A stretch of DNA of 64,000 nucleotides from Halorubrum cibi (GCF_900182635.1 NZ_FXTD01000005.1:124001-188000), one strand, 5' to 3'. Counted from the first letter of the stretch, positions 1 through 64,000 are shown. The notes: generated by a model not told the origin, from the sequence alone. Numbers and translations: made by a program.

Positions 1-2
1 CG

Positions 3-602
3 GCCGACGCCGGGGCGGACGTCCTCGTCACCCACCACGGGATCTCGTGGGGCGGGATCGACCACGTGACCGGGAAGACGTACGAGCGGATCGCCGCGCT
101 CGCGAAGAACGACCTCGCGTTGTACGTCTCACACCTCCCGCTGGACGGGCATCAGGAACTGGGGAACGCCGCCGGCGTCGCCGAGGCGATCGGGCTCGCG
201 GAGCGGGAGCCGTTCGGGACGCTCGGGCCGGTCGCGATCGGGACGGTCGGCGAGACGGGCGAGCCGCTCCCGCCGGCGACGATCCGCGACCGGCTCGACG
301 GGTTCGAGGGAGCCACGAACGGGACCCGCGTCCTCGAGTTCGGTCCGGACCGGATCGAGCGGGTCGCGGTCGTCACCGGTTCCGGGGCCGACTGGCTCGA
401 CGAGGCGGCCGCGGCCGGGGCGGACGCGCTCGTCACCGGCGAGGGGAAACAGCAGGTCTACCACGACGCGCGGGAGGCAGGGGTCACGGTCTTTCTCGCC
501 GGGCACTACGCGACGGAGACGTTCGGGGTTCGCTCGCTCCAGTCACTCGCCGAGGAGTGGGGGCTGGAGACGACGTACGTGAGCCACCCGACGGGCCTCT
601 AG
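3..602 (+). CDS. NIF3/YbgI-family dinuclear metal protein (5' end missing)
   Basis: The reading frame is already open at the window edge, so the N-terminus is missing; about 199 codons remain. The visible part begins near a VTHHGI motif, whose histidines are metal ligands in the NIF3/YbgI family, and ends with GHYATE, which supplies the other His and Glu ligands of the dinuclear site. The region between is the usual alpha/beta toroid-forming fold. The family is widespread; it is sometimes named GTP cyclohydrolase I type 2, but its cellular role is not settled. The stop is TAG. The next gene in the same direction starts 107 bases later from its own promoter, so this is probably the end of its own unit. 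Confidence 0.9.
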   Translation, partial: ADAGADVLVTHHGISWGGIDHVTGKTYERIAALAKNDLALYVSHLPLDGHQELGNAAGVAEAIGLAEREPFGTLGPVAIGTVGETGEPLPPATIRDRLDGFEGATNGTRVLEFGPDRIERVAVVTGSGADWLDEAAAAGADALVTGEGKQQVYHDAREAGVTVFLAGHYATETFGVRSLQSLAEEWGLETTYVSHPTGL

Positions 603-677
603 CGAGGTCTAACGGGTTCCGGCGGGCCGCTGAGTAGTCCGACCCGATCGGACAAGCGGTTCTTTGTGTATTCGCTA

Positions 678-686
678 CGTTATAGC
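678..686 (+). promoter_or_regulatory. TATA-like box of the SIMPL lipoprotein gene
   Basis: GTTATAG is centred about 28 nt before the ATG at 710. This spacing puts the transcription start at or next to the start codon, as is usual for leaderless haloarchaeal genes. Confidence 0.5.
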
Positions 687-709
687 TCTCTCCCGCCGTC
701 TCCGACGGT

Positions 710-1480
710 ATGGCACGACAGAGACGACACCTCGCCGGACTCGGGATCGCGCTTCTCGTCCTCATGGCCGGCTGTTCGGGCGTATCGGGGACCTTGACCG
801 ACGGCGACGCGGGATCGCCGGAGGTGACGGAGACGAACGACCTCGAGCGGTCGATCGAGGTGGCTACGCAGGGCGAGGCGTCCGCGGAGCCCGACCGCGC
901 GACCGTGCTGGTCGCGGTCGAGTCGAGCGCTGACGACGCGCGAACCGTCCGCGGAGACCTCGCGGAGAGCGACGACGCGCTCCGGAGCGCCCTCTACGAC
1001 TGGGGGCTGAGCGAGGACGACGTCCGCACCGAGCGCTACGACATCCGGCAGACGCGCGAGACGCGCCCGGACGCGAACCGCAGCGAGTACGTCGGCGTCC
1101 ACGTCTACGCCGTCAGCGTCGACGACGTGGACGCGGTCGGCGAGGTCATCGACGTCGCGGTCGACGCCGGCGCGGACGGCGTCCAGCAGGTCCGCTTCGG
1201 GCTCTCGGACGAGCGCGCGGACGAACTGCGCTCGGAGGCGCTCGGCGACGCGATGGACAACGCCCACGCCGAGGCCGACACGCTCGCCGCCAACGCCGAC
1301 CTCGAAGTGACCGGCGTCTACACCGTCTCGACGACGAACGTCCGGACCAGCCCGTACGCGACCACGGCCCTCGCGGCCGAGGCCGGAGACGCCGGCGGCG
1401 CGCCTCGGACCGGGATCGAGGTCGGTGACGTCGACGTGACCGTCTCGGTCCGGGTCGTGTTCGGCGCGGAGCAGGCGTAG
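710..1480 (+). CDS. SIMPL (DUF541) domain lipoprotein
   Basis: A 256-residue protein. Residues 1-22 form a short basic, hydrophobic signal ending in the lipobox LMAGC, so Cys22 should be lipidated and the protein anchored outside the membrane. Residues about 45-250 match the SIMPL/DUF541 fold: the GEASAEPDRATVLVAVES strand, the LYDWGLSEDDVRTERYDI segment and the VSVRVVF end are typical. The function of this family is not established; bacterial members form periplasmic or outer-membrane-associated oligomers. It appears to be a single-gene unit with a TATA-like box at the correct leaderless distance and a T-run after the stop. Confidence 0.9.
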   Translation: MARQRRHLAGLGIALLVLMAGCSGVSGTLTDGDAGSPEVTETNDLERSIEVATQGEASAEPDRATVLVAVESSADDARTVRGDLAESDDALRSALYDWGLSEDDVRTERYDIRQTRETRPDANRSEYVGVHVYAVSVDDVDAVGEVIDVAVDAGADGVQQVRFGLSDERADELRSEALGDAMDNAHAEADTLAANADLEVTGVYTVSTTNVRTSPYATTALAAEAGDAGGAPRTGIEVGDVDVTVSVRVVFGAEQA

Positions 1481-1500
1481 GGCGGACCGGTCGACTCCCC

Positions 1501-1508
1501 TCTTTTTG
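1501..1508 (+). terminator. T-run terminator after the SIMPL gene
   Basis: TCTTTTTG begins 20 nt after the stop codon. Oligo-T stretches are typical archaeal terminators. No strong hairpin is needed or seen. Confidence 0.4.
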
Positions 1509-1634
1509 TAGCGATCCCTCGCCGGATCGCCGTGAGACGACGGAGCGAGCGGAGGGAGTGAGACGAGTGGCTGAGCCGTTCGCTGACGTGTCTCTCGGTA
1601 CCGTGATACATACACTGTGGGCATAATTCATCGA

Positions 1635-1642
1635 CTATTTAT
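1635..1642 (+). promoter_or_regulatory. TATA-like box of nhaC with adjacent inverted repeat
   Basis: CTATTTAT is centred about 29 nt before the ATG at 1667. An inverted repeat TATGC/GCATA (1640-1644 and 1652-1656) with a 7-nt spacer lies between the box and the start and could bind a regulator. Confidence 0.45.
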
Positions 1643-1666
1643 GCTTCAAAGGCATACCTGGAGTCG

Positions 1667-2599
1667 ATGACACGATCGTTCACGCCCACGACGATCGAGG
1701 ACCTCGATCCGGAGCGGCGCCCGTCGTTCGCGGCGGCGCTGGTTCCGGTCCTCGCGGTCGTGGCGTTTCTCGGCATCGGGTCGGCGGTGCTCGGGTTGGA
1801 CCCGCACCCGCCGCTTCTGTGGAGCATCGTCTCCGTCGGCGCGTTCGGCCTCTGGCTCGGGTACGACTGGGACGAGCTGTTCGAAGGGGTCGCCAACGGA
1901 CTCGTGATGGGACTCCAGGCGATCCTCATCCTCTTCGTCATCTACGGGCTGATCGCGACGTGGGTGAGCGCCGGCACGATCCCCGGACTGATGTACTACG
2001 GGTTGGCGACGCTCACGCCGGCGACGTTCCTCCCGGCGGCGGCCGTCCTCGCCGGGATCGTCGCGTTCGCCATCGGCTCGTCGTGGACCACCGTCGGAAC
2101 CCTCGGCGTGGCGTTCGTCGGGATCGGTGCGGGTCTCGAAATCCCCTCCCCGATGACCGTCGGAGCGGTTCTCTCGGGGGCGTACGCCGGCGACAAGCAG
2201 TCGCCGCTCTCGGACACGACGAACCTCGCCGCCGGCGTCACCAACACCGATCTCTACGCGCACATCCGACGGATGCGCGACGGCACGGCGGCCGCCTTCG
2301 GACTCGCCGTCCTCGGGTTCGTCGTGCTCGGTCTCGGGGCGACCGGTGAGATCCCGGTCGACCGTATCGCGGAGATACAGGGCGCGCTCGGTGAGACGTA
2401 CGCGATCTCCGTGCTGGCGTTCCTCCCGCTCGTCGTCACGTTCGGGCTGGCGCTCCGCGGGTACCCCGCGCTCCCGACGCTCGAGTACGCCCCGTACTAC
2501 CTCTTCGCGTTCCTCTCGCCGCTCGCGCTGTTCGCCGTCGCGGCGACGGGGCGCTCGCTCGACGTCGCCGAGCGACCGACGCCGGCGGCCGCCGACTGA
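1667..2599 (+). CDS. nhaC: Na+/H+ antiporter NhaC family, apparently shortened by an internal deletion
   Basis: A 310-residue membrane protein; NhaC antiporters normally have about 450-500 residues. The first ~275 residues look like an intact NhaC N-terminal part: several membrane segments, the [14 protein letters not shown] motif, and the [14 protein letters not shown] motif around residue 185. At about nt 2480 the sequence passes directly from GYPALPTL to [17 protein letters not shown], which resembles the last membrane helix of the family. About 150-200 residues of the second half therefore seem to be missing in frame. The product may be non-functional or altered. The next gene, tgtA, starts 82 nt downstream. 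The start ATG has a TATA-like box at the leaderless distance. Confidence 0.8.
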
Positions 2600-2681
2600 A
2601 TCGGGTTCGAATCAGGGGTGGACGCGTTCGCCGTTCCCGCCCGAACGCAACCCTTACCGCCCGGCTGCCCGCAGTCGGGGT

Positions 2682-4163
2682 ATGCGCGACCACTTCGAGA
2701 TCCGGGACCACGACGCCGCCGGACGGATCGGCCGGCTCGAGGTCCCTCGCGCCGACGTCACGGTCGAGACGCCGGCGCTCCTGCCCGTCGTCAACCCCAA
2801 CGTGCTCACGGTCGAGCCCGAACGGCTCCGGACTGAGTTCGGCGCGGAGATGCTGATCACGAACTCCTACATCATCCGGAGCACCGACCGGATCCGCGAC
2901 CGCGTGCTCTCCGAGGGCCTCCACGACTTCCTCGACTTCGACGGCGCGATCATGACCGACTCGGGGTCGTTCCAGCTGGCCGAGTACGGCGACATCGACG
3001 TCACGACCGCCGAGATCCTCGAGTTCCAGCGCCGGATCGGCAGCGACGTGGCGACGCCCGTGGACGTGCCCACGCCGCCGGACGTCGACCGCGACCGCGC
3101 GGAGCGCGAACTCGAGACGACCGAGCGCGCGCTCGCCGACGCGGAGGCCGCCGAGACCGGGGAGATGCTCGTCAATGCGCCCGTCCAGGGGTCGAAGTAC
3201 CCGGACCTCCGAGAGGCGGCCGGCCGGCACGCCGCCGGCACCGACCTCGACGTGTTTCCGGTCGGCGCGATGGTCCCCCTGATGAACGCCTACCGCTACG
3301 CCGACGTCGTCGAGGCGGTAATGGCCGCGAAACGCGGGCTCGACCCGGACTGCCCGGTCCACCTCTTCGGCGCGGGCCATCCGATGATGCTCGCGCTCGC
3401 GGTCGCCATGGGCTGTGACCTCTTCGACTCCGCCGCCTACGCGCTGATGGCTCGGGACGGCCGCTACCTCACCGTGTCGGGGACCGAACACCTCGAGGAG
3501 ATGTCGTACTTCCCGTGTTCGTGTCCGGTGTGTGCCGATCACACTCCTGCGGACCTGCGCGAGGGCGACGACGACCGGGCCGAACGGCTGCTCGCCGAGC
3601 ACAACCTCCACGTCACCTTCGAGGAGATCCGTCGGATCAAGGCCGCCATACGCGACGGGACTCTCTTGGAACTCGTCGACCGGCGCGCCCGCGGGCATCC
3701 GGCGATGCTCGATGGCTACCGCGCCCTCCTCGACCACGCCGACCAGTTGGAGGCGACCGATCCCGTCTCGAAGGACGCGTTCTTCTACACCTCCCACGAG
3801 GCCGCGCGCCGCCCCGAAGTCGGCCGCCATCACGATCGGCTCGCGTGGCTCGAGACGCCCGACGACCTGCTTCTCACGGAGTCGAAGCCGCCCTCGAGCC
3901 ACGACCACGACGCCGTTTGGCGGGTCAAGCCGCCGTTCGGCCCCTTCCCGCGGGCGCTCTCGGAGACGTACCCGCTCACCGCCGAGGTCCCGGAGCGGGT
4001 CGACGCCGCGGCCCAGACCGCGGCCGCCGAGGGGGTTCGCCGGCTCGTCGAGGCCAACCCGGAGACCGCGATCACGCTCGGCCACGACGGGTGGGCGGAG
4101 ACGGCGCTCGACCGAGTTCCCGACCGCGTCGCCGTCGACGACCTCCGGGACCTCGGCCGGTAG
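2682..4163 (+). CDS. tgtA: tRNA-guanine(15) transglycosylase, archaeosine pathway
   Basis: A 493-residue enzyme that exchanges guanine 15 in the D-loop of archaeal tRNAs for preQ0, the first step of archaeosine formation on tRNA. The start at [17 protein letters not shown] is typical of archaeal TgtA. TDSGSFQL (residues ~92-99) belongs to the active site. GAMVPL and the [10 protein letters not shown] region follow, and the CSCPVC motif near residue 279 is the zinc site. The protein stops without an obvious PUA domain; that domain is present in ArcS (37496-39322), which does the next step. The frame stays open upstream into nhaC, but this ATG fits the family start best. Confidence 0.95.
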
Positions 4164-4169
4164 GCTCGC

Positions 4170-4649
4170 TCACTCGGAAGGATCGGACGGACCCGTCTCG
4201 ACCGGGGGCGCCCGAGACGGCATCCGGCCCGTGAAGTCCCACGAGTGGAGCCGTTCGGGCTCGATCCGGACGTGTACCTCCTCGCGCTCCGGTCGCAGGA
4301 GCCGATCGCCGAGGTCGTTGTCGGTCCCGCCGAGGTACCGTTCCAGCAACGACCGGAGGAGCCGTTTGTCCCCGTCCGCGGTCGTCGTCGCTCGACCGCG
4401 TCCGCGGACGCCCATGTAAGGCGGGTCGTTCGTCGATATCTCGAAGGAGACGCGGTCGTCGGCCGCGAGGAAACCGACCACGTCGGCGTCCGCGCCGGTC
4501 GCGCAGTGGACCGCCCCGTCCCACCGGAACCACAGCGACACCATCCACGGATCGTCCGCGGGCGTCCGACAGCCGATACGGACCGGGATCGTCGCGTCCG
4601 CGAGGAACTCGTCGACGCGCGACCGGTCCCACGGGCCGGTGAGGTTCAT
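4170..4649 (-). CDS. pyridoxamine 5'-phosphate oxidase-like flavin-binding protein
   Basis: A 159-residue protein with the split-barrel fold of the PNPOx-like superfamily: VRIGCRTPADDPWMVSLWFRWDGAVHCATG at residues ~23-52, the DDRVSFEISTNDPPYMGVRGRG strand pair, and a helical region around LLRSLLERYLG. Such proteins bind FMN, F420 or heme; the exact cofactor cannot be read from this sequence. It converges with tgtA with only 6 nt between the stops. Its start MNLTGPWDRSRVDEFL is a normal ATG, and 95 nt separate it from the end of the next upstream gene. Confidence 0.8.
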   Translation of the reverse strand: MNLTGPWDRSRVDEFLADATIPVRIGCRTPADDPWMVSLWFRWDGAVHCATGADADVVGFLAADDRVSFEISTNDPPYMGVRGRGRATTTADGDKRLLRSLLERYLGGTDNDLGDRLLRPEREEVHVRIEPERLHSWDFTGRMPSRAPPVETGPSDPSE

Positions 4650-4744
4650 GCGATCGATCCGGACGGAATCGGCCTAAAACCACCGTCCGGTTCACGGGGT
4701 CGACGCGGGGCGTTCGGCGGGAGATCGATCGAGCGCGGAAACGG

Positions 4745-5704
4745 TCAGGGATCGACCCGTGCGAGCCACGCGACCGGGTCGTCGATCTCCCGGTCCGTCG
4801 GGAGGTGCTCCGGACGTTCCCACACCGTGCTCGCGGCGGCGAGCCCGCGCTCGTCGGCGACGCGCTCGAAGAAGGCGGCTCCGCGCTCGTACTGCCGACG
4901 TTTGAGTCCGAGCCCGAGGAGCCGGCGCGCGAGACGCGTCACCGGCCCGCCGCCGCCCCGCCGCTCGTCGATCTTGCGGCGCAGGTCGGCGTACTCGTCG
5001 TCGAACGCGCGGTCCATCAACAGCTCCGCGTACCCCTCGACCGCGGTCATCGCGGTCTGTAGCTCGGCGAACGCGTCGGGGTCGAGCCCGCCCGCGCCGA
5101 GCCCGTCGATCCCGCGTTCGACGCGCGATTCCAGGTACTCCGACAGCCACGGGGCCGCGCCAAACTCCGCGGCGTGGGTCACCTCGTGGAAGGCGATCCA
5201 CCGGCGGAACCGGGGGTACGCCACGTCGAGGGCGGCGGCGACCGCGACGACGTTCGGGTGAACGAAGTAGAGGCCGTGGTCGGCGTCGGGCTCGTCGGCG
5301 AGCAGCAGCGGGTCGTACTGGCCGAGCACGTTCCGCGCGAGAAACCCCAGCGCGAACGCCATCGAACCGGTGTTGACGACCCGCGAGAGGTCCGGCATCG
5401 CCGGGGTCGCCGCCGCCTCGATCGGCTCCATCACGTTCCGGAACGTCTCGAGATTCGCGTCGATCCAGTGGTGGCGGTTCTGGACCTCGATCGCGTCCGG
5501 GACCGCGAAGTCGACGCCGGCGACCTCCCGGAGCCGATCGCGTGCGTCCCGCACGTCCGTCGCGTAGCCCCGCCGGTCGGCGGGCGTCAGGTCCAGCGCT
5601 CCCGGCTCCGTGCTCGCCTTCGCCGCCTCCCCGGCTTTCGCCCAGTCGACGACGCCGGTCCCGGACGCCTCGGAGACCGCCCGGAGGCTTCGAAGGATGT
5701 CCAT
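4745..5704 (-). CDS. zinc-dependent metalloprotease (DUF2342, F420-associated family)
   Basis: A 319-residue protein with a clear HEVTH zinc motif (residues ~173-177) inside IAFHEVTHAAEFGAAPWL. It matches the zincin-like family found in Actinobacteria and haloarchaea, often labelled coenzyme F420 biosynthesis-associated protein; its true substrate is not known. The chosen ATG begins MDILRSLRAV. The frame stays open for another 62 codons, but that part is Arg/Gly-rich with no conserved character and overlaps the next unit, so it is rejected. No signal peptide is visible, so it is expected to be cytoplasmic. Confidence 0.85.
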   Translation of the reverse strand: MDILRSLRAVSEASGTGVVDWAKAGEAAKASTEPGALDLTPADRRGYATDVRDARDRLREVAGVDFAVPDAIEVQNRHHWIDANLETFRNVMEPIEAAATPAMPDLSRVVNTGSMAFALGFLARNVLGQYDPLLLADEPDADHGLYFVHPNVVAVAAALDVAYPRFRRWIAFHEVTHAAEFGAAPWLSEYLESRVERGIDGLGAGGLDPDAFAELQTAMTAVEGYAELLMDRAFDDEYADLRRKIDERRGGGGPVTRLARRLLGLGLKRRQYERGAAFFERVADERGLAAASTVWERPEHLPTDREIDDPVAWLARVDP

Positions 5705-5757
5705 GCCGAGGGGACGCGTGCCGGCCTCAAGTCCCTTGTGTCGGGGGGCTCTCTCCG

Positions 5758-6051
5758 TCACTCCGTGAGTTCGTCGATCGCCGCGGCGTCCTCGAGGTCG
5801 CCGCCGAGCAGTCTCGCGGCCGCGAACGCGGCCGCTGCCACGACCCCGGCGACCGCCAGCGCGACCAGCACCGCCTTGGCCGAGGCCCACGACGGGCGTT
5901 CCGATCCGTCGTCTCCGTCTCCGGCGCCGGCGTCACCCGTTGCGTGGGCGTCGTCGGCGTCGGTTCCGCCGCCGAGGAGTCGGTTCCCGTCGATCCGGAT
6001 CGCGCCGTCGGCGAGGTGGATCTCGAGGAGGGTGAAGGACTTGTTCGTCAT
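5758..6051 (-). CDS. small single-span membrane protein of unknown function
   Basis: A 97-residue protein. The first ~28 residues (MTNKSFTLLEIHLADGAIRI and after) look like a short beta-rich domain, followed by an acidic Gly/Asp linker, one hydrophobic helix (residues ~60-83, AKAVLVALAVAGVVAAAAF) and an acidic tail. The domain is thus held at the membrane by its C-terminal half. No family is recognised. It is divergent from the M42 peptidase gene, with 88 nt between them, and lies upstream of the metalloprotease on the same strand (53-nt gap), so the two could be co-transcribed. Confidence 0.7.
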   Translation of the reverse strand: MTNKSFTLLEIHLADGAIRIDGNRLLGGGTDADDAHATGDAGAGDGDDGSERPSWASAKAVLVALAVAGVVAAAAFAAARLLGGDLEDAAAIDELTE

Positions 6052-6139
6052 GTCGATCCCTTCTCCCGCCGACGGCTTAACCGTGGCGTCGGTCCTCGCG
6101 GACCGCGAGCTTCTTTTTCCCCGATACGAACGGGGGCGT

Positions 6140-7204
6140 ATGGACGAGCCTCGCCGCGCGTTCCTCGACGACCTGCTCGCGACCTCGAGCCCCTCCGGGT
6201 TCGAGACGGCGGCCCAACGCGTCTGGATCGACCACGTCTCGGCGTTCGCGGACGACGTCACGACCGACGCGTACGGCAACGCCGTCGCCGTCCACGAGGG
6301 CGACCCGGACGCGCCGACGGTCGCCGTGGCGGGTCACGCCGACGAGATCGGGTTCATCGTCCGCGACGTGCTCGAGGAGGGCTTCCTCCGGATCGCCCCG
6401 GTCGGCGGATCCGATCGAACCGTCTCGAAGGGCCAACACGTGACGGTCCACGCCGACGAGCCCGTCCAGGGCGTCGTCGGGCAGACCGCCATTCACCTCC
6501 GCGACCCCGACGCCGACGAGTACGAGTCGATCGAGGGGCAGTTCGTCGACGTGGGCGCGACCGACGCCGAGGAGGCCCGCGAACGCGTCTCGGTGGGCGA
6601 CCCGGTCACGTTCTCGAGCGGGATCGAGGACCTCGTCGGCTCTCGAATCGCCGCCCGCGGGATCGACAACCGGGCCGGGATCTGGGTCGCCGCGGAGGCG
6701 CTGCGCCGGGCCGCCGCGGCCGACGTCGACGCCACCGTCCACGCGGTCTCGACCGTTCAAGAGGAGGTGGGGCTCCAAGGCGCGCGAATGGTCGGCCACG
6801 ACCTCGAGGCGGTCGACGCGTTCGTCGCCGTCGACGTCACCCACGCGACCGACAACCCGGACGTCGACGCCGAGCGTCGCGGCCCCGTCGAACTCGGCGG
6901 CGGACCGGTCGTGGGACGCGGTAGCGCGAACCACCCGGTCCTCGTCGACCTCGCGCGCGACGCCGCGTCCGACGCCGGGATCGACGTCCAGTTCCAGGCG
7001 GCCGGGACGCGCACCGGCACGGACGCCGACGCGTTCTACACCGCCCGCGGCGGGGTCCCGTCGCTCACCGTCTCGATCCCGAACCGGTACATGCACACGC
7101 CGGTCGAGGTGGTCGACCTCGAGGACCTGGACCGCGTCGCGGACCTGCTCGCGGCGGTCGCCGACGCGGCCGAGGACGTCGACTCGTTCGCGGTCGATAT
7201 CTGA
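6140..7204 (+). CDS. M42 family metallopeptidase (glutamyl/deblocking aminopeptidase type)
   Basis: A 354-residue cytoplasmic aminopeptidase of the M42 (FrvX/PepA-like) family, which forms large tetrahedral shells and trims short peptides. Metal and catalytic residues are visible in order: His66 in AVAGHADEIGF, Asp in GIDNRAG, the Glu pair in QEEVGLQGA, Asp in VDVTHATD, and the last His in RYMHTPVEV. The length is normal. An in-frame ATG exists upstream, but MDEPRRAFLDDLLATSSPSG is the standard family start. It stands alone, followed by the tRNA-Glu gene. Confidence 0.95.
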   Translation: MDEPRRAFLDDLLATSSPSGFETAAQRVWIDHVSAFADDVTTDAYGNAVAVHEGDPDAPTVAVAGHADEIGFIVRDVLEEGFLRIAPVGGSDRTVSKGQHVTVHADEPVQGVVGQTAIHLRDPDADEYESIEGQFVDVGATDAEEARERVSVGDPVTFSSGIEDLVGSRIAARGIDNRAGIWVAAEALRRAAAADVDATVHAVSTVQEEVGLQGARMVGHDLEAVDAFVAVDVTHATDNPDVDAERRGPVELGGGPVVGRGSANHPVLVDLARDAASDAGIDVQFQAAGTRTGTDADAFYTARGGVPSLTVSIPNRYMHTPVEVVDLEDLDRVADLLAAVADAAEDVDSFAVDI

Positions 7205-7369
7205 CGCGTTCGCGGTCGATCGCCGCGGACGATGGCGACCGTGACCGGCCGACCAGATCGCGACAGAACGACCGATCAGATCGCGACAAACCGAGACACG
7301 GCGCGGTCGAAACGGAACCGTTTTAGTGTGGAACGCCCTACCCGGAAACGCGACGGAACGCGGACGCAC

Positions 7370-7444
7370 GCTCTGGTGGTGTAGTCCGGCCAATCATCTT
7401 GCCCTCTCACGGCAAGGACCAGGGTTCAAATCCCTGCCGGAGCA
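7370..7444 (+). tRNA. tRNA-Glu(CTC)
   Basis: The acceptor stem GCTCTGG pairs with CCGGAGC, followed by discriminator A at 7444. The anticodon stem TTGCC/GGCAA encloses CTCTCAC, giving anticodon CTC at 7406-7408. The T-arm holds GGTTCAAATCC. CCA is not encoded. A TTTTAG element lies about 45 nt upstream. The sequence is typical of haloarchaeal tRNA-Glu. Confidence 0.96.
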
Positions 7445-7598
7445 TCCAACTCCGTCGCTTTCTCGCGATCTCACGACCTTGTCAGTGGCTACGAACCCAC
7501 CAGTGGCGAACCGTTTCGCCCGATCGATCCGAACGGTCGCTGCCTGAGGGATCCGTCCGAGATGTTTAATGCGTATGCCACTTACGTTCGGATAGTTG

Positions 7599-8544
7599 AT
7601 GTCTCGAACCTCCGTTTCTCGTCGGGACGCGCTTCGGCTGGTGTCGACCGCTACCGTGGGCGGTGCGTTGCTGTCCGCCGGAAGCGTGACTCCGGCTACC
7701 GCCCAGGAATCGAGCGATCTCGTTCGACGGCGAGCCCGAATGGGAGTACGCGATCGAGGACGACGTCCTGTCCCCACCGGCGGTCACGGACCACGGCGTC
7801 GTCGTGAAGACACAGCAACACCTTCGGCTCGTGTCGTTGACGGGCGGCGTCGAGCAGTGGGCCGTCGACCTCCGGGGAGAGGCGCATCACCCGCTGGCAG
7901 CCGGCAACGGGTTCGTCGCGGTCGTCGACGACGATCCGTTCGAACCCCTTCGCTGTAACGCGTACGACCTCGAAACCGGCGAACTCGAGTGGCGATATTC
8001 GCTGGAGGACGGCCGACGAACCGGCGGCGCGACGATCGCCGGCGGAACGGTGTACTTCGTGGCGACGACGGGGTCGCGAAGCGGGAGGGTCGTCGGCGTC
8101 GGCTTGGAGGACGGCCTCGAGCGGCTCTCCCTCGACGTCGACAACCCGGCGATCGGGTACGGACCCGTACCGGTTCCCGGCGGGCTGTTCGTTCCGGACG
8201 GCGCGTCCTCGCGGCTGGTCACCGCCGAGGCGTTCGACGGGGGATCGTCCGCGGAGTCGGACTCGACGGACTCGGACTCGACGGAGACGGGCACCGAGTC
8301 GGAGGACACGTCACCGGAAGACGCGGAGTCCACGGGGGGATCGACCGCCGGAGACGACGACGGCGGATCGACGACCGACGGAGACTCCTCGGCCGCGGAC
8401 GGGTCGGAAGCGTCGCCCGACGACTCCGGGTGGGAGCTTCCGTCGCTGTCCGTGATCGAAAGCATCGTCGTGATCTCCACCTCGCTCGCGAGCGTCCTGT
8501 ACGGTGCGGTCCGCGTGGCCGCGCGCTCCGCCGTGGACGAGTGA
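7599..8544 (+). pseudogene. Tat-exported PQQ/beta-propeller protein interrupted by a frameshift
   Basis: The gene starts at ATG 7599 with a Tat signal (SRRDALRLVST, hydrophobic segment, ATAQ cleavage region) in one frame, but the mature protein continues in the +1 frame. The switch must occur between about 7706 and 7722: the signal frame reads TATAQESSD, while the other frame reads ISFDGEPEWEYAIEDDVLSP and runs to 8544. The body has PQQ-like propeller strands (GGVEQWAVDLRG, TGELEWRYSLEDG, GGTVYFVAT). A Ser/Asp/Gly/Thr-rich linker and a C-terminal membrane helix follow near the stop, so the original product was probably exported and membrane-anchored. A GTG at 7804 could start a truncated, signal-less form. 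A sequencing error is also possible. Confidence 0.75.
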
Positions 8545-8586
8545 CGACGACGGATCGATCGTCGGTGAACCGTCCGCATCCGAGCT

Positions 8587-9054
8587 TCAGTCGGTCGTGG
8601 TCGTCTCCTCGAGCACCGTCTCGTCGTCGTGTCGAACTTCGACCCGGTCGGGGACCGGAGCCGCCGTGAACGCGACCTCGACCTCGTAGGGGTGTGCCTC
8701 GCCGACGTCGTGACACGCGCCGCCCTCCCAGTCGGGATCGTCCTCGGTCGTCAGCCGGAGCAGGAGACGGGACTCGGTCAGGTCCGCCTCGACGAGGTCG
8801 ACGCGGTAGCACTCGCGGGCGCCGGCGAGCAACTGTCCTCTGACCGTGAGACGCGACGGGTCGGCGTCGAGCGCGCGGACCAGGACGGCGGCGTCCCGAT
8901 ACTCCGGTTCGCCCGGATCGAACGCGCCGGTGTGTTCGCGCCGCAGGGTCACCGCGGCCCCGTCGACGTTCTCGGGGATCTCGCCCCACGGGGGCGTCGG
9001 ACAGCCGGCGAGGGGGACGGTCGCCGCGACCGCGAGGAGGGCTCTGCGTCGCAT
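8587..9054 (-). CDS. small lipoprotein of unknown function
   Basis: A 155-residue protein starting at MRRRALLAVAATVPLAGC; the lipobox PLAGC puts the lipidated Cys at residue 18. An upstream in-frame ATG at 9081 would add nine polar residues before the signal and is less likely. The mature part has two further cysteines (RECYRV and GGACHD) that could form a disulfide, and ends with an acidic, Thr-rich tail. No family is recognised. It lies between the frameshifted propeller gene (convergent) and the transducer gene (same strand, 63 nt upstream). Confidence 0.75.
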   Translation of the reverse strand: MRRRALLAVAATVPLAGCPTPPWGEIPENVDGAAVTLRREHTGAFDPGEPEYRDAAVLVRALDADPSRLTVRGQLLAGARECYRVDLVEADLTESRLLLRLTTEDDPDWEGGACHDVGEAHPYEVEVAFTAAPVPDRVEVRHDDETVLEETTTTD

Positions 9055-9117
9055 GCGCGGACCACGACGGGAATCGGACAAGTGTCTTGTGTGGAGTCGC
9101 CGGAACCGAGACGCGTC

Positions 9118-11679
9118 TCAGTCGTCTCCGGAGCCGTCCACGTCGGTGCCGTCGTCCGATCGGAACTCGCCGTCGGGCTGGAAGGAGTCATCCGATCGGA
9201 ACGTATCGTCAGGTCTGAACTCGTCGTCGGGCCGGAACTCGTCATCGGGCTGGAACGCGTCGTCACCGCCATCGGTTTCCACCGCGGAGGTCGAGGGGTT
9301 TCCGGAGGCCGGCGGTGCGTCCGATCTCGCCGGATCGCTTCCGGCGTCGGCCGGAGCGTCGTCGACCTCGACCGGCGAGTCCGCCCCGTCCGTCCCCGCG
9401 TCGACGTCGACCTCCCGGTCCTCGCGCGCCTCGAACTCCCCGGCCAGCATGCGGAGCTCGTCGGCACGCGAGGAGAGCGACTCCGCGCTCGTCGAGATCT
9501 GCGCGAGCGCCGCGGTCTGTTCTTCGGCCGCCGCCGAGACGTTCTGTGCCTCGCTCGCGGTCTCGACGCTCACCTCGGAGACCTCGTCGATCATCGAGAC
9601 CGCCTCCTGGGTGGAGTCCGCCTGATCGTCGGTCGCGTCGTTGATCGACTGGATCCCGGCGTTGACGTCGGAGACGTCCTCCACGATCGTCTCCAGCGTG
9701 TCGACCGTCTCGTCGACCACGTCGCGGCCCTGTTCCACGTCCTCTTCCATCGCGAACATGTCGTCGGCCACGGAGTGAGTCGACTCCTCGACGCCCTCGA
9801 TGAGGTCTTCGACCTCCGTCGTCGCCTCCGCGGTCTCCTCGGCGAGGTCCTTCACCTCGCGGGCGACTACCGCGAACCCCTCGCCGGCCTCGCCGGCTCG
9901 CGCGGCCTCGATCGAGGCGTTGAGCGCGAGGATGTTGGTCTGCTCGGCGATGTCGTCGATCAGCCCGACCACCTCGCCGATCCGCTCGACCTCGTCGCGA
10001 AGCGCCGTCATCTCCTCGACGGTGCTGCCCATCTCCGATTCGATCCGGTCCATGTGGTCGATCGCCTCGTTCGCCTTTTCGCGCCCCGACTCGCCGTTCT
10101 CCGCCGTCGTCGCCGACCGCTGTGCCAGCTCGTCGGTCGAGGAGGCGATCTCCTCGACGGTCGCCGAGAGGTCGTTGAGTTCGGCGGCCGCCGTCGAGAG
10201 GTGCTCCTCCTGGCGCTCGGTGCCGACGGATATCTCCTCGACGCTCTCGGCGACGTTGACGCTCGTCGATTCGACTTCCTCGGAGGAGGCGGTCACCTCC
10301 GAACTCTGCTCGCCGACCGTCTCCGCGGCGCCCTGAATGGCGACGACGAGCGCCTCCACCCGGTCGAGCATCTCGTTCAACGACTCCGCGATCTCCGTCA
10401 TCGCCTCGCTCTCGCTTTCGGGATCGAGCCGTCGGGTGAGATCGCCCTCGGCGACCGCGTCGATCGTCTCGCCGTAGTCGTCCGCCTTCGTTTCGAGGTG
10501 CGTCGAGAGCGCCTCCGCCTCCTCGCGCGCGGTCGCGGCCTCCTCGGCGGCCTCCTCGGCGGTCGCGATCTGCTCGCGTAGCGTCAGCCGGATCCGGTCG
10601 ATGAGTGCGGAGAGCTGACCGAACTCGTCGGTGCGCGATCGGTCGACGTCGACGTCGAGATCGCCCGACTCGATCGCCTCGGCGTACCCGCGAAGCTCGT
10701 CGACGGAACCGTTCACGTCCCGGGAGATCAGCAGTCCCACCGCCAGCAGTCCGAGGATCGCGATCCCGATCAGCAACAGGACGCTTTGGGTCACGTCGCC
10801 GACGGTCCCGTAGACCGCCTCCTCGGGCGCGGCGACGACGACCGCCCAAGGCTTGCCCTCGACGGGGACGGTGGCCGCGACGAGTCGGTCCGCGTCGACG
10901 ACGGTCTGTTGTGAGTCGGACACCTCGTCGACGCGCGACTCGGTCACGTCCGAGCGCAGGTGCGAGAGTTCCTCGATGAGGAAGTACTCGTTCAGGATCG
11001 CCTCGTCGTCGCCGGCGAGTGCGACCCGACCCGTCCGCGTCGAGACGACCTCCATGCTCGAACCCTCGATCGGCGGCGTCAGCAGATCACCGCGCTGTGA
11101 GAGGTCCGCCGTGACCACGATCGCCTTGTCCGTGTCGGTGGTGACGGGACTGACGAACCCGAGTCGTTTCTCGCCTTCGACGGCGTACGGTTCGAACGAG
11201 CGAGCGGACTGGTGGCTTCCGAAGGCGCTGGCGTCGACCGCCCACGGTCGGTCGGAGATCGTGTGGATGGTCCCTTCCTTCATCGGCGAGGTGCTCACCA
11301 GGATCTCGTCGGTCGTGAGGTCGTAGTAGTGGACGTCGACGACGTACTCGGGGAGAGCCCGTTCGTTGCTACGGAGCTCCTGTCGGATGGTGTGTTCGTT
11401 CGACGTCCGGATCTGGCGCGTGTCGGAGATCCGCGCCGCGTGGCCCTCGCCCTCCTCGATGAAGCCCTCGATCCCCCGTGCCTCGCGCTCGGCCGAGGTG
11501 ATCAAGGTGTTCTCCGCGTCCGCCTCGACGCTGGCCTGGACCTGGTCGAACGTCAGCGCGCCCGCACCGAGCAACACCGCCGAGACGACCAGTATCACGC
11601 CTGCGATCTTGAAGAAGTACCGGCCACGGAGCCGGTCGTAGAGGCGCCGAGCGACGCCTGCTTCGTCGTCAGTTGGCAT
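9118..11679 (-). CDS. methyl-accepting chemotaxis transducer (Htr type) with dCache sensor
   Basis: An 853-residue transducer. TM1 is near residues 23-46, followed by a ~250-residue extracellular sensor of the dCache type, which includes [19 protein letters not shown] and a second [15 protein letters not shown] lobe. TM2 is near 300-322, followed by a HAMP domain, a second HAMP-like segment (~410-460), and a long coiled coil. The conserved hairpin tip reads [20 protein letters not shown]. It should signal to CheW/CheA. The C-terminal ~100 residues are a disordered acidic tail with six tandem hexapeptides of the type FRPDDE (about residues 809-844). A single gene with a TATA box at the leaderless distance; no che genes are nearby. 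The ligand cannot be predicted. Confidence 0.93.
9148..9255 (-). repeat. 18-bp tandem repeat coding the transducer tail
   Basis: Six imperfect 18-bp units encode F(Q/R)(P/S)D(D/G)x hexapeptides at the end of the transducer. Units differ by single bases, as expected from slippage or recombination expansion. Confidence 0.8.
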
Positions 11680-11700
11680 TGTACCGCGGTTCTCACATGG

Positions 11701-11710
11701 GGTTATAAAC
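11701..11710 (-). promoter_or_regulatory. TATA box of the transducer gene
   Basis: On the minus strand GTTTATAACC is centred 27 nt before the start codon at 11679, giving a leaderless transcript. Confidence 0.6.
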
Positions 11711-11824
11711 GCACGCGATGAGCTATCAAATAAGATAATCAGACAGGAGAGGACGTCTCGAGGAGTCCGGAGGGGTCGCCGCCGCCTCCGTAACCACTAT
11801 GCCCGCGCCCGGCGAACCGCCGAT

Positions 11825-12142
11825 ATGGACTGGCCACACGACCCCGACGGCGAACAGGGGAGCGAGGGCATGCGACAGTACGGTCACGCGGTGCTCGCCA
11901 AGAAGATCGACGAGGAGGAGGACTTCCCGCTCTCGGCGGCCGACTACGTCGAACAGTACGGCGATCACCCGATCCGGATCGACTACGAGACGGTCGTCTC
12001 CGTCGAGGAGATATTCGAGGGCGTCGAGAAGGAGGAGTTCGGGGACTTCGTCGAGTTCCACCAGGAACTCGGGCGCGCGATGCGCGAGAACGGCTACTGG
12101 TTCTACGAGGGTGCGGAGCGCTTCGTCGGCGGCTCGGCGTAG
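11825..12142 (+). CDS. DUF5785 family protein
   Basis: A 105-residue acidic protein, MDWPHDPDGEQGSEGMRQYG at the start and NGYWFYEGAERFVGG near the end. It matches the small haloarchaeal DUF5785 family as I remember it; no function is known. The middle (FPLSAADYVEQYGDHPIRIDYETVVSVEEI) suggests a compact alpha/beta domain. It has no signal or membrane segment. It is divergent from the transducer gene and ends 90 nt before dgcN, which has its own TATA-like box, so it is probably monocistronic. Confidence 0.8.
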   Translation: MDWPHDPDGEQGSEGMRQYGHAVLAKKIDEEEDFPLSAADYVEQYGDHPIRIDYETVVSVEEIFEGVEKEEFGDFVEFHQELGRAMRENGYWFYEGAERFVGGSA

Positions 12143-12200
12143 TCCCGCGCTTCGTCGGCGGTTCGGCGCTCCCGACGACGCCCACGATCCGGCTCCGTCC

Positions 12201-12210
12201 CATTTAAGCC
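12201..12210 (+). promoter_or_regulatory. TATA-like box of the dgcN-dgcA operon
   Basis: CATTTAAGCC is centred about 27 nt before ATG 12233, which predicts a leaderless dgcN transcript. Confidence 0.5.
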
Positions 12211-12232
12211 ACCCCGCGATGACCGACCGGAC

Positions 12233-13288
12233 ATGAGTAGCGAACGCATAGTCGTTCTCGCCCACGAGAAGTTTCCGGACGAAGCGAAGACCGCCCTCGG
12301 CGTGATGCGCTACGGCGACCAGGAGATCGAGGCCGTCCTCGACCGCGACCGCGCCGGCGACCGCGTCGCCGACCACGAACCCGATCTCCCGGACGCGCCG
12401 ATCGTCGACTCCTTCGAGGAGGCGATCGCCGCGGCCGAGGGCGGCATCGACGCCCTCTACATCGGTATCGCGCCGATCGGTGGCGGGTTCGACGAGACCT
12501 GGCGCGACGACGTACGCGCCGCGATCGCGGCGGGCTGTGACGTCGTGAGCGGGCTCCACTACTTCCTCAACGAGGACGAGGAGTTCGCGGAGTTGGCGGC
12601 CGAACACGGCGTGGAGCTGCGCGACGTTCGCGACCCCCCCGAGGACTTGGGTGTCGCGACCGGCCACTCCGCCGACGTCGACGCCGACGTGGTGCTCACG
12701 GTCGGGACGGACTGCTCGGTGGGGAAGATGACGGCCTCACTGGAGATCGTTGAGGCCGCCCGCGATCGCGGGATCGACGCCGCCTTCGTCCCCACCGGTC
12801 AGACGGGGATCATGATCGCGGGCTGGGGGAACCCGATCGACCGAGTGATCTCCGATTTCACCGCGGGCGCGGTCGAGGACCTGATCCTCGAGAAGGGCGA
12901 CGAGCACGACCTCCTCGTCGTTGAGGGACAGGGGACCATCATCCACCCCGCCTACTCGGCGGTCACCTGCGGGATCCTCCACGGCTCGATGGCCGACGGC
13001 CTCGTGCTCTGTCACGCCGCCGGCCGCGAGGCGATCCACGGCTATGAGTCCTTCGAGCTCCCGCCCTTTTCCGACTACGTCGACCTCTACGAGGACCTCG
13101 CGAGGCCGGTTCACGAGACCGAGATCGTCGCCGGCGCGGTCAACACGAAGGACGTGGGCGACGACGACGAGGCCGGATCGATCGTCGACGCGTTCGGCGA
13201 GGAGGTCGGGGTTCCCGCGGCCGACCCCGTCCGGCACGGGGCCGATCGGATCGTCGACGGGATCGTCGACGAGGTGCTCGAGGAATGA
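12233..13288 (+). CDS. dgcN: D-glutamate N-acetyltransferase DgcN (DUF1611)
   Basis: A 351-residue protein of the DUF1611 family. An N-terminal Rossmann-like domain (~1-140) precedes a P-loop-like domain whose loop reads TVGTDCSVGKMTA (residues ~156-168). LLVVEGQGTIIHPAYSAVTCGILHGS (~225-250) is a family hallmark. DUF1611 proteins paired with an enolase-superfamily racemase were shown to act as DgcN, which acetylates D-Glu, in marine Proteobacteria and halophilic archaea. The pair here overlaps by 4 nt (ATGA), implying translational coupling. The pathway would convert D-Glu to N-acetyl-D-Glu, then N-acetyl-L-Glu, and finally L-Glu. The deacetylase is not in the window. Confidence 0.85.
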   Translation: MSSERIVVLAHEKFPDEAKTALGVMRYGDQEIEAVLDRDRAGDRVADHEPDLPDAPIVDSFEEAIAAAEGGIDALYIGIAPIGGGFDETWRDDVRAAIAAGCDVVSGLHYFLNEDEEFAELAAEHGVELRDVRDPPEDLGVATGHSADVDADVVLTVGTDCSVGKMTASLEIVEAARDRGIDAAFVPTGQTGIMIAGWGNPIDRVISDFTAGAVEDLILEKGDEHDLLVVEGQGTIIHPAYSAVTCGILHGSMADGLVLCHAAGREAIHGYESFELPPFSDYVDLYEDLARPVHETEIVAGAVNTKDVGDDDEAGSIVDAFGEEVGVPAADPVRHGADRIVDGIVDEVLEE

Positions 13289-14325
13289 GCCTCGAGGCCG
13301 CCTTCGAGCGAGTCTCTATGGAGCTCGAGGAGCCGTTCACGATCTCGCGGGGGACCCAGACGGAAGCCGAGAACCTGATCGTCCGCGTGACCGACGACGA
13401 GGGGACGACCGGCGTGGGCGGCGCGGCCCCCGCGCGACACTACGGCGAGACCGCCGACACGGTCGAGGCGGTGTTGCCCGAACTCCTCTCGGTCGTCGAG
13501 GAGGTCGGCGACCCCCACGCGCTGACGACGATCGAGTCGCGGATGACGGAGGTCGTCCAGGACAACCCGGCCGCCCGCTGTGCGGTCTCGATCGCGCTCC
13601 ACGACCTGGCCGCGAAGCGGCTCGACGTTCCCCTCTACCGGCTGTGGGGACTCGACGCCTCGGCGACGCCGAACACCTCCTTCACCGTCGGGATCGACAC
13701 CACGGAGCGGATCCGCGAGAAGGCCGCGGACGCGGCCGACGCCGGCTACCCGATCCTGAAGGTGAAACTCGGCGGCGACCGTGACCGCGAGATCGTCGAG
13801 ACGGTCCGGGAGGCCGCGCCCGACGCGACGATCCGCGTCGACGCCAACGAGGCGTGGACGCCCCGCGAGACGGTCGAAAAGAGCGAGTGGCTCGCGGAGC
13901 TCGGCGTGGAGTTCATCGAGCAGCCGGTGCCCGCCGAGGACCCGGAGGGGCTGAAGTTCGCCTACGAGCGCTCGGCGCTGCCGATCGCCGCCGACGAGTC
14001 GTGTGTCACCGCCACGGATATTCCGCGGATCGCCGACCGGTGTGACATCGCGAACCTGAAGCTGATGAAGACGGGCGGGCTCTTAGAGGCGCGGCGGGCG
14101 ATCGCGACCGCGCGCTCGCACGGACTGGAGGTGATGCTCGGCTGTATGATCGAGTCGAACGCCTCCATCGCGGCCGCGACCCACCTCGCGCCGCTTCTGG
14201 ACTATGCCGACCTCGACGGCTCGCTGCTGCTCGCCGAGGATCCCTTCGAGGGGCCGGCCTTCGAGGGCGGGGCGATCTCCCTCGACGACGTCGACCGTGC
14301 CGGGACCGGCGCGGTCGAGCGGTAA
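13285..14325 (+). CDS. dgcA: N-acetyl-D-glutamate racemase DgcA (enolase superfamily epimerase)
   Basis: A 346-residue member of the muconate-lactonizing-enzyme subgroup, the dipeptide-epimerase branch. The capping domain covers residues 1-120 and the barrel follows. Catalytic and metal residues are visible: KVKLGG (KxK pair near 154-156), VDANEAW, EQPVPAED, AADESC for the three acidic ligands, and NLKLMKTGG for the opposite lysine. On its own it could be called L-Ala-D/L-Glu epimerase. The overlap with dgcN favours N-acetylglutamate as the substrate. The normal length and intact motifs suggest it is active. Confidence 0.88.
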   Translation: MSLEAAFERVSMELEEPFTISRGTQTEAENLIVRVTDDEGTTGVGGAAPARHYGETADTVEAVLPELLSVVEEVGDPHALTTIESRMTEVVQDNPAARCAVSIALHDLAAKRLDVPLYRLWGLDASATPNTSFTVGIDTTERIREKAADAADAGYPILKVKLGGDRDREIVETVREAAPDATIRVDANEAWTPRETVEKSEWLAELGVEFIEQPVPAEDPEGLKFAYERSALPIAADESCVTATDIPRIADRCDIANLKLMKTGGLLEARRAIATARSHGLEVMLGCMIESNASIAAATHLAPLLDYADLDGSLLLAEDPFEGPAFEGGAISLDDVDRAGTGAVER

Positions 14326-14383
14326 CCGGGGACGAGCCCCTCCCGTCGTCACCGACGGCTGGACGCCCGCCGGCTCTCGCCGA

Positions 14384-15526
14384 CTACCGTAGGAACTCGA
14401 TCGCGGCTCCCTGGCCGAACCCGACACAGAGCGTCGCGAGCCCGCGCTCCGCGCCACGTTTCTCCATCTCGTGAAGCAGCGTGACGGGTAGCCGCGCGCC
14501 CGAGGCACCCAGCGGGTGGCCGATCGCGATCGCGCCGCCGTTGACGTTGTATATCTCCTCGTCGACGCCGAGCTCGCGGCGGGCGTACTCACACTGGGAG
14601 GCGAACGCCTCGTTGAGCTCGACGAGATCGTAGTCGTCGACCGTCGTCCCCGCCCGCTCGAGCAGGTTCCGGGTCGCGGGCACCGGACCGATCCCCATCA
14701 CCGTGGGGTCGACGCCGGCGACCGCGTTCGTTCCCACCTCCGCGAGCACGTCCAGTCCGTGATCCTCCGCGAACGCCCTGCTCGTCACGAGCGTCAGTGC
14801 CGCGCCGTCGGAGATCTGCGAGGCGTTCCCGGCGGTGACGGTCCCGTCACCCGTGAACGCCGGGGGCAGCTCCGCGAGCTTCTCGGGAGTCGTGTCTGGG
14901 CGGATCCCCTCGTCCTCGGTGACGATCCCCTCCTCGGTCTCTACGGGGACGATCTCGTCGTCGAAGCGGTCCGAATCGGTCGCCTTGGCGGCGCGCCGGT
15001 GGCTCCGCGCGGCGTACTCGTCCTGGGCCTCGCGGCTCACGCCGTACTCCTCGGCGACCTTCTCCGCGGTCATCCCCATCTGGAGCTGGAAGACGTTGTA
15101 CCGCTCGGAGAGCTCCGGGTGGAGGTGCTGGTAGGAGTCGCCGTCCATCGGGACGCGGCTCATGTTCTCGACGCCACCGGCGACGATACAGTCGCGGTTA
15201 CCCGCGGCGACCGCGTCGGCCGCGGAGATGATCGCCTGCATCGAGGAGGCGCACCACCGGTTGATCGAGGTCGCGGGCACCGACTCGCCGAGATCGGAGA
15301 GCAGCGCGATCACCCGGGCGACGTTGTTGTCCTGTTCCGTCCGCTGCTGGGCGACTCCCCACATGAGGTCGTCGACGTGGTCGCTCGAGAGCCCCGTCTT
15401 CGAGAGCGCGTGGTCGATGAGCCGGACCGAGAGGTCCTCGCTGCGGACGTCCGCGAAGACGCCCCCGTCTCGCCCCTGTGGCGTTCGATACGCGGCCGCG
15501 ATCACCGGCGTCGTGTCGTCGGTCAT
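14384..15526 (-). CDS. acetyl-CoA C-acyltransferase (thiolase)
   Basis: A 380-residue thiolase. The nucleophilic Cys lies in [10 protein letters not shown] (residue ~91), the His in [16 protein letters not shown] (~340), and the second Cys in LCVGFGQG (~368). In the last motif GFG replaces the common GGG. It should catalyse thiolytic cleavage or condensation of 3-ketoacyl-CoA in beta-oxidation or related acyl-CoA metabolism; the chain length is not predictable. No other beta-oxidation gene is adjacent. On the minus strand TTTTAAGCC lies about 27 nt before the start, so the gene has its own leaderless promoter. It converges with dgcA. Confidence 0.92.
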
Positions 15527-15597
15527 GCCCGAACCGAGAGCCGTGACGGGCTTAAAATGGCGTGGAACCCGAAGGAATCCTCCCGCCGTTTATCGTT

Positions 15598-17175
<1,578 letters not shown>

Positions 17176-17312
17176 ACCTCACCCTCCCCGCCGCGAGGTA
17201 ATTACCCTTCGTTCCGGAGGGTCGGCGGCGCGGCGATCCCGCAGTGACCCCGCGACGATCGATCGATCGCGGGAAGCCAACCTTTTGTCCGTCGGAGGCT
17301 AACCATACGTTA

Positions 17313-17978
17313 ATGGACTCCGCGGTACTGCTCGATCTCCTCGGGAACGAGAACCGGCGACGCATCCTCCGGCTGCTCGCCGAGAAACCCTGTTACGTCA
17401 CGGAGATCTCGGAGTATCTCGGCGTGAGCCCGAAGGCCGTCATCGACCACCTCCGAAAGCTGGAGGAGGCCGGGCTGATCGAGTCGACCACGGACGACCA
17501 GCGGCGGAAGTACTTCCGGATCACTCGGAGCCTGCGGCTCGAAGTGAGCGTCTCCCCGTACGGGTTCGGCGCGAAGAGCGCGTACCCCGCCAGCAACAGC
17601 CTCGACATGTCCGGACGGTGTCCCCACCTCTCGATCGAGGCACCCGACGGCGGCGAGAGCACGGACGAGATCGCCGACCTCGCCGCCGAGTACGGTCGGC
17701 TCCGCGAGCTCGACCGGGAGCTATCGGTCGCCAAGCGATGGGTCCACGGCCGCGTCGAGGACGCCCTCGCGGAGATCGACGAGCGGCTCGGCACCGAGGC
17801 CGACAGCCGGTTTTACGCCGCGGTGCTCGCGGCCCTAGCCGAGACCGACGGGTCCGTGGAGGCGGTCGTCGACGAGGTCGGTGCCCCCGAGGACGCCGTC
17901 GTCGACGCCCTCAGGCGGCTCGCCGACGTCGGGGTCGTCACCCATGAAAGGGAACGCGAACGGTTCCGGATCCGCTGA
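17313..17978 (+). CDS. ArsR-type winged-helix transcriptional regulator
   Basis: A 221-residue protein starting MDSAVLLDLLGNENRRRILR. Residues ~1-85 are a winged helix-turn-helix of ArsR type (CYVTEISEYLGVSPKAVIDHLRKLEEAGLI, then a wing TTDDQRRKYFRI). The middle (~85-140) contains SPYGFGAKSAYPASN, then a coiled segment. The last ~50 residues look like a second small helix-turn-helix (SVEAVVDEVGAPEDAVVDALRRLADVGVV). Haloarchaea have a conserved family with this layout. Cys28 and Cys103 are the only obvious candidate redox or metal residues. No target is clear; gpmI is divergent 137 nt away. Confidence 0.88.
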   Translation: MDSAVLLDLLGNENRRRILRLLAEKPCYVTEISEYLGVSPKAVIDHLRKLEEAGLIESTTDDQRRKYFRITRSLRLEVSVSPYGFGAKSAYPASNSLDMSGRCPHLSIEAPDGGESTDEIADLAAEYGRLRELDRELSVAKRWVHGRVEDALAEIDERLGTEADSRFYAAVLAALAETDGSVEAVVDEVGAPEDAVVDALRRLADVGVVTHERERERFRIR

Positions 17979-18103
17979 GACCGCTTTCGGCCGTGTCCGG
18001 CAGCGTCCGGCAGTCGGGTCGCCGGCCGCGACAACCCGAACCAGCACCCGGCGGCCTCGGCCGCTTTCGGAAGCTTTTGACTGCCGGCTGACGCATCACC
18101 GGC

Positions 18104-19024
18104 GTGAGCCGTTACCGAAACCTCTCGTTGTTCTTAGTCCTCGCCGCGGTGTGGGGCTCGGCGTTCATGGCGATCAACGCCGGATTGGCGTACTTCCCGC
18201 CGGTGCTGTTCGCCGCCCTCCGCTACGACGTCGCGGGCGTGGTCGTGCTCACGTACGCGGCCTACGTCGTCGACGACCCGATCCCGCGCGGCCGCGACGA
18301 GTGGAAACTCGTGGCCGTGGGTGCGGTGCTCCTCATCGCCGCCTACCACGCCTTCCTGTTCATCGGACAGACCGATCCCGAGGTGACGAGCGCGGTCGCG
18401 TCGGTCACCGTCGGCCTCTCGCCGGTGTTGACGACGGTGTTCGCGCGGGCGTTCCTCCCCTCCGAACGTCTGACGCTCCTCGGCGTCGTCGGCCTGCTCG
18501 TCGGGCTCGCCGGTGCCGGCGTGCTGGCCGCGCCCGACCCCGCGAACCTGACCGCCGGCGGGACCGTCGCGAAGTTCCTCGTGTTCCTCGCGGCCGCGGC
18601 GTTCGCGCTCGGGTCCGTGCTCACCCGCGCACTCGACGTCGGCATGGAGATAGAGACCATGGAGGCGTGGTCGATGCTGTTCGGCGCGGCGATCATGCAC
18701 GCGATCGCGTTCGGTCTCGGCGAGTCGATGGCGGAGGTCGTCTGGACGACCGACGCGCTCCTCGCGCTCGGCTACCTCGCGGTGTTCGCGAGTGGCCTCG
18801 GCTACCTCATCTACTTCGACCTCCTCGACCGGCTCGGGCCGATCGAGATCAATCTCGTCTCCTACGTCGCGCCCGTGTTCGCGGCGCTCTCCGGCTGGCT
18901 CGTGCTGGACGAGGGGCTCACCCCGAACACGATCGCCGGCTTCCTCCTCATCTGTTGCGGCTTCCTGCTCGTCAAGCGGGCGGCGATCCGCGACGAGCTT
19001 CGCCGGCGAGGCGTGGTGGCGTAG
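18104..19024 (+). CDS. EamA/DMT superfamily transporter
   Basis: A 306-residue membrane protein with two EamA repeats of about five helices each (residues ~5-130 and ~150-295). Typical signatures are [13 protein letters not shown] near the start and [27 protein letters not shown] near the end. Such proteins export or import metabolites; the substrate cannot be predicted. The start codon is GTG at 18104, with the family-like start [28 protein letters not shown] element about 28 nt upstream could be its TATA box. It ends 67 nt before deoC on the same strand. Confidence 0.9.
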
Positions 19025-19091
19025 GACCGACCGAACCGATCCCGCCACGTCGACCCAGCAAGCCTTTGTCGCGTCCGCGAGAGTCACCGGT

Positions 19092-19730
19092 ATGAACCGC
19101 AAGGAGCTCGCCGCCCGGATCGACCACACCGTGCTCGGCCCGACGACGACGTGGAAGGACGTCGAAACGGTTCTCGAGGAGGCCGCGGAACACGGGATGA
19201 ACGCCTGTATTCCGCCGTGTTATCTCACGGAAGCGACCGATCACGACGCGGATCCCGACGCGGTCGCGACCGTCGTCGGGTTCCCGCACGGGCAGTCGTC
19301 GATGGAGACCAAACGCGACGAGGCGGTCAACGCCTGGGACGACGGGGCCGACGAGATCGACCTCGTGATCAACGTCGGTCGGCTGACGGCCGGCGAGGAC
19401 GACGCGGTCGCGGACGAGCTCGCCGAGGTCGTCGCGGCCGTTCCGGTCCCGGTGAAGGTCATCATCGAGACCGCGCTCCTGACCGACGCGGAGAAGCGCC
19501 GGGCCTGTGAGGTCGCGGTCGACGCCGACGCCGACATGGTGAAGACCTCGACCGGGTTCGCCGACGGCGGCGCGACGGTCCCCGACGTGGAGCTGATGAG
19601 CGAGTACCTCCCGGTGAAGGCCTCCGGCGGGGTCGGCTCCTACGAGGAGGCGATGGCGATGTTCGAGGCCGGCGCGGAACGGATCGGCGCGTCCTCGGGG
19701 GTCGCGATCGTCGAAGGGTCGCCGGAGTGA
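19092..19730 (+). CDS. deoC: deoxyribose-phosphate aldolase
   Basis: A 212-residue TIM-barrel aldolase that reversibly splits 2-deoxyribose 5-phosphate into glyceraldehyde 3-phosphate and acetaldehyde. The Schiff-base Lys lies in [14 protein letters not shown] (residue ~153), and the second Lys of the relay is in [14 protein letters not shown] (~177). [14 protein letters not shown] and EIDLVINVG complete the family pattern. The chosen ATG gives the standard start [17 protein letters not shown]. The gene ends 19 nt before the convergent permease gene. Confidence 0.96.
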
Positions 19731-19749
19731 ACGCGGAGCGGCGGGACGG

Positions 19750-22161
19750 CTAGCGGTCGGCGTTGCGGTTGCCATCGGCGTCGGCGTCGCGGTCGTCGTC
19801 GGTGTCGGATTCCACCACGTCGGCGTCGACTCCTTCCTCGACCGCCGGCGTCGTCGGTTCGGTCTCGACGCCGACGTCTGCGTACGAGTCGTCGCGGTCG
19901 CGGGAGCCGGAGCCGAACAGTCGGTCGACGATACCGCGGTCGTGGCGCTTCTCCGCCAGAAGCACGGAACACTCCACGTCGTAGAGCACGTCGAGCACGA
20001 GCGATCCGCGAACCAGCCGCGAGAGCAGTCCCTTCTCCGTCGCGCCGATCACGAGCAGGGTCGCGTCGCGGGCCGCCTCGGCGATCCGCGACTCCACGTC
20101 GCCCGACTCGACGCGGAGTTCCGCGTCAGCGAGGCCGTTGTCCGCGGCCCACGACTCGAGGAACGCCTCCCCCTCGGCGCGGTCGTCGGCGACGTGGAGC
20201 AGCGTGATCTCGGAGCCGAACTCGACCTTGAGGGTCCGCGCGACCGCCGCCGATAGCTCGGAGTCGGGGCCGCCCGCGGTCGGAACCAGGATCCGGGAGG
20301 CGTCGAACCCGCGGTCCCGGAACACGAGGAAGTCACACGGCAGCGAGTGGGCGAGTTCGTCGACCGCGGACTCCGCCCGCCCGGGCGCGCCGTGGGAGTT
20401 CTCGCCCCAGCCCATCACCGTCAGGTCCGCGCCGTAGGTCCGCGCGGCGTCGAACACCTCCTCGAAGACGCGGTGTGAGAGGACGACGTGGGTCTCCACG
20501 TCGACGCCGAACGTCTCGGCGTCGTCGCGAGCCTGGTCCAACAGGCCGTGTGCCGCCTCGTGAGCCCCCCGGTCCCGCGCGGCCTCGAGTGAGGTCTGGT
20601 CTGGGACGTTCGCGATGTTGACCGCGACGACGGTGCCGTCCCGCTGTTTCGCGATCGCCGACGCCAGCGTGATCAGGTGCTCCTCGGTCGCCGGGTTCGC
20701 GAGCGGCACCATCACCCGGTAGTCGCCGCCGCTCGGCTGGACCGAGGTGGCCGCCGACACCGCGGGCTTGGGAAGTTCCTCCGAGCGGTCGAGCACCCAC
20801 GTCCCCAGCACGCCGCGCGCCTCCACCCGCGAGCGGGCGTACACGAGGTACCAGAGCACGGCGAAGCCGACGAGGCCGAACGAGATCAGGATGATCGTCG
20901 GCTCGATGTAGACGATCAGCGCGAACGACGACAGCGTCCCGATGATCGGGACGACCGGGTAGAAGGGAACCTCGAAGTCGGGGTCGTACCCCTCGACGCC
21001 CGATTCGCGCATCACGATGAGTGCGAGGTTGAGCAGGCCGTAGACGATGAGGTGGAGCACGGACCCCATCGTCGACAGCGACTCGACGCCGCCGGCGGCG
21101 AGGAACACGAGGATGAGCCCGCCGGTGAGCGCGATCGACTTGTACGGGGTGCCGAACCGCTCGTGGATCTCGTTGAGCTTCGGGGTGACGATCTTCTCGC
21201 GACCCATCGCGAAGTTGATCCGCGACGACGAGAGGATGGAGGCGTTCGCCGACGAGGCCGTCGCGAGCAGCCCGCCGATGAGCAGCATCCCGGCGCCGAC
21301 CGCGCCCAGCGAGTAGCCGAACACGTCGTAGTTACCGAACAACAGACGGGCGGCGTCGACGACCGCGGTCTCGTTGTTCGCGACCAGTTCGTTCGGCACC
21401 GCCGCGAGCAACACGACGAGGAACAGCGCGTACACGACGGTGACGATCACGACCGATCCGAGGACCGCGAGCGGGAGGTTCCGACCGGGGTTCTTGATCT
21501 CCTCGGCGACCGAGGTGATCTGGACGAAGCCGAGATACGAGACGAAGATGATCCCGGTGACGGGAAGCACCTCCCCTACCGTTCCCGGCGGTGCGATCGG
21601 CCGCAGGGAGTCCATGTCGGCGTTCAGCAGGCCGACGACGGTGAAGACGGCGAGGATGCCGAGAAGCGACATCACGATGACGATCTGGAGGCCGCCGGTC
21701 TCCTTCGCGCCGAAGTAGTTGATCGCGATGAAAAGCAGCGCGCCGGCGAGCCCGATCACCTGTGCGGCCTCCAGCGTGAGCGGCCCGAGGCCGACCGGAC
21801 CGAGCCCGACGAGCGCATTGACGTACTCGCCGAAGCCGTACATGTAGAACGCGGAGGCGAACGCGAGCCCGAGCCAGTTTGCCCAGCCGGCGATCGAGCC
21901 GAACATCGGGCCGAGCGCCCGGTTGACGTAGAAGTACGCCCCGCCGGATTTGGGCATCGCCGTGCCGAGTTCCGAGGCGGATAGCGCCGTGAACAGCGCG
22001 ATCACGCCGCCGAGGACGAACGTGGCCGCGGCGAGCGGGCCGGCCCGCGCGACCGCGGTCCCGGGTAGCACGAAGATACCGGCACCGATCATGGTGCCGA
22101 TCCCGATCGTGAGCGCCGCAAGGGGACCGAGGTCCTTCGCGAGCTCCTCGTCGCCGCTCAC
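19750..22161 (-). CDS. APC-family amino-acid permease fused to two universal-stress domains
   Basis: An 803-residue protein. Residues ~1-445 form an APC permease of about 12 helices, starting with the substrate-loop motif [17 protein letters not shown]. The rest is cytoplasmic: a USP domain at ~475-615 ([16 protein letters not shown]) and another at ~620-745 ([19 protein letters not shown], with [17 protein letters not shown] as the nucleotide-loop region), then an acidic tail. Permease-USP fusions are common in haloarchaea, and the USP part probably regulates uptake. The start is GTG at 22161, since a stop codon lies 19 codons upstream in frame. It overlaps the end of a 23-codon ORF by 4 nt, suggesting coupling to a leader peptide. 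Confidence 0.92.
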
Positions 22162-22229
22162 GCGCGCCCCTCCGTCGTGACGTCGTCGTCGACGATCGAC
22201 ACGACTCGCTTCGAGCTACGCGGGGTCAT
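22158..22229 (-). CDS. possible 23-residue leader peptide before the permease gene
   Basis: The ORF starts with ATG at 22229 ([18 protein letters not shown]...) and ends with TGA at 22158-22160, overlapping the GTG start of the permease in the sequence GTGA. A TATA-like element CCTAAAT is centred 27 nt before this ATG, so the transcript is expected to begin at the start codon of the short ORF rather than at the permease. Ribosomes would then reach the permease by termination-reinitiation. The peptide is basic at its N-terminus and has no run of a single amino acid, so classical attenuation is not obvious. Its expression is inferred. Confidence 0.4.
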
Positions 22230-22251
22230 GGAGTACACTCTCTCGGCAAGG

Positions 22252-22260
22252 GATTTAGGC
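22252..22260 (-). promoter_or_regulatory. TATA-like box of the leader ORF/permease unit
   Basis: On the minus strand GCCTAAATC is centred 27 nt before ATG 22229 and about 95 nt before the permease start. It therefore marks a transcript that includes the short ORF. Confidence 0.5.
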
Positions 22261-22322
22261 GGATCGTTCGTCCTCGGAGCGTTCCCGGTCCGTTTTTGCC
22301 CGTCCGCGCCGGAAGGGGTGTC

Positions 22323-22640
22323 ATGACCATCGACACGGGGACGGTCGAGGAGCTGATCGAGTCGGGGATCCCGGAATCGGTTGCGCGAGTCACGACTCCT
22401 CGGATCCACAACGACGAGGACGAGGACGCCCACTTCGCCGCGGTCGTCGTCTCGCCCGTCTTCGAGGGGGAATCGCTCGTCGACCAGCACCAGCGGGTGT
22501 ACGACGCCGTCGGCGACGACATGACTCGATCGGTCCACGCGCTGGAGATCAAGACGTACACGCCCGAGGCGTACGCCGAACACGGCGACGGCATCCTCGA
22601 CGACGACCTCCGGACGGCCGGGCTGCTCCCAGTCGAGTAG
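22323..22640 (+). CDS. BolA family protein
   Basis: A 105-residue BolA-fold protein with alternating helix and strand pattern: VEELIESGIPESVARVTTPRIHNDEDEDAHFAAVVVSP, then FEGESLVDQHQRVYDAVGDDMTRSVHALEIKTYTP. The second part contains the class-II KH-like FEG(K/E)xLVxQHQxVY signature. BolA proteins work with monothiol glutaredoxins in Fe-S cluster or iron handling, or bind nucleic acid; the archaeal role is not clear. GTTTTTGCC about 28 nt before the ATG could be its TATA box. The gene is divergent from the permease unit. Confidence 0.93.
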   Translation: MTIDTGTVEELIESGIPESVARVTTPRIHNDEDEDAHFAAVVVSPVFEGESLVDQHQRVYDAVGDDMTRSVHALEIKTYTPEAYAEHGDGILDDDLRTAGLLPVE

Positions 22641-22716
22641 CGGCGCTCCGGTCCAGAGCGGTCGACCGAGCGGGTCAGCCGGGAGGTTTTCGTTCCCCGC
22701 GACCGTCGCCGCGACC

Positions 22717-22923
22717 ATGTCGCCGTCGCCCTCCACGCTCGAACGATTCACGGACGCTTCTTGGCCGGCCGTCACGCTCCTCGTGGTCGTCTTTCTCGCC
22801 GGAGTCTACCTTCGCGCGAGCCGGGTCGATCCCGCGTTCGGCGTCATCGTCGTCGCCTTCCTCGTGATGAACGGCGGACTGATCGCGCTCGGCGGGTGGG
22901 CTGCGGGCCGGAACGAGGAGTGA
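22717..22923 (+). CDS. small two-helix membrane protein of unknown function
   Basis: A 68-residue protein with two hydrophobic helices, residues ~18-32 ([15 protein letters not shown]) and ~39-60 ([19 protein letters not shown]), joined by a basic turn (RASR), and ending with GRNEE. It begins at ATG 22717, 76 nt after bolA on the same strand, and converges with moaB (27 nt between stops). The codon usage matches its neighbours. No family is recognised. Confidence 0.65.
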
Positions 22924-22950
22924 CAGCGCGGAGCGGGCCCCTCGGACGGC

Positions 22951-23640
22951 TCACTCCTCGGCGTCGTCGTCAGCGACGGCAACATCGACGTCGTCAGCGA
23001 CGTCGTCAGCGGCGTTGGCGGAATCGGCGTCGGCGGACGACTCCTCGCCTCGATCGGCCAGCCCCGCGAGGTGGCCGATCTCGGGGAGGATGACGTCCTC
23101 GACGCCAAGCCGGACCGCGTTCTCCGAGCCGGGGAGACAGCAGACGACGGTTCCGTCGACCACCCCCGCGGTCGCGCGTGAACCGACCGTCCGCGTGCCG
23201 ACCTCCTCGGCGGAGAGTCGGCGGAACAGTTCGCCGAAGCCGGGGAGGTCCTTCTCGAAGAGCGGATCGACCGCCTCGGGCGTGACGTCGTCGGGAGTCA
23301 CCCCCGTGCCGCCGGTCGTCACGATGGCGTCCGTGTCCTCGCGTCTCGCGAGGCGGTCGACGGTGCCTTGGACCCCGTCGAAGTCGTCGTCGACGAGTTC
23401 GCGGACGGCGACCTCGTGGCCCGCGTCCTCGAACGCCTCGACGAGCAGATCGCCGGAGACGTCCTCATCGATGGATCGGGAAGAGGAGACCGTGACGACC
23501 GCGACCGCGACCGTCTCCGCGTCGTGAGCGTGATGGTGATCGTCGTGGTCGTCGTGGTTGTGAGCGTGACCGTGTCCGTGGTCATGATCGTGGTCGTGAT
23601 GCTCGGTGTCGTGGTCGTGATTATCGGCGTCGTCGCTCAT
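22951..23640 (-). CDS. moaB: MoaB/MogA-type molybdenum cofactor protein with a His-rich N-terminus
   Basis: A 229-residue protein. The MoaB/MogA domain spans residues ~42-200: [20 protein letters not shown], the [16 protein letters not shown] molybdopterin-binding motif (~107-122) and [26 protein letters not shown]. It probably adenylates molybdopterin before metal insertion. The first ~40 residues are almost only His, Asp, Gly, Ala and Asn, with over 15 histidines in an HDHDxxHHDH-like pattern. This resembles metal-storage or metallochaperone tails and is not part of the core fold. The C-terminus is an Asp/Ala-rich disordered tail. The ATG at 23640 includes the His-rich part; a start just before [10 protein letters not shown] is not available as ATG. 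Confidence 0.9.
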
Positions 23641-23850
23641 GTCCAGTCGTTCGGTCGGGGTCGTGAAAACACCATTCGTCGCGGTCGGAGGGCATCATAC
23701 AACTCTCCTCACGGCTGTTCACTTCACAGGCAAACGTCAGAATACGTTATTGGAACCGACCTGCTTGTAGAATGGGTGTTTCGTGGGAGAATTGGATGGA
23801 TAGAACGAGAGCGTTGCTGGGGCGGTGATCACGATCTCGGAGAACACTTC

Positions 23851-23962
23851 CAAAGCCCCAGCCGGCTCCGGTCGAGGGCCTCGCTGTGGTCCTCGTCGCT
23901 CACTGCGTTCGCTCCTGCGGTCCTTGATGTCGGCCGTCTTCCCGGAGCCGGCTTCCCCTTTG
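23851..23962. repeat. imperfect long inverted repeat
   Basis: Arms 23851-23871 and 23942-23962 are each 21 nt. They pair perfectly over AGCCGGCTCCGG/CCGGAGCCGGCT (12 bp) and over CAAAG/CTTTG (5 bp), with a 4-nt mismatched block between. The loop is 70 nt. Confidence 0.75.
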
Positions 23963-24000
23963 AGTCCCACCCGCACCGCACCTCACGCCTCCCCAGCCTC

Positions 24001-24028
24001 GTCGCTGGCGCGGAACCGCGCCAGCGAC
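24001..24028. repeat. 13-bp perfect hairpin with AA loop
   Basis: GTCGCTGGCGCGG (24001-24013) is followed by AA and its exact reverse complement (24016-24028). As RNA it would form a very stable hairpin; as DNA it is a near-perfect palindrome of 28 nt. Confidence 0.85.
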
Positions 24029-24196
24029 TCCCTCGCGGGCTCCTCGCGCCCCTGCGGGGCACTCGGAGGCGCGCCACCGCCCAGAGGATCGCTCAAGTCT
24101 CGCACACGGGCTCGATCGGCGGTTCCGACGAGAATCTCGATTCACGTCTCCGGCACGGAACACAACGTTTAGTCGGGACGCCCGCACACACCGCGT

Positions 24197-25027
24197 ATGC
24201 GCTTCTTCGAGCAGCTCGCGGACCGGATCGAACGGACCGACAGCGTCGTCTCGGTCGGCCTCGATCCGGACCCGGACCGGATCCCGTCGTTCCTCTCGGA
24301 CGCCGACCTCCCGCGGTGGGCGTTCAACCGGCGTATCATCGACGCGACCCACGAGCACGCGGCCTGTTACAAGCCGAACGCGGCATTCTACGAGGACGCC
24401 GACGGCTGGCGCGCGCTCAGGGAGACCGTCGCGTACGCGGCCGGCAAGGACGTCCCAGTCCTCCTCGACGCCAAACGCGCCGACATCGGCAACACGACAC
24501 GCCAGTACGCCGAGGTGCTGGAGTGGGTCGACGCGATCACCGTCAACCCGTACATGGGCCGCGACTCGCTCCAACCGTTCCTCGACCGTGAGGAGAGGGG
24601 CGTTTTCGTGCTCTGTCGGACGTCGAATCCCGGCGGGAGCGACCTCCAGGACCTCGAACTCGGTTCGGGTGAGCCGCTGTACGAGCGCGTCGCCGCGCTC
24701 GCGGACGTCTGGAACGCGAACGGGAACGTCGGTCTCGTCGTCGGCGCGACGACTCCCGACGAACTCGCGGAGGTCAGGGCGATCGTTCCGGAGATACCGT
24801 TCCTCGTCCCCGGCGTCGGCGCACAGGGCGGCGACGCCGAGGCCGCGGTCGACCACGGGCTCGCGACGTATCCGGAGGTCGACGTCGACGTCGGACTAGT
24901 CAACTCCTCGCGGGGGATCGTCTTCGCCGGCGAGGAGGCGGCTCGGCCCGACGACGAGACGGCCTACTTCGGAGCCGCCGGCGACGCGGCGAAACGACTG
25001 AAGAGGCGGTTGAACCGGTATCGGTAG
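24197..25027 (+). CDS. pyrF: orotidine 5'-phosphate decarboxylase
   Basis: A 276-residue enzyme of the longer OMP-decarboxylase group; it makes UMP in pyrimidine synthesis. The catalytic Lys/Asp network is in LLDAKRADIGNT (residues ~90-101), and VGLDPDPDRIP at ~21-31 and PGVGAQGGD at ~211-219 (phosphate loop) complete the site. The length is normal. The start MRFFEQLADRIERTDSVVSVGLDPD has CGTTTAGTC about 24 nt before it. The gene converges with the zinc-finger gene (42 nt apart). No other pyr genes are adjacent. Confidence 0.96.
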   Translation: MRFFEQLADRIERTDSVVSVGLDPDPDRIPSFLSDADLPRWAFNRRIIDATHEHAACYKPNAAFYEDADGWRALRETVAYAAGKDVPVLLDAKRADIGNTTRQYAEVLEWVDAITVNPYMGRDSLQPFLDREERGVFVLCRTSNPGGSDLQDLELGSGEPLYERVAALADVWNANGNVGLVVGATTPDELAEVRAIVPEIPFLVPGVGAQGGDAEAAVDHGLATYPEVDVDVGLVNSSRGIVFAGEEAARPDDETAYFGAAGDAAKRLKRRLNRYR

Positions 25028-25069
25028 TCGATCGATCTCCCCGAGTGGTCGGTCTCCGACCGCCTCGAA

Positions 25070-25279
25070 TCATTCGACCCGATATCCGTCCGAGTCGCCC
25101 CCCGGCTGGGAACCGTCTGACCGGCCGCCGCCGTCACCGACGCCCGACGACTCCGCACAGGGAGTACACGCGCCGACCGCCTCGTTCCAGTGGTCGCGGC
25201 AGACCTGTCGTCCGCAGTACCGGCAGCCGTGTCGTGCCGGGGCGTTCTCACATATCTGACAGAGTCCGGTGACGCTCAT
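25070..25279 (-). CDS. small double zinc-finger protein (HIT-like)
   Basis: A 69-residue protein starting MSVTGLCQICENAPARHGC. The spacing C-x2-C-x9-C-x2-C-x4-C-x2-H-x8-C-x2-C gives two interleaved zinc sites, as in HIT-type or related treble-clef fingers. A Gly/Ser/Asp-rich tail follows. Haloarchaeal members are small and uncharacterised; eukaryotic HIT fingers mediate protein contacts in RNP and chromatin complexes. The frame opens further upstream, but those residues are Arg/His-rich and overlap the divergent trmY region, so the ATG at 25279 is chosen. It is divergent from trmY with about 51 nt between the starts. Confidence 0.8.
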   Translation of the reverse strand: MSVTGLCQICENAPARHGCRYCGRQVCRDHWNEAVGACTPCAESSGVGDGGGRSDGSQPGGDSDGYRVE

Positions 25280-25330
25280 GGTCGATCGTCGCCCGGGTCG
25301 CTTATGACGATTCGGGCGGGATCGATGCGT

Positions 25331-25927
25331 ATGCGCCAGTTCGTCGTCGTCGGCCACGACGTCCCCACCGACCCGGACGCGATCTCCCTTTCGGACATAC
25401 CCGGCGCGGGCCGGCTCGACCTGCTGTGTCGATGCGTATCGACCGGCGTCTTCCTCTCACACGGGATCCGTGAGGACGCCAGGGTCCACCTCGTCTGTGC
25501 CGACGAACTCACCGTCACGTTCGACGCCGGGACTCTCCGACACCTTCACCCCGACGAGCGGAACGTCGCCGCTCGGGTCCGCGACGCGCTGGCCGCCCGC
25601 GAGGACGCGATCGGCCACATGCCGGCGGACGTCTCTCCCGGCGTGGAGCTGCGTCGCATGGGACTCTCGGCGACGCTCGATCGACTCGCAGCCGAGGGAA
25701 CGCTGGTTCAGCTTCATGAGGAGGGGGCACCGCTCGTCGACGCCTCGCCGCCGGAGAATCCGACGTTCGTCCTCTCCGACCACCACGACTTCACGGAGAC
25801 GGAGTCGTCGCTCCTCGCGGAGGCGTGTGATCGGCGGCTCCGCGTCGGCCCCGAGCGGCTCCACGCCGATCACACCGTCTCGGTCGTTCACAACTGGCTG
25901 GACACGGATGGGTACACGTCGTATTGA
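25331..25927 (+). CDS. trmY: tRNA (pseudouridine(54)-N1)-methyltransferase TrmY
   Basis: A 198-residue SPOUT-class methyltransferase that makes N1-methylpseudouridine at tRNA position 54 in archaea, using SAM. The start MRQFVVVGHDVPTDPDAISL is typical of the family. An ATG two codons earlier (25325) is a possible alternative. The C-terminal half contains SPGVELRRMGLSATLDRL, the trefoil-knot SAM region, and ends with HTVSVVHNWLDTDGYTSY. The length fits the family (about 195-200). It lies upstream of tRNA-Pro on the same strand. Confidence 0.92.
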   Translation: MRQFVVVGHDVPTDPDAISLSDIPGAGRLDLLCRCVSTGVFLSHGIREDARVHLVCADELTVTFDAGTLRHLHPDERNVAARVRDALAAREDAIGHMPADVSPGVELRRMGLSATLDRLAAEGTLVQLHEEGAPLVDASPPENPTFVLSDHHDFTETESSLLAEACDRRLRVGPERLHADHTVSVVHNWLDTDGYTSY

Positions 25928-25967
25928 CCCTCGAGCGTGATTCGCGTCATACCCCGTTTTCGGAAGG

Positions 25968-25976
25968 ATTAAAAGA
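25968..25976 (+). promoter_or_regulatory. TATA-like box of tRNA-Pro
   Basis: ATTAAAAGA is centred about 28 nt before the first base of the mature tRNA at 26000, so the primary transcript starts almost at the tRNA 5' end. Confidence 0.6.
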
Positions 25977-25999
25977 ACGAACGGCCTCCGTTGGGATGC

Positions 26000-26072
26000 G
26001 GGCCGGTGGGGTAGCTTGGTATCCTTCGGCCTTCGGGTGGCCGTAACCACGATTCAAATTCGTGCCGGCCCA
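26000..26072 (+). tRNA. tRNA-Pro(CGG)
   Basis: The acceptor stem GGGCCGG pairs with CCGGCCC, with discriminator A at 26072. The anticodon stem CGGCC/GGCCG closes a TTCGGGT loop, giving anticodon CGG at 26034-26036. The T-arm is CACGA/TCGTG with TTCAAAT. CCA is not encoded. A TTTT run follows directly. Confidence 0.95.
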
Positions 26073-26371
26073 TTTTCACCCCACTTCGTAACGGCAAGCG
26101 CTAGCGAGGAGTCCGTAGCGGGCGTGAAACCGTCGCCGAGTGAACTCCAATCAGAGAGCAACTCCTCGATCTGCGACCGTGATTCGGTATTCTTTCCGGC
26201 CCGGTCAAAAGCGATCGTACGGCCGCAGACGACGGCGACCAACGCACGGATCGAGGCAGCGAGAACGTCGAGCGGTCGGGCGGCGAGAACGACGCGAGGA
26301 TAGTCGATCGCCTTCGAGGTGTATCGCTTGAGCGGTTCCGCCGAGTGAATTGATACTGCCGACGAAAGCAC
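26054..26371 (-). CDS. hypothetical protein whose 3' end runs antisense into tRNA-Pro
   Basis: A possible 105-residue protein beginning with GTG. Its third-codon choices (many C/G) look like real haloarchaeal coding sequence, e.g. around IDYPRVVLAARPLDVLAASI, but the GC content is lower than the neighbours. The last 19 nt, including the TGA, lie on the opposite strand of the tRNA T-arm and acceptor stem. This could be the scar of an integration at the tRNA 3' end that gave the gene a new tail. No family is recognised. The only TATA-like element (26378-26384) is too near the GTG for a normal leaderless start, so expression is doubtful. Confidence 0.35.
   Translation of the reverse strand: MLSSAVSIHSAEPLKRYTSKAIDYPRVVLAARPLDVLAASIRALVAVVCGRTIAFDRAGKNTESRSQIEELLSDWSSLGDGFTPATDSSLALAVTKWGENGPARI
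26073..26078 (+). terminator. T-run terminator after tRNA-Pro
   Basis: TTTTC immediately follows the discriminator base and fits a short archaeal oligo-T terminator. Confidence 0.4.
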
Positions 26372-26375
26372 ATCT

Positions 26376-26385
26376 AGTTATATTG
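26376..26385 (+). promoter_or_regulatory. TATA-like element between the hypothetical ORF and the MOT1 gene
   Basis: AGTTATATTG is the most AT-rich stretch of this intergenic region. It would give the transporter a leader of about 45 nt from a start near 26405. Confidence 0.35.
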
Positions 26386-26451
26386 TCACAGAGCGTGACG
26401 GGAGTCGATTACCGACAAACCTCAAGTCAGTCTGTCGATTTCGTCGGATTG

Positions 26452-27546
26452 ATGGGGTATTTCGGGGATGAAACGACTCGGACGCGGCTCGACTTCACTC
26501 GTGGAGAGTTCACTGGCGCGATAGGGGATTCGGTTACGGTCATTCCCTTGATAGTCGCGCTGGCACTGTTGACGGAGGTGTCGCTTCCGCACGTGCTTGT
26601 CGGCTTCGGCGTCTTCCAGATCGTCTGGGGGGTCGCCTACGGGCTTCCGATCTCGGTGGAGCCGATGAAGGCGCTCGCGGCGCTGGCCATCGCCGGGGTG
26701 CTCACCTACGCCGAGTTGGCTCTCGCCGGGCTCTCGTTGGCCGTCGTCCTGCTCACGATCGGCCTCTCGGGAACGCTCGCGGCTGTGGAGCGCTGGATCG
26801 GTGACCCGGTCATTCGCGGGATCCAGTTCGCCGTCGGGCTGATCCTGCTCGAAACGGGGGTCCGGCTCGGACTCGAGGACCCGATGTTCGGGGCCGCGGG
26901 GATCGCGATCGCGGGCATCGCCGTCGCCGTCGGACGGCGAGAGGCCGGCGGACTCGTCGTCGTGGTCGCCTGCGTCGCGATCGCGGCGTGGACCGCCGGG
27001 GTGCCGACGCCGACGCTTCCGGGCGCACCGCCGGTTCCGGACCTCGCGTCCGCGATCGGCTGGAACGCGGCGGAAGGGGCGTTCGCCCAGCTCGCGATGA
27101 CGGTCGGCAACGCCGCGCTCGCGACCTCTCTGATCTTCGCCGACCGATTCGACGCGGAGGTTTCCGCGGACGACCTCTCGACGAGCATGGGCGTGACGAA
27201 CTTGCTCGCCGTCCCCATGGGCGCGATCCCGATGTGTCACGGCTGTGACGGCGTCGCCGGAAAACACGCCTTCGGCGCGCGGACCGGCGGGGCGAACGTC
27301 CTGATCGGCCTCGGCTACCTCGGAGCCGCGCTCGTCGTGACTCCAGCGCTGCTCGCGGCCTTTCCGCTCTCGATGGTCGGGTCGGTGCTCGCGGTGGTCG
27401 CGGTGTCGCTCGGCCGGGCCGTCGAGGAGTCCTCGAACCTCGCGCTGTCGGTCGGGATCGGCGTCCTCGCGCTGGCTACGAACCTCGGAATCGCGTTCCT
27501 CGTCGGGATCGCAGCCGATCTCGCGGTAGAACGGACGAGGCGATGA
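26452..27546 (+). CDS. MOT1-type putative molybdate/sulfate transporter
   Basis: A 364-residue membrane protein of about 10-11 helices in the MFS_MOT1/SulP-related family. The hallmark motif GAIPMCHGCDGVAGKHAFGARTGG (~residues 260-283, given here for orientation only in part) and the early GEFTGAIGDSVTVIPLIVAL segment are clear. Eukaryotic MOT1 carries molybdate; here molybdate or sulfate is likely. The gene is 2.8 kb downstream of moaB's start region, so molybdenum supply would fit. The ATG at 26452 (MGYFGDETTRTRLDF) is chosen over an upstream in-frame ATG because the added residues have no family match. Confidence 0.85.
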   Translation: MGYFGDETTRTRLDFTRGEFTGAIGDSVTVIPLIVALALLTEVSLPHVLVGFGVFQIVWGVAYGLPISVEPMKALAALAIAGVLTYAELALAGLSLAVVLLTIGLSGTLAAVERWIGDPVIRGIQFAVGLILLETGVRLGLEDPMFGAAGIAIAGIAVAVGRREAGGLVVVVACVAIAAWTAGVPTPTLPGAPPVPDLASAIGWNAAEGAFAQLAMTVGNAALATSLIFADRFDAEVSADDLSTSMGVTNLLAVPMGAIPMCHGCDGVAGKHAFGARTGGANVLIGLGYLGAALVVTPALLAAFPLSMVGSVLAVVAVSLGRAVEESSNLALSVGIGVLALATNLGIAFLVGIAADLAVERTRR

Positions 27547-27620
27547 ATCGACCTCGGCTCCGTGTCGGCCGCTCGGGAACGTCGATCGCGCGGGCAGCGT
27601 CGGTGCGCGTGCCGACCGCC

Positions 27621-28592
27621 TCAGACGCCGTCCGCGATCCGGCGTGCGACGCGGTCGCGGTCCTCCCGGAGCCGGTCGACGACGGTCGCGATGGACGCCA
27701 ACACCGGGTGGTCCGGCCCGTCCATCGGAGCATAGAGGTACTCGTAGAATCCGGTCTCGACGTCGCCGGCGACCCGTTCCGGAGACATCGGCGGGTCCCG
27801 GAGCGTCGACTGTCGATCGATCGCGACGGCGTTACACTCCGATTCGAGGTCACCGAGCCGCTCCCAGACGTCGATCGAGGCGTCGACCCGTCGGCCGTGG
27901 GGGATGCCGTCGAGGTGCTGGTTCAACCGGCTTCGGCGGCGATCGACTCCCGAGAGCGTCGCGCCGGCGTCGTCGAGCGCGTCGAGTTCGACGTCGATGG
28001 CGTCGGCGAGCGATCGCCTCGCGGCCGCCGCCCGACGGCTCCGGTCGACGAACGCCGACTGTAACGCCGGCGAGAGCGTCCCGTTCGACGCCAGCGACAC
28101 GGTCGTGTCCGGGCCCAGCTCCGCCGCGAGGCTCTCGGCGACGCTCTCGTCGTACTCCTCCGTGTAATGGGGTAACGACATCACGGTGTCTCGGTACGTA
28201 TCGAGGACGCGCCTGAGGCGAAGGTCGCCGACCGCGCGCCCGCTTCCCGCCCGGTGCGTACCGATCAGTTGGCTGGTGGCGGCCGCGGACGGCTTCGTCG
28301 GCTCCGTCGTCTCCGTCGGAGACGGATCGAGCGCCGCGATGCGGTCGGCGAACTCCTCGAACGCGTCGTGTTCGTCGGTGACGCGGCGGCGCTCGCGACG
28401 ACAGGCCGTCTCCGCGTCGCGGACGTACGCGAACGTGACGAGCGCGAGCAGCCCCGCGACCGCGACGGTGGTGACGACGCCGGGTTCGGCCGCCGCGGCC
28501 GACAGCTCACACGAGAGGCTCGTACATTCGGGTTCCAGGGCGGGCTCGCTCGGGATCCTGAAGGCGACGTCGCCGCCCCGGTTCACGCTCAT
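27621..28592 (-). CDS. DUF7260-like haloarchaeal membrane-anchored protein
   Basis: A 323-residue protein starting MSVNRGGDVAFRIPSEP. One N-terminal helix (~residues 37-55, EPGVVTTVAVAGLLALVTF) probably anchors it, with a long cytoplasmic, mostly helical part after it. The segment VMSLPHYTEEYDESVAESLAAELG and the run of Arg/Ala-rich helices resemble haloarchaeal DUF7260 proteins as I recall them. No function is known. It is divergent from the glyoxalase gene with 152 nt between starts. A palindrome CAAAAC-C-GTTTTG at 28617-28629, about 25-37 nt before the start, could be a promoter/operator element. Confidence 0.7.
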   Translation of the reverse strand: MSVNRGGDVAFRIPSEPALEPECTSLSCELSAAAAEPGVVTTVAVAGLLALVTFAYVRDAETACRRERRRVTDEHDAFEEFADRIAALDPSPTETTEPTKPSAAATSQLIGTHRAGSGRAVGDLRLRRVLDTYRDTVMSLPHYTEEYDESVAESLAAELGPDTTVSLASNGTLSPALQSAFVDRSRRAAAARRSLADAIDVELDALDDAGATLSGVDRRRSRLNQHLDGIPHGRRVDASIDVWERLGDLESECNAVAIDRQSTLRDPPMSPERVAGDVETGFYEYLYAPMDGPDHPVLASIATVVDRLREDRDRVARRIADGV

Positions 28593-28616
28593 AATTTCGT
28601 TAACACATCGCACATT

Positions 28617-28629
28617 CAAAACCGTTTTG
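28617..28629. promoter_or_regulatory. 13-nt palindrome in the promoter region of the DUF7260-like gene
   Basis: CAAAAC and GTTTTG flank a single C. It lies at the expected TATA/BRE distance from the start at 28592, so it may be the promoter itself or an operator. Confidence 0.35.
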
Positions 28630-28744
28630 GGAGGTGTCACGCGGTGAACATCGGGTCCCGGTTCCGGAACCGAAGCGACTCTTCGTCCGGGACGCGCGGA
28701 CTGGCGGCGACACCGATTTGATCCCCCGCACCGAACAGTCGGGC

Positions 28745-29707
28745 GTGACAACCCAGACTCCGGGCGTCCACCACGTGACGGGGATCGTCGGCGACGCGCA
28801 GGCGAGCGTCGACTTCTACGCGGGGGCGCTCGGACTCCGGCTGCTCCGGACGACGGTGAACTACGAGGACCGCCTCCAACATCACCTCTACTTCGGGACG
28901 GACGACGGCCGTCCCGGCTCGGTCCTCACCGTCTTTCCCGACCCGACGGGCGCGCCGGGGCGACCCGGCAAGCCGGGCTACGAGTCGGTCTCGCTCGCCG
29001 TCCCGCGCGACTCGCTCGAGTACTGGCACGATCGGCTGACCGACCGCGGGGTCGACGTCGAGCGGATCCGCCCCGACGAGCGGTTCGGCGACCGCGGATT
29101 CAGCCTATCCGATCCCGCCGGGACCGCGATCGAACTCGTCGCGACCGACGACCCCTCCGAGCCGTGGTCCGAGGGATCGGTCCCCGAATCGGCGGCGATC
29201 CGGGGACTGTACGGCGCGACCGCGACGCCGACGGATCCGTACGGTGCCGCGAGTGTCCTCGAAACGCTCGGTTTCGAGTACGAGGCCGAGACCGGGGACC
29301 GCATCCGGTACCGCGCGCCGGGCGAACGGGCGACCGCGATCGACCTCCTCGACCGGGACGCGCCCTACCTCCGCGAGGGTCCCGGGACGCTCCACCACGT
29401 CGCCGTGCGGCTCCCCGACCGCGAGGCGCTCCTCGGCTGGCACGACCTGTTCCGCGAGCGGGGGTACGAGGTCTCTCGCGTGAAGGACCGGCACTTCTTC
29501 CACTCGCTGTACGTCCGCGGCCCCGGCGGGCTCCTCGTGGAGCTCGCGACCGAGGCACCGACTCCGGACGGTCCACGGGGACCGGGACTCGACGACCCCG
29601 ACACGTCCGGCCACGCGACCGATCTGTATCTCCCGGACCGGTTCGCCGAGGACCGGAGCCTGATCGAGGGGCAGCTGCCGCGGATCGAGCCGCCGAGTCG
29701 CCGATGA
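28745..29707 (+). CDS. two-domain glyoxalase/ring-cleaving dioxygenase-like protein (VOC)
   Basis: A 320-residue protein with two vicinal-oxygen-chelate domains. The first (~4-135) begins GVHHVTGIVGDAQASVDFYAG; the second (~150-280) has LREGPGTLHHVAVRLPDR and FFHSLYVRGPGGLLVELAT. The His/Glu ligands for an Fe or other divalent ion are present. It resembles MhqO-type ring-cleaving dioxygenases linked to quinone/electrophile defence. The start is GTG at 28745. Its stop overlaps the start of the next gene (ATGA), and the next gene is an esterase like MhqD, the classical partner of MhqO. This supports a detoxification pair. Confidence 0.88.
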   Translation: MTTQTPGVHHVTGIVGDAQASVDFYAGALGLRLLRTTVNYEDRLQHHLYFGTDDGRPGSVLTVFPDPTGAPGRPGKPGYESVSLAVPRDSLEYWHDRLTDRGVDVERIRPDERFGDRGFSLSDPAGTAIELVATDDPSEPWSEGSVPESAAIRGLYGATATPTDPYGAASVLETLGFEYEAETGDRIRYRAPGERATAIDLLDRDAPYLREGPGTLHHVAVRLPDREALLGWHDLFRERGYEVSRVKDRHFFHSLYVRGPGGLLVELATEAPTPDGPRGPGLDDPDTSGHATDLYLPDRFAEDRSLIEGQLPRIEPPSRR

Positions 29708-30390
29708 CGCGTCGACTTCGCGACGTCGAAGGCCCGCACGCCGACGCCCGGCTCGTCGTCGGGGGCGCGCCCGCCGCGGCCGCCGAGGTCGCGGTCGTCC
29801 TCCTCCACGGCCGCGGGGGGACCGCCGAGGGGATCGTGCGACTCGCGGACGAGTTCTACCGGCCGGGCGTGACCCTGCTCGCGCCCGCGGCCCGCCGGTC
29901 GACCTGGTTCCCGGCGGGCCACGACGCGCCGATAGCCGACAACGAGCCCGCGCTGTCCTCGGCGGTCGACTGCGTCGCCGGCGCGGTCGCGGCCGCTGGC
30001 GACGTGGGGCTCCCCCCGACTCGGACGCTCCTCGTCGGGGTCTCACAGGGCGGGTGCGTCCTCGCGGAGTTCCTGTGTCGTCGCCCGCGACGGTTCGGCG
30101 GGGCGGTCGTCGCCTCGGCGGTGCTACCGGGCGAGGACCTCGAAACGCGGAAAGTCGCGGGCGTCGACGGCGATCGCGACTCCCTCACCCCGCTCGACGA
30201 AACGCCGGTGTTACTCGACTCAAGCGGGGCGGACCCGCACGTCCCGGCGGATCGGGTGCGCGAGACGGGTCGGGTCCTCGAAGGGGGCGGCGCGACCGTC
30301 GACGTCCGGATCGATCCCGGCTCGGGTCACGGGCTCTCGGACGCGACGATCGGGCGGATCCGCGACCGGATCGACGCGCTCACTCCCTGA
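29704..30390 (+). CDS. alpha/beta hydrolase, phospholipase/carboxylesterase (MhqD-like)
   Basis: A 228-residue serine hydrolase. LLHGRGGTAEGI near residues 33-44 is the oxyanion region, the nucleophilic Ser lies in VGVSQGG (~116-122), Asp in SSGADPHVP (~180), and the catalytic His in PGSGHGLS (~211). It overlaps the glyoxalase gene by 4 nt, implying coupling. In Bacillus the MhqD/MhqO pair protects against quinones; here a similar job is inferred, with the substrate unknown. It converges with the eIF2B-like gene: their ends overlap by 11 nt. Confidence 0.88.
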   Translation: MTRRLRDVEGPHADARLVVGGAPAAAAEVAVVLLHGRGGTAEGIVRLADEFYRPGVTLLAPAARRSTWFPAGHDAPIADNEPALSSAVDCVAGAVAAAGDVGLPPTRTLLVGVSQGGCVLAEFLCRRPRRFGGAVVASAVLPGEDLETRKVAGVDGDRDSLTPLDETPVLLDSSGADPHVPADRVRETGRVLEGGGATVDVRIDPGSGHGLSDATIGRIRDRIDALTP

Positions 30391-31222
30391 CGCCGTCGTC
30401 GGTGATCACGGTGTCGATCATTCCGACGGGGGTCGCGTCGTAGCTCGGGTTCTCGATCGTCACGTCCTCGACCGGCTCGCGCATCACCTCCACGGCGTCG
30501 CGGAACTCGTTCTCGAACCGGAACTCCTCGATGGTCTTCGCCCCGGATCCGACCGCGGTGACGGGGACGCCGAGTTCGCGGGCGGTGACGACGAGCGGGA
30601 AGGTCCCGACTCGGTTGTAGTAGGTGCCGCCGGTGATACACGTGATCCCGAGCAGGACGCGGTCGCAGTCGCGGAGCGCGTACCCCATCGCCCCGTCGAC
30701 GACCATCCGCGTGTCGACGCGGTCCATGCCGGCGAGCGCGCGCGCCGTCTTCCGGCCGAGCGTCCGCGGGCGCGCCTCGGTAACGTACACGGTCAGGTGC
30801 GCGCCGTCGCTCGCGGCAGTCTCGATGGACTCGAGGACGGTCGTGGAGTAGTCGTGGACCAGCAGGGTGTCGCCGTCGACGATCCGCTCGGCGGCGTTGG
30901 CCGCGGCGGCCGCCTTCGAGGTCTCGACGTCCGCGACGACGCGGTCGATCACGTCCTCTAAGAGCTGTTTGGCCCCCTCGACCGTCGTCGGCTCGCCGAC
31001 GATCGACCGCTCGACCTCGCGCATCGCGTTGTGGAGCGCGGCGTGTGAGGGGTTCGACCGGCGCAACACGCCCGCGTTGTGCTCGAGGTCGCGTTCGAAC
31101 TCGTCGACGGTGACGTACTCGCGGTCGAGCAGCTCCGCGAGCGACTCCGTCGCCTTCACGGCCACCGCGGAGGTGCTGTGGGTCCGCATCGCCCGGATCT
31201 CGGCGACCGTCTCGTCGATCAT
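30380..31222 (-). CDS. eIF2B alpha/beta/delta-like protein (ribose-1,5-bisphosphate isomerase relative)
   Basis: A 280-residue protein of the eIF2B/R15P-isomerase/MtnA superfamily. It has the helical N-terminal domain (~1-110) and the Rossmann-like C-terminal part: VYVTEARPRTLGRKTARAL (~143-161), then YNRVGTFPLVVTARELGVPVTAVG. In R15P isomerases the catalytic Cys lies in a THCNS-type motif; here the same place reads LLVHDYSTT, without Cys. It may thus be a non-catalytic regulatory member. The start MIDETVAEIRAMRTHSTSAVA is standard. It is divergent from the aminotransferase, with 94 nt between starts. Confidence 0.82.
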   Translation of the reverse strand: MIDETVAEIRAMRTHSTSAVAVKATESLAELLDREYVTVDEFERDLEHNAGVLRRSNPSHAALHNAMREVERSIVGEPTTVEGAKQLLEDVIDRVVADVETSKAAAAANAAERIVDGDTLLVHDYSTTVLESIETAASDGAHLTVYVTEARPRTLGRKTARALAGMDRVDTRMVVDGAMGYALRDCDRVLLGITCITGGTYYNRVGTFPLVVTARELGVPVTAVGSGAKTIEEFRFENEFRDAVEVMREPVEDVTIENPSYDATPVGMIDTVITDDGVRE

Positions 31223-31279
31223 GTCCGGAGAGTCGACGCCGCGGTTAAAAGGGGTTGCGGGGTTTCGTTCCCCCGCCAG

Positions 31280-31288
31280 TAGGCTTAT
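31280..31288 (+). promoter_or_regulatory. TATA box of the aminotransferase gene
   Basis: GGCTTATAT ends about 29 nt before ATG 31317, consistent with leaderless or near-leaderless expression. Confidence 0.55.
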
Positions 31289-31316
31289 ATCGGTGAGCGA
31301 ACGTGTGGTATACGAG

Positions 31317-32555
31317 ATGAGCGAGAGCGACGGATCCGACGGGTACGAGCGTCTCTTCGCCGATCCCGTCCGAGAAACGATGGATGGTGCCACCTACGGA
31401 ACGTGGCGAGCGATCACGGCCCCGGACGCGGTGTCGCTCGCGTTCGGGTTCCCGTATCCCGACGCGTTACCGAACGGGAAGATCAACGAGGCGGTCGACA
31501 CGCTGCTGGAGGCCGACCACGAGGACGCGCTCCAGTACGCCGGCGGCGACTACGCCGACGCGATCACGGAGACCGTGGTCGAACGGACGAGGGCCCGCGG
31601 GATCGAGTGTACCGAGGCGGAGGTCCACGTGACGAACGGCGCGACGCACGCGCTCGACACGGTCGCACAGAGCTTCCTCGATCCCGACGACACCATCGCC
31701 GTCGAGGCGCCGAGCTACATGGGCGCGCTGCGGCTGTTCCGTAACTACGGCGTCGACATCGAGGGGTACGCCATGGACGAGAACGGCCTCGACGTCGAGG
31801 CGTTCGCCGCGGATCTGGCGGCCCGCGAGGAGGCCGGCGACGCGCTGCCGAAGTTCCTGTACACGGTCCCCGACTTCCAGAACCCGACCGGCGTGACGCT
31901 GTCGGTCGACCGCCGGAAGCGGCTCCTCGAGCTGGCGGAGACGTACGACTTCCTGATCGTCGAGGACGACCCGTACGGGCAGCTCCGATACGACGGCACC
32001 ACGCCGGAGCCGATCAAGTCGCTCGATACGGACGGCCGCGTCGTTCGCGTCGACACGTTCTCGAAGACGATCGCGCCCGGGATCCGGACGGGGTGGGTCG
32101 TCGCCGACGAGGCGATCGTCCGGGAGCTCGACCGGATCAACGCGGGCGGCGAGAACGTGTTCACGCTCGGGCTCATCGCCCGCTACTGCGAGGCGACCGA
32201 CTTCGAGGGCGACCTCGACGGTCTGCGCGCCGGCTACCGGGAGCGCCGGGATCGGATGCTCGAGTCGCTCGAGGAACGGATGCCGGCGGAAGCGGACTGG
32301 AGTGAACCCGAGGGCGGCTTCTTCGTCTGGGTCGAGTTCCCCGAGGGGATCGACGCCGAGGACCTGCTCGAGACGGCGGCCGAGGAGGGCGTCACGTACC
32401 TCCCCGGGTCGTACTTCTTCCACGACGAGCGGGGGAGCCGGCACGCGCGGCTCTCCTTCAGCTACGTCACCCCCGAGGAGATCGACGAGGGGATCGCGGC
32501 GCTCGCGCGGGCGACGCGCGCGGAACTGCCGGCGGTCGAGGCGTCCGACGACTGA
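31317..32555 (+). CDS. PLP-dependent aminotransferase (class I, 2-aminoadipate/aspartate type)
   Basis: A 412-residue fold-type I enzyme. LAFGFPYPDALP near residue 42 is typical of the MocR/LysN-like aminotransferase group. The PLP-Lys is in VDTFSKTIAPGIRTGW (residue ~250), with YTVPDFQNPTGVTLS (~183-197), FLIVEDDPYGQLRY (Asp for the pyridine N) and the C-terminal substrate Arg in HARLSFSYV. Possible substrates are 2-aminoadipate, aromatic or branched-chain amino acids; sequence alone does not decide. No DNA-binding domain is present. A T-rich terminator follows the stop. Confidence 0.9.
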   Translation: MSESDGSDGYERLFADPVRETMDGATYGTWRAITAPDAVSLAFGFPYPDALPNGKINEAVDTLLEADHEDALQYAGGDYADAITETVVERTRARGIECTEAEVHVTNGATHALDTVAQSFLDPDDTIAVEAPSYMGALRLFRNYGVDIEGYAMDENGLDVEAFAADLAAREEAGDALPKFLYTVPDFQNPTGVTLSVDRRKRLLELAETYDFLIVEDDPYGQLRYDGTTPEPIKSLDTDGRVVRVDTFSKTIAPGIRTGWVVADEAIVRELDRINAGGENVFTLGLIARYCEATDFEGDLDGLRAGYRERRDRMLESLEERMPAEADWSEPEGGFFVWVEFPEGIDAEDLLETAAEEGVTYLPGSYFFHDERGSRHARLSFSYVTPEEIDEGIAALARATRAELPAVEASDD

Positions 32556-32570
32556 GTTTTCCGCTTTTTG
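32556..32570 (+). terminator. T-run terminator after the aminotransferase
   Basis: GTTTTCCGCTTTTTG holds a T4 and a T5 run directly after the stop, a common archaeal termination signal. Confidence 0.45.
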
Positions 32571-32611
32571 GCCGCCGACGGGTGTTTATCGGCTCCGCTC
32601 GTACCCGACGT

Positions 32612-33031
32612 ATGGGCTATCCCGTCACCTACCACTGCCCGCGCTGTGAGACGATCGTCGAGATCGACCGCGAGGGGTACCTCGCGGACAAGGCGGTGCG
32701 GCCGTACCCCTTCGAGGGCTGGACGTACGCCGACCCCGACGAGCCGTTCGAGGGCGACGCCGCCGACGGGGTTCGGTTCGTCTGCGGCGAGAGCGACGGG
32801 GTCGTCTGGGACCCGCACGGGGACGGGGTCGGTGACACGAGCGGAGACGGAAGCGGCGACGACCCGTCGCCGGCGGCCGACGGCTGCGGCGAGCCCTTCT
32901 ACCTCTCGTTCGTCCGCTACGAGGAGGGGAGGGAGATCGACCCCCGCGCCGAAAGCGAGTTCGTGACGATCGACCCGAGCTGGAGACTCTCCGGGCCGGC
33001 GGGGCCGGGCGGTCCCGACGGGTTCCGTTGA
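32612..33031 (+). CDS. uncharacterised zinc-ribbon-like protein
   Basis: A 139-residue acidic protein. The N-terminal YHCPRCETIVEIDREGYL has one CxxC pair, and further cysteines come in FVCGES (~residue 58) and GCGEPFYL (~97), which together could bind zinc. An Asp/Gly/Ser-rich stretch lies between them. The end is Gly/Pro-rich. No family is recognised; the haloarchaeal start MGYPVTYHCPRCE is well placed. It converges with the Tat-protein gene, with 26 nt between the stops. Confidence 0.7.
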   Translation: MGYPVTYHCPRCETIVEIDREGYLADKAVRPYPFEGWTYADPDEPFEGDAADGVRFVCGESDGVVWDPHGDGVGDTSGDGSGDDPSPAADGCGEPFYLSFVRYEEGREIDPRAESEFVTIDPSWRLSGPAGPGGPDGFR

Positions 33032-33057
33032 CGGAACTCGGGGCTCCTCCCGGTACG

Positions 33058-34158
33058 TCAGACTTCCTCGAAGTCCTCGAGGACGATGGCGATCGCGTCC
33101 TTGGACGGGAGGTCCCGAACGCTGTAGCCGCGTGGATGTCGGAGGTCGTGTGGGTACTCTCTCGGCTGCGGGACGTCGTACTTCTCGGTTCCGTCGAAGC
33201 CCTCGAGGAACTCGAGAGTGACCATCGGTTCGACGAACGCCAGCCGCGACCCCTCCTCGTCGCCGACGAACCCCTGGATGAGCGTGTTGCTGAATCCGTC
33301 GGGATCGCCCACGTCGTCGGGGCCGTCCGGGAGTTCGGGGGCATCAGACGGCGCAGTGTGTTCGCCCATGTCACGGATGTACCGCTGGTCGACGACGGGA
33401 TCCGGGGCGCGTTCGTACCCCTCCGGGAGTTGATCGAAATCGAAGTTCGTCTCGGTGACTTTGCCCTCGTCGTCCGGTCCCGGTCCCGACGTGTACTCGT
33501 CGTTGCCGGTGTCGTACGGCGGGAGCCCCGGTCCCTCGATGGCGTCGACCGTCGCCGGGTCGAGCATGTGGAAGTGGACGTCGAAGTGGGGTTTCAACCA
33601 CGCGCCCTTGCCGCCGAAGTGGCCGCCCGGGTTCCAGTTGAGTCCGAGGAAGGTGAACGGCGTCTCCGCCGCGTCCGGAAACGGCACGAAGAACTGGAGC
33701 GACTCCTTGAAGTGGACGGTCGCCGCCTGACCGTCCTCTCGGTACTTGTCCGTCTCCGCCCGGTTGTCGGCGTCCGCGAGGTCGTCCGCTTCCGGGAGAC
33801 CGTCGAACGCGTCGCGGTCGAACTCGACGCCGTGGTACTTCGGTTCGCCGGACGACGTCTCGCTGGTGAACGTTCGCACTCGGCCGTCCCCGAGATTCAC
33901 GGCCCGTCCGTACTCGGTGATCCCGTCGGGCGGGAACCCGCCCGAACCGTCGTTCCCGTCCTCGTTACTCCTCCCCTTACCCCTTCCCTTGCCGTTGCCC
34001 TGTCCCGCCGCCCCGGTGACGCCGATGCCGCCGAGAAGCGCGCTTCCCGTGACGGCGGACCCGAGAAGCGTCCGCCGGTCGGGTGTGAAGCGACGCCCGT
34101 CAATCGAGTCGTTCTCTCCGTTTGCCCCGTCGAGCGCAGGATCGGATCGGTCCGACAT
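33058..34158 (-). CDS. Tat-exported protein of unknown function (possibly DUF5602-like)
   Basis: A 366-residue protein with a Tat signal: an acidic leader, then TPDRRTLLGSAVTGSALLGG and a Gly/Lys-rich linker after the likely cleavage site. The mature part includes HFKESLQFFVPFPDAAETPFTF, NWNPGGHFGGKGAWLKPHFD and FHMLDPATVDAI; the several histidines (PHFDVHFHM) could bind metal. It may belong to the DUF5602 group, but this is uncertain. ATG 34158 (MSDRSDPALDG) is preferred over the GTG three codons upstream. The promoter region is an AT-rich island with an inverted repeat, unlike the rest of the window. Confidence 0.75.
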   Translation of the reverse strand: MSDRSDPALDGANGENDSIDGRRFTPDRRTLLGSAVTGSALLGGIGVTGAAGQGNGKGRGKGRSNEDGNDGSGGFPPDGITEYGRAVNLGDGRVRTFTSETSSGEPKYHGVEFDRDAFDGLPEADDLADADNRAETDKYREDGQAATVHFKESLQFFVPFPDAAETPFTFLGLNWNPGGHFGGKGAWLKPHFDVHFHMLDPATVDAIEGPGLPPYDTGNDEYTSGPGPDDEGKVTETNFDFDQLPEGYERAPDPVVDQRYIRDMGEHTAPSDAPELPDGPDDVGDPDGFSNTLIQGFVGDEEGSRLAFVEPMVTLEFLEGFDGTEKYDVPQPREYPHDLRHPRGYSVRDLPSKDAIAIVLEDFEEV

Positions 34159-34186
34159 ACGGGACACGTCATTAATTTCGAAAATG

Positions 34187-34209
34187 AAATAATAACTGGA
34201 TTATTATTT
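34187..34209. promoter_or_regulatory. inverted repeat in an AT-rich promoter island
   Basis: AAATAATAA (34187-34195) and TTATTATTT (34201-34209) are exact reverse complements with a 5-nt spacer. The repeat lies 29-51 nt before the Tat-protein start, overlapping where TATA/BRE should be, so it may be an operator. Confidence 0.5.
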
Positions 34210-34358
34210 TCTATAAACCATAAAATAATGTCATTATGTGTACGGGATATACGAACGATTCCCGTCGTGGACCCGTCGGTGCGGATCCCGGGGTGACCCG
34301 CCCCGATCCCGCGGCCGCGACCGGCAAACCCCTTAGGTGGGGACACGAAAGGGGCCGT

Positions 34359-35297
34359 ATGGAGAGCATCAACCGGACCGCGATCGAGCTCGTCGACGAG
34401 GCGCTCGACTTCGCGGGCGAGCTTGACGTGGCGGGGTACGAGTTGGAGAACGGGGCGACGGTTGTCGACTTCGGCGTCGACGCCAACGGCGGTGTCGAGG
34501 CCGGCCTGCTTTTAGCCGAGATCCAGACCGCCGGGCTGGCGAGCGTGAACACCCGGATGGGCGAGGTCGCCGGCGCGCCCCGCGGGTACGTCGAGCTGTC
34601 GACGGATCACCCCGCGGTCGCGCTGTTGTGCTCGCAGAAAGCGGGCTGGGAGCTGGCGTTCGAGAGCGGGTTCGAGGGGCTCGGATCCGGGCCCGCACGC
34701 GCGCTCGTCGGCCAGGAGACGGAGTTCGAGCGCGTGGGCTACTACGACTCCTCGGAGTTCGCCACCCTCGCGATCGAGTCCACGTCGCTTCCCGACGAGG
34801 AGGTCGCCGAGCACGTCGCCGACCTCGCCGAGGTCGATCCCGAGGGCGTCTTCCTCCCGACGTACGCCACCGGCTCCACCGCGGGATCCGTCTCGACCGC
34901 CGCGCGCGCGGCGGAACTCGCGGTCTTCCGCCTGCTCGAGATCGGCTACGAGCCGACCGACGTGCTCTACGCGTCCGGGAGCGCGCCGATCGCGCCCGTC
35001 ACCCGCGACGAGGACCGCGCGATGGGCCGGACGAACGACGCGTTGGCGTACGGCGGGAAAGTCCACCTCCAAGTCGCGCGCGACGACGACCGGTTCGACG
35101 AGATCGTCTCCACCGTGCGCGACGACTACGGAACCCCCTTCCTGGAGGTGTTCGAGGACGCCGACTGGGACTTCTACGAGGTTCCCGAAAGCGTGTTCGC
35201 GCCGGCGGAGGTCACCGTCGACGTGGTCGACGGTCCCGTCTACACCGTGGGCGAGACCGACGAGGCGCTGCTCGCGGAGTCGTTCGGCTACCGCTGA
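34359..35297 (+). CDS. mch: methenyltetrahydromethanopterin/folate cyclohydrolase
   Basis: A 312-residue Mch-family enzyme that opens methenyl- to formyl-tetrahydropterin. Motifs include MESINRTAIELVDEAL at the start, GGVEAGLLLAEIQTAGLA (~47-64), FLPTYATGSTAGSVSTAAR (~165-183) and LYASGSAPIAPVTRDEDRAMGRTNDALAYGG (in part, ~205-235). Non-methanogenic haloarchaea keep mch for one-carbon transfer with folate-type cofactors. The length is normal. The next gene's ATG uses the last base of this stop codon, so the two are coupled. Confidence 0.93.
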   Translation: MESINRTAIELVDEALDFAGELDVAGYELENGATVVDFGVDANGGVEAGLLLAEIQTAGLASVNTRMGEVAGAPRGYVELSTDHPAVALLCSQKAGWELAFESGFEGLGSGPARALVGQETEFERVGYYDSSEFATLAIESTSLPDEEVAEHVADLAEVDPEGVFLPTYATGSTAGSVSTAARAAELAVFRLLEIGYEPTDVLYASGSAPIAPVTRDEDRAMGRTNDALAYGGKVHLQVARDDDRFDEIVSTVRDDYGTPFLEVFEDADWDFYEVPESVFAPAEVTVDVVDGPVYTVGETDEALLAESFGYR

Positions 35298-35851
35298 TGC
35301 GTATCAAGCCGGTCCCCGAACCGCCCGCGGACCTCGCGACGCTCGCCGAGTTCCAGCGGGCGGTCCCGCTCGTGCCGGGCAGCACCGACGACTGCTGTGC
35401 GCGGCTGCGCGACCGCCGCGACCTCCCGAGCCGCCAGCGCGCGAACGATTGGCTCGCGTTCCTCCGGACGCTCGAGCTCGCACGCGAGACGCCGCGGGGG
35501 TTCGTCCGAACCGACACGGAGCCGACGCCGGAGTCGGTGCGGAACGGGCTTCGCGATGGGGTCCTGTTCGTCCCCGAGGCGCTCTCGCTGTTGCGGGCGG
35601 CGTCGCCGGCGGAGCCGGTGACCGCGGAGACGCTCTTTTCGGCGACTCGGGAGTCGGTCCCGCGACACGACCGCGCGCGCGACGCCGACTGGGAGCGGTC
35701 CTGGCGTAACCGCGCAGACCGCCTCCTCCGATGGCTCGCGCTCGTCGATCTGGCCGCGCTGATCGAGCGCGACGAGGGCCTCGACGGCGAGTGCGCTCCA
35801 GACGACCCCGGGCGAGGATACGTCGCCGGCGACGCCCTCTCGGGCGCGTAA
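35297..35851 (+). CDS. uncharacterised haloarchaeal protein downstream of mch
   Basis: A 184-residue protein, MRIKPVPEPPADLATLAEFQ at the start. It is largely helical, with many Arg and Asp, and contains DDCCARLRDRRDLPSRQRANDWLAFLRTLELA (in part) and a likely DNA- or protein-binding helical bundle near ADRLLRWLALVDLAALIERDEG. No family is recognised. ATG overlaps the mch stop by one base (TGATG), so it should be translated together with mch; a link to one-carbon metabolism is therefore possible but not shown by its sequence. Confidence 0.75.
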   Translation: MRIKPVPEPPADLATLAEFQRAVPLVPGSTDDCCARLRDRRDLPSRQRANDWLAFLRTLELARETPRGFVRTDTEPTPESVRNGLRDGVLFVPEALSLLRAASPAEPVTAETLFSATRESVPRHDRARDADWERSWRNRADRLLRWLALVDLAALIERDEGLDGECAPDDPGRGYVAGDALSGA

Positions 35852-35885
35852 CAAGCCTTTTGCCCGGAGCCGGAGACGGAGTCGT

Positions 35886-37091
35886 ATGGGACGATTCCAC
35901 GGGCGGCGATCGCGGGAGACGGTGTCCTACGAGCCCGCGAGCGTCAAAGAGCTCCTCGTGGAGATGAAGGACACCGCGGAGCTCCTCATCGACTTGTCGT
36001 ACTCGGCGGTGCTTCACGCCAGCCCCTCGGTCGCACGCGAGGTCGTCGAACTCGAACACCGGATGGACGTCCTCCAGATGCGCGCCCGGATGAGCCTCAT
36101 GCTCGCGGCGCGAAACCCCAACGAGGCGGAGACGCTCGCACCCGTGCTCGGCGTCGTCGCCGCCGCGGACAAGGTGTCCGGAGCCGCCGGCGACATCGCG
36201 AAGATCGTGATCGAGGAGATCGGGCTTCCGGAGGCGATGCGCGGCGCGCTCACCGAGGGCGTCGAGACGCTCGTCCGCGGCACCGTCGCCGACGAGTCGA
36301 CCTACAGCGGTCGAACGCTTCGGGACGTCGATCTCGAATCCGAGACGGGCGTCCGGGTGATCGCCATCCATCGCGGAGACGACTGGATCCTCAACCCCGG
36401 CCCGACGACCCGACTGAAACGCGGCGACGTGACGCTGCTTCGGGGGCCGGAGGGCGGCGTCGCGGAGGTACATCCGACGCTGACGGGCGAGCCGTTCGAA
36501 CTCGACGACGCGCCGGAGCCCGCGATCGACGACCTCGAGCGCGCGGTCGATTCGATCGTGTTGATGAAGAACCTCTCCGAACTCGCCGTCGATCTGGCCT
36601 ACGGCTCCGTGCTCTTCGACAACGAGGAGCTCGCCGAGGAGGTGAGTAACCTCGAGATCGAAGTCGACGCGCTCCAGTCGCGGTTCGAGGCGTGGACCCT
36701 GCGAGCGGCCAAGGAGGCGGAGGACCCGGTTTCGCTTCGGGGGCTCATCCACCTCGGGGTCGCGACCGAGGAGATCTCGGACGCCGCCCTCCAGATCACC
36801 GAGGGCGTGATACGCGACATCGGCGTCCACCCCGTCGTCGAGATGGCCGTCAAGGAGTCCGACGAGATCATCACCCGAACCCGGGTCGGTCGCGGCAGCG
36901 AACTCGCCGGAACTCGGATCGAAGCCGGCGTCCCGGCGACCGAGATCGCCACGAGCGTGCTCGCCATCCGCCGCCCCGACGAGGGGTGGCTCGTCGGCCC
37001 CGACCTCGACACCACGATCCGCGCCGGCGACGCGATCATCTCGAAGGGGACGCGGACCTCCGCCGCGGAGTTCGCGGCCCTGGCGACGTGA
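35886..37091 (+). CDS. PhoU-RCK_C-PhoU-RCK_C protein, probable K+ channel/transport regulator
   Basis: A 401-residue soluble protein with two similar halves. Each half has a PhoU-like helical domain (~15-110 and ~205-300) followed by an RCK_C/TrkA_C domain (~125-195 and ~325-395). The repeats are visible as MKDTAELLIDLSYSAVLH versus MKNLSELAVDLAYGSVLF, and as GRTLRDVDLESETGVRVIAIHR versus GTRIEAGVPATEIATSVLAIRR. RCK_C domains bind ligands such as c-di-AMP or ions in K+ channels. No membrane segment is present, so it must act with another protein. Its stop overlaps the GTG of the next gene (GTGA). Confidence 0.9.
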   Translation: MGRFHGRRSRETVSYEPASVKELLVEMKDTAELLIDLSYSAVLHASPSVAREVVELEHRMDVLQMRARMSLMLAARNPNEAETLAPVLGVVAAADKVSGAAGDIAKIVIEEIGLPEAMRGALTEGVETLVRGTVADESTYSGRTLRDVDLESETGVRVIAIHRGDDWILNPGPTTRLKRGDVTLLRGPEGGVAEVHPTLTGEPFELDDAPEPAIDDLERAVDSIVLMKNLSELAVDLAYGSVLFDNEELAEEVSNLEIEVDALQSRFEAWTLRAAKEAEDPVSLRGLIHLGVATEEISDAALQITEGVIRDIGVHPVVEMAVKESDEIITRTRVGRGSELAGTRIEAGVPATEIATSVLAIRRPDEGWLVGPDLDTTIRAGDAIISKGTRTSAAEFAALAT

Positions 37092-37462
37092 CCCCGACGA
37101 CCCGCCCCGTCCGACGCTACTACGAGGCGATAGACGCCGGCGAGTACGACCGGCTCGCGGCCCTCCTCGACCCGAGCTTCGTCCACCGCCGACCCGACCG
37201 CACGCTCGAGGGACGCGACCGGTTCGTCGCGTTCATGCGGGACGAGCGACCGATGACCGACACCGAACACGTCGTCGACGCGGTGTACGAGTCGGATCCC
37301 GACGGCGACGACCCGCCGAATCCCGCCGGCCCTACGGGCGTGGCGGTCCAGGGACGGCTCCTCGACGCGGACGGCGACGAGCTGTTCGCGTTCGTCGACG
37401 TCTTCGACGTCGAGGACGGTCGGCTGACCGCGCTGCGGACGTACGTCCGGACGGACGGGTAG
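37088..37462 (+). CDS. SnoaL/NTF2-like small protein
   Basis: A 124-residue NTF2-fold protein: VRRYYEAIDAGEYDRLAALLDPSFVHRRPDRTLEGRDRFVAFMRDE (in part) is the typical SnoaL beginning, and the strands VAVQGRLLDADGDELFAFVDVFDVEDGRL follow. Such proteins bind or isomerise small hydrophobic ligands; the ligand here is unknown. GTG at 37088 overlaps the end of the PhoU-RCK_C gene by 4 nt, so both are in one operon. It converges with arcS, 33 nt apart. Confidence 0.85.
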   Translation: MTPTTRPVRRYYEAIDAGEYDRLAALLDPSFVHRRPDRTLEGRDRFVAFMRDERPMTDTEHVVDAVYESDPDGDDPPNPAGPTGVAVQGRLLDADGDELFAFVDVFDVEDGRLTALRTYVRTDG

Positions 37463-37495
37463 TCCCCGAACTCTCGTCGACCGCGGCGCGGTTGC

Positions 37496-39322
37496 CTACT
37501 TCTCGTCGACGTGGCGCACCTCGCTGGCGACGCCGCGGGTCGACTCGACCATCTCCGGGCCGGACATCTCCGCGCGGCCGACCGCGAACGCCCTCGGCCC
37601 CTCGATCACGACCTCGTCGCCGACGCGGATCCCGTCGTCGGCGTCGACGACGCCCGGCGCGAGCACGGAGCCGTGCGGGACGAAGGAGTCGATCTCGACG
37701 CGCTTCGTCGGCGCGTCGCTCTCGACCCACCGGCGCGCGCCTTCGAGCGTGAACGAAAGGGTGCCGTACTGCGGAACCATGGTCGCGAGCTGTGCGCCCG
37801 GCTCGCCCTCGCGGCCGGCGTCGGGGTCGTCGCCCCACACCTGGAGCTTGGGGTAGCGGCCCGTAGTGCGGATCGCGTCGCCGGCGTCGTCGCTCCCGTC
37901 ACCGTCGCCGGGGCCGCCGAACAGGTCGTCGCCCGCGCCGTCGCCGAGGAGGTAGTCGGCGATCGCCTTCACCGTGTTGTGCTCGCGCTCGCGCTTGCTG
38001 TATGCGGGCTCGCCGTCGAGCGCGGCGTTCAACTCCCCCAGCGACTCGTCGGTCGTCGGGTGGTCGACGCAGGTGTACTCGAAGGGAACGTCGATCTCGG
38101 GATCGGCTTCGACGCGCTCGCACACCTCGCGGTAGCCGTGTTCCGGGACGTGCGCGATCACGCGGGAGTACTCGTTCCGAGTCAGATACCGGCGGAGCAC
38201 CTCGGCGACGAACCCGATCTCGTCCTCGCTCCAGTCGCCGGTCACGACGGAGTCGTAGTGTTGGGCGGGGTAGGTCGTCTCCAGTTCCTGGGGCACCACG
38301 CCGATAGGCGAGGTCATCGAGACCGTGTGGCCGCGCCACTTCACCGCGTCGTGGAACTGGCGGTGGCTCTGGGAGTCGCTGTACGGCTTCGTCGCCGAAC
38401 AGGGGACCAACACCAGCGGCTGGTCGGAAAACCGGTTCCGGTAGCGGCTCGTGACGCGGTCGGCGAACCGGCGAATCTCGACGCGGTCGAGGGTCTCGCT
38501 CGTCGCGGCCGTCACCTCGGCGTCGCGCATCAGCGGCGTCCGCTCCTCGAGGTACCCCCACTGGTCGTCGAACTCGCGGAACGCGGCGGTGAGCCACTGC
38601 TCGTGGCGCGCCTGTCCCTCGATGTAGTCCCGCAGCCTCCCGGCCCGGATCCGCTCGCGGACGCGACGGAGCTCGGCCTCCAATGCGTTCACGTTGTGTG
38701 CGGCGCAGTCGGTGCAGGTGAACTCTTCGCGGGGCGTCGCGCAGGCCGGACACGCGCACGGTAACTCCTCGAGGTCCTCGAGGAAGTGCTCGGCGTCGGC
38801 GGTGAGGTACATCCCTTGCGTCCCCTTCGTCCGCGCGAGCGAGGCGTCGACGAGGTCGACGCCGGCGTACGCGAGGAGGGCGACGTTCAGCGGCGTGGCG
38901 ACGCCCGAGAGCAGGAGCGCGGTGTCGGCCGGCAGCGCCGCCTTCGCCGAGAGGATCGCGTCGCGGAACGCCTCGCCGTGGCCGACGAATCCGGAGGCGT
39001 CCGCGAGAACGTAGGCGTCGGCACCGACGTCGCGGGGGGCCTCGCTGTCGACGACCGCGGCGGTCGGCGCGTCGATCGCGGGGTGATCCACCCGGAACGA
39101 CTCGCGCACCTCCTCGCGGGTCCCCGCCGGGAACGACCGATGCGGTAGGACGGTGAGGGCCGCCTCGTCGCCCTCGGGTACTTCGTGGTCGGCGGTCCAG
39201 AGGCTCCCCGCGTCGGCGAGGAACGGGTCCGCGAGCGCCGGCGTGGTCACCGGGTCGGCGAGCCGAAGCTCCCCGATCCGGGCCGCGCCGTCGCGCTCGT
39301 GGACCTCGAAGTGGTCGGTCAT
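37496..39322 (-). CDS. arcS: archaeosine synthase subunit alpha
   Basis: A 608-residue TGT-paralogue that acts on preQ0 at tRNA position 15, as installed by TgtA, to form archaeosine. The N-terminal half keeps the TGT barrel (MTDHFEVHERDGAARIGELRL, very like the TgtA start) and a zinc site CACPAC...CTDC near residues 190-208. The ArcS-specific motif PC-x3-KPY-x2-S-x2-H is exact in PCSATKPYSDSQSH (~305-318). The last ~80 residues are a PUA domain (VEIDSFVPHGSVLAPGVVDA). A Gly/Asp-rich linker near residues 465-485 is a halophilic insertion. tgtA lies 33 kb away in this window. Confidence 0.95.
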   Translation of the reverse strand: MTDHFEVHERDGAARIGELRLADPVTTPALADPFLADAGSLWTADHEVPEGDEAALTVLPHRSFPAGTREEVRESFRVDHPAIDAPTAAVVDSEAPRDVGADAYVLADASGFVGHGEAFRDAILSAKAALPADTALLLSGVATPLNVALLAYAGVDLVDASLARTKGTQGMYLTADAEHFLEDLEELPCACPACATPREEFTCTDCAAHNVNALEAELRRVRERIRAGRLRDYIEGQARHEQWLTAAFREFDDQWGYLEERTPLMRDAEVTAATSETLDRVEIRRFADRVTSRYRNRFSDQPLVLVPCSATKPYSDSQSHRQFHDAVKWRGHTVSMTSPIGVVPQELETTYPAQHYDSVVTGDWSEDEIGFVAEVLRRYLTRNEYSRVIAHVPEHGYREVCERVEADPEIDVPFEYTCVDHPTTDESLGELNAALDGEPAYSKREREHNTVKAIADYLLGDGAGDDLFGGPGDGDGSDDAGDAIRTTGRYPKLQVWGDDPDAGREGEPGAQLATMVPQYGTLSFTLEGARRWVESDAPTKRVEIDSFVPHGSVLAPGVVDADDGIRVGDEVVIEGPRAFAVGRAEMSGPEMVESTRGVASEVRHVDEK

Positions 39323-39390
39323 ACGTCCCCTCGCCGGGGGACGCTCAACTCTCTTGTGTTCCGAGTTCCGTCGCGTTCCGCGCTCGGCGA

Positions 39391-40437
39391 TCAGTACCCG
39401 CGCGTGATGAGGTAGTCCGCGAGATCCTCGAGCAGCGCCCGAGAGTCGCTCTCGGGAAGCACCTGGAGGTGCTCCTTCGAGCGAGCGGTGAGGTCCGCAG
39501 CGGTCTCGCGGGCGTACGCGATCGAGCCGGCCTCCTCGAGGACGGCCACCGCCTCGTCGACCTCCTCCTCCGTCACCTCGGCGGGCGTCTCGGCGTCGAC
39601 GAGGCCGTCGACGTCGACGCCCTCCTGACGGGCGTGAAGCGTGATCAGCGTCTCCTTCCCCTCGACGAGGTCGGACCCGCGCTGTTTGCCGAGCTCCTCG
39701 GAGGGGACGGTGAGATCGAGCACGTCGTCCTGGATCTGGAAGGCCCGACCGGAGTCGATCCCGTACTGATACAGGGCGTCCGACGTCTCGTCGTCGGCAC
39801 CGAGCAGGACCGCCGCGGTCGAGGCCGCGGCCCCGTACAGCACGGCGGTCTTCAACTCGACCATCTCGAGGTACTCCTCGGGAAGGATGTCGTCGCGGGA
39901 CTCGAAGGCGACGTCGAGCGCCTGGCCCTCACAGATCTGCGTACACGTCGACGCGAGAAGCCGCATCGCCTCCAGGCCGTCGGCCGGGTCCGCCCCGGTC
40001 TCGCTCATGATCTCGAACGCCTTCGAGTACAGCGTGTCGCCGGCGAGGATCGCCGTCGACACGTCGTACTTCTCGTGGACGGCGGGCACGCCGCGCCGGA
40101 GGTCGTCCTCGTCCATGATGTCGTCGTGGATCAGCGTGAACGACTGGATCACCTCGATCGCGACGGCCGCTCGCATGACGTCGACGGGCTCGCCGTCGAG
40201 CGCGTCGAACTCTCGGAAGTCGGCGCTCATCGGCGCGATTCCGGCGACGGCTTCGGCCGCCAGCGTCGTGACCGTCGGTCGGAGCCGCTTGCCGCCCGCC
40301 TCGAGGATGTACCGGGACGCCTCGTAGAGCCGTTCCGGGCGCTGTACGGGTAACTCCTCGTCGATAGCGGCGTTGACCAGGTCGCGCCGCTCGCGGATGG
40401 CGTCGAGCACCCGCGCCTCCGTCGTCTCGGTCGTCAT
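39391..40437 (-). CDS. idsA: geranylgeranyl diphosphate synthase (polyprenyl synthase)
   Basis: A 348-residue trans-prenyltransferase that builds the C20 chains of archaeal lipids (a C25 product is also possible in haloarchaea). The first Asp-rich motif is HDDIMDEDD (~residues 106-114), the second is QIQDDVLD (~238-245), and GGKRLRP (~49-55) binds the diphosphate. The length is typical. The ATG overlaps the RNase J stop by 4 nt, so it is translated after RNase J. This RNase J-GGPP synthase pairing is common in Euryarchaeota. Confidence 0.93.
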
Positions 40438-41786
40438 TCGACTATCTGGACGGTGTTGCCGTTCTGCGTGACGTGGAGGTCACGACCGAGCTTGTACCCC
40501 TGCGACTTCGCGAGCCCGACGTACGGCGAGAACCCCTTCAGGTCCTGGTGGCCCGGGATGACGTGTTGGGGCTGAAGCGTGTCCAGCATCTCGAAGTGCC
40601 CCTCCTCGCGGAGGTGGCCGGAGACGTGGATGTCGTCGAAGATGCGGGCGCCCTGCATCCGGAGCAACTGCTCGGACTGGTACCGCTGGCCCTCGTTGGT
40701 CGGCTCGGGGATGATCCCCGCGCTGAAGACGACCTTGTCGCCGTTCTCCAGCTCGTAGGGCGTCTCGCCGCGACCCATCCGGGTCAACATCGCGCGCGGC
40801 TCGCCCTGGTGGCCCGTCACGATGGGGAGGAAGTTGCCCTTCCCCTCCTTCATGATCCGCTTGAACGCGCGGTCGACGGACTTCCGGTGACCGTACATCC
40901 CGACGTCGCCCTGGAAGTCGACGAAGTCGAGTCGCTCCGCAGTGCCGGAGTACTTCTCCATCGAGCGGCCGAGCAGCACGGGCTGGCGGCCGATCTCGCG
41001 GGCGAACTCCACGAGCGACTTCACGCGGGCGATGTGCGAGGAGAACGTCGTGGCGACGATCCCGCCGGAGTAGTCCTCGATCGAGTTGAGGGTGTCGTGG
41101 AGGTGCTTGCGAGCGACCGACTCGGAGGGCGTCCGGCCCTTCCGACCCGCGTTCGTACAGTCCTCGATGTAACAGAGGACGCCCTCGTCCTGCCGGCCGA
41201 TCTCCGCGAACCGGTCCATGTCGATCGGGTCGCCGATGACCGGCGTGTGGTCCATCCGCTTGTCGAGCCCGTAGACGATCGCGCCCTCGGGCGTGTGGAG
41301 GACGGGGTTGATCGCGTCGATGATCGAGTGGGTGACGTTGACGAACTCCATCTCGACCTGCTCGGAGTCGCCGATGGCCATCGTGCCGCCGGCCTCCATC
41401 TTCACGAGGTCGTTGTCGACCTGGAACTTGCCCTCGTCGGAGATCTGCTGTTTGACTAACTCGATCGTGTACGGGGAGGCGACGACCGGCGCGTCGTACC
41501 GGTGGGCGAGCTTCGGGATCGCCGCGATGTGGTCGAGATGACCGTGCGTCGGCACGATCGCCTGGACGTCGCCCTCCAGGTCGCTCATGATCCGGTCGTC
41601 CGGGATCGCTCCCATGTCGATCAGATCGAGGCTGTGCATCTTCTCGGTCTCCACGTTGTCGTGGATGAGGACCTTACTGAGGTTCAGGCCCATGTCGAAG
41701 ATGACGATGTCCTCGCCCGCACGGACCGCCGTCATCTGTCGACCGACCTCTTCGTATCCGCCGATTGTCGCGATTTCGATTTCCAT
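40434..41786 (-). CDS. rnj: ribonuclease J (archaeal metallo-beta-lactamase exonuclease)
   Basis: A 450-residue beta-CASP metallo-beta-lactamase nuclease. The Zn motif [14 protein letters not shown] is near residues 80-93, with further ligands in [13 protein letters not shown] and [11 protein letters not shown]. The beta-CASP part has [14 protein letters not shown] and [13 protein letters not shown]. Archaeal RNase J is a processive 5'-3' RNA exonuclease active in RNA decay. No signal peptide is present; it is cytoplasmic. It is the first gene of the operon with the prenyl synthase. Its upstream 302-nt region is long for this genome and contains a TTAAAA box inside an inverted repeat, suggesting a 5' leader of ~140 nt. 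Confidence 0.94.
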
Positions 41787-41950
41787 GGTGTGTGTCTTCG
41801 AGCGCCGTCTTCCGACGCTCTGTCACTGATTCCCCGCAAAGGAGCCGTCAGCCCCGGCGTCTAACCGCGTGTCGGTGAAGGCCCCGCTACGGCCGAGCCG
41901 GCGTCGGCTCACCGTGTCCCGCGGGAGTGTGGTGTTCGCCGATACACCGT

Positions 41951-41967
41951 GACGTGTTAAAAACGTC
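41951..41967. promoter_or_regulatory. inverted repeat around a TATA-like element upstream of rnj
   Basis: GACGT (41951-41955) and ACGTC (41963-41967) flank GTTAAAA. It could be a promoter with an operator; orientation is not certain. Confidence 0.35.
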
Positions 41968-42053
41968 CGGGTTCGACGGCGCGGCGAGGCAACGGCGACG
42001 CCGGGAGCGTGGGAGAGAACTCCTCGCATTCGGTCGAAGCGCCCGTCTCCCGG

Positions 42054-42064
42054 TATTTTTAATA
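42054..42064 (+). promoter_or_regulatory. TATA box of the lsm-rpl37e operon
   Basis: TATTTTTAATA is centred about 28-30 nt before ATG 42089, giving a leaderless lsm mRNA. Confidence 0.65.
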
Positions 42065-42088
42065 GCGCGACGGGAGGCGGTAGGGACA

Positions 42089-42331
42089 ATGAGTGGACGA
42101 CCCCTCGACGTGCTCGAAGCGTCGCTCGAGGACCCCGTGACGGTACACCTCAAGGACGGCACGACCTACTACGGCGTCCTGGCCGGCTACGACCAGCACA
42201 TGAACGTCGTCATCGAACCCGAGTCGGGCGTGAACGACCGCGTCGACGACGATCTCGACGGCGAGTTCGCCGTCGCGATCGAAGACACAACGATTATACG
42301 CGGCGATAACGTCGTTTCCATCAAAGCATGA
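42089..42331 (+). CDS. lsm: Lsm (archaeal Sm-like) RNA-binding protein
   Basis: An 80-residue Sm-fold protein that forms a heptameric ring binding U-rich RNA and small RNAs. Sm1 is visible as [28 protein letters not shown], and Sm2 as [12 protein letters not shown] at the end. The length is normal. Its stop overlaps the start of rpl37e by 4 nt (ATGA). This lsm-L37e overlap is a known, conserved feature in haloarchaea. The leaderless promoter is strong by TATA quality. Confidence 0.95.
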
Positions 42332-42504
42332 CCGGCTCCGGTACGCCCTCTCAAGGGAAGAAGAACAAGACGGTTCACGTGAAGTGCCGCCGCTGTGGCG
42401 AGAAGTCCTACCACCTCACGAAGGAGCGGTGCTCCTCGTGCGGCTTCGGGAAGTCCGCGAAGCGCCGCGACTACGCCTGGCAGTCGAAGGCCGGCGACAA
42501 CTGA
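42328..42504 (+). CDS. rpl37e: 50S ribosomal protein L37e
   Basis: A 58-residue zinc-binding ribosomal protein. [20 protein letters not shown] at the start, then [20 protein letters not shown] with two CxxC pairs for zinc, and a basic end ([17 protein letters not shown]). It is part of the large subunit near the 23S rRNA core. It follows lsm with a 4-nt overlap, so both are translated from one mRNA. Confidence 0.96.
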
Positions 42505-42643
42505 GGTCTCGCGGTTTCTCCGTATCGTTCCGGATCCCGCCAGCCGCGGCTCTCCCTCGAAACGCTTCCGTATGTCGTCACGGATCACCCACCGATCCCG
42601 CCGCGAGCCCAACGGTTAACGACGGGAACCTCCGATCCGGGAC

Positions 42644-43669
42644 ATGGACCTCTCGATCGTCGATCTCTCGCCGATTCCCGAGGTCGGAACCGCGGCCGAC
42701 GCCTACGCCAACACCGTCGAGGCCGCGAAGCGGGCTGAACGGCTCGGATACTCGCGGTTTTGGGTTGCCGAGCACCACGGAATGGGCGGGCGACTCGCGG
42801 GAACGACCCCGGAGGTGCTCCTCGGACGGCTCGCGGCCGCCACGGACTCGATCCGGATCGGGTCGGGCGCCGTCCTCCTCAATCACTACAGCCCGTTCAA
42901 GGTCGCCGAGGTCTTCGGCGCGCTCGACGGGCTCGCGCCGGGGCGGATCGACGCCGGCCTGGGCCGCGCCAACGGGTCGCCCGCGGCCGATCGCGCGCTC
43001 GGCACGGACCGACGGGTGGCGGATCCCGACGGGGACCACACGGAGAAGATCCGCGCGGTGATCAACCACCTGTACGACGCCTTCCCCGAAGATCACGCGT
43101 ACGCCGACCTCGAGATCCCCCGGTCCGGGGCGGCTCCGCCGGTCCCCTGGGTGCTCGGGTCGAGCCCGTCGAGCGCGGAGATCGCGGGGAAACTCGGCGC
43201 GCGGTACTGCTTCGCGGCGTTCATCCGGCCCGGCCACGCCGAGGCCGCCTTCGAGACGTACCGCGAGCACTTCGAACCCTCCGAAGTGACCGACGGCCCC
43301 GACGAACCGCACGGAACCCTCGCGGTCAACGCGGTCGCCGCCGAGAACGACGCGGCCGCGGCCCGGCGGCGCGCGCCCGCGGAGGCGACCTACAGGCGGA
43401 TGCGACGCGGCGTGATCGGATCGACACCCTCGGTCGAGGAGGCGATCGGCGAACTGGGCGGCGTCCTCGACCCGACCCCCGCGACGCTCGACCCCGACGA
43501 GTGGCCGCGGGCGATCTCCGGCGGTCCCGAGACGATCGACGGCCTCCTCTCCCAGCTTGCCGACCGCGTCGGCGTCGACGAGGTGATGATCCAACACGTC
43601 GTCCCCGACCACGAGGACGCGCTGCGGTCACACGAACTGCTGGCGGAGGCGGTGGGGATCGACGGGTAG
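42644..43669 (+). CDS. LLM class flavin-dependent oxidoreductase
   Basis: A 341-residue bacterial-luciferase-like (alpha/beta)8 protein using FMN or F420. The N-terminal strand MDLSIVDLSPIPEVGTAADAY, RFWVAEHHGMGGRLAGTTPEVLLG (~40-63) and SIRIGSGAVLLNHYSPFKVAEVF (~72-94) are the typical MsnO8-type pattern, followed by GRIDAGLGRANGSP. The substrate is unknown. It is a single gene 139 nt after rpl37e. The length is normal, and no break is seen. Confidence 0.9.
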   Translation: MDLSIVDLSPIPEVGTAADAYANTVEAAKRAERLGYSRFWVAEHHGMGGRLAGTTPEVLLGRLAAATDSIRIGSGAVLLNHYSPFKVAEVFGALDGLAPGRIDAGLGRANGSPAADRALGTDRRVADPDGDHTEKIRAVINHLYDAFPEDHAYADLEIPRSGAAPPVPWVLGSSPSSAEIAGKLGARYCFAAFIRPGHAEAAFETYREHFEPSEVTDGPDEPHGTLAVNAVAAENDAAAARRRAPAEATYRRMRRGVIGSTPSVEEAIGELGGVLDPTPATLDPDEWPRAISGGPETIDGLLSQLADRVGVDEVMIQHVVPDHEDALRSHELLAEAVGIDG

Positions 43670-43746
43670 GACACCGGGCGGCGTTCGCTCGACTCGTCGA
43701 CGGCGATGGTCGGTCGCTCGTACTCGCCGACCGCGACGACCCTCGC

Positions 43747-43962
43747 TCACCCGCCTTCGGGCGGATTCACGAAGAGTCCCTCCAGCATCAGCGGGGCACA
43801 GGCGGCCGCGGCGATCGCGGTGGCGGCGGGCCGGCCGTCGAACGCCAGCGCGCCGGCGCCGTAGCCGGCGAGGAACAGAAGCGGCATACAGGCGAGGATC
43901 AGGTCGGCCCGCGAGAACCCGTCGGGAAGCCCAGCGAAGCGGTCCTCGACCCTCCGGGTCAC
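43747..43962 (-). CDS. small two-helix membrane protein coupled to an RHH gene
   Basis: A 71-residue protein that starts with GTG inside the stop of the preceding gene (GTGA overlap). After a short polar N-terminus (VTRRVEDRFAGLPDGFSRAD) come two hydrophobic helices, ~20-40 and ~47-65, with a short loop FDGRP. It ends NPPEGG. No family is recognised. Coupling to a ribbon-helix-helix protein suggests a small regulator/membrane-protein unit. Confidence 0.7.
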   Translation of the reverse strand: MTRRVEDRFAGLPDGFSRADLILACMPLLFLAGYGAGALAFDGRPAATAIAAAACAPLMLEGLFVNPPEGG

Positions 43963-44159
43963 TCCATGTACCCCAGCTCCCGGAGCTTCCGGGCGATCTG
44001 TTTCGCCTCTGCCTCGCCGATCTCGTCGTCCGATTCCATCTCCCGGACGACGACGTGTTTCACGAACTCCTTGACCGAGCCGAACGGTTCCTCCTCGATG
44101 TACTCCTCGACGTCCGCGACGAACTCCTTTCGCAACGAGATCGTCGTGTACTCGCTCAT
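43959..44159 (-). CDS. ribbon-helix-helix (CopG-like) protein
   Basis: A 66-residue protein with the RHH pattern: strand MSEYTTISLRKEFVADVEEYI, helix, turn GSVKEFVKHVVVREME and second helix. RHH proteins bind DNA as dimers, often as antitoxins or small regulators. The C-terminal part EAEAKQIARKLRELGYME is a short amphipathic helix that may contact a partner. It is the first gene of a two-gene unit with a small membrane protein; no toxin of a known family is adjacent. The AT-rich TCTAATTACATCTAATTAC just upstream contains a direct repeat CTAATTACA. Confidence 0.82.
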   Translation of the reverse strand: MSEYTTISLRKEFVADVEEYIEEEPFGSVKEFVKHVVVREMESDDEIGEAEAKQIARKLRELGYME

Positions 44160-44187
44160 GTGGGAGGGACCGCCGTCTCGCCACTAA

Positions 44188-44208
44188 AATCTAATTACAT
44201 CTAATTAC
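44188..44208. promoter_or_regulatory. AT-rich direct repeat upstream of the RHH gene
   Basis: TCTAATTACA is repeated as TCTAATTACG within 21 nt, about 30-50 nt before the start of the RHH gene. It is a plausible TATA region and RHH autoregulatory site. Confidence 0.4.
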
Positions 44209-44221
44209 GGCCCTCTCCAAG

Positions 44222-45271
44222 TCACTCGATCCGCTCGCGGGCGGCGGCGACGAGGAGCGGCAGGATCACGGTCGCGTCGCCGTAGACGGAGGCGTTCCGG
44301 GCGTCCGTTTCCAGTTTTCCCCACGAGCGCGCCTCCTCCAAGGTCGCTCCCGACAGCCCGCCGGTCGCCGCCGGGTCCATCGTGACCTGGACCGCGTAGT
44401 CGTACGCTCGCGGGGTGACGAGCATCGTCTGAAGCGTGAAGTTCTTCGGGACGCCGCCGCCGACGAGCAGACAGCCCGCGTCGTCGGCGTCGAACGCGAG
44501 GTCGGTCAGGTCGGTCATGTCCGCCAACGCGTCGAGCGTGAAGTCGGCCGTCTGTCCGTACATCCACGCCTGAAGTCCCAACACGGAGTCTTGGACCGCC
44601 GGGCAGTAGACGGGCACGTCCGACTCGTAGGCCGCGGCGGCGACACCCGCGTCCTCGGCGACGTCCTCGCGAGCGTTCACCTCGGCGTTCGCCCGGCCGA
44701 GTTCGGTACAGAGGTCCGCGATCGACACCGACCCCTCGCCGTCGAGCGCAGGGAACACCTCCTCGCGGAGGTGGCCCTCGAACTCGGCGAAGTGTTCCTG
44801 GGGTAAGTAGACGTTGTAGATGCGGTCGACGCCCTCCTCGCGCAAGGTCTCGTCGTGTTCACGCTCCGTCTTCTCGGGGTCGTGCGTGCGGCCGTGGTGG
44901 TGTTTCCCGCCGATCGCCTCGATCGCGTCGTGGGTGAGGTTCGCGCCCGTCGTCACCAGCGCGTCGACGTAGCCGTCGCGGATCAGCTCCGAGACGATCC
45001 CGCGCATCCCCGCGGGGACCATCGCGCCCGCGAGCGAGAGGAAGACCGTACAGTCGTCGTTCCCGAACATCTCCGCGAGCACGTCGCCCGCCTCGTGGAC
45101 GTCCGCCGCGCCGATCCCCGCCTCGCCGTACGTCTCGAGGAGCTCCCCGACGGTCATCCCCGCGCCGACGCGCGCGTGCCCGACCGGGTCGTCGTCGAAC
45201 TCCTCGCGGTGAGGGTGGCCGCCGGCGTCCTCCTCGTGACCGTCCGCGTCCGCCTCGTGTTCGTCGCTCAT
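44222..45271 (-). CDS. dhs: deoxyhypusine synthase
   Basis: A 349-residue NAD-dependent enzyme transferring the aminobutyl group of spermidine (or related amine) to a lysine of aIF5A. VTTGANLTHDAIEAIGGKHHHG (in part, ~103-124) is the NAD/substrate part; the catalytic Lys is in GGGVPKNFTLQT (~residue 282). The N-terminal ~35 residues are rich in Asp, Glu and His (HEADADGHEEDAGGHPH) and not conserved in the core. MSDEHEADADG at 45271 is chosen; an ATG three codons upstream is possible. GTTTCAAACG about 27 nt before the start may be its TATA box. Confidence 0.93.
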   Translation of the reverse strand: MSDEHEADADGHEEDAGGHPHREEFDDDPVGHARVGAGMTVGELLETYGEAGIGAADVHEAGDVLAEMFGNDDCTVFLSLAGAMVPAGMRGIVSELIRDGYVDALVTTGANLTHDAIEAIGGKHHHGRTHDPEKTEREHDETLREEGVDRIYNVYLPQEHFAEFEGHLREEVFPALDGEGSVSIADLCTELGRANAEVNAREDVAEDAGVAAAAYESDVPVYCPAVQDSVLGLQAWMYGQTADFTLDALADMTDLTDLAFDADDAGCLLVGGGVPKNFTLQTMLVTPRAYDYAVQVTMDPAATGGLSGATLEEARSWGKLETDARNASVYGDATVILPLLVAAARERIE

Positions 45272-45362
45272 GTCCGCCACTGCGACGCGCGACCGTTTGA
45301 AACGACCGATCGGTCCGCCGACGAGCGCGTCCTCGATGCTCCGTTATCCGTCTGAGATCGCC

Positions 45363-45635
45363 CTACCCGCCGCTTACCGGCGGGAACAGCGCGAGCTCGT
45401 CGCCGGCCTCGAGGACCGTCTCCATCCCCTCCTCGTGGTGGACGTTGCTCCCGTTGCGGAGCACGTTGATGTGATCCGCCACCTCGCCGTCCTCGAGCAC
45501 GCGGTCGCGAAGGTCCGGATGCGCCTCGAGCAGGGCCTCGAACGCGTCTCCGACCGTGTCGCCCGGTTCGGCGTTCACCGCAACGACGCGGTCGCCGGCG
45601 ATCTCCGCGAGGTCCGCGAACAGCTTCCACTCCAT
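45363..45635 (-). CDS. samp1: small archaeal modifier protein 1 (ubiquitin-like)
   Basis: A 90-residue beta-grasp protein ending in Gly-Gly (FPPVSGG), which is the conjugation and thiocarboxylate site. It starts MEWKLFADLAEIAGDRVVAV. SAMP1 acts both as a ubiquitin-like modifier (through UbaA) and in molybdopterin synthase sulfur transfer (MoaD-like). This fits the moaB gene at 23 kb. It is upstream of dhs on the same strand with 91 nt between, and downstream of the RCK pair with 25 nt between, but on that side the genes run in the same direction only as neighbours. Confidence 0.93.
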   Translation of the reverse strand: MEWKLFADLAEIAGDRVVAVNAEPGDTVGDAFEALLEAHPDLRDRVLEDGEVADHINVLRNGSNVHHEEGMETVLEAGDELALFPPVSGG

Positions 45636-45660
45636 ACGCGATCCCCGGGGGGCGGCGTCA

Positions 45661-46974
45661 TTAGCGTTGTGTCACGTCACCGCCCGGCGATCCGCTCTCG
45701 GCGTCCGTCGCGTCGTCGACGTTCGCCGAGTCGTCGGCGCCGATCGCGGAGTCCGACCCCGCGTCGTGGGGTTCCTCCCCGCTTCCGCCCTCCTCGACGC
45801 GTCTCGCGTCCGCCTCGAACCGCCGGATCGCGTCCGGGCGCCCGACGAGAAACGCCGTGTCGCCGGGCGCGAACGCGTACGCTCGACGCGGGATCGGCTG
45901 GACCGATCCGTCGGCGGGTCGGACCGCGGCGACGACCGCGCTCACCTCGCCGACGGTCGTACCGACGAGTTCGCTCTCCGCCTCGACGGTCACCGTCGCC
46001 ATCGTCTCGTCGGCGTTGCGGAGCAGCGAGGCGAACTCGCGGTCGGCCTGCGGCTCCGCCGGGAGCGTCACCAGCCGGTAGCCGCCCTCGGACGAGAGCG
46101 CCTCCGCGTCCGACTCGTCGAGCGCGACCGTGGCGGCGTCGCCGGCGACGCCCCGGAGCTCCCCGGTCGCGACGCGCTCCGGCTCGGGCTCCGCCCGCCA
46201 GATCTGGACCATGTCGCCGGCGGTCGCGTTGTTCGGCGGGTCCGCGGAGAGCGCGACCGCGACCCGGCCGGGCGCGAGCGTCGGGCCGAGCCCGGTCACC
46301 CGCGAGCCGACCGCGAAGTACTCGAGCGTGCCGTCCTCAGCGACGTCGACGTCGACGTAGCCGACCCCGTAGTCCGTCTTCACCCGCTCGACGAGCCGCT
46401 CGCGGAGCTGTTCGACCGTGAGGCCGCGGGCGAATATCAGCGTCCGCTCGGCCATCTCGGCCTTCTTCTCGGGAGTGACCGGCTCGTAGGTGTCCATGTC
46501 CTCGATCTCGTCGGTGGCCGGCAGCGTCACGGGCGTCATCCGGCCCACGGTCCTGACGAACCGGCTCATCTCGCCCTCGATGCCCTTCATCCCCGACAGC
46601 GCGAAGACGTCGACCGCGAGCCGGTCGCCCCCGTACCTGCCCGCCGGGGAGACGACCGCCGCGAGCGCGAGCGCGGCCACGTTGAAGACGACGGTCTCGA
46701 CGGTGAGCAGCTCCGCGGTCTCCGTGCTGACGAGCGCGCCGAGCGACGTGGTGTTGAGGTACAGCGCGACGATAGAGACGCCGAGTAAGACCGCGACGCC
46801 CTCCGGGATCGCCGCCCGGAAGTACCATCGGTAGACGAGCGCACCCGACGCCGAGGCGACTACGGCGAGGACCGCGAACGTGACGAGCGTGATCGCCGCC
46901 GCGCGCGGGTCGCCGAAGTTCACGGCGTTCGCGGCCGCCCTCGCTCCGGCTCCGGAGAGAACGACTGCCGTCAC
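45661..46974 (-). CDS. membrane protein with TrkA_C/RCK_C domain, paralogue of its upstream neighbour
   Basis: A 437-residue protein. Three helices at the N-terminus (~residues 22-110) are followed by a ~90-residue domain (DEIEDMDTYEPVTPEKKAEMAERTLIFARGLT) that also occurs in the neighbouring protein. Two RCK_C-like parts follow (~230-300, VTGLGPTLAPGRVAVALSAD; ~310-390, VTVEAESELVGTTVGEVSAVV), then an acidic Ser/Asp tail. There is no RCK_N (Rossmann) domain and no channel filter. The GTG start overlaps the upstream stop (GTGA), so both paralogues should be made together, probably as a heteromeric complex linked to K+ or other ion transport. Confidence 0.85.
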   Translation of the reverse strand: MTAVVLSGAGARAAANAVNFGDPRAAAITLVTFAVLAVVASASGALVYRWYFRAAIPEGVAVLLGVSIVALYLNTTSLGALVSTETAELLTVETVVFNVAALALAAVVSPAGRYGGDRLAVDVFALSGMKGIEGEMSRFVRTVGRMTPVTLPATDEIEDMDTYEPVTPEKKAEMAERTLIFARGLTVEQLRERLVERVKTDYGVGYVDVDVAEDGTLEYFAVGSRVTGLGPTLAPGRVAVALSADPPNNATAGDMVQIWRAEPEPERVATGELRGVAGDAATVALDESDAEALSSEGGYRLVTLPAEPQADREFASLLRNADETMATVTVEAESELVGTTVGEVSAVVAAVRPADGSVQPIPRRAYAFAPGDTAFLVGRPDAIRRFEADARRVEEGGSGEEPHDAGSDSAIGADDSANVDDATDAESGSPGGDVTQR

Positions 46975-48269
46975 GCCGCCACCTCCCCGAACCGATCGAG
47001 GGCGTCGCGGGTGCCGACGACGAACAGCTCGTCGCCCGCCGAGAGCGACTGGCTCCCGCTCGGCGCAACGGTCCACTCAGCGTCGTGTCGCGCCGCGAGC
47101 ACCGCGACGTCGTACGCCTCCCGGACGCTGATCTCGCCGATGGTGTGACCGTCGAGCGCCCCGCCGGCGACGACGCTCACCTTCCGGAACCGCTTGCCCG
47201 CCCGACGAAGCAGCGTCGTCAGCTCGAACTCCCGACGCGTCCCGCGCGAACACACGAGGACCCGCCCGCGACCGGCCCGCAGCAGCGGGCCCGCCTCCGA
47301 GCGGTCAACCGCGACGGTCACGCGACCCTCGCCGCCCGTCGTGGTCCTCGCCGTCGGAGTCGGTGCGGGGGCCGGCGTCGCCGCCGGATCGCCGCCGTCG
47401 GTTCGGGGGTCACCCGCCCGTCCGTGCTCCGGCTGTGAACCCGCCTCCGGACCGTCGCCGTCAGCCCCGACCGCGCTCGAGACGCCGGGGTCGGCGGCGG
47501 AGTTCCCGCCCGACCTCGCCGCCAGGAGCGTTCCCTCGACCGCGAGGTCGGGCGTGAGGACCCTGACGACGTCCCCGCGAGCGAGTCCGGTCGGCACGAG
47601 CGCGGGGACCGATACGGCCCGTTTCCCCTTCGGGACGCGCTTGGAGAGCCCGCCCGTCGGCGGGGCCGCCGCCACCGTCGCCCGGGCCTCCTCGTCGATT
47701 CGGACGCTCACGTCGACGAGCTCGAGCTCCGTCTTCAGCCGCTCCGCGAACCGTGTCTCCAGCTCCTCGAGCGGCACGTCCGCGGGGAACGTCCACTCGC
47801 CCTCGGCGATCGCTCGTCGAGTCTCGGCGGGTAGCGGCGGGTATCCCTCCATGTCGCCGACCTCGCCGGCGACGGTGACGCGCACCTGACCGCGCCCGCC
47901 GACGAGCTCGACGACGTCGGTCGAGAGGGTGCGCTCGCGGAGCTTCCGGAAGGAGACGCGTTTGGGAACGTTCGAACCGAGTTTGTCGCCCTGTGCGTGC
48001 GCGTACAGCGAGAGCATCAACACGACGAGGATCGCCGTGAGGATCGCCGGCGCGCGGTCGGAGCTGCGGATCGTCTCGTCGTTCAACGCGAGCAGTCCGC
48101 CGTTCACGCCCGCGATCGCCAGCGCGAGCGCCACGACCCCGAGTCCGGGGATCGTCACTCCGGTGAAGTACTTGAAGATGAACCCCAACACGCCGGCGAT
48201 CAGCGCGGGGATGATCCCCGTGAGGACTCCCAAGTAGATGCCGAACAGAATCTCGACGGGCAGAGCCAT
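46971..48269 (-). CDS. membrane protein with TrkA_C/RCK_C domain, first gene of a paralogous pair
   Basis: A 432-residue protein with three N-terminal helices (~5-100, EILFGIYLGVLTGIIPALIAGVLG), the shared cytoplasmic domain (GEVGDMEGYPPLPAETRRAI, ~140-200), a middle linker rich in Gly/Pro/Thr (~270-315), and a C-terminal RCK_C domain (SVVAGGALDGHTIGEISVREAYDVAVLAARHD). No RCK_N and no TVGYGD-type filter are present. GTTTAAC on the minus strand about 25 nt before the start is the likely TATA box. It is divergent from a channel that has RCK_N but no RCK_C, across a 129-nt gap. Confidence 0.85.
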   Translation of the reverse strand: MALPVEILFGIYLGVLTGIIPALIAGVLGFIFKYFTGVTIPGLGVVALALAIAGVNGGLLALNDETIRSSDRAPAILTAILVVLMLSLYAHAQGDKLGSNVPKRVSFRKLRERTLSTDVVELVGGRGQVRVTVAGEVGDMEGYPPLPAETRRAIAEGEWTFPADVPLEELETRFAERLKTELELVDVSVRIDEEARATVAAAPPTGGLSKRVPKGKRAVSVPALVPTGLARGDVVRVLTPDLAVEGTLLAARSGGNSAADPGVSSAVGADGDGPEAGSQPEHGRAGDPRTDGGDPAATPAPAPTPTARTTTGGEGRVTVAVDRSEAGPLLRAGRGRVLVCSRGTRREFELTTLLRRAGKRFRKVSVVAGGALDGHTIGEISVREAYDVAVLAARHDAEWTVAPSGSQSLSAGDELFVVGTRDALDRFGEVAA

Positions 48270-48398
48270 ACCCGGACAATTTCCGGAGCGGTTAAACCAG
48301 TACCGCCGCCGGCGCGGCCGTCACCGACCGCGCCGACGCGCGTCGACTCCCGCGCCGTCCGCGAGGGGTTTAAGTCCGGTGTCGGTCACCGGGTGTCT
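48270..48398. promoter_or_regulatory. divergent promoter region between RCK_C membrane pair and K+ channel
   Basis: TATA-like boxes face both ways: GTTTAAC (minus, 48291-48297) for the membrane pair and GTTTAAG (plus, 48368-48374) for the channel. Both are at leaderless distances, so the two units can be controlled together. Confidence 0.55.
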
Positions 48399-49565
48399 AT
48401 GGAGCGGACTCGCGAGTGGGTCTCGGTGCGCGCCTCGGTGATTCTGACGTTCGCCGTGGCGCTCCTCTCCATCGTCGTCGGGCTGTTACACATCAGCGGC
48501 TTCAGCGTTCAGGGCCCGCTCTCGCCGTACATTCCCGAACTCATCCGGCGGACCGTCGGCTTCACCGGGACGATCACCGGCTTCGCGATGCTCGGGAGCG
48601 GGTTCGCGCTCAGGCGAGGGTATCGCGTCGGCTGGCGCTCCGCGGCGGTCCTGCTCCCGTTGACCGCGATCCAAGGGCTCCTCCAGGTGTCCGTTTTCTC
48701 GCTGCCGTTGGTCGTGCTCTCTCTCGTCTCCGTCCCCGCGCTCGTGATCAACCGGGGACGGTTCGACCGCCCGTTCACCCCATCTCCGACGCAACTCGCC
48801 GCGGCGGCGGCGCTCGCGGCCGCCATCTCGTACGGCACCCTGGGGTCGTACGCGCTCCGCGACGAGTTCGGAAGCGTCGACACGCTCGTCGACGCGTTCT
48901 ACTTCACCGTCGTCACGGCCTCGACGGTCGGTTACGGCGACGTGACGCCGGACACACAGATAGCCAAGCTGTTCGTCCTCTCCGCGCTCGTGATGAACGT
49001 CGCCGCCTTCGCGGTCGCGCTCGGGGTCCTCCTCACGCCCGCCATCGAGGCGCAGCTCTCCAAGGCGCTCGGAAAGATGACAGAGAAACAGTTCGACCTC
49101 CTCGACGGCCACGTCCTCGTGTTGGGAACCGGGGACCTGACGGAACCGATACTCGAAGAACTCGCGAAGCGGGACGGCGTCGAACACGCCGTCGTGACGA
49201 CCGACGAGACCGCCGCGCGGCGGCTCGACGAGCGGTCGATACCCGTGCTGACCGCGGACCCGAGCGACGTGGAGCCGCTCCATCGCGCGCACATCGAGGA
49301 CGCCCGCGCCGTCGTGGTCGCGACCGACGACGACGCCCGCGACGCGCTCGCGATCCTCACCGCTCGCCAGCTCAACCCCGATGTTCGGATCGTCGCGGCC
49401 GCGACCCAGCGGGAGAACATCGACAAGCTCCGCCGGGCCGGTGCGGATCAGGTCATCTCGCCGGCGACGCTCGGCGGCCACATCCTCATCGACTGCGCGT
49501 TCGGCGAGAACGGCGAGTCGATGGCGGGGCTCGTCGACGACGCCTTCGACTCCGGGGCGGAGTAG
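48399..49565 (+). CDS. K+ channel-like protein with RCK_N domain but no RCK_C
   Basis: A 388-residue protein. Four helices in the first ~115 residues are followed by a two-helix ion-channel pore (~125-215) with the K+ filter TVGYGDVTPD near residue 180. Then comes the Rossmann RCK_N domain (~228-360: GHVLVLGTGDLTEPILEELAKR, VLTADPSDVEPLHRAHIEDARAVVVATDDD). The protein ends about 25 residues after RCK_N, without the usual RCK_C ligand-binding domain. The missing domain type is present in the divergent membrane pair. It probably conducts K+ and senses NAD(H) or another nucleotide. Confidence 0.9.
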   Translation: MERTREWVSVRASVILTFAVALLSIVVGLLHISGFSVQGPLSPYIPELIRRTVGFTGTITGFAMLGSGFALRRGYRVGWRSAAVLLPLTAIQGLLQVSVFSLPLVVLSLVSVPALVINRGRFDRPFTPSPTQLAAAAALAAAISYGTLGSYALRDEFGSVDTLVDAFYFTVVTASTVGYGDVTPDTQIAKLFVLSALVMNVAAFAVALGVLLTPAIEAQLSKALGKMTEKQFDLLDGHVLVLGTGDLTEPILEELAKRDGVEHAVVTTDETAARRLDERSIPVLTADPSDVEPLHRAHIEDARAVVVATDDDARDALAILTARQLNPDVRIVAAATQRENIDKLRRAGADQVISPATLGGHILIDCAFGENGESMAGLVDDAFDSGAE

Positions 49566-49580
49566 CGGCTCGGCCCGGCC

Positions 49581-50216
49581 CTACCGACTCCGCCGACCCT
49601 TCGTCTGGCGGTAGTCCCGGCTCAACACGTTCTCGCGCATGTGTTCCACGAACGCGTCCGCCTCCTCGTCGGACATCGACTCCGGCTCGCGCATCGGGAC
49701 GATCTCGAAGCCGCGGCCGCGGATCGTCGTCGCGTGCTCGGCGGCGACGTCGAAGGAGTCCGGCCGTCGGGTCGTGTACGCCACCGCCAGCTCGCGGAGC
49801 GCCCGCTCGCCGACGGCCACGATGATCTGCGGGTTGATCATCCGAATCTCCGCGTTGAGGAAGGGCTCGCAGGTCGTCACCTCTTCGTCGGTCGGCTCGC
49901 GATTCGGGTGTCGACAGCGCGTGAGGTTCGTGAAGAAGACGTTCTGGACGTCCGGCTCGGCCGCGTCCGGCGACGACCTGACGAAGCCGAGGTCGGCGAG
50001 GATCGACTGGACGCGCTCGCCACCGCCCTCGCCCGTGAAGGGGATGCCGTTCCGCTCGGCGGCCGCCGTGGGGCGCTCGCCGACGACGAGGAACTCCGCG
50101 CCCACGTCGCCGAAGCCGTGAACCACCCGGTCGCGGCGGCCACACAGCTCGGGGCAGTTCTCGCAGTCGAGGTCCATCCCGAACGGGTTCGCGAACTCCT
50201 CCTGGGTTGCGTCCAC
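49581..50216 (-). CDS. uracil-DNA glycosylase family protein (Fe-S type)
   Basis: A 211-residue member of the family-4-like uracil-DNA glycosylases, which remove uracil from DNA. Four Fe-S cysteines are visible: CENCPELC (residues ~18-25, first two), then RCRHP and TTCEPF (~100-120). The catalytic motif region is FLVVGERPTAAAERNGIPFTGEGG, and the second motif is at ~135-145. GTG at 50216 (start VDATQEEFANPFG) gives a family-like beginning; a further GTG six codons upstream is an alternative. The gene converges with the channel gene, 15 nt apart. Confidence 0.9.
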   Translation of the reverse strand: MDATQEEFANPFGMDLDCENCPELCGRRDRVVHGFGDVGAEFLVVGERPTAAAERNGIPFTGEGGGERVQSILADLGFVRSSPDAAEPDVQNVFFTNLTRCRHPNREPTDEEVTTCEPFLNAEIRMINPQIIVAVGERALRELAVAYTTRRPDSFDVAAEHATTIRGRGFEIVPMREPESMSDEEADAFVEHMRENVLSRDYRQTKGRRSR

Positions 50217-50295
50217 GGCCGTACTGCGGCACACGAGGACCTAAAGTCTGCGGGCCGTCGCGAGCGTGGCGCGGAGGGAAGCGAACCCCACCGCC

Positions 50296-50523
50296 TCAAG
50301 TCGGCGCGTAGGCGTCGCCGTTGCGGTCGATCAGGTCCCGTTCGCGCAGCGTCTTCAGGACGCTGTACAGCGACAGTTTCTTCATCCCGAGCGAGTCGCC
50401 CATCTCCCCGACCGTCGCGTGACCGTTGGTCGTCAGATAGAGGTACACCAGCTTCGCGCGCGGCGACTGTAGCTCCGGCGGTAGCGCGGGGGTCGCCGCG
50501 TACGCCGTCTCCGTCTCTAACAT
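50296..50523 (-). CDS. small winged-helix (TrmB/MarR-like) regulator
   Basis: A 75-residue protein that is essentially one winged helix-turn-helix: ELQSPRAKLVYLYLTTNGHATVGEMGDSLGMKKLSLYSVLKTLRERDLIDRNGDAYAPT (in part). The start at 50523 (MLETETAYAATPALP) is chosen because the TATA-like ATTTATT is centred about 29-31 nt upstream; an ATG five codons earlier (50538) would lie only ~16 nt from that box. A perfect 12-bp inverted repeat brackets the box, so the gene probably represses itself. Small size and lack of an effector domain suggest a simple DNA-binding switch. Confidence 0.85.
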   Translation of the reverse strand: MLETETAYAATPALPPELQSPRAKLVYLYLTTNGHATVGEMGDSLGMKKLSLYSVLKTLRERDLIDRNGDAYAPT

Positions 50524-50538
50524 CGTACGCTGGTCCAT

Positions 50539-50582
50539 GAATTCGACGATAATAAATCCCTATTTCAACGATCGTCGAATTC
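50539..50582. promoter_or_regulatory. palindromic operator bracketing the winged-helix gene promoter
   Basis: GAATTCGACGAT (50539-50550) and its exact reverse complement ATCGTCGAATTC (50571-50582) are separated by 20 nt that contain the TATA-like sequence. Centre-to-centre spacing is 32 bp, about three helical turns. Confidence 0.7.
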
Positions 50583-50748
50583 CTGGAGATGGCGGAGACA
50601 GCGCTCGTCGAAGCGTTTCTCGTCGGGTCGGGTCGTCCCCGCAGCGGTAGGTTCGGGGCGGACGCGGCCGGATCCGGTCCGTACTTTCGACCGTCGACTT
50701 ATGAGAAACCGTGAGCGATCCGCGACGCCGAGCGAACTCCGCGTCGCC

Positions 50749-52578
50749 TCAGTACGACCGGACCTTCGGCTCGTACGTCTTGGCCTCGCCCTCGAGGATG
50801 GCGGGCTTGTACCAGAGTTCGGGCTCGCCGTCGTTCCAGGAGATGAGCGTGTGTTTCAGCCAGTTCTCGTCGTCGCGCTCCTGACGCTCCTTGCGCCAGT
50901 GCGCGCCGCGGAACTCCCGGCGCGCGAGCGCGCCCATCGCCAGCGCCTCCGCGATGTCGAGGATGTTCCGCGTCTCCATCGTGTGGATGAGGTCCGTGTT
51001 GAACGTCCGCGAGGGGTCCGACACCGCGACCTCCGTGTACGCCTCGCGCGCCTCACGCAGGTCCTCGAGCGACTGCTTGAGCCCCTCCTCCTCGCGGAAG
51101 ACGTTGACGTTGGCCGTCATCGTCTCCTGGACCGCGGAACGGATCTCCGCGTGGTTGCGCCCCTTTCGCGCGAGCAGATCCTCGACGCGCTCGCGGGCGC
51201 GCTCTATCTCCGCCTCGAGCAGCCCCTCGGCGTCGGCCGCAACCGCGCCGCCGTCGGCCGCCGCCGGGCCGCGGTCGCCGACCGTTCCAACGTCGACCTC
51301 GAACTCGTACTCCGCGGACTCCCAGTCGCCAGTCTTGCCGGTCGGGATCTCGGGTTCGCCCATCTCCTTGCCGGCCGCGTGGTTGCCCGCGCGCTTGCCG
51401 AAGACGATGAGTTCGGGGAGCGCGTTCCCGCCGAGGCGGTTGCCGCCGTGAACGGAGACGCAGGCGCACTCGCCGGCGGCGTAGAGCCCGTCGATGGCGG
51501 TCTCGCCGTGCTCGTTCGTCTCGATGCCGCCCATCGCGTAGTGTTGGCCGGGCTTGACGGGCATCGGCTCCGTCAATCCGTCGGCGCCCTCGAAGTCCTC
51601 CGCGAGGTGGAGGATGTTCTCCAGCCGGTCGAGGATGCGCTCCTCGCCGAGGTGGCGCATATCGAGGTGGACGTACTCGTCCTCGATGCCGCGGCCCTCG
51701 TTGACCTCGGTCAGCTCGGCGCGCGAGACCACGTCGCGGGAGGCGAGCTCGCCGTCGTTGTTGGCGTAGCCGTGCTCGAACATGAACCGCTCGCCCTTCT
51801 CGTTGTAGAGGATCCCACCCTCGCCGCGGACCCCCTCGGAGATCAACACGCCCGTCGAAGGCAGCGTCGTCGGGTGGAACTGGATGAACTCCATGTCCTC
51901 CATCGGCACGCCCGCGCGGTAGGCCATCGCGACCCCGTCGCCGGTGTTCGCGACCGCGTTCGTGGTGTGATCGAACACCTGCCCCATCCCGCCGGTGGCC
52001 AAGATCACGCCGCCGCTCGCGCGGAACCCGTCGACCTCGCCGCGCTGGATGTCGTAGGCGACGACGCCGTGACAGCTCCGGTCGGTTGGGTCGTCCTCGT
52101 CGGTGACGACGAGGTCCATCACGTGCCACTCGTCGTACACCGTGATCCCGCGTTTGACCACCTGCTCGTACATCGTGTGGAGCATCTGGTGGCCAGTCTC
52201 CGCGCCCGCGTACGTCGTGCGCGGGAACGAGAGCCCGCCGAAGGGACGCTGGGAGACGCGACCGTCCTCCTCGCGAGAGAACGGCATCCCCCAGTGTTCG
52301 AGCTGGATCACTTCCTCGGGGCTCTCCTTACAGAGCGCCTCGACCGCGGGCGCGTCCCCGAGGTAGTCCGATCCCTTCATCGTGTCGTACGCGTGGTCCT
52401 CCCAGGAGTCCGCGTCCCGGAGCGCCGCGTTGATTCCGCCCTCCGCCGCACCGGTGTGTGACCGCACCGGGTGTAGCTTCGAGACGATCGCCACGTCGGC
52501 TCCCTCCTCCTGTGCCGCTATCGCCGCGCGGAGGCCCGCCCCGCCCGCGCCGACGACGACGACGTCGTGTTCGTACAT
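50749..52578 (-). CDS. sdhA: succinate dehydrogenase flavoprotein subunit
   Basis: A 609-residue FAD subunit of complex II. The FAD-binding GAGGAGLRAAIAA is near residues 10-22, and the His in RSHTGAAEGGINAAL (~40-54) is the covalent FAD site. LATGGMGQVFDHTTNA and EFIQFHPTTLPSTGVLISEG are substrate-site motifs. In the C-terminal part, after residue ~430, is a halophilic linker rich in Ala/Asp/Glu. It is the last gene of the sdhCDBA operon and should oxidise succinate to fumarate at the cytoplasmic membrane face. The gap to sdhB is 43 nt. Confidence 0.95.
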   Translation of the reverse strand: MYEHDVVVVGAGGAGLRAAIAAQEEGADVAIVSKLHPVRSHTGAAEGGINAALRDADSWEDHAYDTMKGSDYLGDAPAVEALCKESPEEVIQLEHWGMPFSREEDGRVSQRPFGGLSFPRTTYAGAETGHQMLHTMYEQVVKRGITVYDEWHVMDLVVTDEDDPTDRSCHGVVAYDIQRGEVDGFRASGGVILATGGMGQVFDHTTNAVANTGDGVAMAYRAGVPMEDMEFIQFHPTTLPSTGVLISEGVRGEGGILYNEKGERFMFEHGYANNDGELASRDVVSRAELTEVNEGRGIEDEYVHLDMRHLGEERILDRLENILHLAEDFEGADGLTEPMPVKPGQHYAMGGIETNEHGETAIDGLYAAGECACVSVHGGNRLGGNALPELIVFGKRAGNHAAGKEMGEPEIPTGKTGDWESAEYEFEVDVGTVGDRGPAAADGGAVAADAEGLLEAEIERARERVEDLLARKGRNHAEIRSAVQETMTANVNVFREEEGLKQSLEDLREAREAYTEVAVSDPSRTFNTDLIHTMETRNILDIAEALAMGALARREFRGAHWRKERQERDDENWLKHTLISWNDGEPELWYKPAILEGEAKTYEPKVRSY

Positions 52579-52621
52579 GGTGTTGTGATAGTGGTGTGGT
52601 GGTGAGTTCGTATCCGATCCG

Positions 52622-53518
52622 TTACCAGAACTTCAGGTTGTTCTTGACCGCCTCACGTTTCAGCTCCTGGATGTGCTCGGTGAGGGGGATGTCCTTCGGA
52701 CACACCTCCGTACAGGAGAACTGGGTCTGACACCGCCAGACGCCGTGCTCCTGCTCGATTATCTCCAGGCGCTTCTGTTTCACGTCCTCGCCCTCCCGCT
52801 CGTCCATCGCGAACCGGTACGCCTTGTTGATCGCGGCCGGGCCGAGGTACTCGTTGTCGCCGGCGGCGATGTTACACGAGGACATACACGCGCTACACCA
52901 GATACACCGCGTCGACATCTTGACCTTCTCGCGGTTCTCCCTGCTCTGGCGCTGCTCCTCCAGTTCGCCGTCGGGGTACTCGTTCGTCTGGAAGTACGGC
53001 TCGACCGCCTCCATCTGGTCGTAGAAGTGCTCCATGTCGACGACGAGGTCCTTCGTGACCTCGGCGTGCGGCAGCGGCTCCACGCGGATCGGCTCCTCGA
53101 GCTCGTCGATCTGGGTCTTACACGCGAGCTTCTGTCCGCCGTTGACGAACATCGCGTCCGAGCCGCACACCGCCTGCCGGCAGGAGTGGCGGAAGGTGAG
53201 AGAGGAGTCGTACGTGTCGCGCGCGTACATCAGCGCGTCGAGGACCGTCATCCCCTTCGTGAAGGGGACGTGGAAGGTGTCGAAGCGCGGTTCCTGTTTC
53301 CCCTCGATGTCGGGGTCGTACCGGAACACGCGCAACTCGACGGTGTTCTCGTCGGCCGCCGCCTTCTCGGCCTCCTCGACCTCGCGCTGGCGGCGCCGCT
53401 CGTCGGCCCGCCGGCGCTTCTCCGCCCGGCGCTCGTCCCCCTTTGAGGGGGCCTCCGTCTCGGTTTCGGCCGCCGTCTCCTCCGTTTTCTCGGTCTGTTT
53501 GGGTATCTGCGTGCTCAT
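52622..53518 (-). CDS. sdhB: succinate dehydrogenase iron-sulfur subunit
   Basis: A 298-residue Fe-S subunit. The [2Fe-2S] site is HSCRQAVCGSDAMFVNGGQK with a later Cys; Asp replaces the third Cys, as also occurs in E. coli SdhB. CIWCSACMSSCN and CQTQFSCTEVCPKDI hold the [4Fe-4S] and [3Fe-4S] ligands. The first ~60 residues are a highly charged Glu/Arg/Lys extension (KGDERRAEKRRRADERRR) not found in bacterial SdhB; it is common in halophiles. It carries electrons from SdhA to the membrane subunits. Confidence 0.95.
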   Translation of the reverse strand: MSTQIPKQTEKTEETAAETETEAPSKGDERRAEKRRRADERRRQREVEEAEKAAADENTVELRVFRYDPDIEGKQEPRFDTFHVPFTKGMTVLDALMYARDTYDSSLTFRHSCRQAVCGSDAMFVNGGQKLACKTQIDELEEPIRVEPLPHAEVTKDLVVDMEHFYDQMEAVEPYFQTNEYPDGELEEQRQSRENREKVKMSTRCIWCSACMSSCNIAAGDNEYLGPAAINKAYRFAMDEREGEDVKQKRLEIIEQEHGVWRCQTQFSCTEVCPKDIPLTEHIQELKREAVKNNLKFW

Positions 53519-53521
53519 GGT

Positions 53522-53893
53522 TCAGTAAAGCGGGATCCCCGCCCACGCGTTCGCGGTCCGGATCCCCTGGACGATCAGGACGACGCTCGCCGCGACGAGC
53601 GTCCACTTGATGACGGTGCGTTTCGTTCCCGTGAGTCCCTGATTGACGAGCGCGTTATAGACGCCGTTGACGCCATGGAACGTCGCCGTCAGGAGGAACA
53701 ACACCATGAGCGAGTAGTAGCTCACGGTCTCCATCCGGCCGGCGCTCATCAGGAAGGACACCTCGTCCGCGTGGTGGACGAAGTGTAAAAGGAAGAAGTG
53801 GAACGCCAACACGACGAGCAGGAACGCGGCCGTGACCCGCTGGAGCAGCCACATCCGCCCGCCTTTGTCGAACGAGGAGTAGCGCTGTGCCAT
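53522..53893 (-). CDS. sdhD: succinate dehydrogenase membrane subunit D
   Basis: A 123-residue protein with three membrane helices (~20-43, VTAAFLLVVLAFHFFLLHFVHH; ~55-75; ~90-113). His residues in helix 1 and in ATFHGVNGVYNALVNQG (~75-90) are candidates for quinone or heme contacts. It has the usual small size of SdhD. It lies between sdhC (1-nt gap) and sdhB (3-nt gap), so the operon is tightly packed. Confidence 0.9.
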   Translation of the reverse strand: MAQRYSSFDKGGRMWLLQRVTAAFLLVVLAFHFFLLHFVHHADEVSFLMSAGRMETVSYYSLMVLFLLTATFHGVNGVYNALVNQGLTGTKRTVIKWTLVAASVVLIVQGIRTANAWAGIPLY

Positions 53894-53894
53894 C

Positions 53895-54320
53895 TCAGAA
53901 GGCCCCCGCGATGAACGTCGGAACCGACGCGACCGTGATGGCCCCGGTCAGGATCAGCGACGCGTAGAAGCTCTTGTCCTGTGACTCCAATCCGACGCCG
54001 AGATCGACCAACAGCAGGCGCGTGCCGTTGAGCATGTGAAACACGGCCACGGAGAGCAGTCCGACCTCGAGGACCCGAACCAGCAACAGCCCCTCGAGCG
54101 AGACGATCGTCTGGGTGTACACGTCGTTGCCCGCCTGGAGCACGGCCGTCTCCGCCCCCGACGCGGGGATCGCCGTGCTCAAGACGGCGATGTGGGTGAA
54201 GAGGTACCCGATGAGCACCCACCCCGTAAACTTATGAAATATCCACGCCCACATGCCGGCCTCGAACTCCCGCCACCGACTGAAGTCCTCGATGAGGCCT
54301 CGATTGTACGACTGACTCAT
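53895..54320 (-). CDS. sdhC: succinate dehydrogenase membrane subunit C (cytochrome b556-type)
   Basis: A 141-residue first gene of sdhCDBA. Three helices: [20 protein letters not shown] (~30-50, with His30 and His46), ~72-95, and ~110-135 ([20 protein letters not shown]). The His-rich first helix and [18 protein letters not shown] (~93-108) are typical for heme/quinone binding. Start [20 protein letters not shown] is normal. The promoter has a CGTATAG box and a palindrome just upstream, and beyond it a tandem repeat array. Confidence 0.92.
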
Positions 54321-54343
54321 ACGTAGGGCCTCGGTACCGGGGT

Positions 54344-54360
54344 CGTATAGTAGTTACTAC
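54344..54360 (-). promoter_or_regulatory. sdhCDBA promoter with 11-nt palindrome
   Basis: A TATA-like element (CTATACG on the minus strand, 54344-54350) lies about 27 nt before the sdhC start. It is overlapped by GTAGT-T-ACTAC (54350-54360), a palindrome where BRE or an activator/repressor could bind. Confidence 0.55.
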
Positions 54361-54367
54361 CACGGCC

Positions 54368-54531
54368 GATCGGTCCAGCTTCCCGGCGGTCGATCCGTCC
54401 AGCTTCCCGGCGATCGATCCGTCCAACTTCCCGGCGGTCGATCCGTCAAACTCCCCCGCGATCGATCGGTCCGGTTCCGCCGCGGTCGATCGTCGCGTTC
54501 GTGAAGGTCGATCGTCGCGTTCGTGAAGGTC
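54368..54531. repeat. intergenic tandem repeat array, 24-bp and 22-bp units
   Basis: Five imperfect 24-bp units (54368-54487), each starting GATC and of the type GATCCGTCCAGCTTCCCGGC plus GGTC/GATC, are followed by two identical 22-bp units GATCGTCGCGTTCGTGAAGG plus TC (54488-54531). A decayed part-unit follows. The array fills the gap between the sdhC promoter and the cspA promoter. No spacers exist, so it is not CRISPR. Confidence 0.85.
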
Positions 54532-54613
54532 GCTCTCGCGTTCGAGTCCCGTGTTCGTCTCACCGTTCACACGCGTGTGTCAGCCGTTGTCGCTCGCGGG
54601 TCGGTCGCGGAAG

Positions 54614-54622
54614 CCTTTTATG
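54614..54622 (+). promoter_or_regulatory. TATA box of cspA
   Basis: CCTTTTATG is centred about 29 nt before ATG 54648; the transcript is expected to be leaderless. Confidence 0.6.
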
Positions 54623-54647
54623 TACTCCTCCCGCCAGTACGGACGCA

Positions 54648-54842
54648 ATGGCGAAAGGCGAAGTTGACTTCTTCAACGACACTGGCGGCTACGGATTCAT
54701 CGAGACTGACGACGCGGACGAGGACGTGTTCTTCCACATGGAGGACGTCGGCGGCCCGGACCTGGAGGAAGGTCAGGAAGTCGAGTTCGACATCGAGGAG
54801 GCGGACAAGGGTCCGCGCGCGACGAACGTCACCCGTCTGTAA
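54648..54842 (+). CDS. cspA: cold-shock domain protein
   Basis: A 64-residue single cold-shock domain. MAKGEVDFFNDTGGYGFIET includes RNP1 (GYGFIE), and DVFFHMEDV is RNP2. It binds single-stranded RNA/DNA, often as an RNA chaperone. Like other haloarchaeal Csp it is very acidic (many Asp/Glu) in the second half. The gene has its own TATA box and a palindrome CAGAACGTTCTG (54848-54859) just after the stop, which may help termination. Confidence 0.95.
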   Translation: MAKGEVDFFNDTGGYGFIETDDADEDVFFHMEDVGGPDLEEGQEVEFDIEEADKGPRATNVTRL

Positions 54843-54847
54843 GGCGT

Positions 54848-54859
54848 CAGAACGTTCTG
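54848..54859 (+). terminator. palindrome after cspA, possible terminator
   Basis: CAGAACGTTCTG is a perfect 12-bp palindrome 6 nt after the stop, followed by a short T-run (CTTTTC) about 10 nt later. A weak hairpin terminator or a protein site are both possible. Confidence 0.35.
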
Positions 54860-55006
54860 TTGTATCGGCTTTTCGACTGTTCTACACCCGATAGCGACGG
54901 CGTCGTGTCACGATCTGACGGGGCGAATGAGTCACCCGGCGATCGCGTCCGCTGCCGGCCGATCCCGGCGAGGCGTGCCGCTCACCGATAGGGCTTTGGT
55001 TCTTGC

Positions 55007-55024
55007 TGACTGACCGGTCAGTCA
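55007..55024. promoter_or_regulatory. TetR-type operator, 18-bp perfect palindrome
   Basis: TGACTGACCGGTCAGTCA ends directly at the TetR ATG (55025). It is the classical symmetric form for TetR/AcrR regulators, and its position over the transcription start indicates autorepression. A similar but degenerate sequence lies upstream of the second TetR gene (63494-63510). Confidence 0.8.
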
Positions 55025-55888
55025 ATGAGCGAGCAGCCGGGCGCCGCCGACGAGATCATGAACGGCGTCTACCGGGCGCTGTGTAAACACGGCTACGCGG
55101 GGCTCACGATGCAGGACATCGCCGACGAGTGCTCGAAGAGCAAGTCTCTCCTCCACTACCACTACGACACGAAGGAGGACCTGCTCGTCGCGTTCCTCTC
55201 GCGGGTGATATCCGACTTCGAGCGGCGCGTGACCCGCGGCGCGGACGCGCCGCCGGTCGAACGACTCGTCGCCTTCGTCGGCTGGTTCGTCTTCGAGCCC
55301 GCCGAGACCGAGCGCGAGTCGTTCCACATCGGACTCCTCGAGATGCGCTCGCAGGGGCCGTTCAACGACCGGATCCGCGAGCAGCTGCTCCGGAGCGACC
55401 GGCTCCTGCGTGAGACGGCCGCGGACGTTCTCTCCGCCGGAATCGACGCCGGCGTCTTCCGCGAGGTCGACGTCGACGAGACGGCCGCGCTCCTCGTGGC
55501 GACGCTGGACGGCGCGCGGACGAGGCAGATCACCCTCGGGACCGGCCTCGGCGGCGAGACCGCGCCCGGGGCCGCCGGGGAGAGAGACGTCGGAGCCGCC
55601 GAGGGCGGCGACGGGGTCTCTTACGGCGCACCCGGTGACCGGAGGACCTCGGACGGCGCACCCGGCGGCGACGGGGTCGACGCCACGGAAGCCGACCTCG
55701 CGTACACTCGGACGGTCGCGGAGGCGACGCTCCGACGGATCGTCGAGCCGCTGCTCGCCGAGGGAGTGACGCTCCCGTCTCTCGACGAAACGCTCGAGGA
55801 ACTCACGGCCCGAACCGGTGAGAACCCCGCCGGCGGGAGTCAGGGTACGGAGCGGGAGTCCGAACCGGGGAACGAAGCGGGAACATGA
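55025..55888 (+). CDS. TetR/AcrR family transcriptional regulator
   Basis: A 287-residue repressor. The N-terminal helix-turn-helix (~9-55) reads EIMNGVYRALCKHGYAGLTMQDIADECSKSKSLLHYHYDTKEDL (in part). The ligand domain follows (~60-185). Between ~182 and ~235 lies a Gly/Asp/Ala-rich insertion with internal repeats (GGDGV, APG), before the last helix. It is longer than usual TetR proteins (about 200). A perfect 18-bp palindrome abuts the ATG. The MFS transporter 47 nt downstream is the likely target. It is a paralogue of the protein at 63642. Confidence 0.92.
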   Translation: MSEQPGAADEIMNGVYRALCKHGYAGLTMQDIADECSKSKSLLHYHYDTKEDLLVAFLSRVISDFERRVTRGADAPPVERLVAFVGWFVFEPAETERESFHIGLLEMRSQGPFNDRIREQLLRSDRLLRETAADVLSAGIDAGVFREVDVDETAALLVATLDGARTRQITLGTGLGGETAPGAAGERDVGAAEGGDGVSYGAPGDRRTSDGAPGGDGVDATEADLAYTRTVAEATLRRIVEPLLAEGVTLPSLDETLEELTARTGENPAGGSQGTERESEPGNEAGT

Positions 55889-55935
55889 CGCGGTCACGCT
55901 CGGCGTGGTCGCCGCCTCACGCGGGTCCATAACCG

Positions 55936-57318
55936 ATGTCCCGACTCCCCTCGATCGGTCTCTCGGAGTTCCCGACGGTGCTGCTCGCGGTGATCGCCAG
56001 CACCTTCTTCGTCGGGTTCGGCGGCGGCGTCGTCTTTCCCATCCTCCCGAACCTCGGCGCGGTCCTCGGCATCTCCGCGTTCATGGTCGGGGTGATCCTC
56101 TCGGCGAACCGCTGGGTCCGGCTCGTCGCCAACGCGCCCGCGGGGGCGCTCGTCGATCGGTACGGGACGCGCACGCCCTTCGTCGCGGGACTGTTCATCG
56201 AGGGGATCGCCACCCTCGGGTACGTCGTCGCGATCGCGTTGCCGCCGGCGGAGTCGTTCCGTCCGGTCGCGGCCGGACTGCCGGCGATCTCGATCGGCCC
56301 GCTCGCGGTCGGCTCGAGCGAGTGGTTCGCCGCCGTCGCGTTCGCGGTCGCGCCCGAGACGTGGTTCCTGCTCGCGCGCGTCCTCTGGGGCGTCGGGTCC
56401 GCCGCGGTGTTCGCGACCGCCTACACCATCGCCGCGGACGTCTCCGACAGCGGGTCGCGGGGGACGAACATGGGAGTCGTCCGCGGCGGCATCACGATGG
56501 GCTTTCCCGCGGGCCTCGTGCTCGGCGGGATCGTTTCCTCCGTCGCGGGCAATGTCGCCGCGTTCGTCGTCGCCGCCGCGTTCGCGCTCCTCGCCAGCGT
56601 CGTCGCGTACCGACTCGTCCCCGAGACGCACGTGACGACGGACGGCGAGAAGCAGTCGGTCAAACCGTGGGACATCGACACCTCGACGCCGGCGGTGACC
56701 GTCGGACTCGTGAACTTCGGGCTGATGTTCGCGTACATCGGGGCGCTGTTCGCGACCCTCGTGTTGTTCCTCGGTGAGGCGGAGATCTCGCTTTTCGGGC
56801 TCGCTCCGCAGGGGACCTCGGGACTGTTCATGGCCGGGACCGTGATCGCCGCGGCGGTGTTCATGTTCGCCGGCGGTCGAGTCTCGGACTCCCGCGAGTC
56901 GCGGACGCCGATCCTCTTGGCGTTCCTCGTCGTCTCGTTCGTCGGGTTCCTGCTTCTGGCGCGGGCCGGCTCGTCGCTCGAACTCGGCGTCGCCTGCGTC
57001 GCCATCGGCGCGGGACAGGGCGGGACGAGCGGTCCCATGATGGCGCTTTTAGCCGACCTGACGCCCGACGAGCGGATGGGGCGGGCCTCCGGCACCAACA
57101 ACGTCTTCGGCGACATCGGGGGCGGGCTGGGTCCGATGGTGTCGCTCCCGCTCGTCGAGATCGTCGGATTCACGCCGGTGTACGCGGCGTGTGCGGTGGT
57201 CCCGCTCGTCGCCGGGATCGCGCTGCTCGTCGGGGTCCGGCGGGAGACGGGGACGTTCGTTCCCGGCCGCGACGCCGGCGAGTCGGCGGGCGGGGAGCCC
57301 GCGCCGAGCGAGGCGTGA
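55936..57318 (+). CDS. MFS transporter, probable multidrug efflux pump
   Basis: A 460-residue membrane protein with 12 helices. The N-terminal half has SANRWVRLVANAPAGALVDRYGTRTPF, i.e. the MFS loop 2-3 signature (~55-80); the second half has GLFMAGTVIAAAVFMFAGGRVSDSRESRTPI (~290-320). It lies 47 nt after a TetR gene, a common arrangement for drug/efflux pumps induced by their substrate. The substrate is unknown. The C-terminal tail is short and acidic. It is followed by rpl11 with its own promoter. Confidence 0.9.
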   Translation: MSRLPSIGLSEFPTVLLAVIASTFFVGFGGGVVFPILPNLGAVLGISAFMVGVILSANRWVRLVANAPAGALVDRYGTRTPFVAGLFIEGIATLGYVVAIALPPAESFRPVAAGLPAISIGPLAVGSSEWFAAVAFAVAPETWFLLARVLWGVGSAAVFATAYTIAADVSDSGSRGTNMGVVRGGITMGFPAGLVLGGIVSSVAGNVAAFVVAAAFALLASVVAYRLVPETHVTTDGEKQSVKPWDIDTSTPAVTVGLVNFGLMFAYIGALFATLVLFLGEAEISLFGLAPQGTSGLFMAGTVIAAAVFMFAGGRVSDSRESRTPILLAFLVVSFVGFLLLARAGSSLELGVACVAIGAGQGGTSGPMMALLADLTPDERMGRASGTNNVFGDIGGGLGPMVSLPLVEIVGFTPVYAACAVVPLVAGIALLVGVRRETGTFVPGRDAGESAGGEPAPSEA

Positions 57319-57401
57319 GTCGCGCGTCCGGCCGAGGCGTGACCGGACGTCGTTGGACCGCCGTATGCGAACCGCTCGCGCCCGCTGGACGAAAGAACAA
57401 C

Positions 57402-57410
57402 CGTTAAAAG
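57402..57410 (+). promoter_or_regulatory. TATA-like box of rpl11
   Basis: CGTTAAAAG is centred about 27 nt before ATG 57433. Confidence 0.55.
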
Positions 57411-57432
57411 TCATCGGCGGGTTCGTACGGAC

Positions 57433-57909
57433 ATGGCTGGAACCATCGAAGCGCTCGTCCCCGGCGGGCAGGCCAACCCCGGTCCGCCGCTCGGCCCGGA
57501 ACTCGGCCCGACGCCGGTGGACGTGCAGGACGTCGTGAACCGGATCAACGAGGAGACCGCCGCGTTCGACGGCATGGAGGTCCCCGTCACCGTCGAGTAC
57601 GAGGACGACGGTTCCTTCACGATCGAGGTCGGCGTCCCGCCGACCGCGGAGCTGATCAAGGACGAGGCCGGCTTCGAGACGGGCTCCGGCGAGCCCCAGA
57701 AGGACTTCGTCTCCGACATGTCCGTCGAGCAGGTGAAGAAGGTCGCCGAGCAGAAGTCGAGCGACCTGCTGGCGTACGACACGAAGAACGCCGCCAAGGA
57801 GGTCGGCGGCACCTGCGCCTCCCTCGGCGTCACCATCGAGGGCGAGGACGCCCGGACGTTCGACGACCGCGTCGACGCCGGCGACTACGACGACGTCCTC
57901 GAGGCGTAA
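57433..57909 (+). CDS. rpl11: 50S ribosomal protein L11
   Basis: A 158-residue ribosomal protein of the GTPase-associated centre. The N-terminal part LVPGGQANPGPPLGPELGPTPVDVQDVVNRIN (in part, residues ~8-38) is the conserved thiostrepton-related domain; the C-terminal RNA-binding part includes GTCASLGVTIEGEDARTFDD. Length and motifs are normal for archaea. It is single here; L1/L10/L12 genes are not adjacent. Leaderless expression from a TATA-like box is likely. Confidence 0.97.
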   Translation: MAGTIEALVPGGQANPGPPLGPELGPTPVDVQDVVNRINEETAAFDGMEVPVTVEYEDDGSFTIEVGVPPTAELIKDEAGFETGSGEPQKDFVSDMSVEQVKKVAEQKSSDLLAYDTKNAAKEVGGTCASLGVTIEGEDARTFDDRVDAGDYDDVLEA

Positions 57910-58065
57910 CGGCCCGGTTCCTTCGGTCACGCTTCCTGCGGCTTTCGCTCCGTCTTCGACTCCGTACGGTCGTCGCCGTCGACTCCGCCAGCCGACGGCT
58001 TCCGCCTTCGGAGGGCAGATACGTCCTCGCGGCGAACTCCCGCCGATGACCGCGAGAATCAGCCG

Positions 58066-58992
58066 ATGACCGGGACGGACCACGAGAACCGGGGATACCG
58101 GCGGCTCTTCGACCCCGACGGGCTGACCTTCGGGATCGGTTTCCCGCTCACCGGGACGAGGGAGTCGACGCCGGCGGCGGCGGCAGAGGAAGTACGGCTC
58201 GCGAGCCGCGCGGAGTCCGTCGGCTTCGACGGACTCTGGGCGCGAGACGTGCCGACCTACTGGCCGCGGTTCGGCGATGCCGGCGGCGCGTTCGACCCCT
58301 GGCCGCTGCTCTCGCACGTCGCCGCGCACACGGAGTCGATCGCGCTCGGCACCTCGAGCGTCGTGTTGCCGCTCCGGCACCCGATCCACGTCGCGAAGTC
58401 CGCGGCGACCGTCGACCGGCTCTCCGATGGGCGAGTGGTCCTCGGGGTCGCCTCCGGCGACCGCGACCCGGAGTACCCGGCGTTCGGCGTCGACGCCGAC
58501 GAGCGCGGGGCCGCGTTCCGCGAGCGCGTCGAGGCGATCCGGACGATCTGGAGCGAGGAGTTCCCCGCCATCGCCGGCGAGTGGGGGGAACTCGAGGGCG
58601 ACCTCGACGTGTTGCCGAAGCCGACGACCGACACGCTCCCGCTCCTCCCGACGGGGAACGCCCGGCAGTCCGACGAGTGGATCGCCGAGCACGGCGACGG
58701 CTGGCTCTTCTATCACCTCCCCGAGAAGACGCTTCGGTCCTACCTCGACCGCTGGCGCGAACTCGCCGGAGAGAAGCCGTTCGTCATCGCCGTCAGGGTC
58801 GCGCTCGCCGACGACCCCGACGCCGACCCCGAGCACCTCCATCTCGGCTTTCGCGCGGGCGTCCGCTGGTTCCGCGAGTACTTCCGCGACCTCGAGGCGT
58901 ACGGCCTCGATCACGTCATCGTCGGCCTCCAGGCCGATGACCCGGCCGCCGCGATGACGACGTTCGCCGAGGAGGTCGTCGACGAGCTGTAG
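58066..58992 (+). CDS. LLM class flavin-dependent oxidoreductase
   Basis: A 308-residue luciferase-like monooxygenase fold. LTFGIGFPLTGTRESTP (~20-36), SRAESVGFDGLWARDVPTYWPRFGD (~48-72) and TESIALGTSSVVLPLRHPIHVAKSAATVDRLSDGRVVLGVASGDRDPEYPAFGVD (in part) are family signatures. It resembles the TIGR03571-type group, which probably uses FMN or F420. Substrate unknown. The gene starts ATG 58066, with an alternative none clearly better. It is a single gene 156 nt after rpl11. Confidence 0.88.
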   Translation: MTGTDHENRGYRRLFDPDGLTFGIGFPLTGTRESTPAAAAEEVRLASRAESVGFDGLWARDVPTYWPRFGDAGGAFDPWPLLSHVAAHTESIALGTSSVVLPLRHPIHVAKSAATVDRLSDGRVVLGVASGDRDPEYPAFGVDADERGAAFRERVEAIRTIWSEEFPAIAGEWGELEGDLDVLPKPTTDTLPLLPTGNARQSDEWIAEHGDGWLFYHLPEKTLRSYLDRWRELAGEKPFVIAVRVALADDPDADPEHLHLGFRAGVRWFREYFRDLEAYGLDHVIVGLQADDPAAAMTTFAEEVVDEL

Positions 58993-59075
58993 CCGGGGAC
59001 CGCACCCGACGAGCCGTCGCCGCGAGGCCCCTCGAAACCCGAACCGACTTCCTCCCCCCGGCCGGACGGGAGGAC

Positions 59076-60062
59076 ATGACTCGACTCCTCGTCGCCGGCG
59101 AGACGCTCATCGACTTCGTTCCGGAGGGCCACGGTGCGCTCGACGCCGTCGAGACGTTCCACCGCCGGGCCGGGGGCGCGCCCGCCAACGTCGCGGTCGG
59201 GCTCTCGCGCCTGGAGGAGCCCCCGCTGTTCTGGACCCGCCTCGGCGACGACGCGTTCGGCGACTACCTCGCCCGGACGCTCGCCGAGGAGGGCGTGCGC
59301 GAGGACCTGATCGAGCGCGACCCGGACGCCGACACGACCCTCGTCTTCGTGAGCCTCGATCCCGACGCGGACCGGGCGTTCAGCTTCCACCGGAACGGGA
59401 CCGCGGACACGCGGATGCGCCCGGGAACCGTCGGTGACGACGAACTCGCGGACACCGGGTGGGTCCACGCGGGGGGCGTCGTTCTCGCGGACGAGCCGAG
59501 CCGAACGGCGACGTTCGACCTGCTCTCGCGCGCGAACGACGCCGACGCGGTCGTCTCCTTCGACCCGAACGCCCGCCCGGAGCTGTTCGAGGGCACGGAG
59601 TTCGTCGACACCTGCCGACGCGCTCTCGAGCTTTCGGACGTGGCGAAGGCCACCGCCGAGGACCTCGTCGCGGCGGGGATCGCGGAGCCGGACGCCGACG
59701 ACGAGGACGCGGACGAACTCGCCCGCGCCGTCTGTGATCTGGGGCCTCACACCGCGCTCCTCACCCGCGGCCCGGACGGTTCGCTCGCGCGGGCGACCCC
59801 GGACGCGCCGTGGAACCCGACCGGCGAGCCGCTGGTGGTCGAACACGAGGGGTACCCGATCGACCCCGTCGACACGACCGGCGCGGGAGACGCGTTCACT
59901 GCGGGCGCGATCGCGGCGCTGTCGGCCGGCGAGTCCCTCTCGGAGGCGCTGGCGTTCGCGAACGCCGTGGCGGCGCGATCGACCACCGCGAAGGGGGCGA
60001 TGACGGCGCTCCCGACGCGTTCGGAGGTCGAGGAGTTTCGGGAGGCGAACGGCTCGACGTAG
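59076..60062 (+). CDS. PfkB-family carbohydrate kinase
   Basis: A 328-residue ribokinase-fold sugar kinase. FHRRAGGAPANVAVGLSRLE (~28-47) is the first PfkB signature, and DTTGAGDAFTAGAIAAL (~267-283) is the second, with the catalytic Asp in GAGD. It may be a fructokinase, 2-keto-3-deoxygluconate kinase or ribokinase; the sequence does not decide. Residues ~200-215 are an acidic halophilic loop (EPDADDEDADEL). It is single, 83 nt after the luciferase-like gene, converging with the DUF7113 gene. Confidence 0.9.
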   Translation: MTRLLVAGETLIDFVPEGHGALDAVETFHRRAGGAPANVAVGLSRLEEPPLFWTRLGDDAFGDYLARTLAEEGVREDLIERDPDADTTLVFVSLDPDADRAFSFHRNGTADTRMRPGTVGDDELADTGWVHAGGVVLADEPSRTATFDLLSRANDADAVVSFDPNARPELFEGTEFVDTCRRALELSDVAKATAEDLVAAGIAEPDADDEDADELARAVCDLGPHTALLTRGPDGSLARATPDAPWNPTGEPLVVEHEGYPIDPVDTTGAGDAFTAGAIAALSAGESLSEALAFANAVAARSTTAKGAMTALPTRSEVEEFREANGST

Positions 60063-60151
60063 GAGCGTCGGGGGAAGTCGTCGAGGAAGGCCGTCGAGGG
60101 AGGATGATCATCAGAACTCGTCGGAGGGGAACCGTCCGGAGGTTCCGACGT

Positions 60152-60487
60152 TCAGGCCGGATCCGCCTTCGTCACCTCGATCTCGACGTCGTCGGGGTCG
60201 ACGCCGATCCGCGCGAACTGGGTCCGGACGTGCTCGCGAGCCGCGGCCACCGCCCGATCGCGGGTGTCGAAGCCGCGCGGCATCGGCTCCTCGAACGCGA
60301 CGCGGATCTCCTCGCCCTCGACGAGGAGCGGGGATCCGCCGCTCTCGACCTGATAAAAGGAGTCGCACACCCAGACGTACGCGGCGTCCTCGTCGGGTGC
60401 GCCCTTGTACGTCGGCGGCTCCTCGCCGCGCTCGAACACCGTCCCGGTGAGGTCGGTCCCGCCGCCGCTGCCGCGAACGAGTATCAT
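60152..60487 (-). CDS. DUF7113-like haloarchaeal protein
   Basis: A 111-residue protein MILVRGSGGGTDLTGTVFERGEEPPTYKGAPDEDAAYVWVCDSFY (in part) that is highly conserved in haloarchaea; I recall it as DUF7113. It seems to be a two-part alpha/beta domain; the second half PMPRGFDTRDRAVAAAREHVRTQFARIGVDPDDVEIEVTK is helical. No function is known. It is divergent from the HerA-like gene, with 101 nt between the starts. Confidence 0.85.
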   Translation of the reverse strand: MILVRGSGGGTDLTGTVFERGEEPPTYKGAPDEDAAYVWVCDSFYQVESGGSPLLVEGEEIRVAFEEPMPRGFDTRDRAVAAAREHVRTQFARIGVDPDDVEIEVTKADPA

Positions 60488-60588
60488 GTCTCCGGTAGGA
60501 CCCCTACCGGTAAAAACGGACCGCGACCGCGACCGATCCCCCGGCGCGTGGGGGAAACGCTTTCGGCCTGCGCGACGGTGGCTCGGAC

Positions 60589-62481
60589 ATGACTCTCGAG
60601 GACTTCAGCGAGTACACCGACGAGGGTGGCGGCGCCGACGACGCCGACGCGACGGAGACCGGAGTGGACACCGCCGCGGCGACCGACGGGATCGACGCAG
60701 CCGCGGGCTCCGGAGACGGGTCTCCCGACGACGCGGACGACGTCACTGGTCCCGACGGCGGTGCGGACGAGGAGTTCGCCGCCTACGACGTCGACCCCGC
60801 CGGCAGCGACGCCGGGCTCGGGGTCGTCTCGGTGTCACAGGGACTCCGGATCTCGGAGGAGGAGGACGACACGGCGCTCAAGGCGTTCGTCACGACCGGT
60901 AACCGCGACGCGATCCGACTGGGGAAGTACCTCGTGGTCCCGTACCCCAACGGCGAGCGGCTCTTCTCGCGTATCACGGCCCTGGAGTACGCCCAGGAGT
61001 TCCAGTCGGACGACGCGACCGAGATACACGCTCGCCGACAGATGCGCCGCGACGACTTCGCCGAACGCGACTACAAGTTCATGGCCGAACTCGAACCCAT
61101 GTCGATCGTGTACGATGACGACGGCGGCTTGAGCCGGCGGATGACGGACCGGGTTCCCAAGCCGGGCGCGGTCGTCGAGGAGGCCGCGGATGACGCGGAG
61201 ATCAAGACCGGGCTGAAGATCCCCGAGGAGGGCGTCTTCCTCGGTCACCTCTCCGTCGGTGGCGAGAAGGTTCGGACCGCCGCCGAGCCCCCGACGGTCG
61301 ACTACCGTATCACGGACGACTACGCCGACGGCGACCCGCTCGCGTTCAGACACACGCTCGTCGCCGGCGGGACGGGGTCGGGGAAGACCCACGCCTCGAA
61401 GAACGTGCTCCGGCAGTACCTCGACCCCGACCGGACGTACCCGATGGACGACGGCCGGGAGGCGCGGATGGCGGTGGTCCAGTTCGATCCGCAGGACGAG
61501 TACGCGCAGATGCACGACGACAACCCCGCGATGGACGCCTCGACCGCCCGGCGGTTCGAGCGCGAGGGGATCGCCCACGGCGGCCACGACGACACGGTCG
61601 CGCTCGTGCCGAAGGTCCCGAACGCGACGTATCCCGGCGAGGGACACCGCGCCGAGCGGGTGGAGTTCACGATCCCGTTCTCCATGGTGAACGAGTACGA
61701 CATGCCGTGGCTCGTCGCCGGCTCCGGGCTCAACGAGAACCAGTATCCGGCGCTTTTGACGCTTCTCAATCGATTCTTCTCCGATTACGGCGACTCGGGA
61801 ACCTACCGGCAGTTCCTCTCGTTTCTCGACGACCCGGCGCTCAAAGAGGAACTCGACGAGTCCGGGCGGGTCCACGAGAAGACGTTCGAGGCGGTCATGC
61901 GCCGAGTTCGCGGCGTTCCCGGCGGCGTCTTCGACGGCGACGCCAAGCCGATCACCGACCTCGACCACACGCTCGTCCGTTCGGGCGGACTCAGCGTCGT
62001 TCCGACGTACCACCTCCCGACCTCGAGACAGAAGGAGATCGTCGTGCTCGCGGTCTCGACGATGCTCGTCGGGGACAAGCTCTCGAACGACCCGCGAAGC
62101 GACCGGATCAAGGAGACTCCCCTCCTCATCGGGATGGACGAGGCGCACAACTTCCTCGCGGACGCCGACAACGTCCAGGCGCGAAAGGTCCTCGACACGT
62201 TCACCGAGGCGGCGAAACAGGGGCGAAAGGAGCGACTCGGGCTCTTCTTAATCACGCAGGACCCGCAGGACGTGGCCGAGTCCGTGTTCAAACAGGTGAA
62301 CACGAAGATCGTGTTGAACCTCGGTGACGAGGACGCCATCGCGAGCGTGAACATTCCCTCGAACCTCGCGGGGAAGGTGCCGTACATGGAGAAGGGTCAG
62401 ATGGCCGTCTACTCGCCGGACAACTCGGAGCCCGTCGAGCTGATCGGGCTGTCGACGTGCGTCACCCGACACGGGAAGTGA
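60589..62481 (+). CDS. HerA-like ATP-binding protein
   Basis: A 630-residue HerA/FtsK-superfamily ATPase. The first ~90 residues are an acidic, disordered Asp/Gly/Ala tail. The HAS-barrel-like part is at ~90-240. The Walker A is HTLVAGGTGSGKTHASKNVLR (in part, ~263-273), the Walker B is LLIGMDEAHNFL (~510-520), and the arginine-finger region is QGRKERLGLFLITQDPQDVAE. HerA usually works with NurA and Mre11-Rad50 in DNA end processing. No nurA or mre11 gene is adjacent here, so this may be a separate paralogue. Confidence 0.92.
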   Translation: MTLEDFSEYTDEGGGADDADATETGVDTAAATDGIDAAAGSGDGSPDDADDVTGPDGGADEEFAAYDVDPAGSDAGLGVVSVSQGLRISEEEDDTALKAFVTTGNRDAIRLGKYLVVPYPNGERLFSRITALEYAQEFQSDDATEIHARRQMRRDDFAERDYKFMAELEPMSIVYDDDGGLSRRMTDRVPKPGAVVEEAADDAEIKTGLKIPEEGVFLGHLSVGGEKVRTAAEPPTVDYRITDDYADGDPLAFRHTLVAGGTGSGKTHASKNVLRQYLDPDRTYPMDDGREARMAVVQFDPQDEYAQMHDDNPAMDASTARRFEREGIAHGGHDDTVALVPKVPNATYPGEGHRAERVEFTIPFSMVNEYDMPWLVAGSGLNENQYPALLTLLNRFFSDYGDSGTYRQFLSFLDDPALKEELDESGRVHEKTFEAVMRRVRGVPGGVFDGDAKPITDLDHTLVRSGGLSVVPTYHLPTSRQKEIVVLAVSTMLVGDKLSNDPRSDRIKETPLLIGMDEAHNFLADADNVQARKVLDTFTEAAKQGRKERLGLFLITQDPQDVAESVFKQVNTKIVLNLGDEDAIASVNIPSNLAGKVPYMEKGQMAVYSPDNSEPVELIGLSTCVTRHGK

Positions 62482-62578
62482 CCGGCCCGTCACCGCGGGT
62501 GACCACCTCGTCGCGGCGCGTTTTCAGGGTCGAGAAACCGCCGACGCGTTTTTGAGACGACCGCGAGAATCCTCGGGC

Positions 62579-63025
62579 ATGACCAAACGGATCCTCGTGG
62601 CGGTCGACGGCTCGGAGGAGGCGGCCGAAGCGCTCCGGTTCGCGGCCGAGGAGTGGCCGGACGCCGACCTGACGGCGCTTCACGTGATAAATCCCGCCGA
62701 CTCGACGACCGGCGCGGACGGCGGATTCCCCGGCGCGGTCGACCAGTGGTACGACAGCGCGAAGAACCGGGGCGAGCGGATCCTCGCGGACGCGACCGAC
62801 CGTATCGACCGCGACGTCGCGACGCGACTGGAGGTCGGCCGACCGACCACGACGATCCTCGACGTCGCCGCCGGAGAGGAGAGTCCCGAGGGTGAAGACG
62901 GCGAACCGTTCGACCACGTCGTGCTCGCGAGCCGCGGACGCACGGGGCTCTCGCGCGTCGTCCTCGGGAGCGTCGCCGAGGGCGTCGTTCGGCGCGCCGA
63001 GGTCCCGGTGACAGTCGTTCGGTGA
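62579..63025 (+). CDS. universal stress protein (UspA family)
   Basis: A 148-residue single USP domain. MTKRILVAVDGSEEAAEALRFA is the start and VLASRGRTGLSRVVLGSVAEGVVRRAEVPVTVVR is the ATP-binding G-x2-G-x9-G-S end, so it should bind ATP. The middle has a normal acidic loop. It is single, 97 nt after the HerA-like gene, converging with the uncharacterised gene at 63027 (1 nt between the stops). Confidence 0.93.
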   Translation: MTKRILVAVDGSEEAAEALRFAAEEWPDADLTALHVINPADSTTGADGGFPGAVDQWYDSAKNRGERILADATDRIDRDVATRLEVGRPTTTILDVAAGEESPEGEDGEPFDHVVLASRGRTGLSRVVLGSVAEGVVRRAEVPVTVVR

Positions 63026-63026
63026 G

Positions 63027-63422
63027 CTACGGAGACCCGTCGGATCCCGCATCCGACCCGTTCACGTCGTCGCCACCCGGCTCGGCCTCGGTGCCTTCCG
63101 CGTCGCCGGCGCGGTCCGAATCGCCGGCCCCTTCCGCGTCGCCGGCGCGGTCCGCGGCGACGATCGTTCCGAGCATCGACCATCCGTCCTCGTCGGGACC
63201 GGATCGCCCGAGAAGCACCCGCTCGTGGTCCTCCGAGGTGACGAGCCGGAAGGCGGCGTCGGCGTCCGCGTCGGTCCGGGCGCCCTCGCCGCGGAACTCG
63301 CGCTGGAAGAACTCCGTCGAGGAGAACTCGAAGACGCCGGACTCGCCGGAGTCGAGTTCGAGGCGGATCGGATCGGGCTGGACGTTGTGGATCCGTTTGG
63401 CGATCGGGTGGAGATCTGGCAT
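63027..63422 (-). CDS. uncharacterised haloarchaeal protein with a repeated acidic tail
   Basis: A 131-residue protein. MPDLHPIAKRIHNVQPDPIRLELDSGESGVFEFSSTEFFQREFRGEG (in part) and FRLVTSEDHERVLLGRSGPDEDGWSMLGTIVAAD are a compact conserved domain of about 90 residues; the rest is an acidic Gly/Asp/Glu tail containing RAGDAEG twice, coded by a 36-bp direct repeat. No family is recognised with certainty. The ATG at 63422 is chosen. The TetR-like operator at 63494-63510 lies about 70 nt upstream of this start, so it could belong to this gene. Confidence 0.7.
   Translation of the reverse strand: MPDLHPIAKRIHNVQPDPIRLELDSGESGVFEFSSTEFFQREFRGEGARTDADADAAFRLVTSEDHERVLLGRSGPDEDGWSMLGTIVAADRAGDAEGAGDSDRAGDAEGTEAEPGGDDVNGSDAGSDGSP
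63094..63165 (-). repeat. 36-bp direct repeat in the acidic tail
   Basis: The sequence starting CCTTCCGCGTCGCCGGCGCG is present at 63094 and again at 63130, giving a 36-bp period and a duplicated RAGDAEG peptide. Confidence 0.8.
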
Positions 63423-63493
63423 ACCGGAACTCGGTCGGTCGAGAATAAAAACCCGGTGAGCGCGCCGGGCGTTAGAAGACACGGGAGCTTCTT

Positions 63494-63510
63494 ACTAACC
63501 GATCAATCAA
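63494..63510. promoter_or_regulatory. TetR-operator-like sequence between the uncharacterised gene and the second TetR
   Basis: ACTAACCGATCAATCAA matches the perfect operator at 55008-55024 in 14 of 17 positions, all three changes being G to A. It is 132 nt before the TetR ATG at 63642. Confidence 0.5.
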
Positions 63511-63641
63511 TTCCGCTCGAGCACAGCCATCTCGTCTCGGGGAATCAACGGAGCAGTACGCAGATACGAGCTGAGGCGTGATATGCGGGATCTGATCGGA
63601 GAGTCAAAACCGTTATTTGACCGGAGAAACAGCCCCCGGTA

Positions 63642-64000
63642 ATGGTCGACGCGCCGGAACGGTCCGTCTCGGACGCGGACGAGGAGATCATGCGTGCGAC
63701 GTACCGGGCCCTGCGCGAACACGGCTACGCAGATCTCACGATCAAACGGATCGCCGCGGAGTACGGCAAATCGACCGCTGCGATCCACTACCACTACGAG
63801 ACGAAGGACGACCTGCTCGCGGCGTTTCTCGAATACATCCTCGATCGGTTCGTCGCGGCGATCCACGACGTGGAGACGACCGATCCGGAACGGCGGCTGG
63901 ATCTGCTCTTGGACAAACTGCTCGTCGACGCCGAGGACCACTACGACCTGCTCGTCGCGATGTTGGAGATGCGGAGTCAGGCGCCCTACAAGGAGGCGTT
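63642..64000 (+). CDS. TetR/AcrR family regulator (3' end cut by the window)
   Basis: The first ~119 residues are visible. The helix-turn-helix region EEIMRATYRALREHGYADLTIKRIAAEYGKSTAAIHYHYETKDDLL (in part) is closely similar to that of the TetR protein at 55025 (same YRAL, HGYA, HYHYxTKxDLL pattern), so the two are paralogues. The ligand domain begins (LDLLLDKLLVDAEDHYDLLVAMLEMRSQAPYKEA). CGTTATTTG about 30 nt before the ATG may be its TATA box. The target gene is unknown; it probably lies beyond the window. Confidence 0.9.
   Translation, partial: MVDAPERSVSDADEEIMRATYRALREHGYADLTIKRIAAEYGKSTAAIHYHYETKDDLLAAFLEYILDRFVAAIHDVETTDPERRLDLLLDKLLVDAEDHYDLLVAMLEMRSQAPYKEA

Follow-up and report, generated by a model that had tools for sequence, protein, structure and literature searches.

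A Kch-like potassium channel gene lies beside an obligate pair of RCK_C-bearing membrane protein genes and a SAMP1 orthologue in haloarchaea

Organization of the locus

The window analysed here, a 64,000-nt stretch of Halorubrum cibi DNA (GCF_900182635.1, NZ_FXTD01000005.1:124001-188000), contains a potassium channel-like gene that diverges from two overlapping genes for paralogous membrane proteins, which we denote A and B, followed by an orthologue of the ubiquitin-like protein SAMP1. The features, with positions counted from the first nucleotide of the window, are:

45363..45635, minus strand: SAMP1 orthologue (90 aa; ubiquitin-like β-grasp, C-terminal LALFPPVSGG)
45661..46974, minus strand: pair member B (P0002; 437 aa; variable acidic tail)
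46971..48269, minus strand: pair member A (P0001; 432 aa)
48270..48398, no strand: divergent intergenic region (129 bp; one TATA-like box per direction, read by eye)
48399..49565, plus strand: predicted Kch-type potassium channel (388 aa; 6TM, TVGYGD pore, RCK_N/TrkA_N, without RCK_C)

The channel open reading frame begins with ATG at 48399, and its stop codon ends at 49565. Pfam places Ion_trans_2 at residues 146–212 (E 9e-14), including the TVGYGD motif, and TrkA_N at residues 239–355; TrkA_C is absent from the Pfam matches, and 33 residues remain past TrkA_N. The original prediction, a channel with a pore and RCK_N that ends before RCK_C, is borne out by these matches. Among family models, Kch (NCBIfam PRK10537) matches best; it aligns from model position 84 to 381 of 403 with E 9.5e-55, at a score of 186 bits that falls below the equivalog cut-off of 425 and files the protein as Kch-like only. 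The solved RCK domain of Escherichia coli Kch (1ID1, a 153-residue chain) aligns solely to the RCK_N region of the channel (residues 269–370). Judged by its sequence, the channel is Kch-like.

In the intergenic region we read by eye, with no statistical call, one TATA-like box on the minus strand toward A (GGTTTAACC) and one on the plus strand toward the channel (GGGTTTAAG); comparable A/T-rich boxes were seen by eye in this region at most other loci inspected. A scan for bacterial promoters and terminators returned nothing, as expected for an archaeon.

Domain architecture of A and B

The start of B overlaps the stop of A by 4 bp (GTGA), and the two proteins are paralogues along their length; BLASTP aligns them with E 2e-15, and hhalign with E 6.9e-26 across 350 columns. 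AlphaFold2 models (24 A and 26 B orthologues) predict three N-terminal helices in each protein, followed by an α/β domain (the DM domain), a β-barrel region and RCK_C. Mean pLDDT was 69 for A and 76 for B, and pTM was 0.32 for each of these single-chain models, so that the individual domains can be relied on, but not the way in which they are arranged. In A, the helices span residues 5–36, 42–63 and 73–100, the DMEGYPP-containing DM domain roughly 126–203, the β-barrel roughly 204–253 plus 307–340, and RCK_C 359–432; in B, the helices span 23–52, 58–82 and 92–127, the DMDTYEP-containing DM domain roughly 144–212, the β-barrel roughly 213–306, and RCK_C 323–392. The TrkA_C model (PF02080) matches A at 364–428 with 51 bits and B at 326–388 with 26.0 bits, just under the cut-off of 27, and is found in all 24 aligned A and all 26 aligned B orthologues, with E values down to 6.4e-9 among the latter. 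Both RCK_N and a selectivity filter are absent from A and B. Foldseek matched the RCK_C domain of A to PH0236, KhtT, BusR and MthK, the first three at the top, and superposed it on 1vct and MthK with an rmsd of 1.0–1.4 Å across about 71 residues; for that of B it found MthK and KhtT, the latter among the top matches. Pfam, hhalign, AlphaFold and Foldseek thus uphold the description of A and B as an overlapping, divergently transcribed pair of three-helix paralogues with RCK_C but neither RCK_N nor a filter.

The shared DM(D/E)xYxP domain noticed originally is also real, although it had not been separated from the β-barrel that follows it. The suggested profile search gave it no name: it matched nothing in Pfam, NCBIfam or PDB profiles that would identify it. 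For the β-barrel, the RcpC/CpaB model (PF16976) gave weak matches below cut-off in 11 of 24 A and 2 of 26 B proteins (best E 0.014 and 7e-4), which may serve as a lead for this region only. The SMUBP-2 1B barrel matches B (E 4e-6); we did not adopt it as the function of B and take it as a fold hint for the β-barrel alone.

BusR and KtrA bind c-di-AMP in the cleft of the RCK_C dimer, where a hydrophobic pocket is bordered by a polar rim (PMC8517857). When the A domain is aligned with Staphylococcus aureus KtrA, the hydrophobic positions and a proline look kept, but Ser381 and Ala389 stand in place of the polar Asp and Asn; in B, a deletion falls in the region matching the KtrA c-di-AMP pocket. 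The genome encodes a diadenylate cyclase.

Conservation is highest in the helices of A, where the mean major-residue frequency is 0.83 and 32 of 100 positions are invariant, many of them Gly, Pro or aromatic residues, together with Lys33. The corresponding values are 0.74 (9 of 74 invariant) for RCK_C of A and 0.64, much below the A helices, for the helices of B. That the helices are the most conserved part of A argues for a membrane role beyond anchoring. The pair could accordingly be a transporter or channel in its own right, a heteromer of three plus three helices regulated through the C-terminal RCK_C domains and only a neighbour of the Kch-type channel. RCK_C is frequent at the C-terminal end of ion transporters, other carriers bear TrkA_C, and some genomes hold divergent second pairs (about 34% identical) far from any channel. 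These have neither the channel nor SAMP1 alongside, and lie near genes for HerA-like, PilB-type or MinD/ParA ATPases, DUF7311 or Cdc48-like proteins, indicating that proteins of the A/B type can operate in the absence of the channel. We nevertheless consider a transporting pair unlikely: its helices match no family in profile searches with the window proteins and the 24 A and 26 B aligned members, each chain has three helices only, and the helices of B lack the conservation seen in A.

Distribution across Halobacteria

A search of 145 Halobacteria genomes at E ≤ 1e-5 recovered A from 122 of them, B from 119 and a channel match from all. Loci were placed from the best listed matches, which left 143 genomes for analysis, 117 of them with both the pair and a listed channel. 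In 129 of 130 loci, B comes immediately downstream of A; the lone exception is a contig end. The predicted coupling of the pair is therefore strong enough to call A and B inseparable. An 847-codon open frame in one genome (G089) looked like an A–B fusion, but A and B are separate genes there (L156). The A/B family is restricted to Halobacteria: when 247 genomes sampled across the phylum were searched, the B profile found 35 of Halobacteria and two others, the latter over the RCK_C part only.

Channel and pair lie within 6 kb of each other in 102 of the 117 pair-bearing genomes, divergently in 100, and this adjacency spans 37 genera when the two same-strand cases are counted in. They are apart in the other 15 (one at a contig end), and 26 of the 143 genomes carry the channel without the pair. 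Conservation of the three-gene locus therefore holds as adjacency, but not as universal co-occurrence. The original prediction named independent occurrence in most genomes as grounds for refutation; the two are linked in most genomes and independent in about a third.

The channel in genomes without the pair

The original prediction held that A and B provide the RCK_C that the channel lacks, so that the three proteins form one channel complex in which RCK_C of the pair completes the gating apparatus built on the channel's RCK_N. The complementary domain set in the window, the divergent adjacency across so many genera and the fact that this adjacency outlasts that of the channel with its other neighbour, HPP/Usp (see below), speak for such a complex. 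A split RCK channel should, however, have its partner wherever the channel occurs, or carry an RCK_C of its own where the partner is missing, and the 26 pairless genomes run counter to this. All ten channels scanned from pairless genomes retain the pore and TrkA_N, and none has TrkA_C. RCK_C has been gained in none of them; a longer channel of 449 aa (L172) adds a Gly/Ser-rich tail only. Fragments of A or B persist between the channel and SAMP1 at three pairless loci in three genera (L158, L159 and L160), which indicates that the pair was once there and decayed while the channel stayed.

The conservation of the channel is likewise independent of the pair. In a comparison of 22 channels with and 15 without the pair, after thinning, RCK_N scored 0.73 in both groups and the pore 0.73 and 0.71, respectively. 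When channels from genomes with and without the pair were compared position by position, a few sites that distinguish the groups reach or exceed the permutation limit, but these are confounded by phylogeny. Because the form of the channel is unaltered where the pair has been lost, the pair is not its missing half, and we reject an obligate RCK_C donor on the basis of the pairless genomes, the pair remnants and the unchanged channel domains.

Two further considerations bear on a joint complex. RCK_C in solved structures pairs with RCK_C, not with RCK_N of another chain. The premise that RCK_N and RCK_C usually share one chain also overlooked E. coli Kch, a known RCK_N-only channel design that works with the same domain set and the best family match of the channel here. 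Fourteen genomes, with the contig-end case excluded, moreover hold pair and channel apart. We judge a single physical complex of channel, A and B to be improbable.

Conserved gene order and SAMP1

How much weight the adjacency can bear depends on its surroundings. Of the genes near the window locus, the channel, A, B and SAMP1 are the only ones whose association persists beyond Halorubrum-like loci, and in Halorubrum both outer flanks have been replaced while these four genes were kept together. In genomes other than Halorubrum, a more extended block is seen repeatedly (DeoC, DUF63, nucleoside phosphorylase, HPP/Usp, channel, A, B, SAMP1), and its genes are present in 5–6 of 8 non-Halorubrum genera. 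The HPP/Usp gene adjoins the channel in 71 of 92 genomes, a raw count, as are all those compared here, that ignores kinship among genomes and is not far under the pair's 102 of 117. A longer conserved block in many genera makes synteny weaker evidence than it looks, and the linkage could be no more than an arrangement inherited from an ancient haloarchaeal chromosomal block whose members share no function. The replaced Halorubrum flanks around an intact channel-A-B-SAMP1 core speak against this explanation. Where channel, pair and HPP/Usp are all present (80 genomes), the channel is linked to the pair in 75 and to HPP/Usp in 64; the discordant genomes, again counted without regard to kinship, comprise 13 that keep only the channel–pair link and two that keep only the channel–HPP/Usp link. 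Among the matches listed, SAMP1 is still divergent to the channel in 20 genomes in which the pair has left this position or decayed. We consider it unlikely that inherited order is the whole explanation. The pair shows an excess of linkage, much of which may be inherited gene order, and an adjacency that is high and kept more often than that of HPP/Usp leaves room for a relation closer than a shared pathway.

SAMP1 did not figure in the original prediction. Its orthologue starts 25 bp downstream of B, so that the A–B operon extends past 45661, and aligns over its full length with Haloferax volcanii SAMP1 (3PO0; E 1.2e-26); it belongs to the ThiS family (E 2.6e-15) and ends in a di-glycine (VSGG). 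SAMP1 lies directly past B in 85 genomes among the matches listed and in six more whose matches ranked below these, hence in at least 91 of 117. Among the matches listed, 13 of the 26 pairless genomes have it immediately divergent from the channel, and where pair and channel are apart it stays with the pair in seven and with the channel in seven. A Haloferax-like genome (L191) carries the complete channel-A-B-SAMP1 arrangement, with a SAMP1 99% identical to the solved Haloferax protein. Among the papers searched, we found none linking SAMP1 to K+ channel genes, and a 2010 survey of archaeal Ubl gene neighbourhoods mentions neither TrkA, potassium nor channels (PMC2948915). A further reading, which we hold to be quite unlikely, is a conserved haloarchaeal K+ and stress module in which the channel and the A/B complex control SAMP1 or are controlled by it, for example through SAMP1 conjugation to the pair or channel in oxidative stress.

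A proposed independent A/B complex beside a Kch-type channel

The reading we prefer, to which we give a probability of roughly 0.5, is that the locus combines a Kch-type channel with an independent, obligate A/B membrane complex that senses through RCK_C and shares an operon with SAMP1, perhaps all within one K+ or stress pathway. It is supported by the obligate pairing and paralogy of A and B, the presence of RCK_C in all aligned members and the pairless channels, as well as by the second pairs without a channel and the position of SAMP1 downstream of the pair.

The channel would be a self-sufficient Kch-type K+ channel with RCK_N as its only RCK domain. A and B would form an obligate, haloarchaea-specific heteromeric complex, in which the three helices of each subunit anchor in, or help to line, the membrane and place the DM domain, β-barrel and RCK_C in the cytoplasm. 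Their RCK_C domains most likely associate as RCK_C domains usually do, here A with B, in a dimer that might bind a small ligand (a nucleotide or ion) and thereby switch the membrane part of the pair itself. SAMP1 would be expressed from the same operon, and the shared neighbourhood may point to a single K+/osmotic or redox-stress pathway. In that pathway the pair might act beside the channel or modulate it as an optional accessory rather than as a structural half, and might also contact the channel or SAMP1.

Haloarchaea keep molar K+ inside the cell, and to our knowledge little has been described of how they control it; nor do we know of any described function for the A/B family. With members in 117 of the 143 genomes, this family is a clear candidate for a part in haloarchaeal K+ control. 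SAMP1 is a well-studied ubiquitin-like protein of archaea, and the operon that it shares with the pair offers a new place to seek its targets. The connection between SAMP1 and the pair is open to testing in Haloferax, for which a samp1 deletion strain exists (PMC6267482).

Comparison with known systems

The channel resembles E. coli Kch in its 6TM topology and in having a pore followed by RCK_N only, but its score against the Kch model, well under the cut-off, marks it as a relative rather than the same protein. Its best solved relative over pore and RCK_N is the Ca2+-gated K+ channel MthK (E 1.8e-32, residues 138–364). MthK, however, has two transmembrane helices and a full RCK, with RCK_C on the one polypeptide, whereas the channel ends about 24 residues past the aligned part. 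The SAMP1 orthologue shares with Haloferax volcanii SAMP1 (3PO0, 2L83) both its length of 90 residues and its LALFPPVSGG end. A and B are like PH0236 (1VCT), KhtT and BusR in having RCK_C without RCK_N, and KhtT regulates a K+/H+ antiporter that is encoded by a separate gene. These proteins are soluble, however, whereas A and B are three-helix membrane proteins with two further cytoplasmic domains.

Across Halobacteria, an orthologue of the gene for the ubiquitin-like modifier SAMP1 is commonly retained beside the overlapping RCK_C pair (A and B), the Kch-type channel, or both. Decayed A or B fragments lie between channel and SAMP1 at three haloarchaeal loci (L158, L159 and L160) of genomes that lack the pair.

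Window 45363-45635, minus strand: SAMP1 orthologue, in the same operon as the pair
L158, 6221-6409: decayed A or B fragment
L159, 5709-6038: decayed A or B fragment
L160, 6517-7187: decayed A or B fragment

The pair also occurs as divergent second copies of about 34% identity (loci L102-L105, L107-L116 and L126-L130), which sit in a recurrent cluster with genes for a HerA-like ATPase, a PilB-type ATPase, DUF7311, DUF7382, MinD/ParA or Cdc48-like proteins. At these loci TrkA_C was undetectable in A′, the counterpart of A, and was matched weakly, and in some cases only, in B′, the counterpart of B. A tandem duplicate of the pair, in the order A B A B SAMP1, is found in Halorientalis salina (L155, 9995-15090).

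Beyond Halorubrum, the channel adjoins a longer conserved block encoding DeoC, DUF63, nucleoside phosphorylase and HPP/Usp, present in L144, L148, L150, L151, L154 and L155. Gene order in L152, on a contig titled Halobellus captivus, is Halorubrum-like, with 86–90% identity to the window; this contig is possibly mislabelled or transferred.

Two other RCK proteins were observed, the second encoded just upstream of a channel in G128 and in the same direction.

Window 35922-37091, plus strand: further RCK_C protein without RCK_N, with two PhoU and two TrkA_C matches
L175 (genome G128), 3796-5502: 183-aa ORF with RCK_N only
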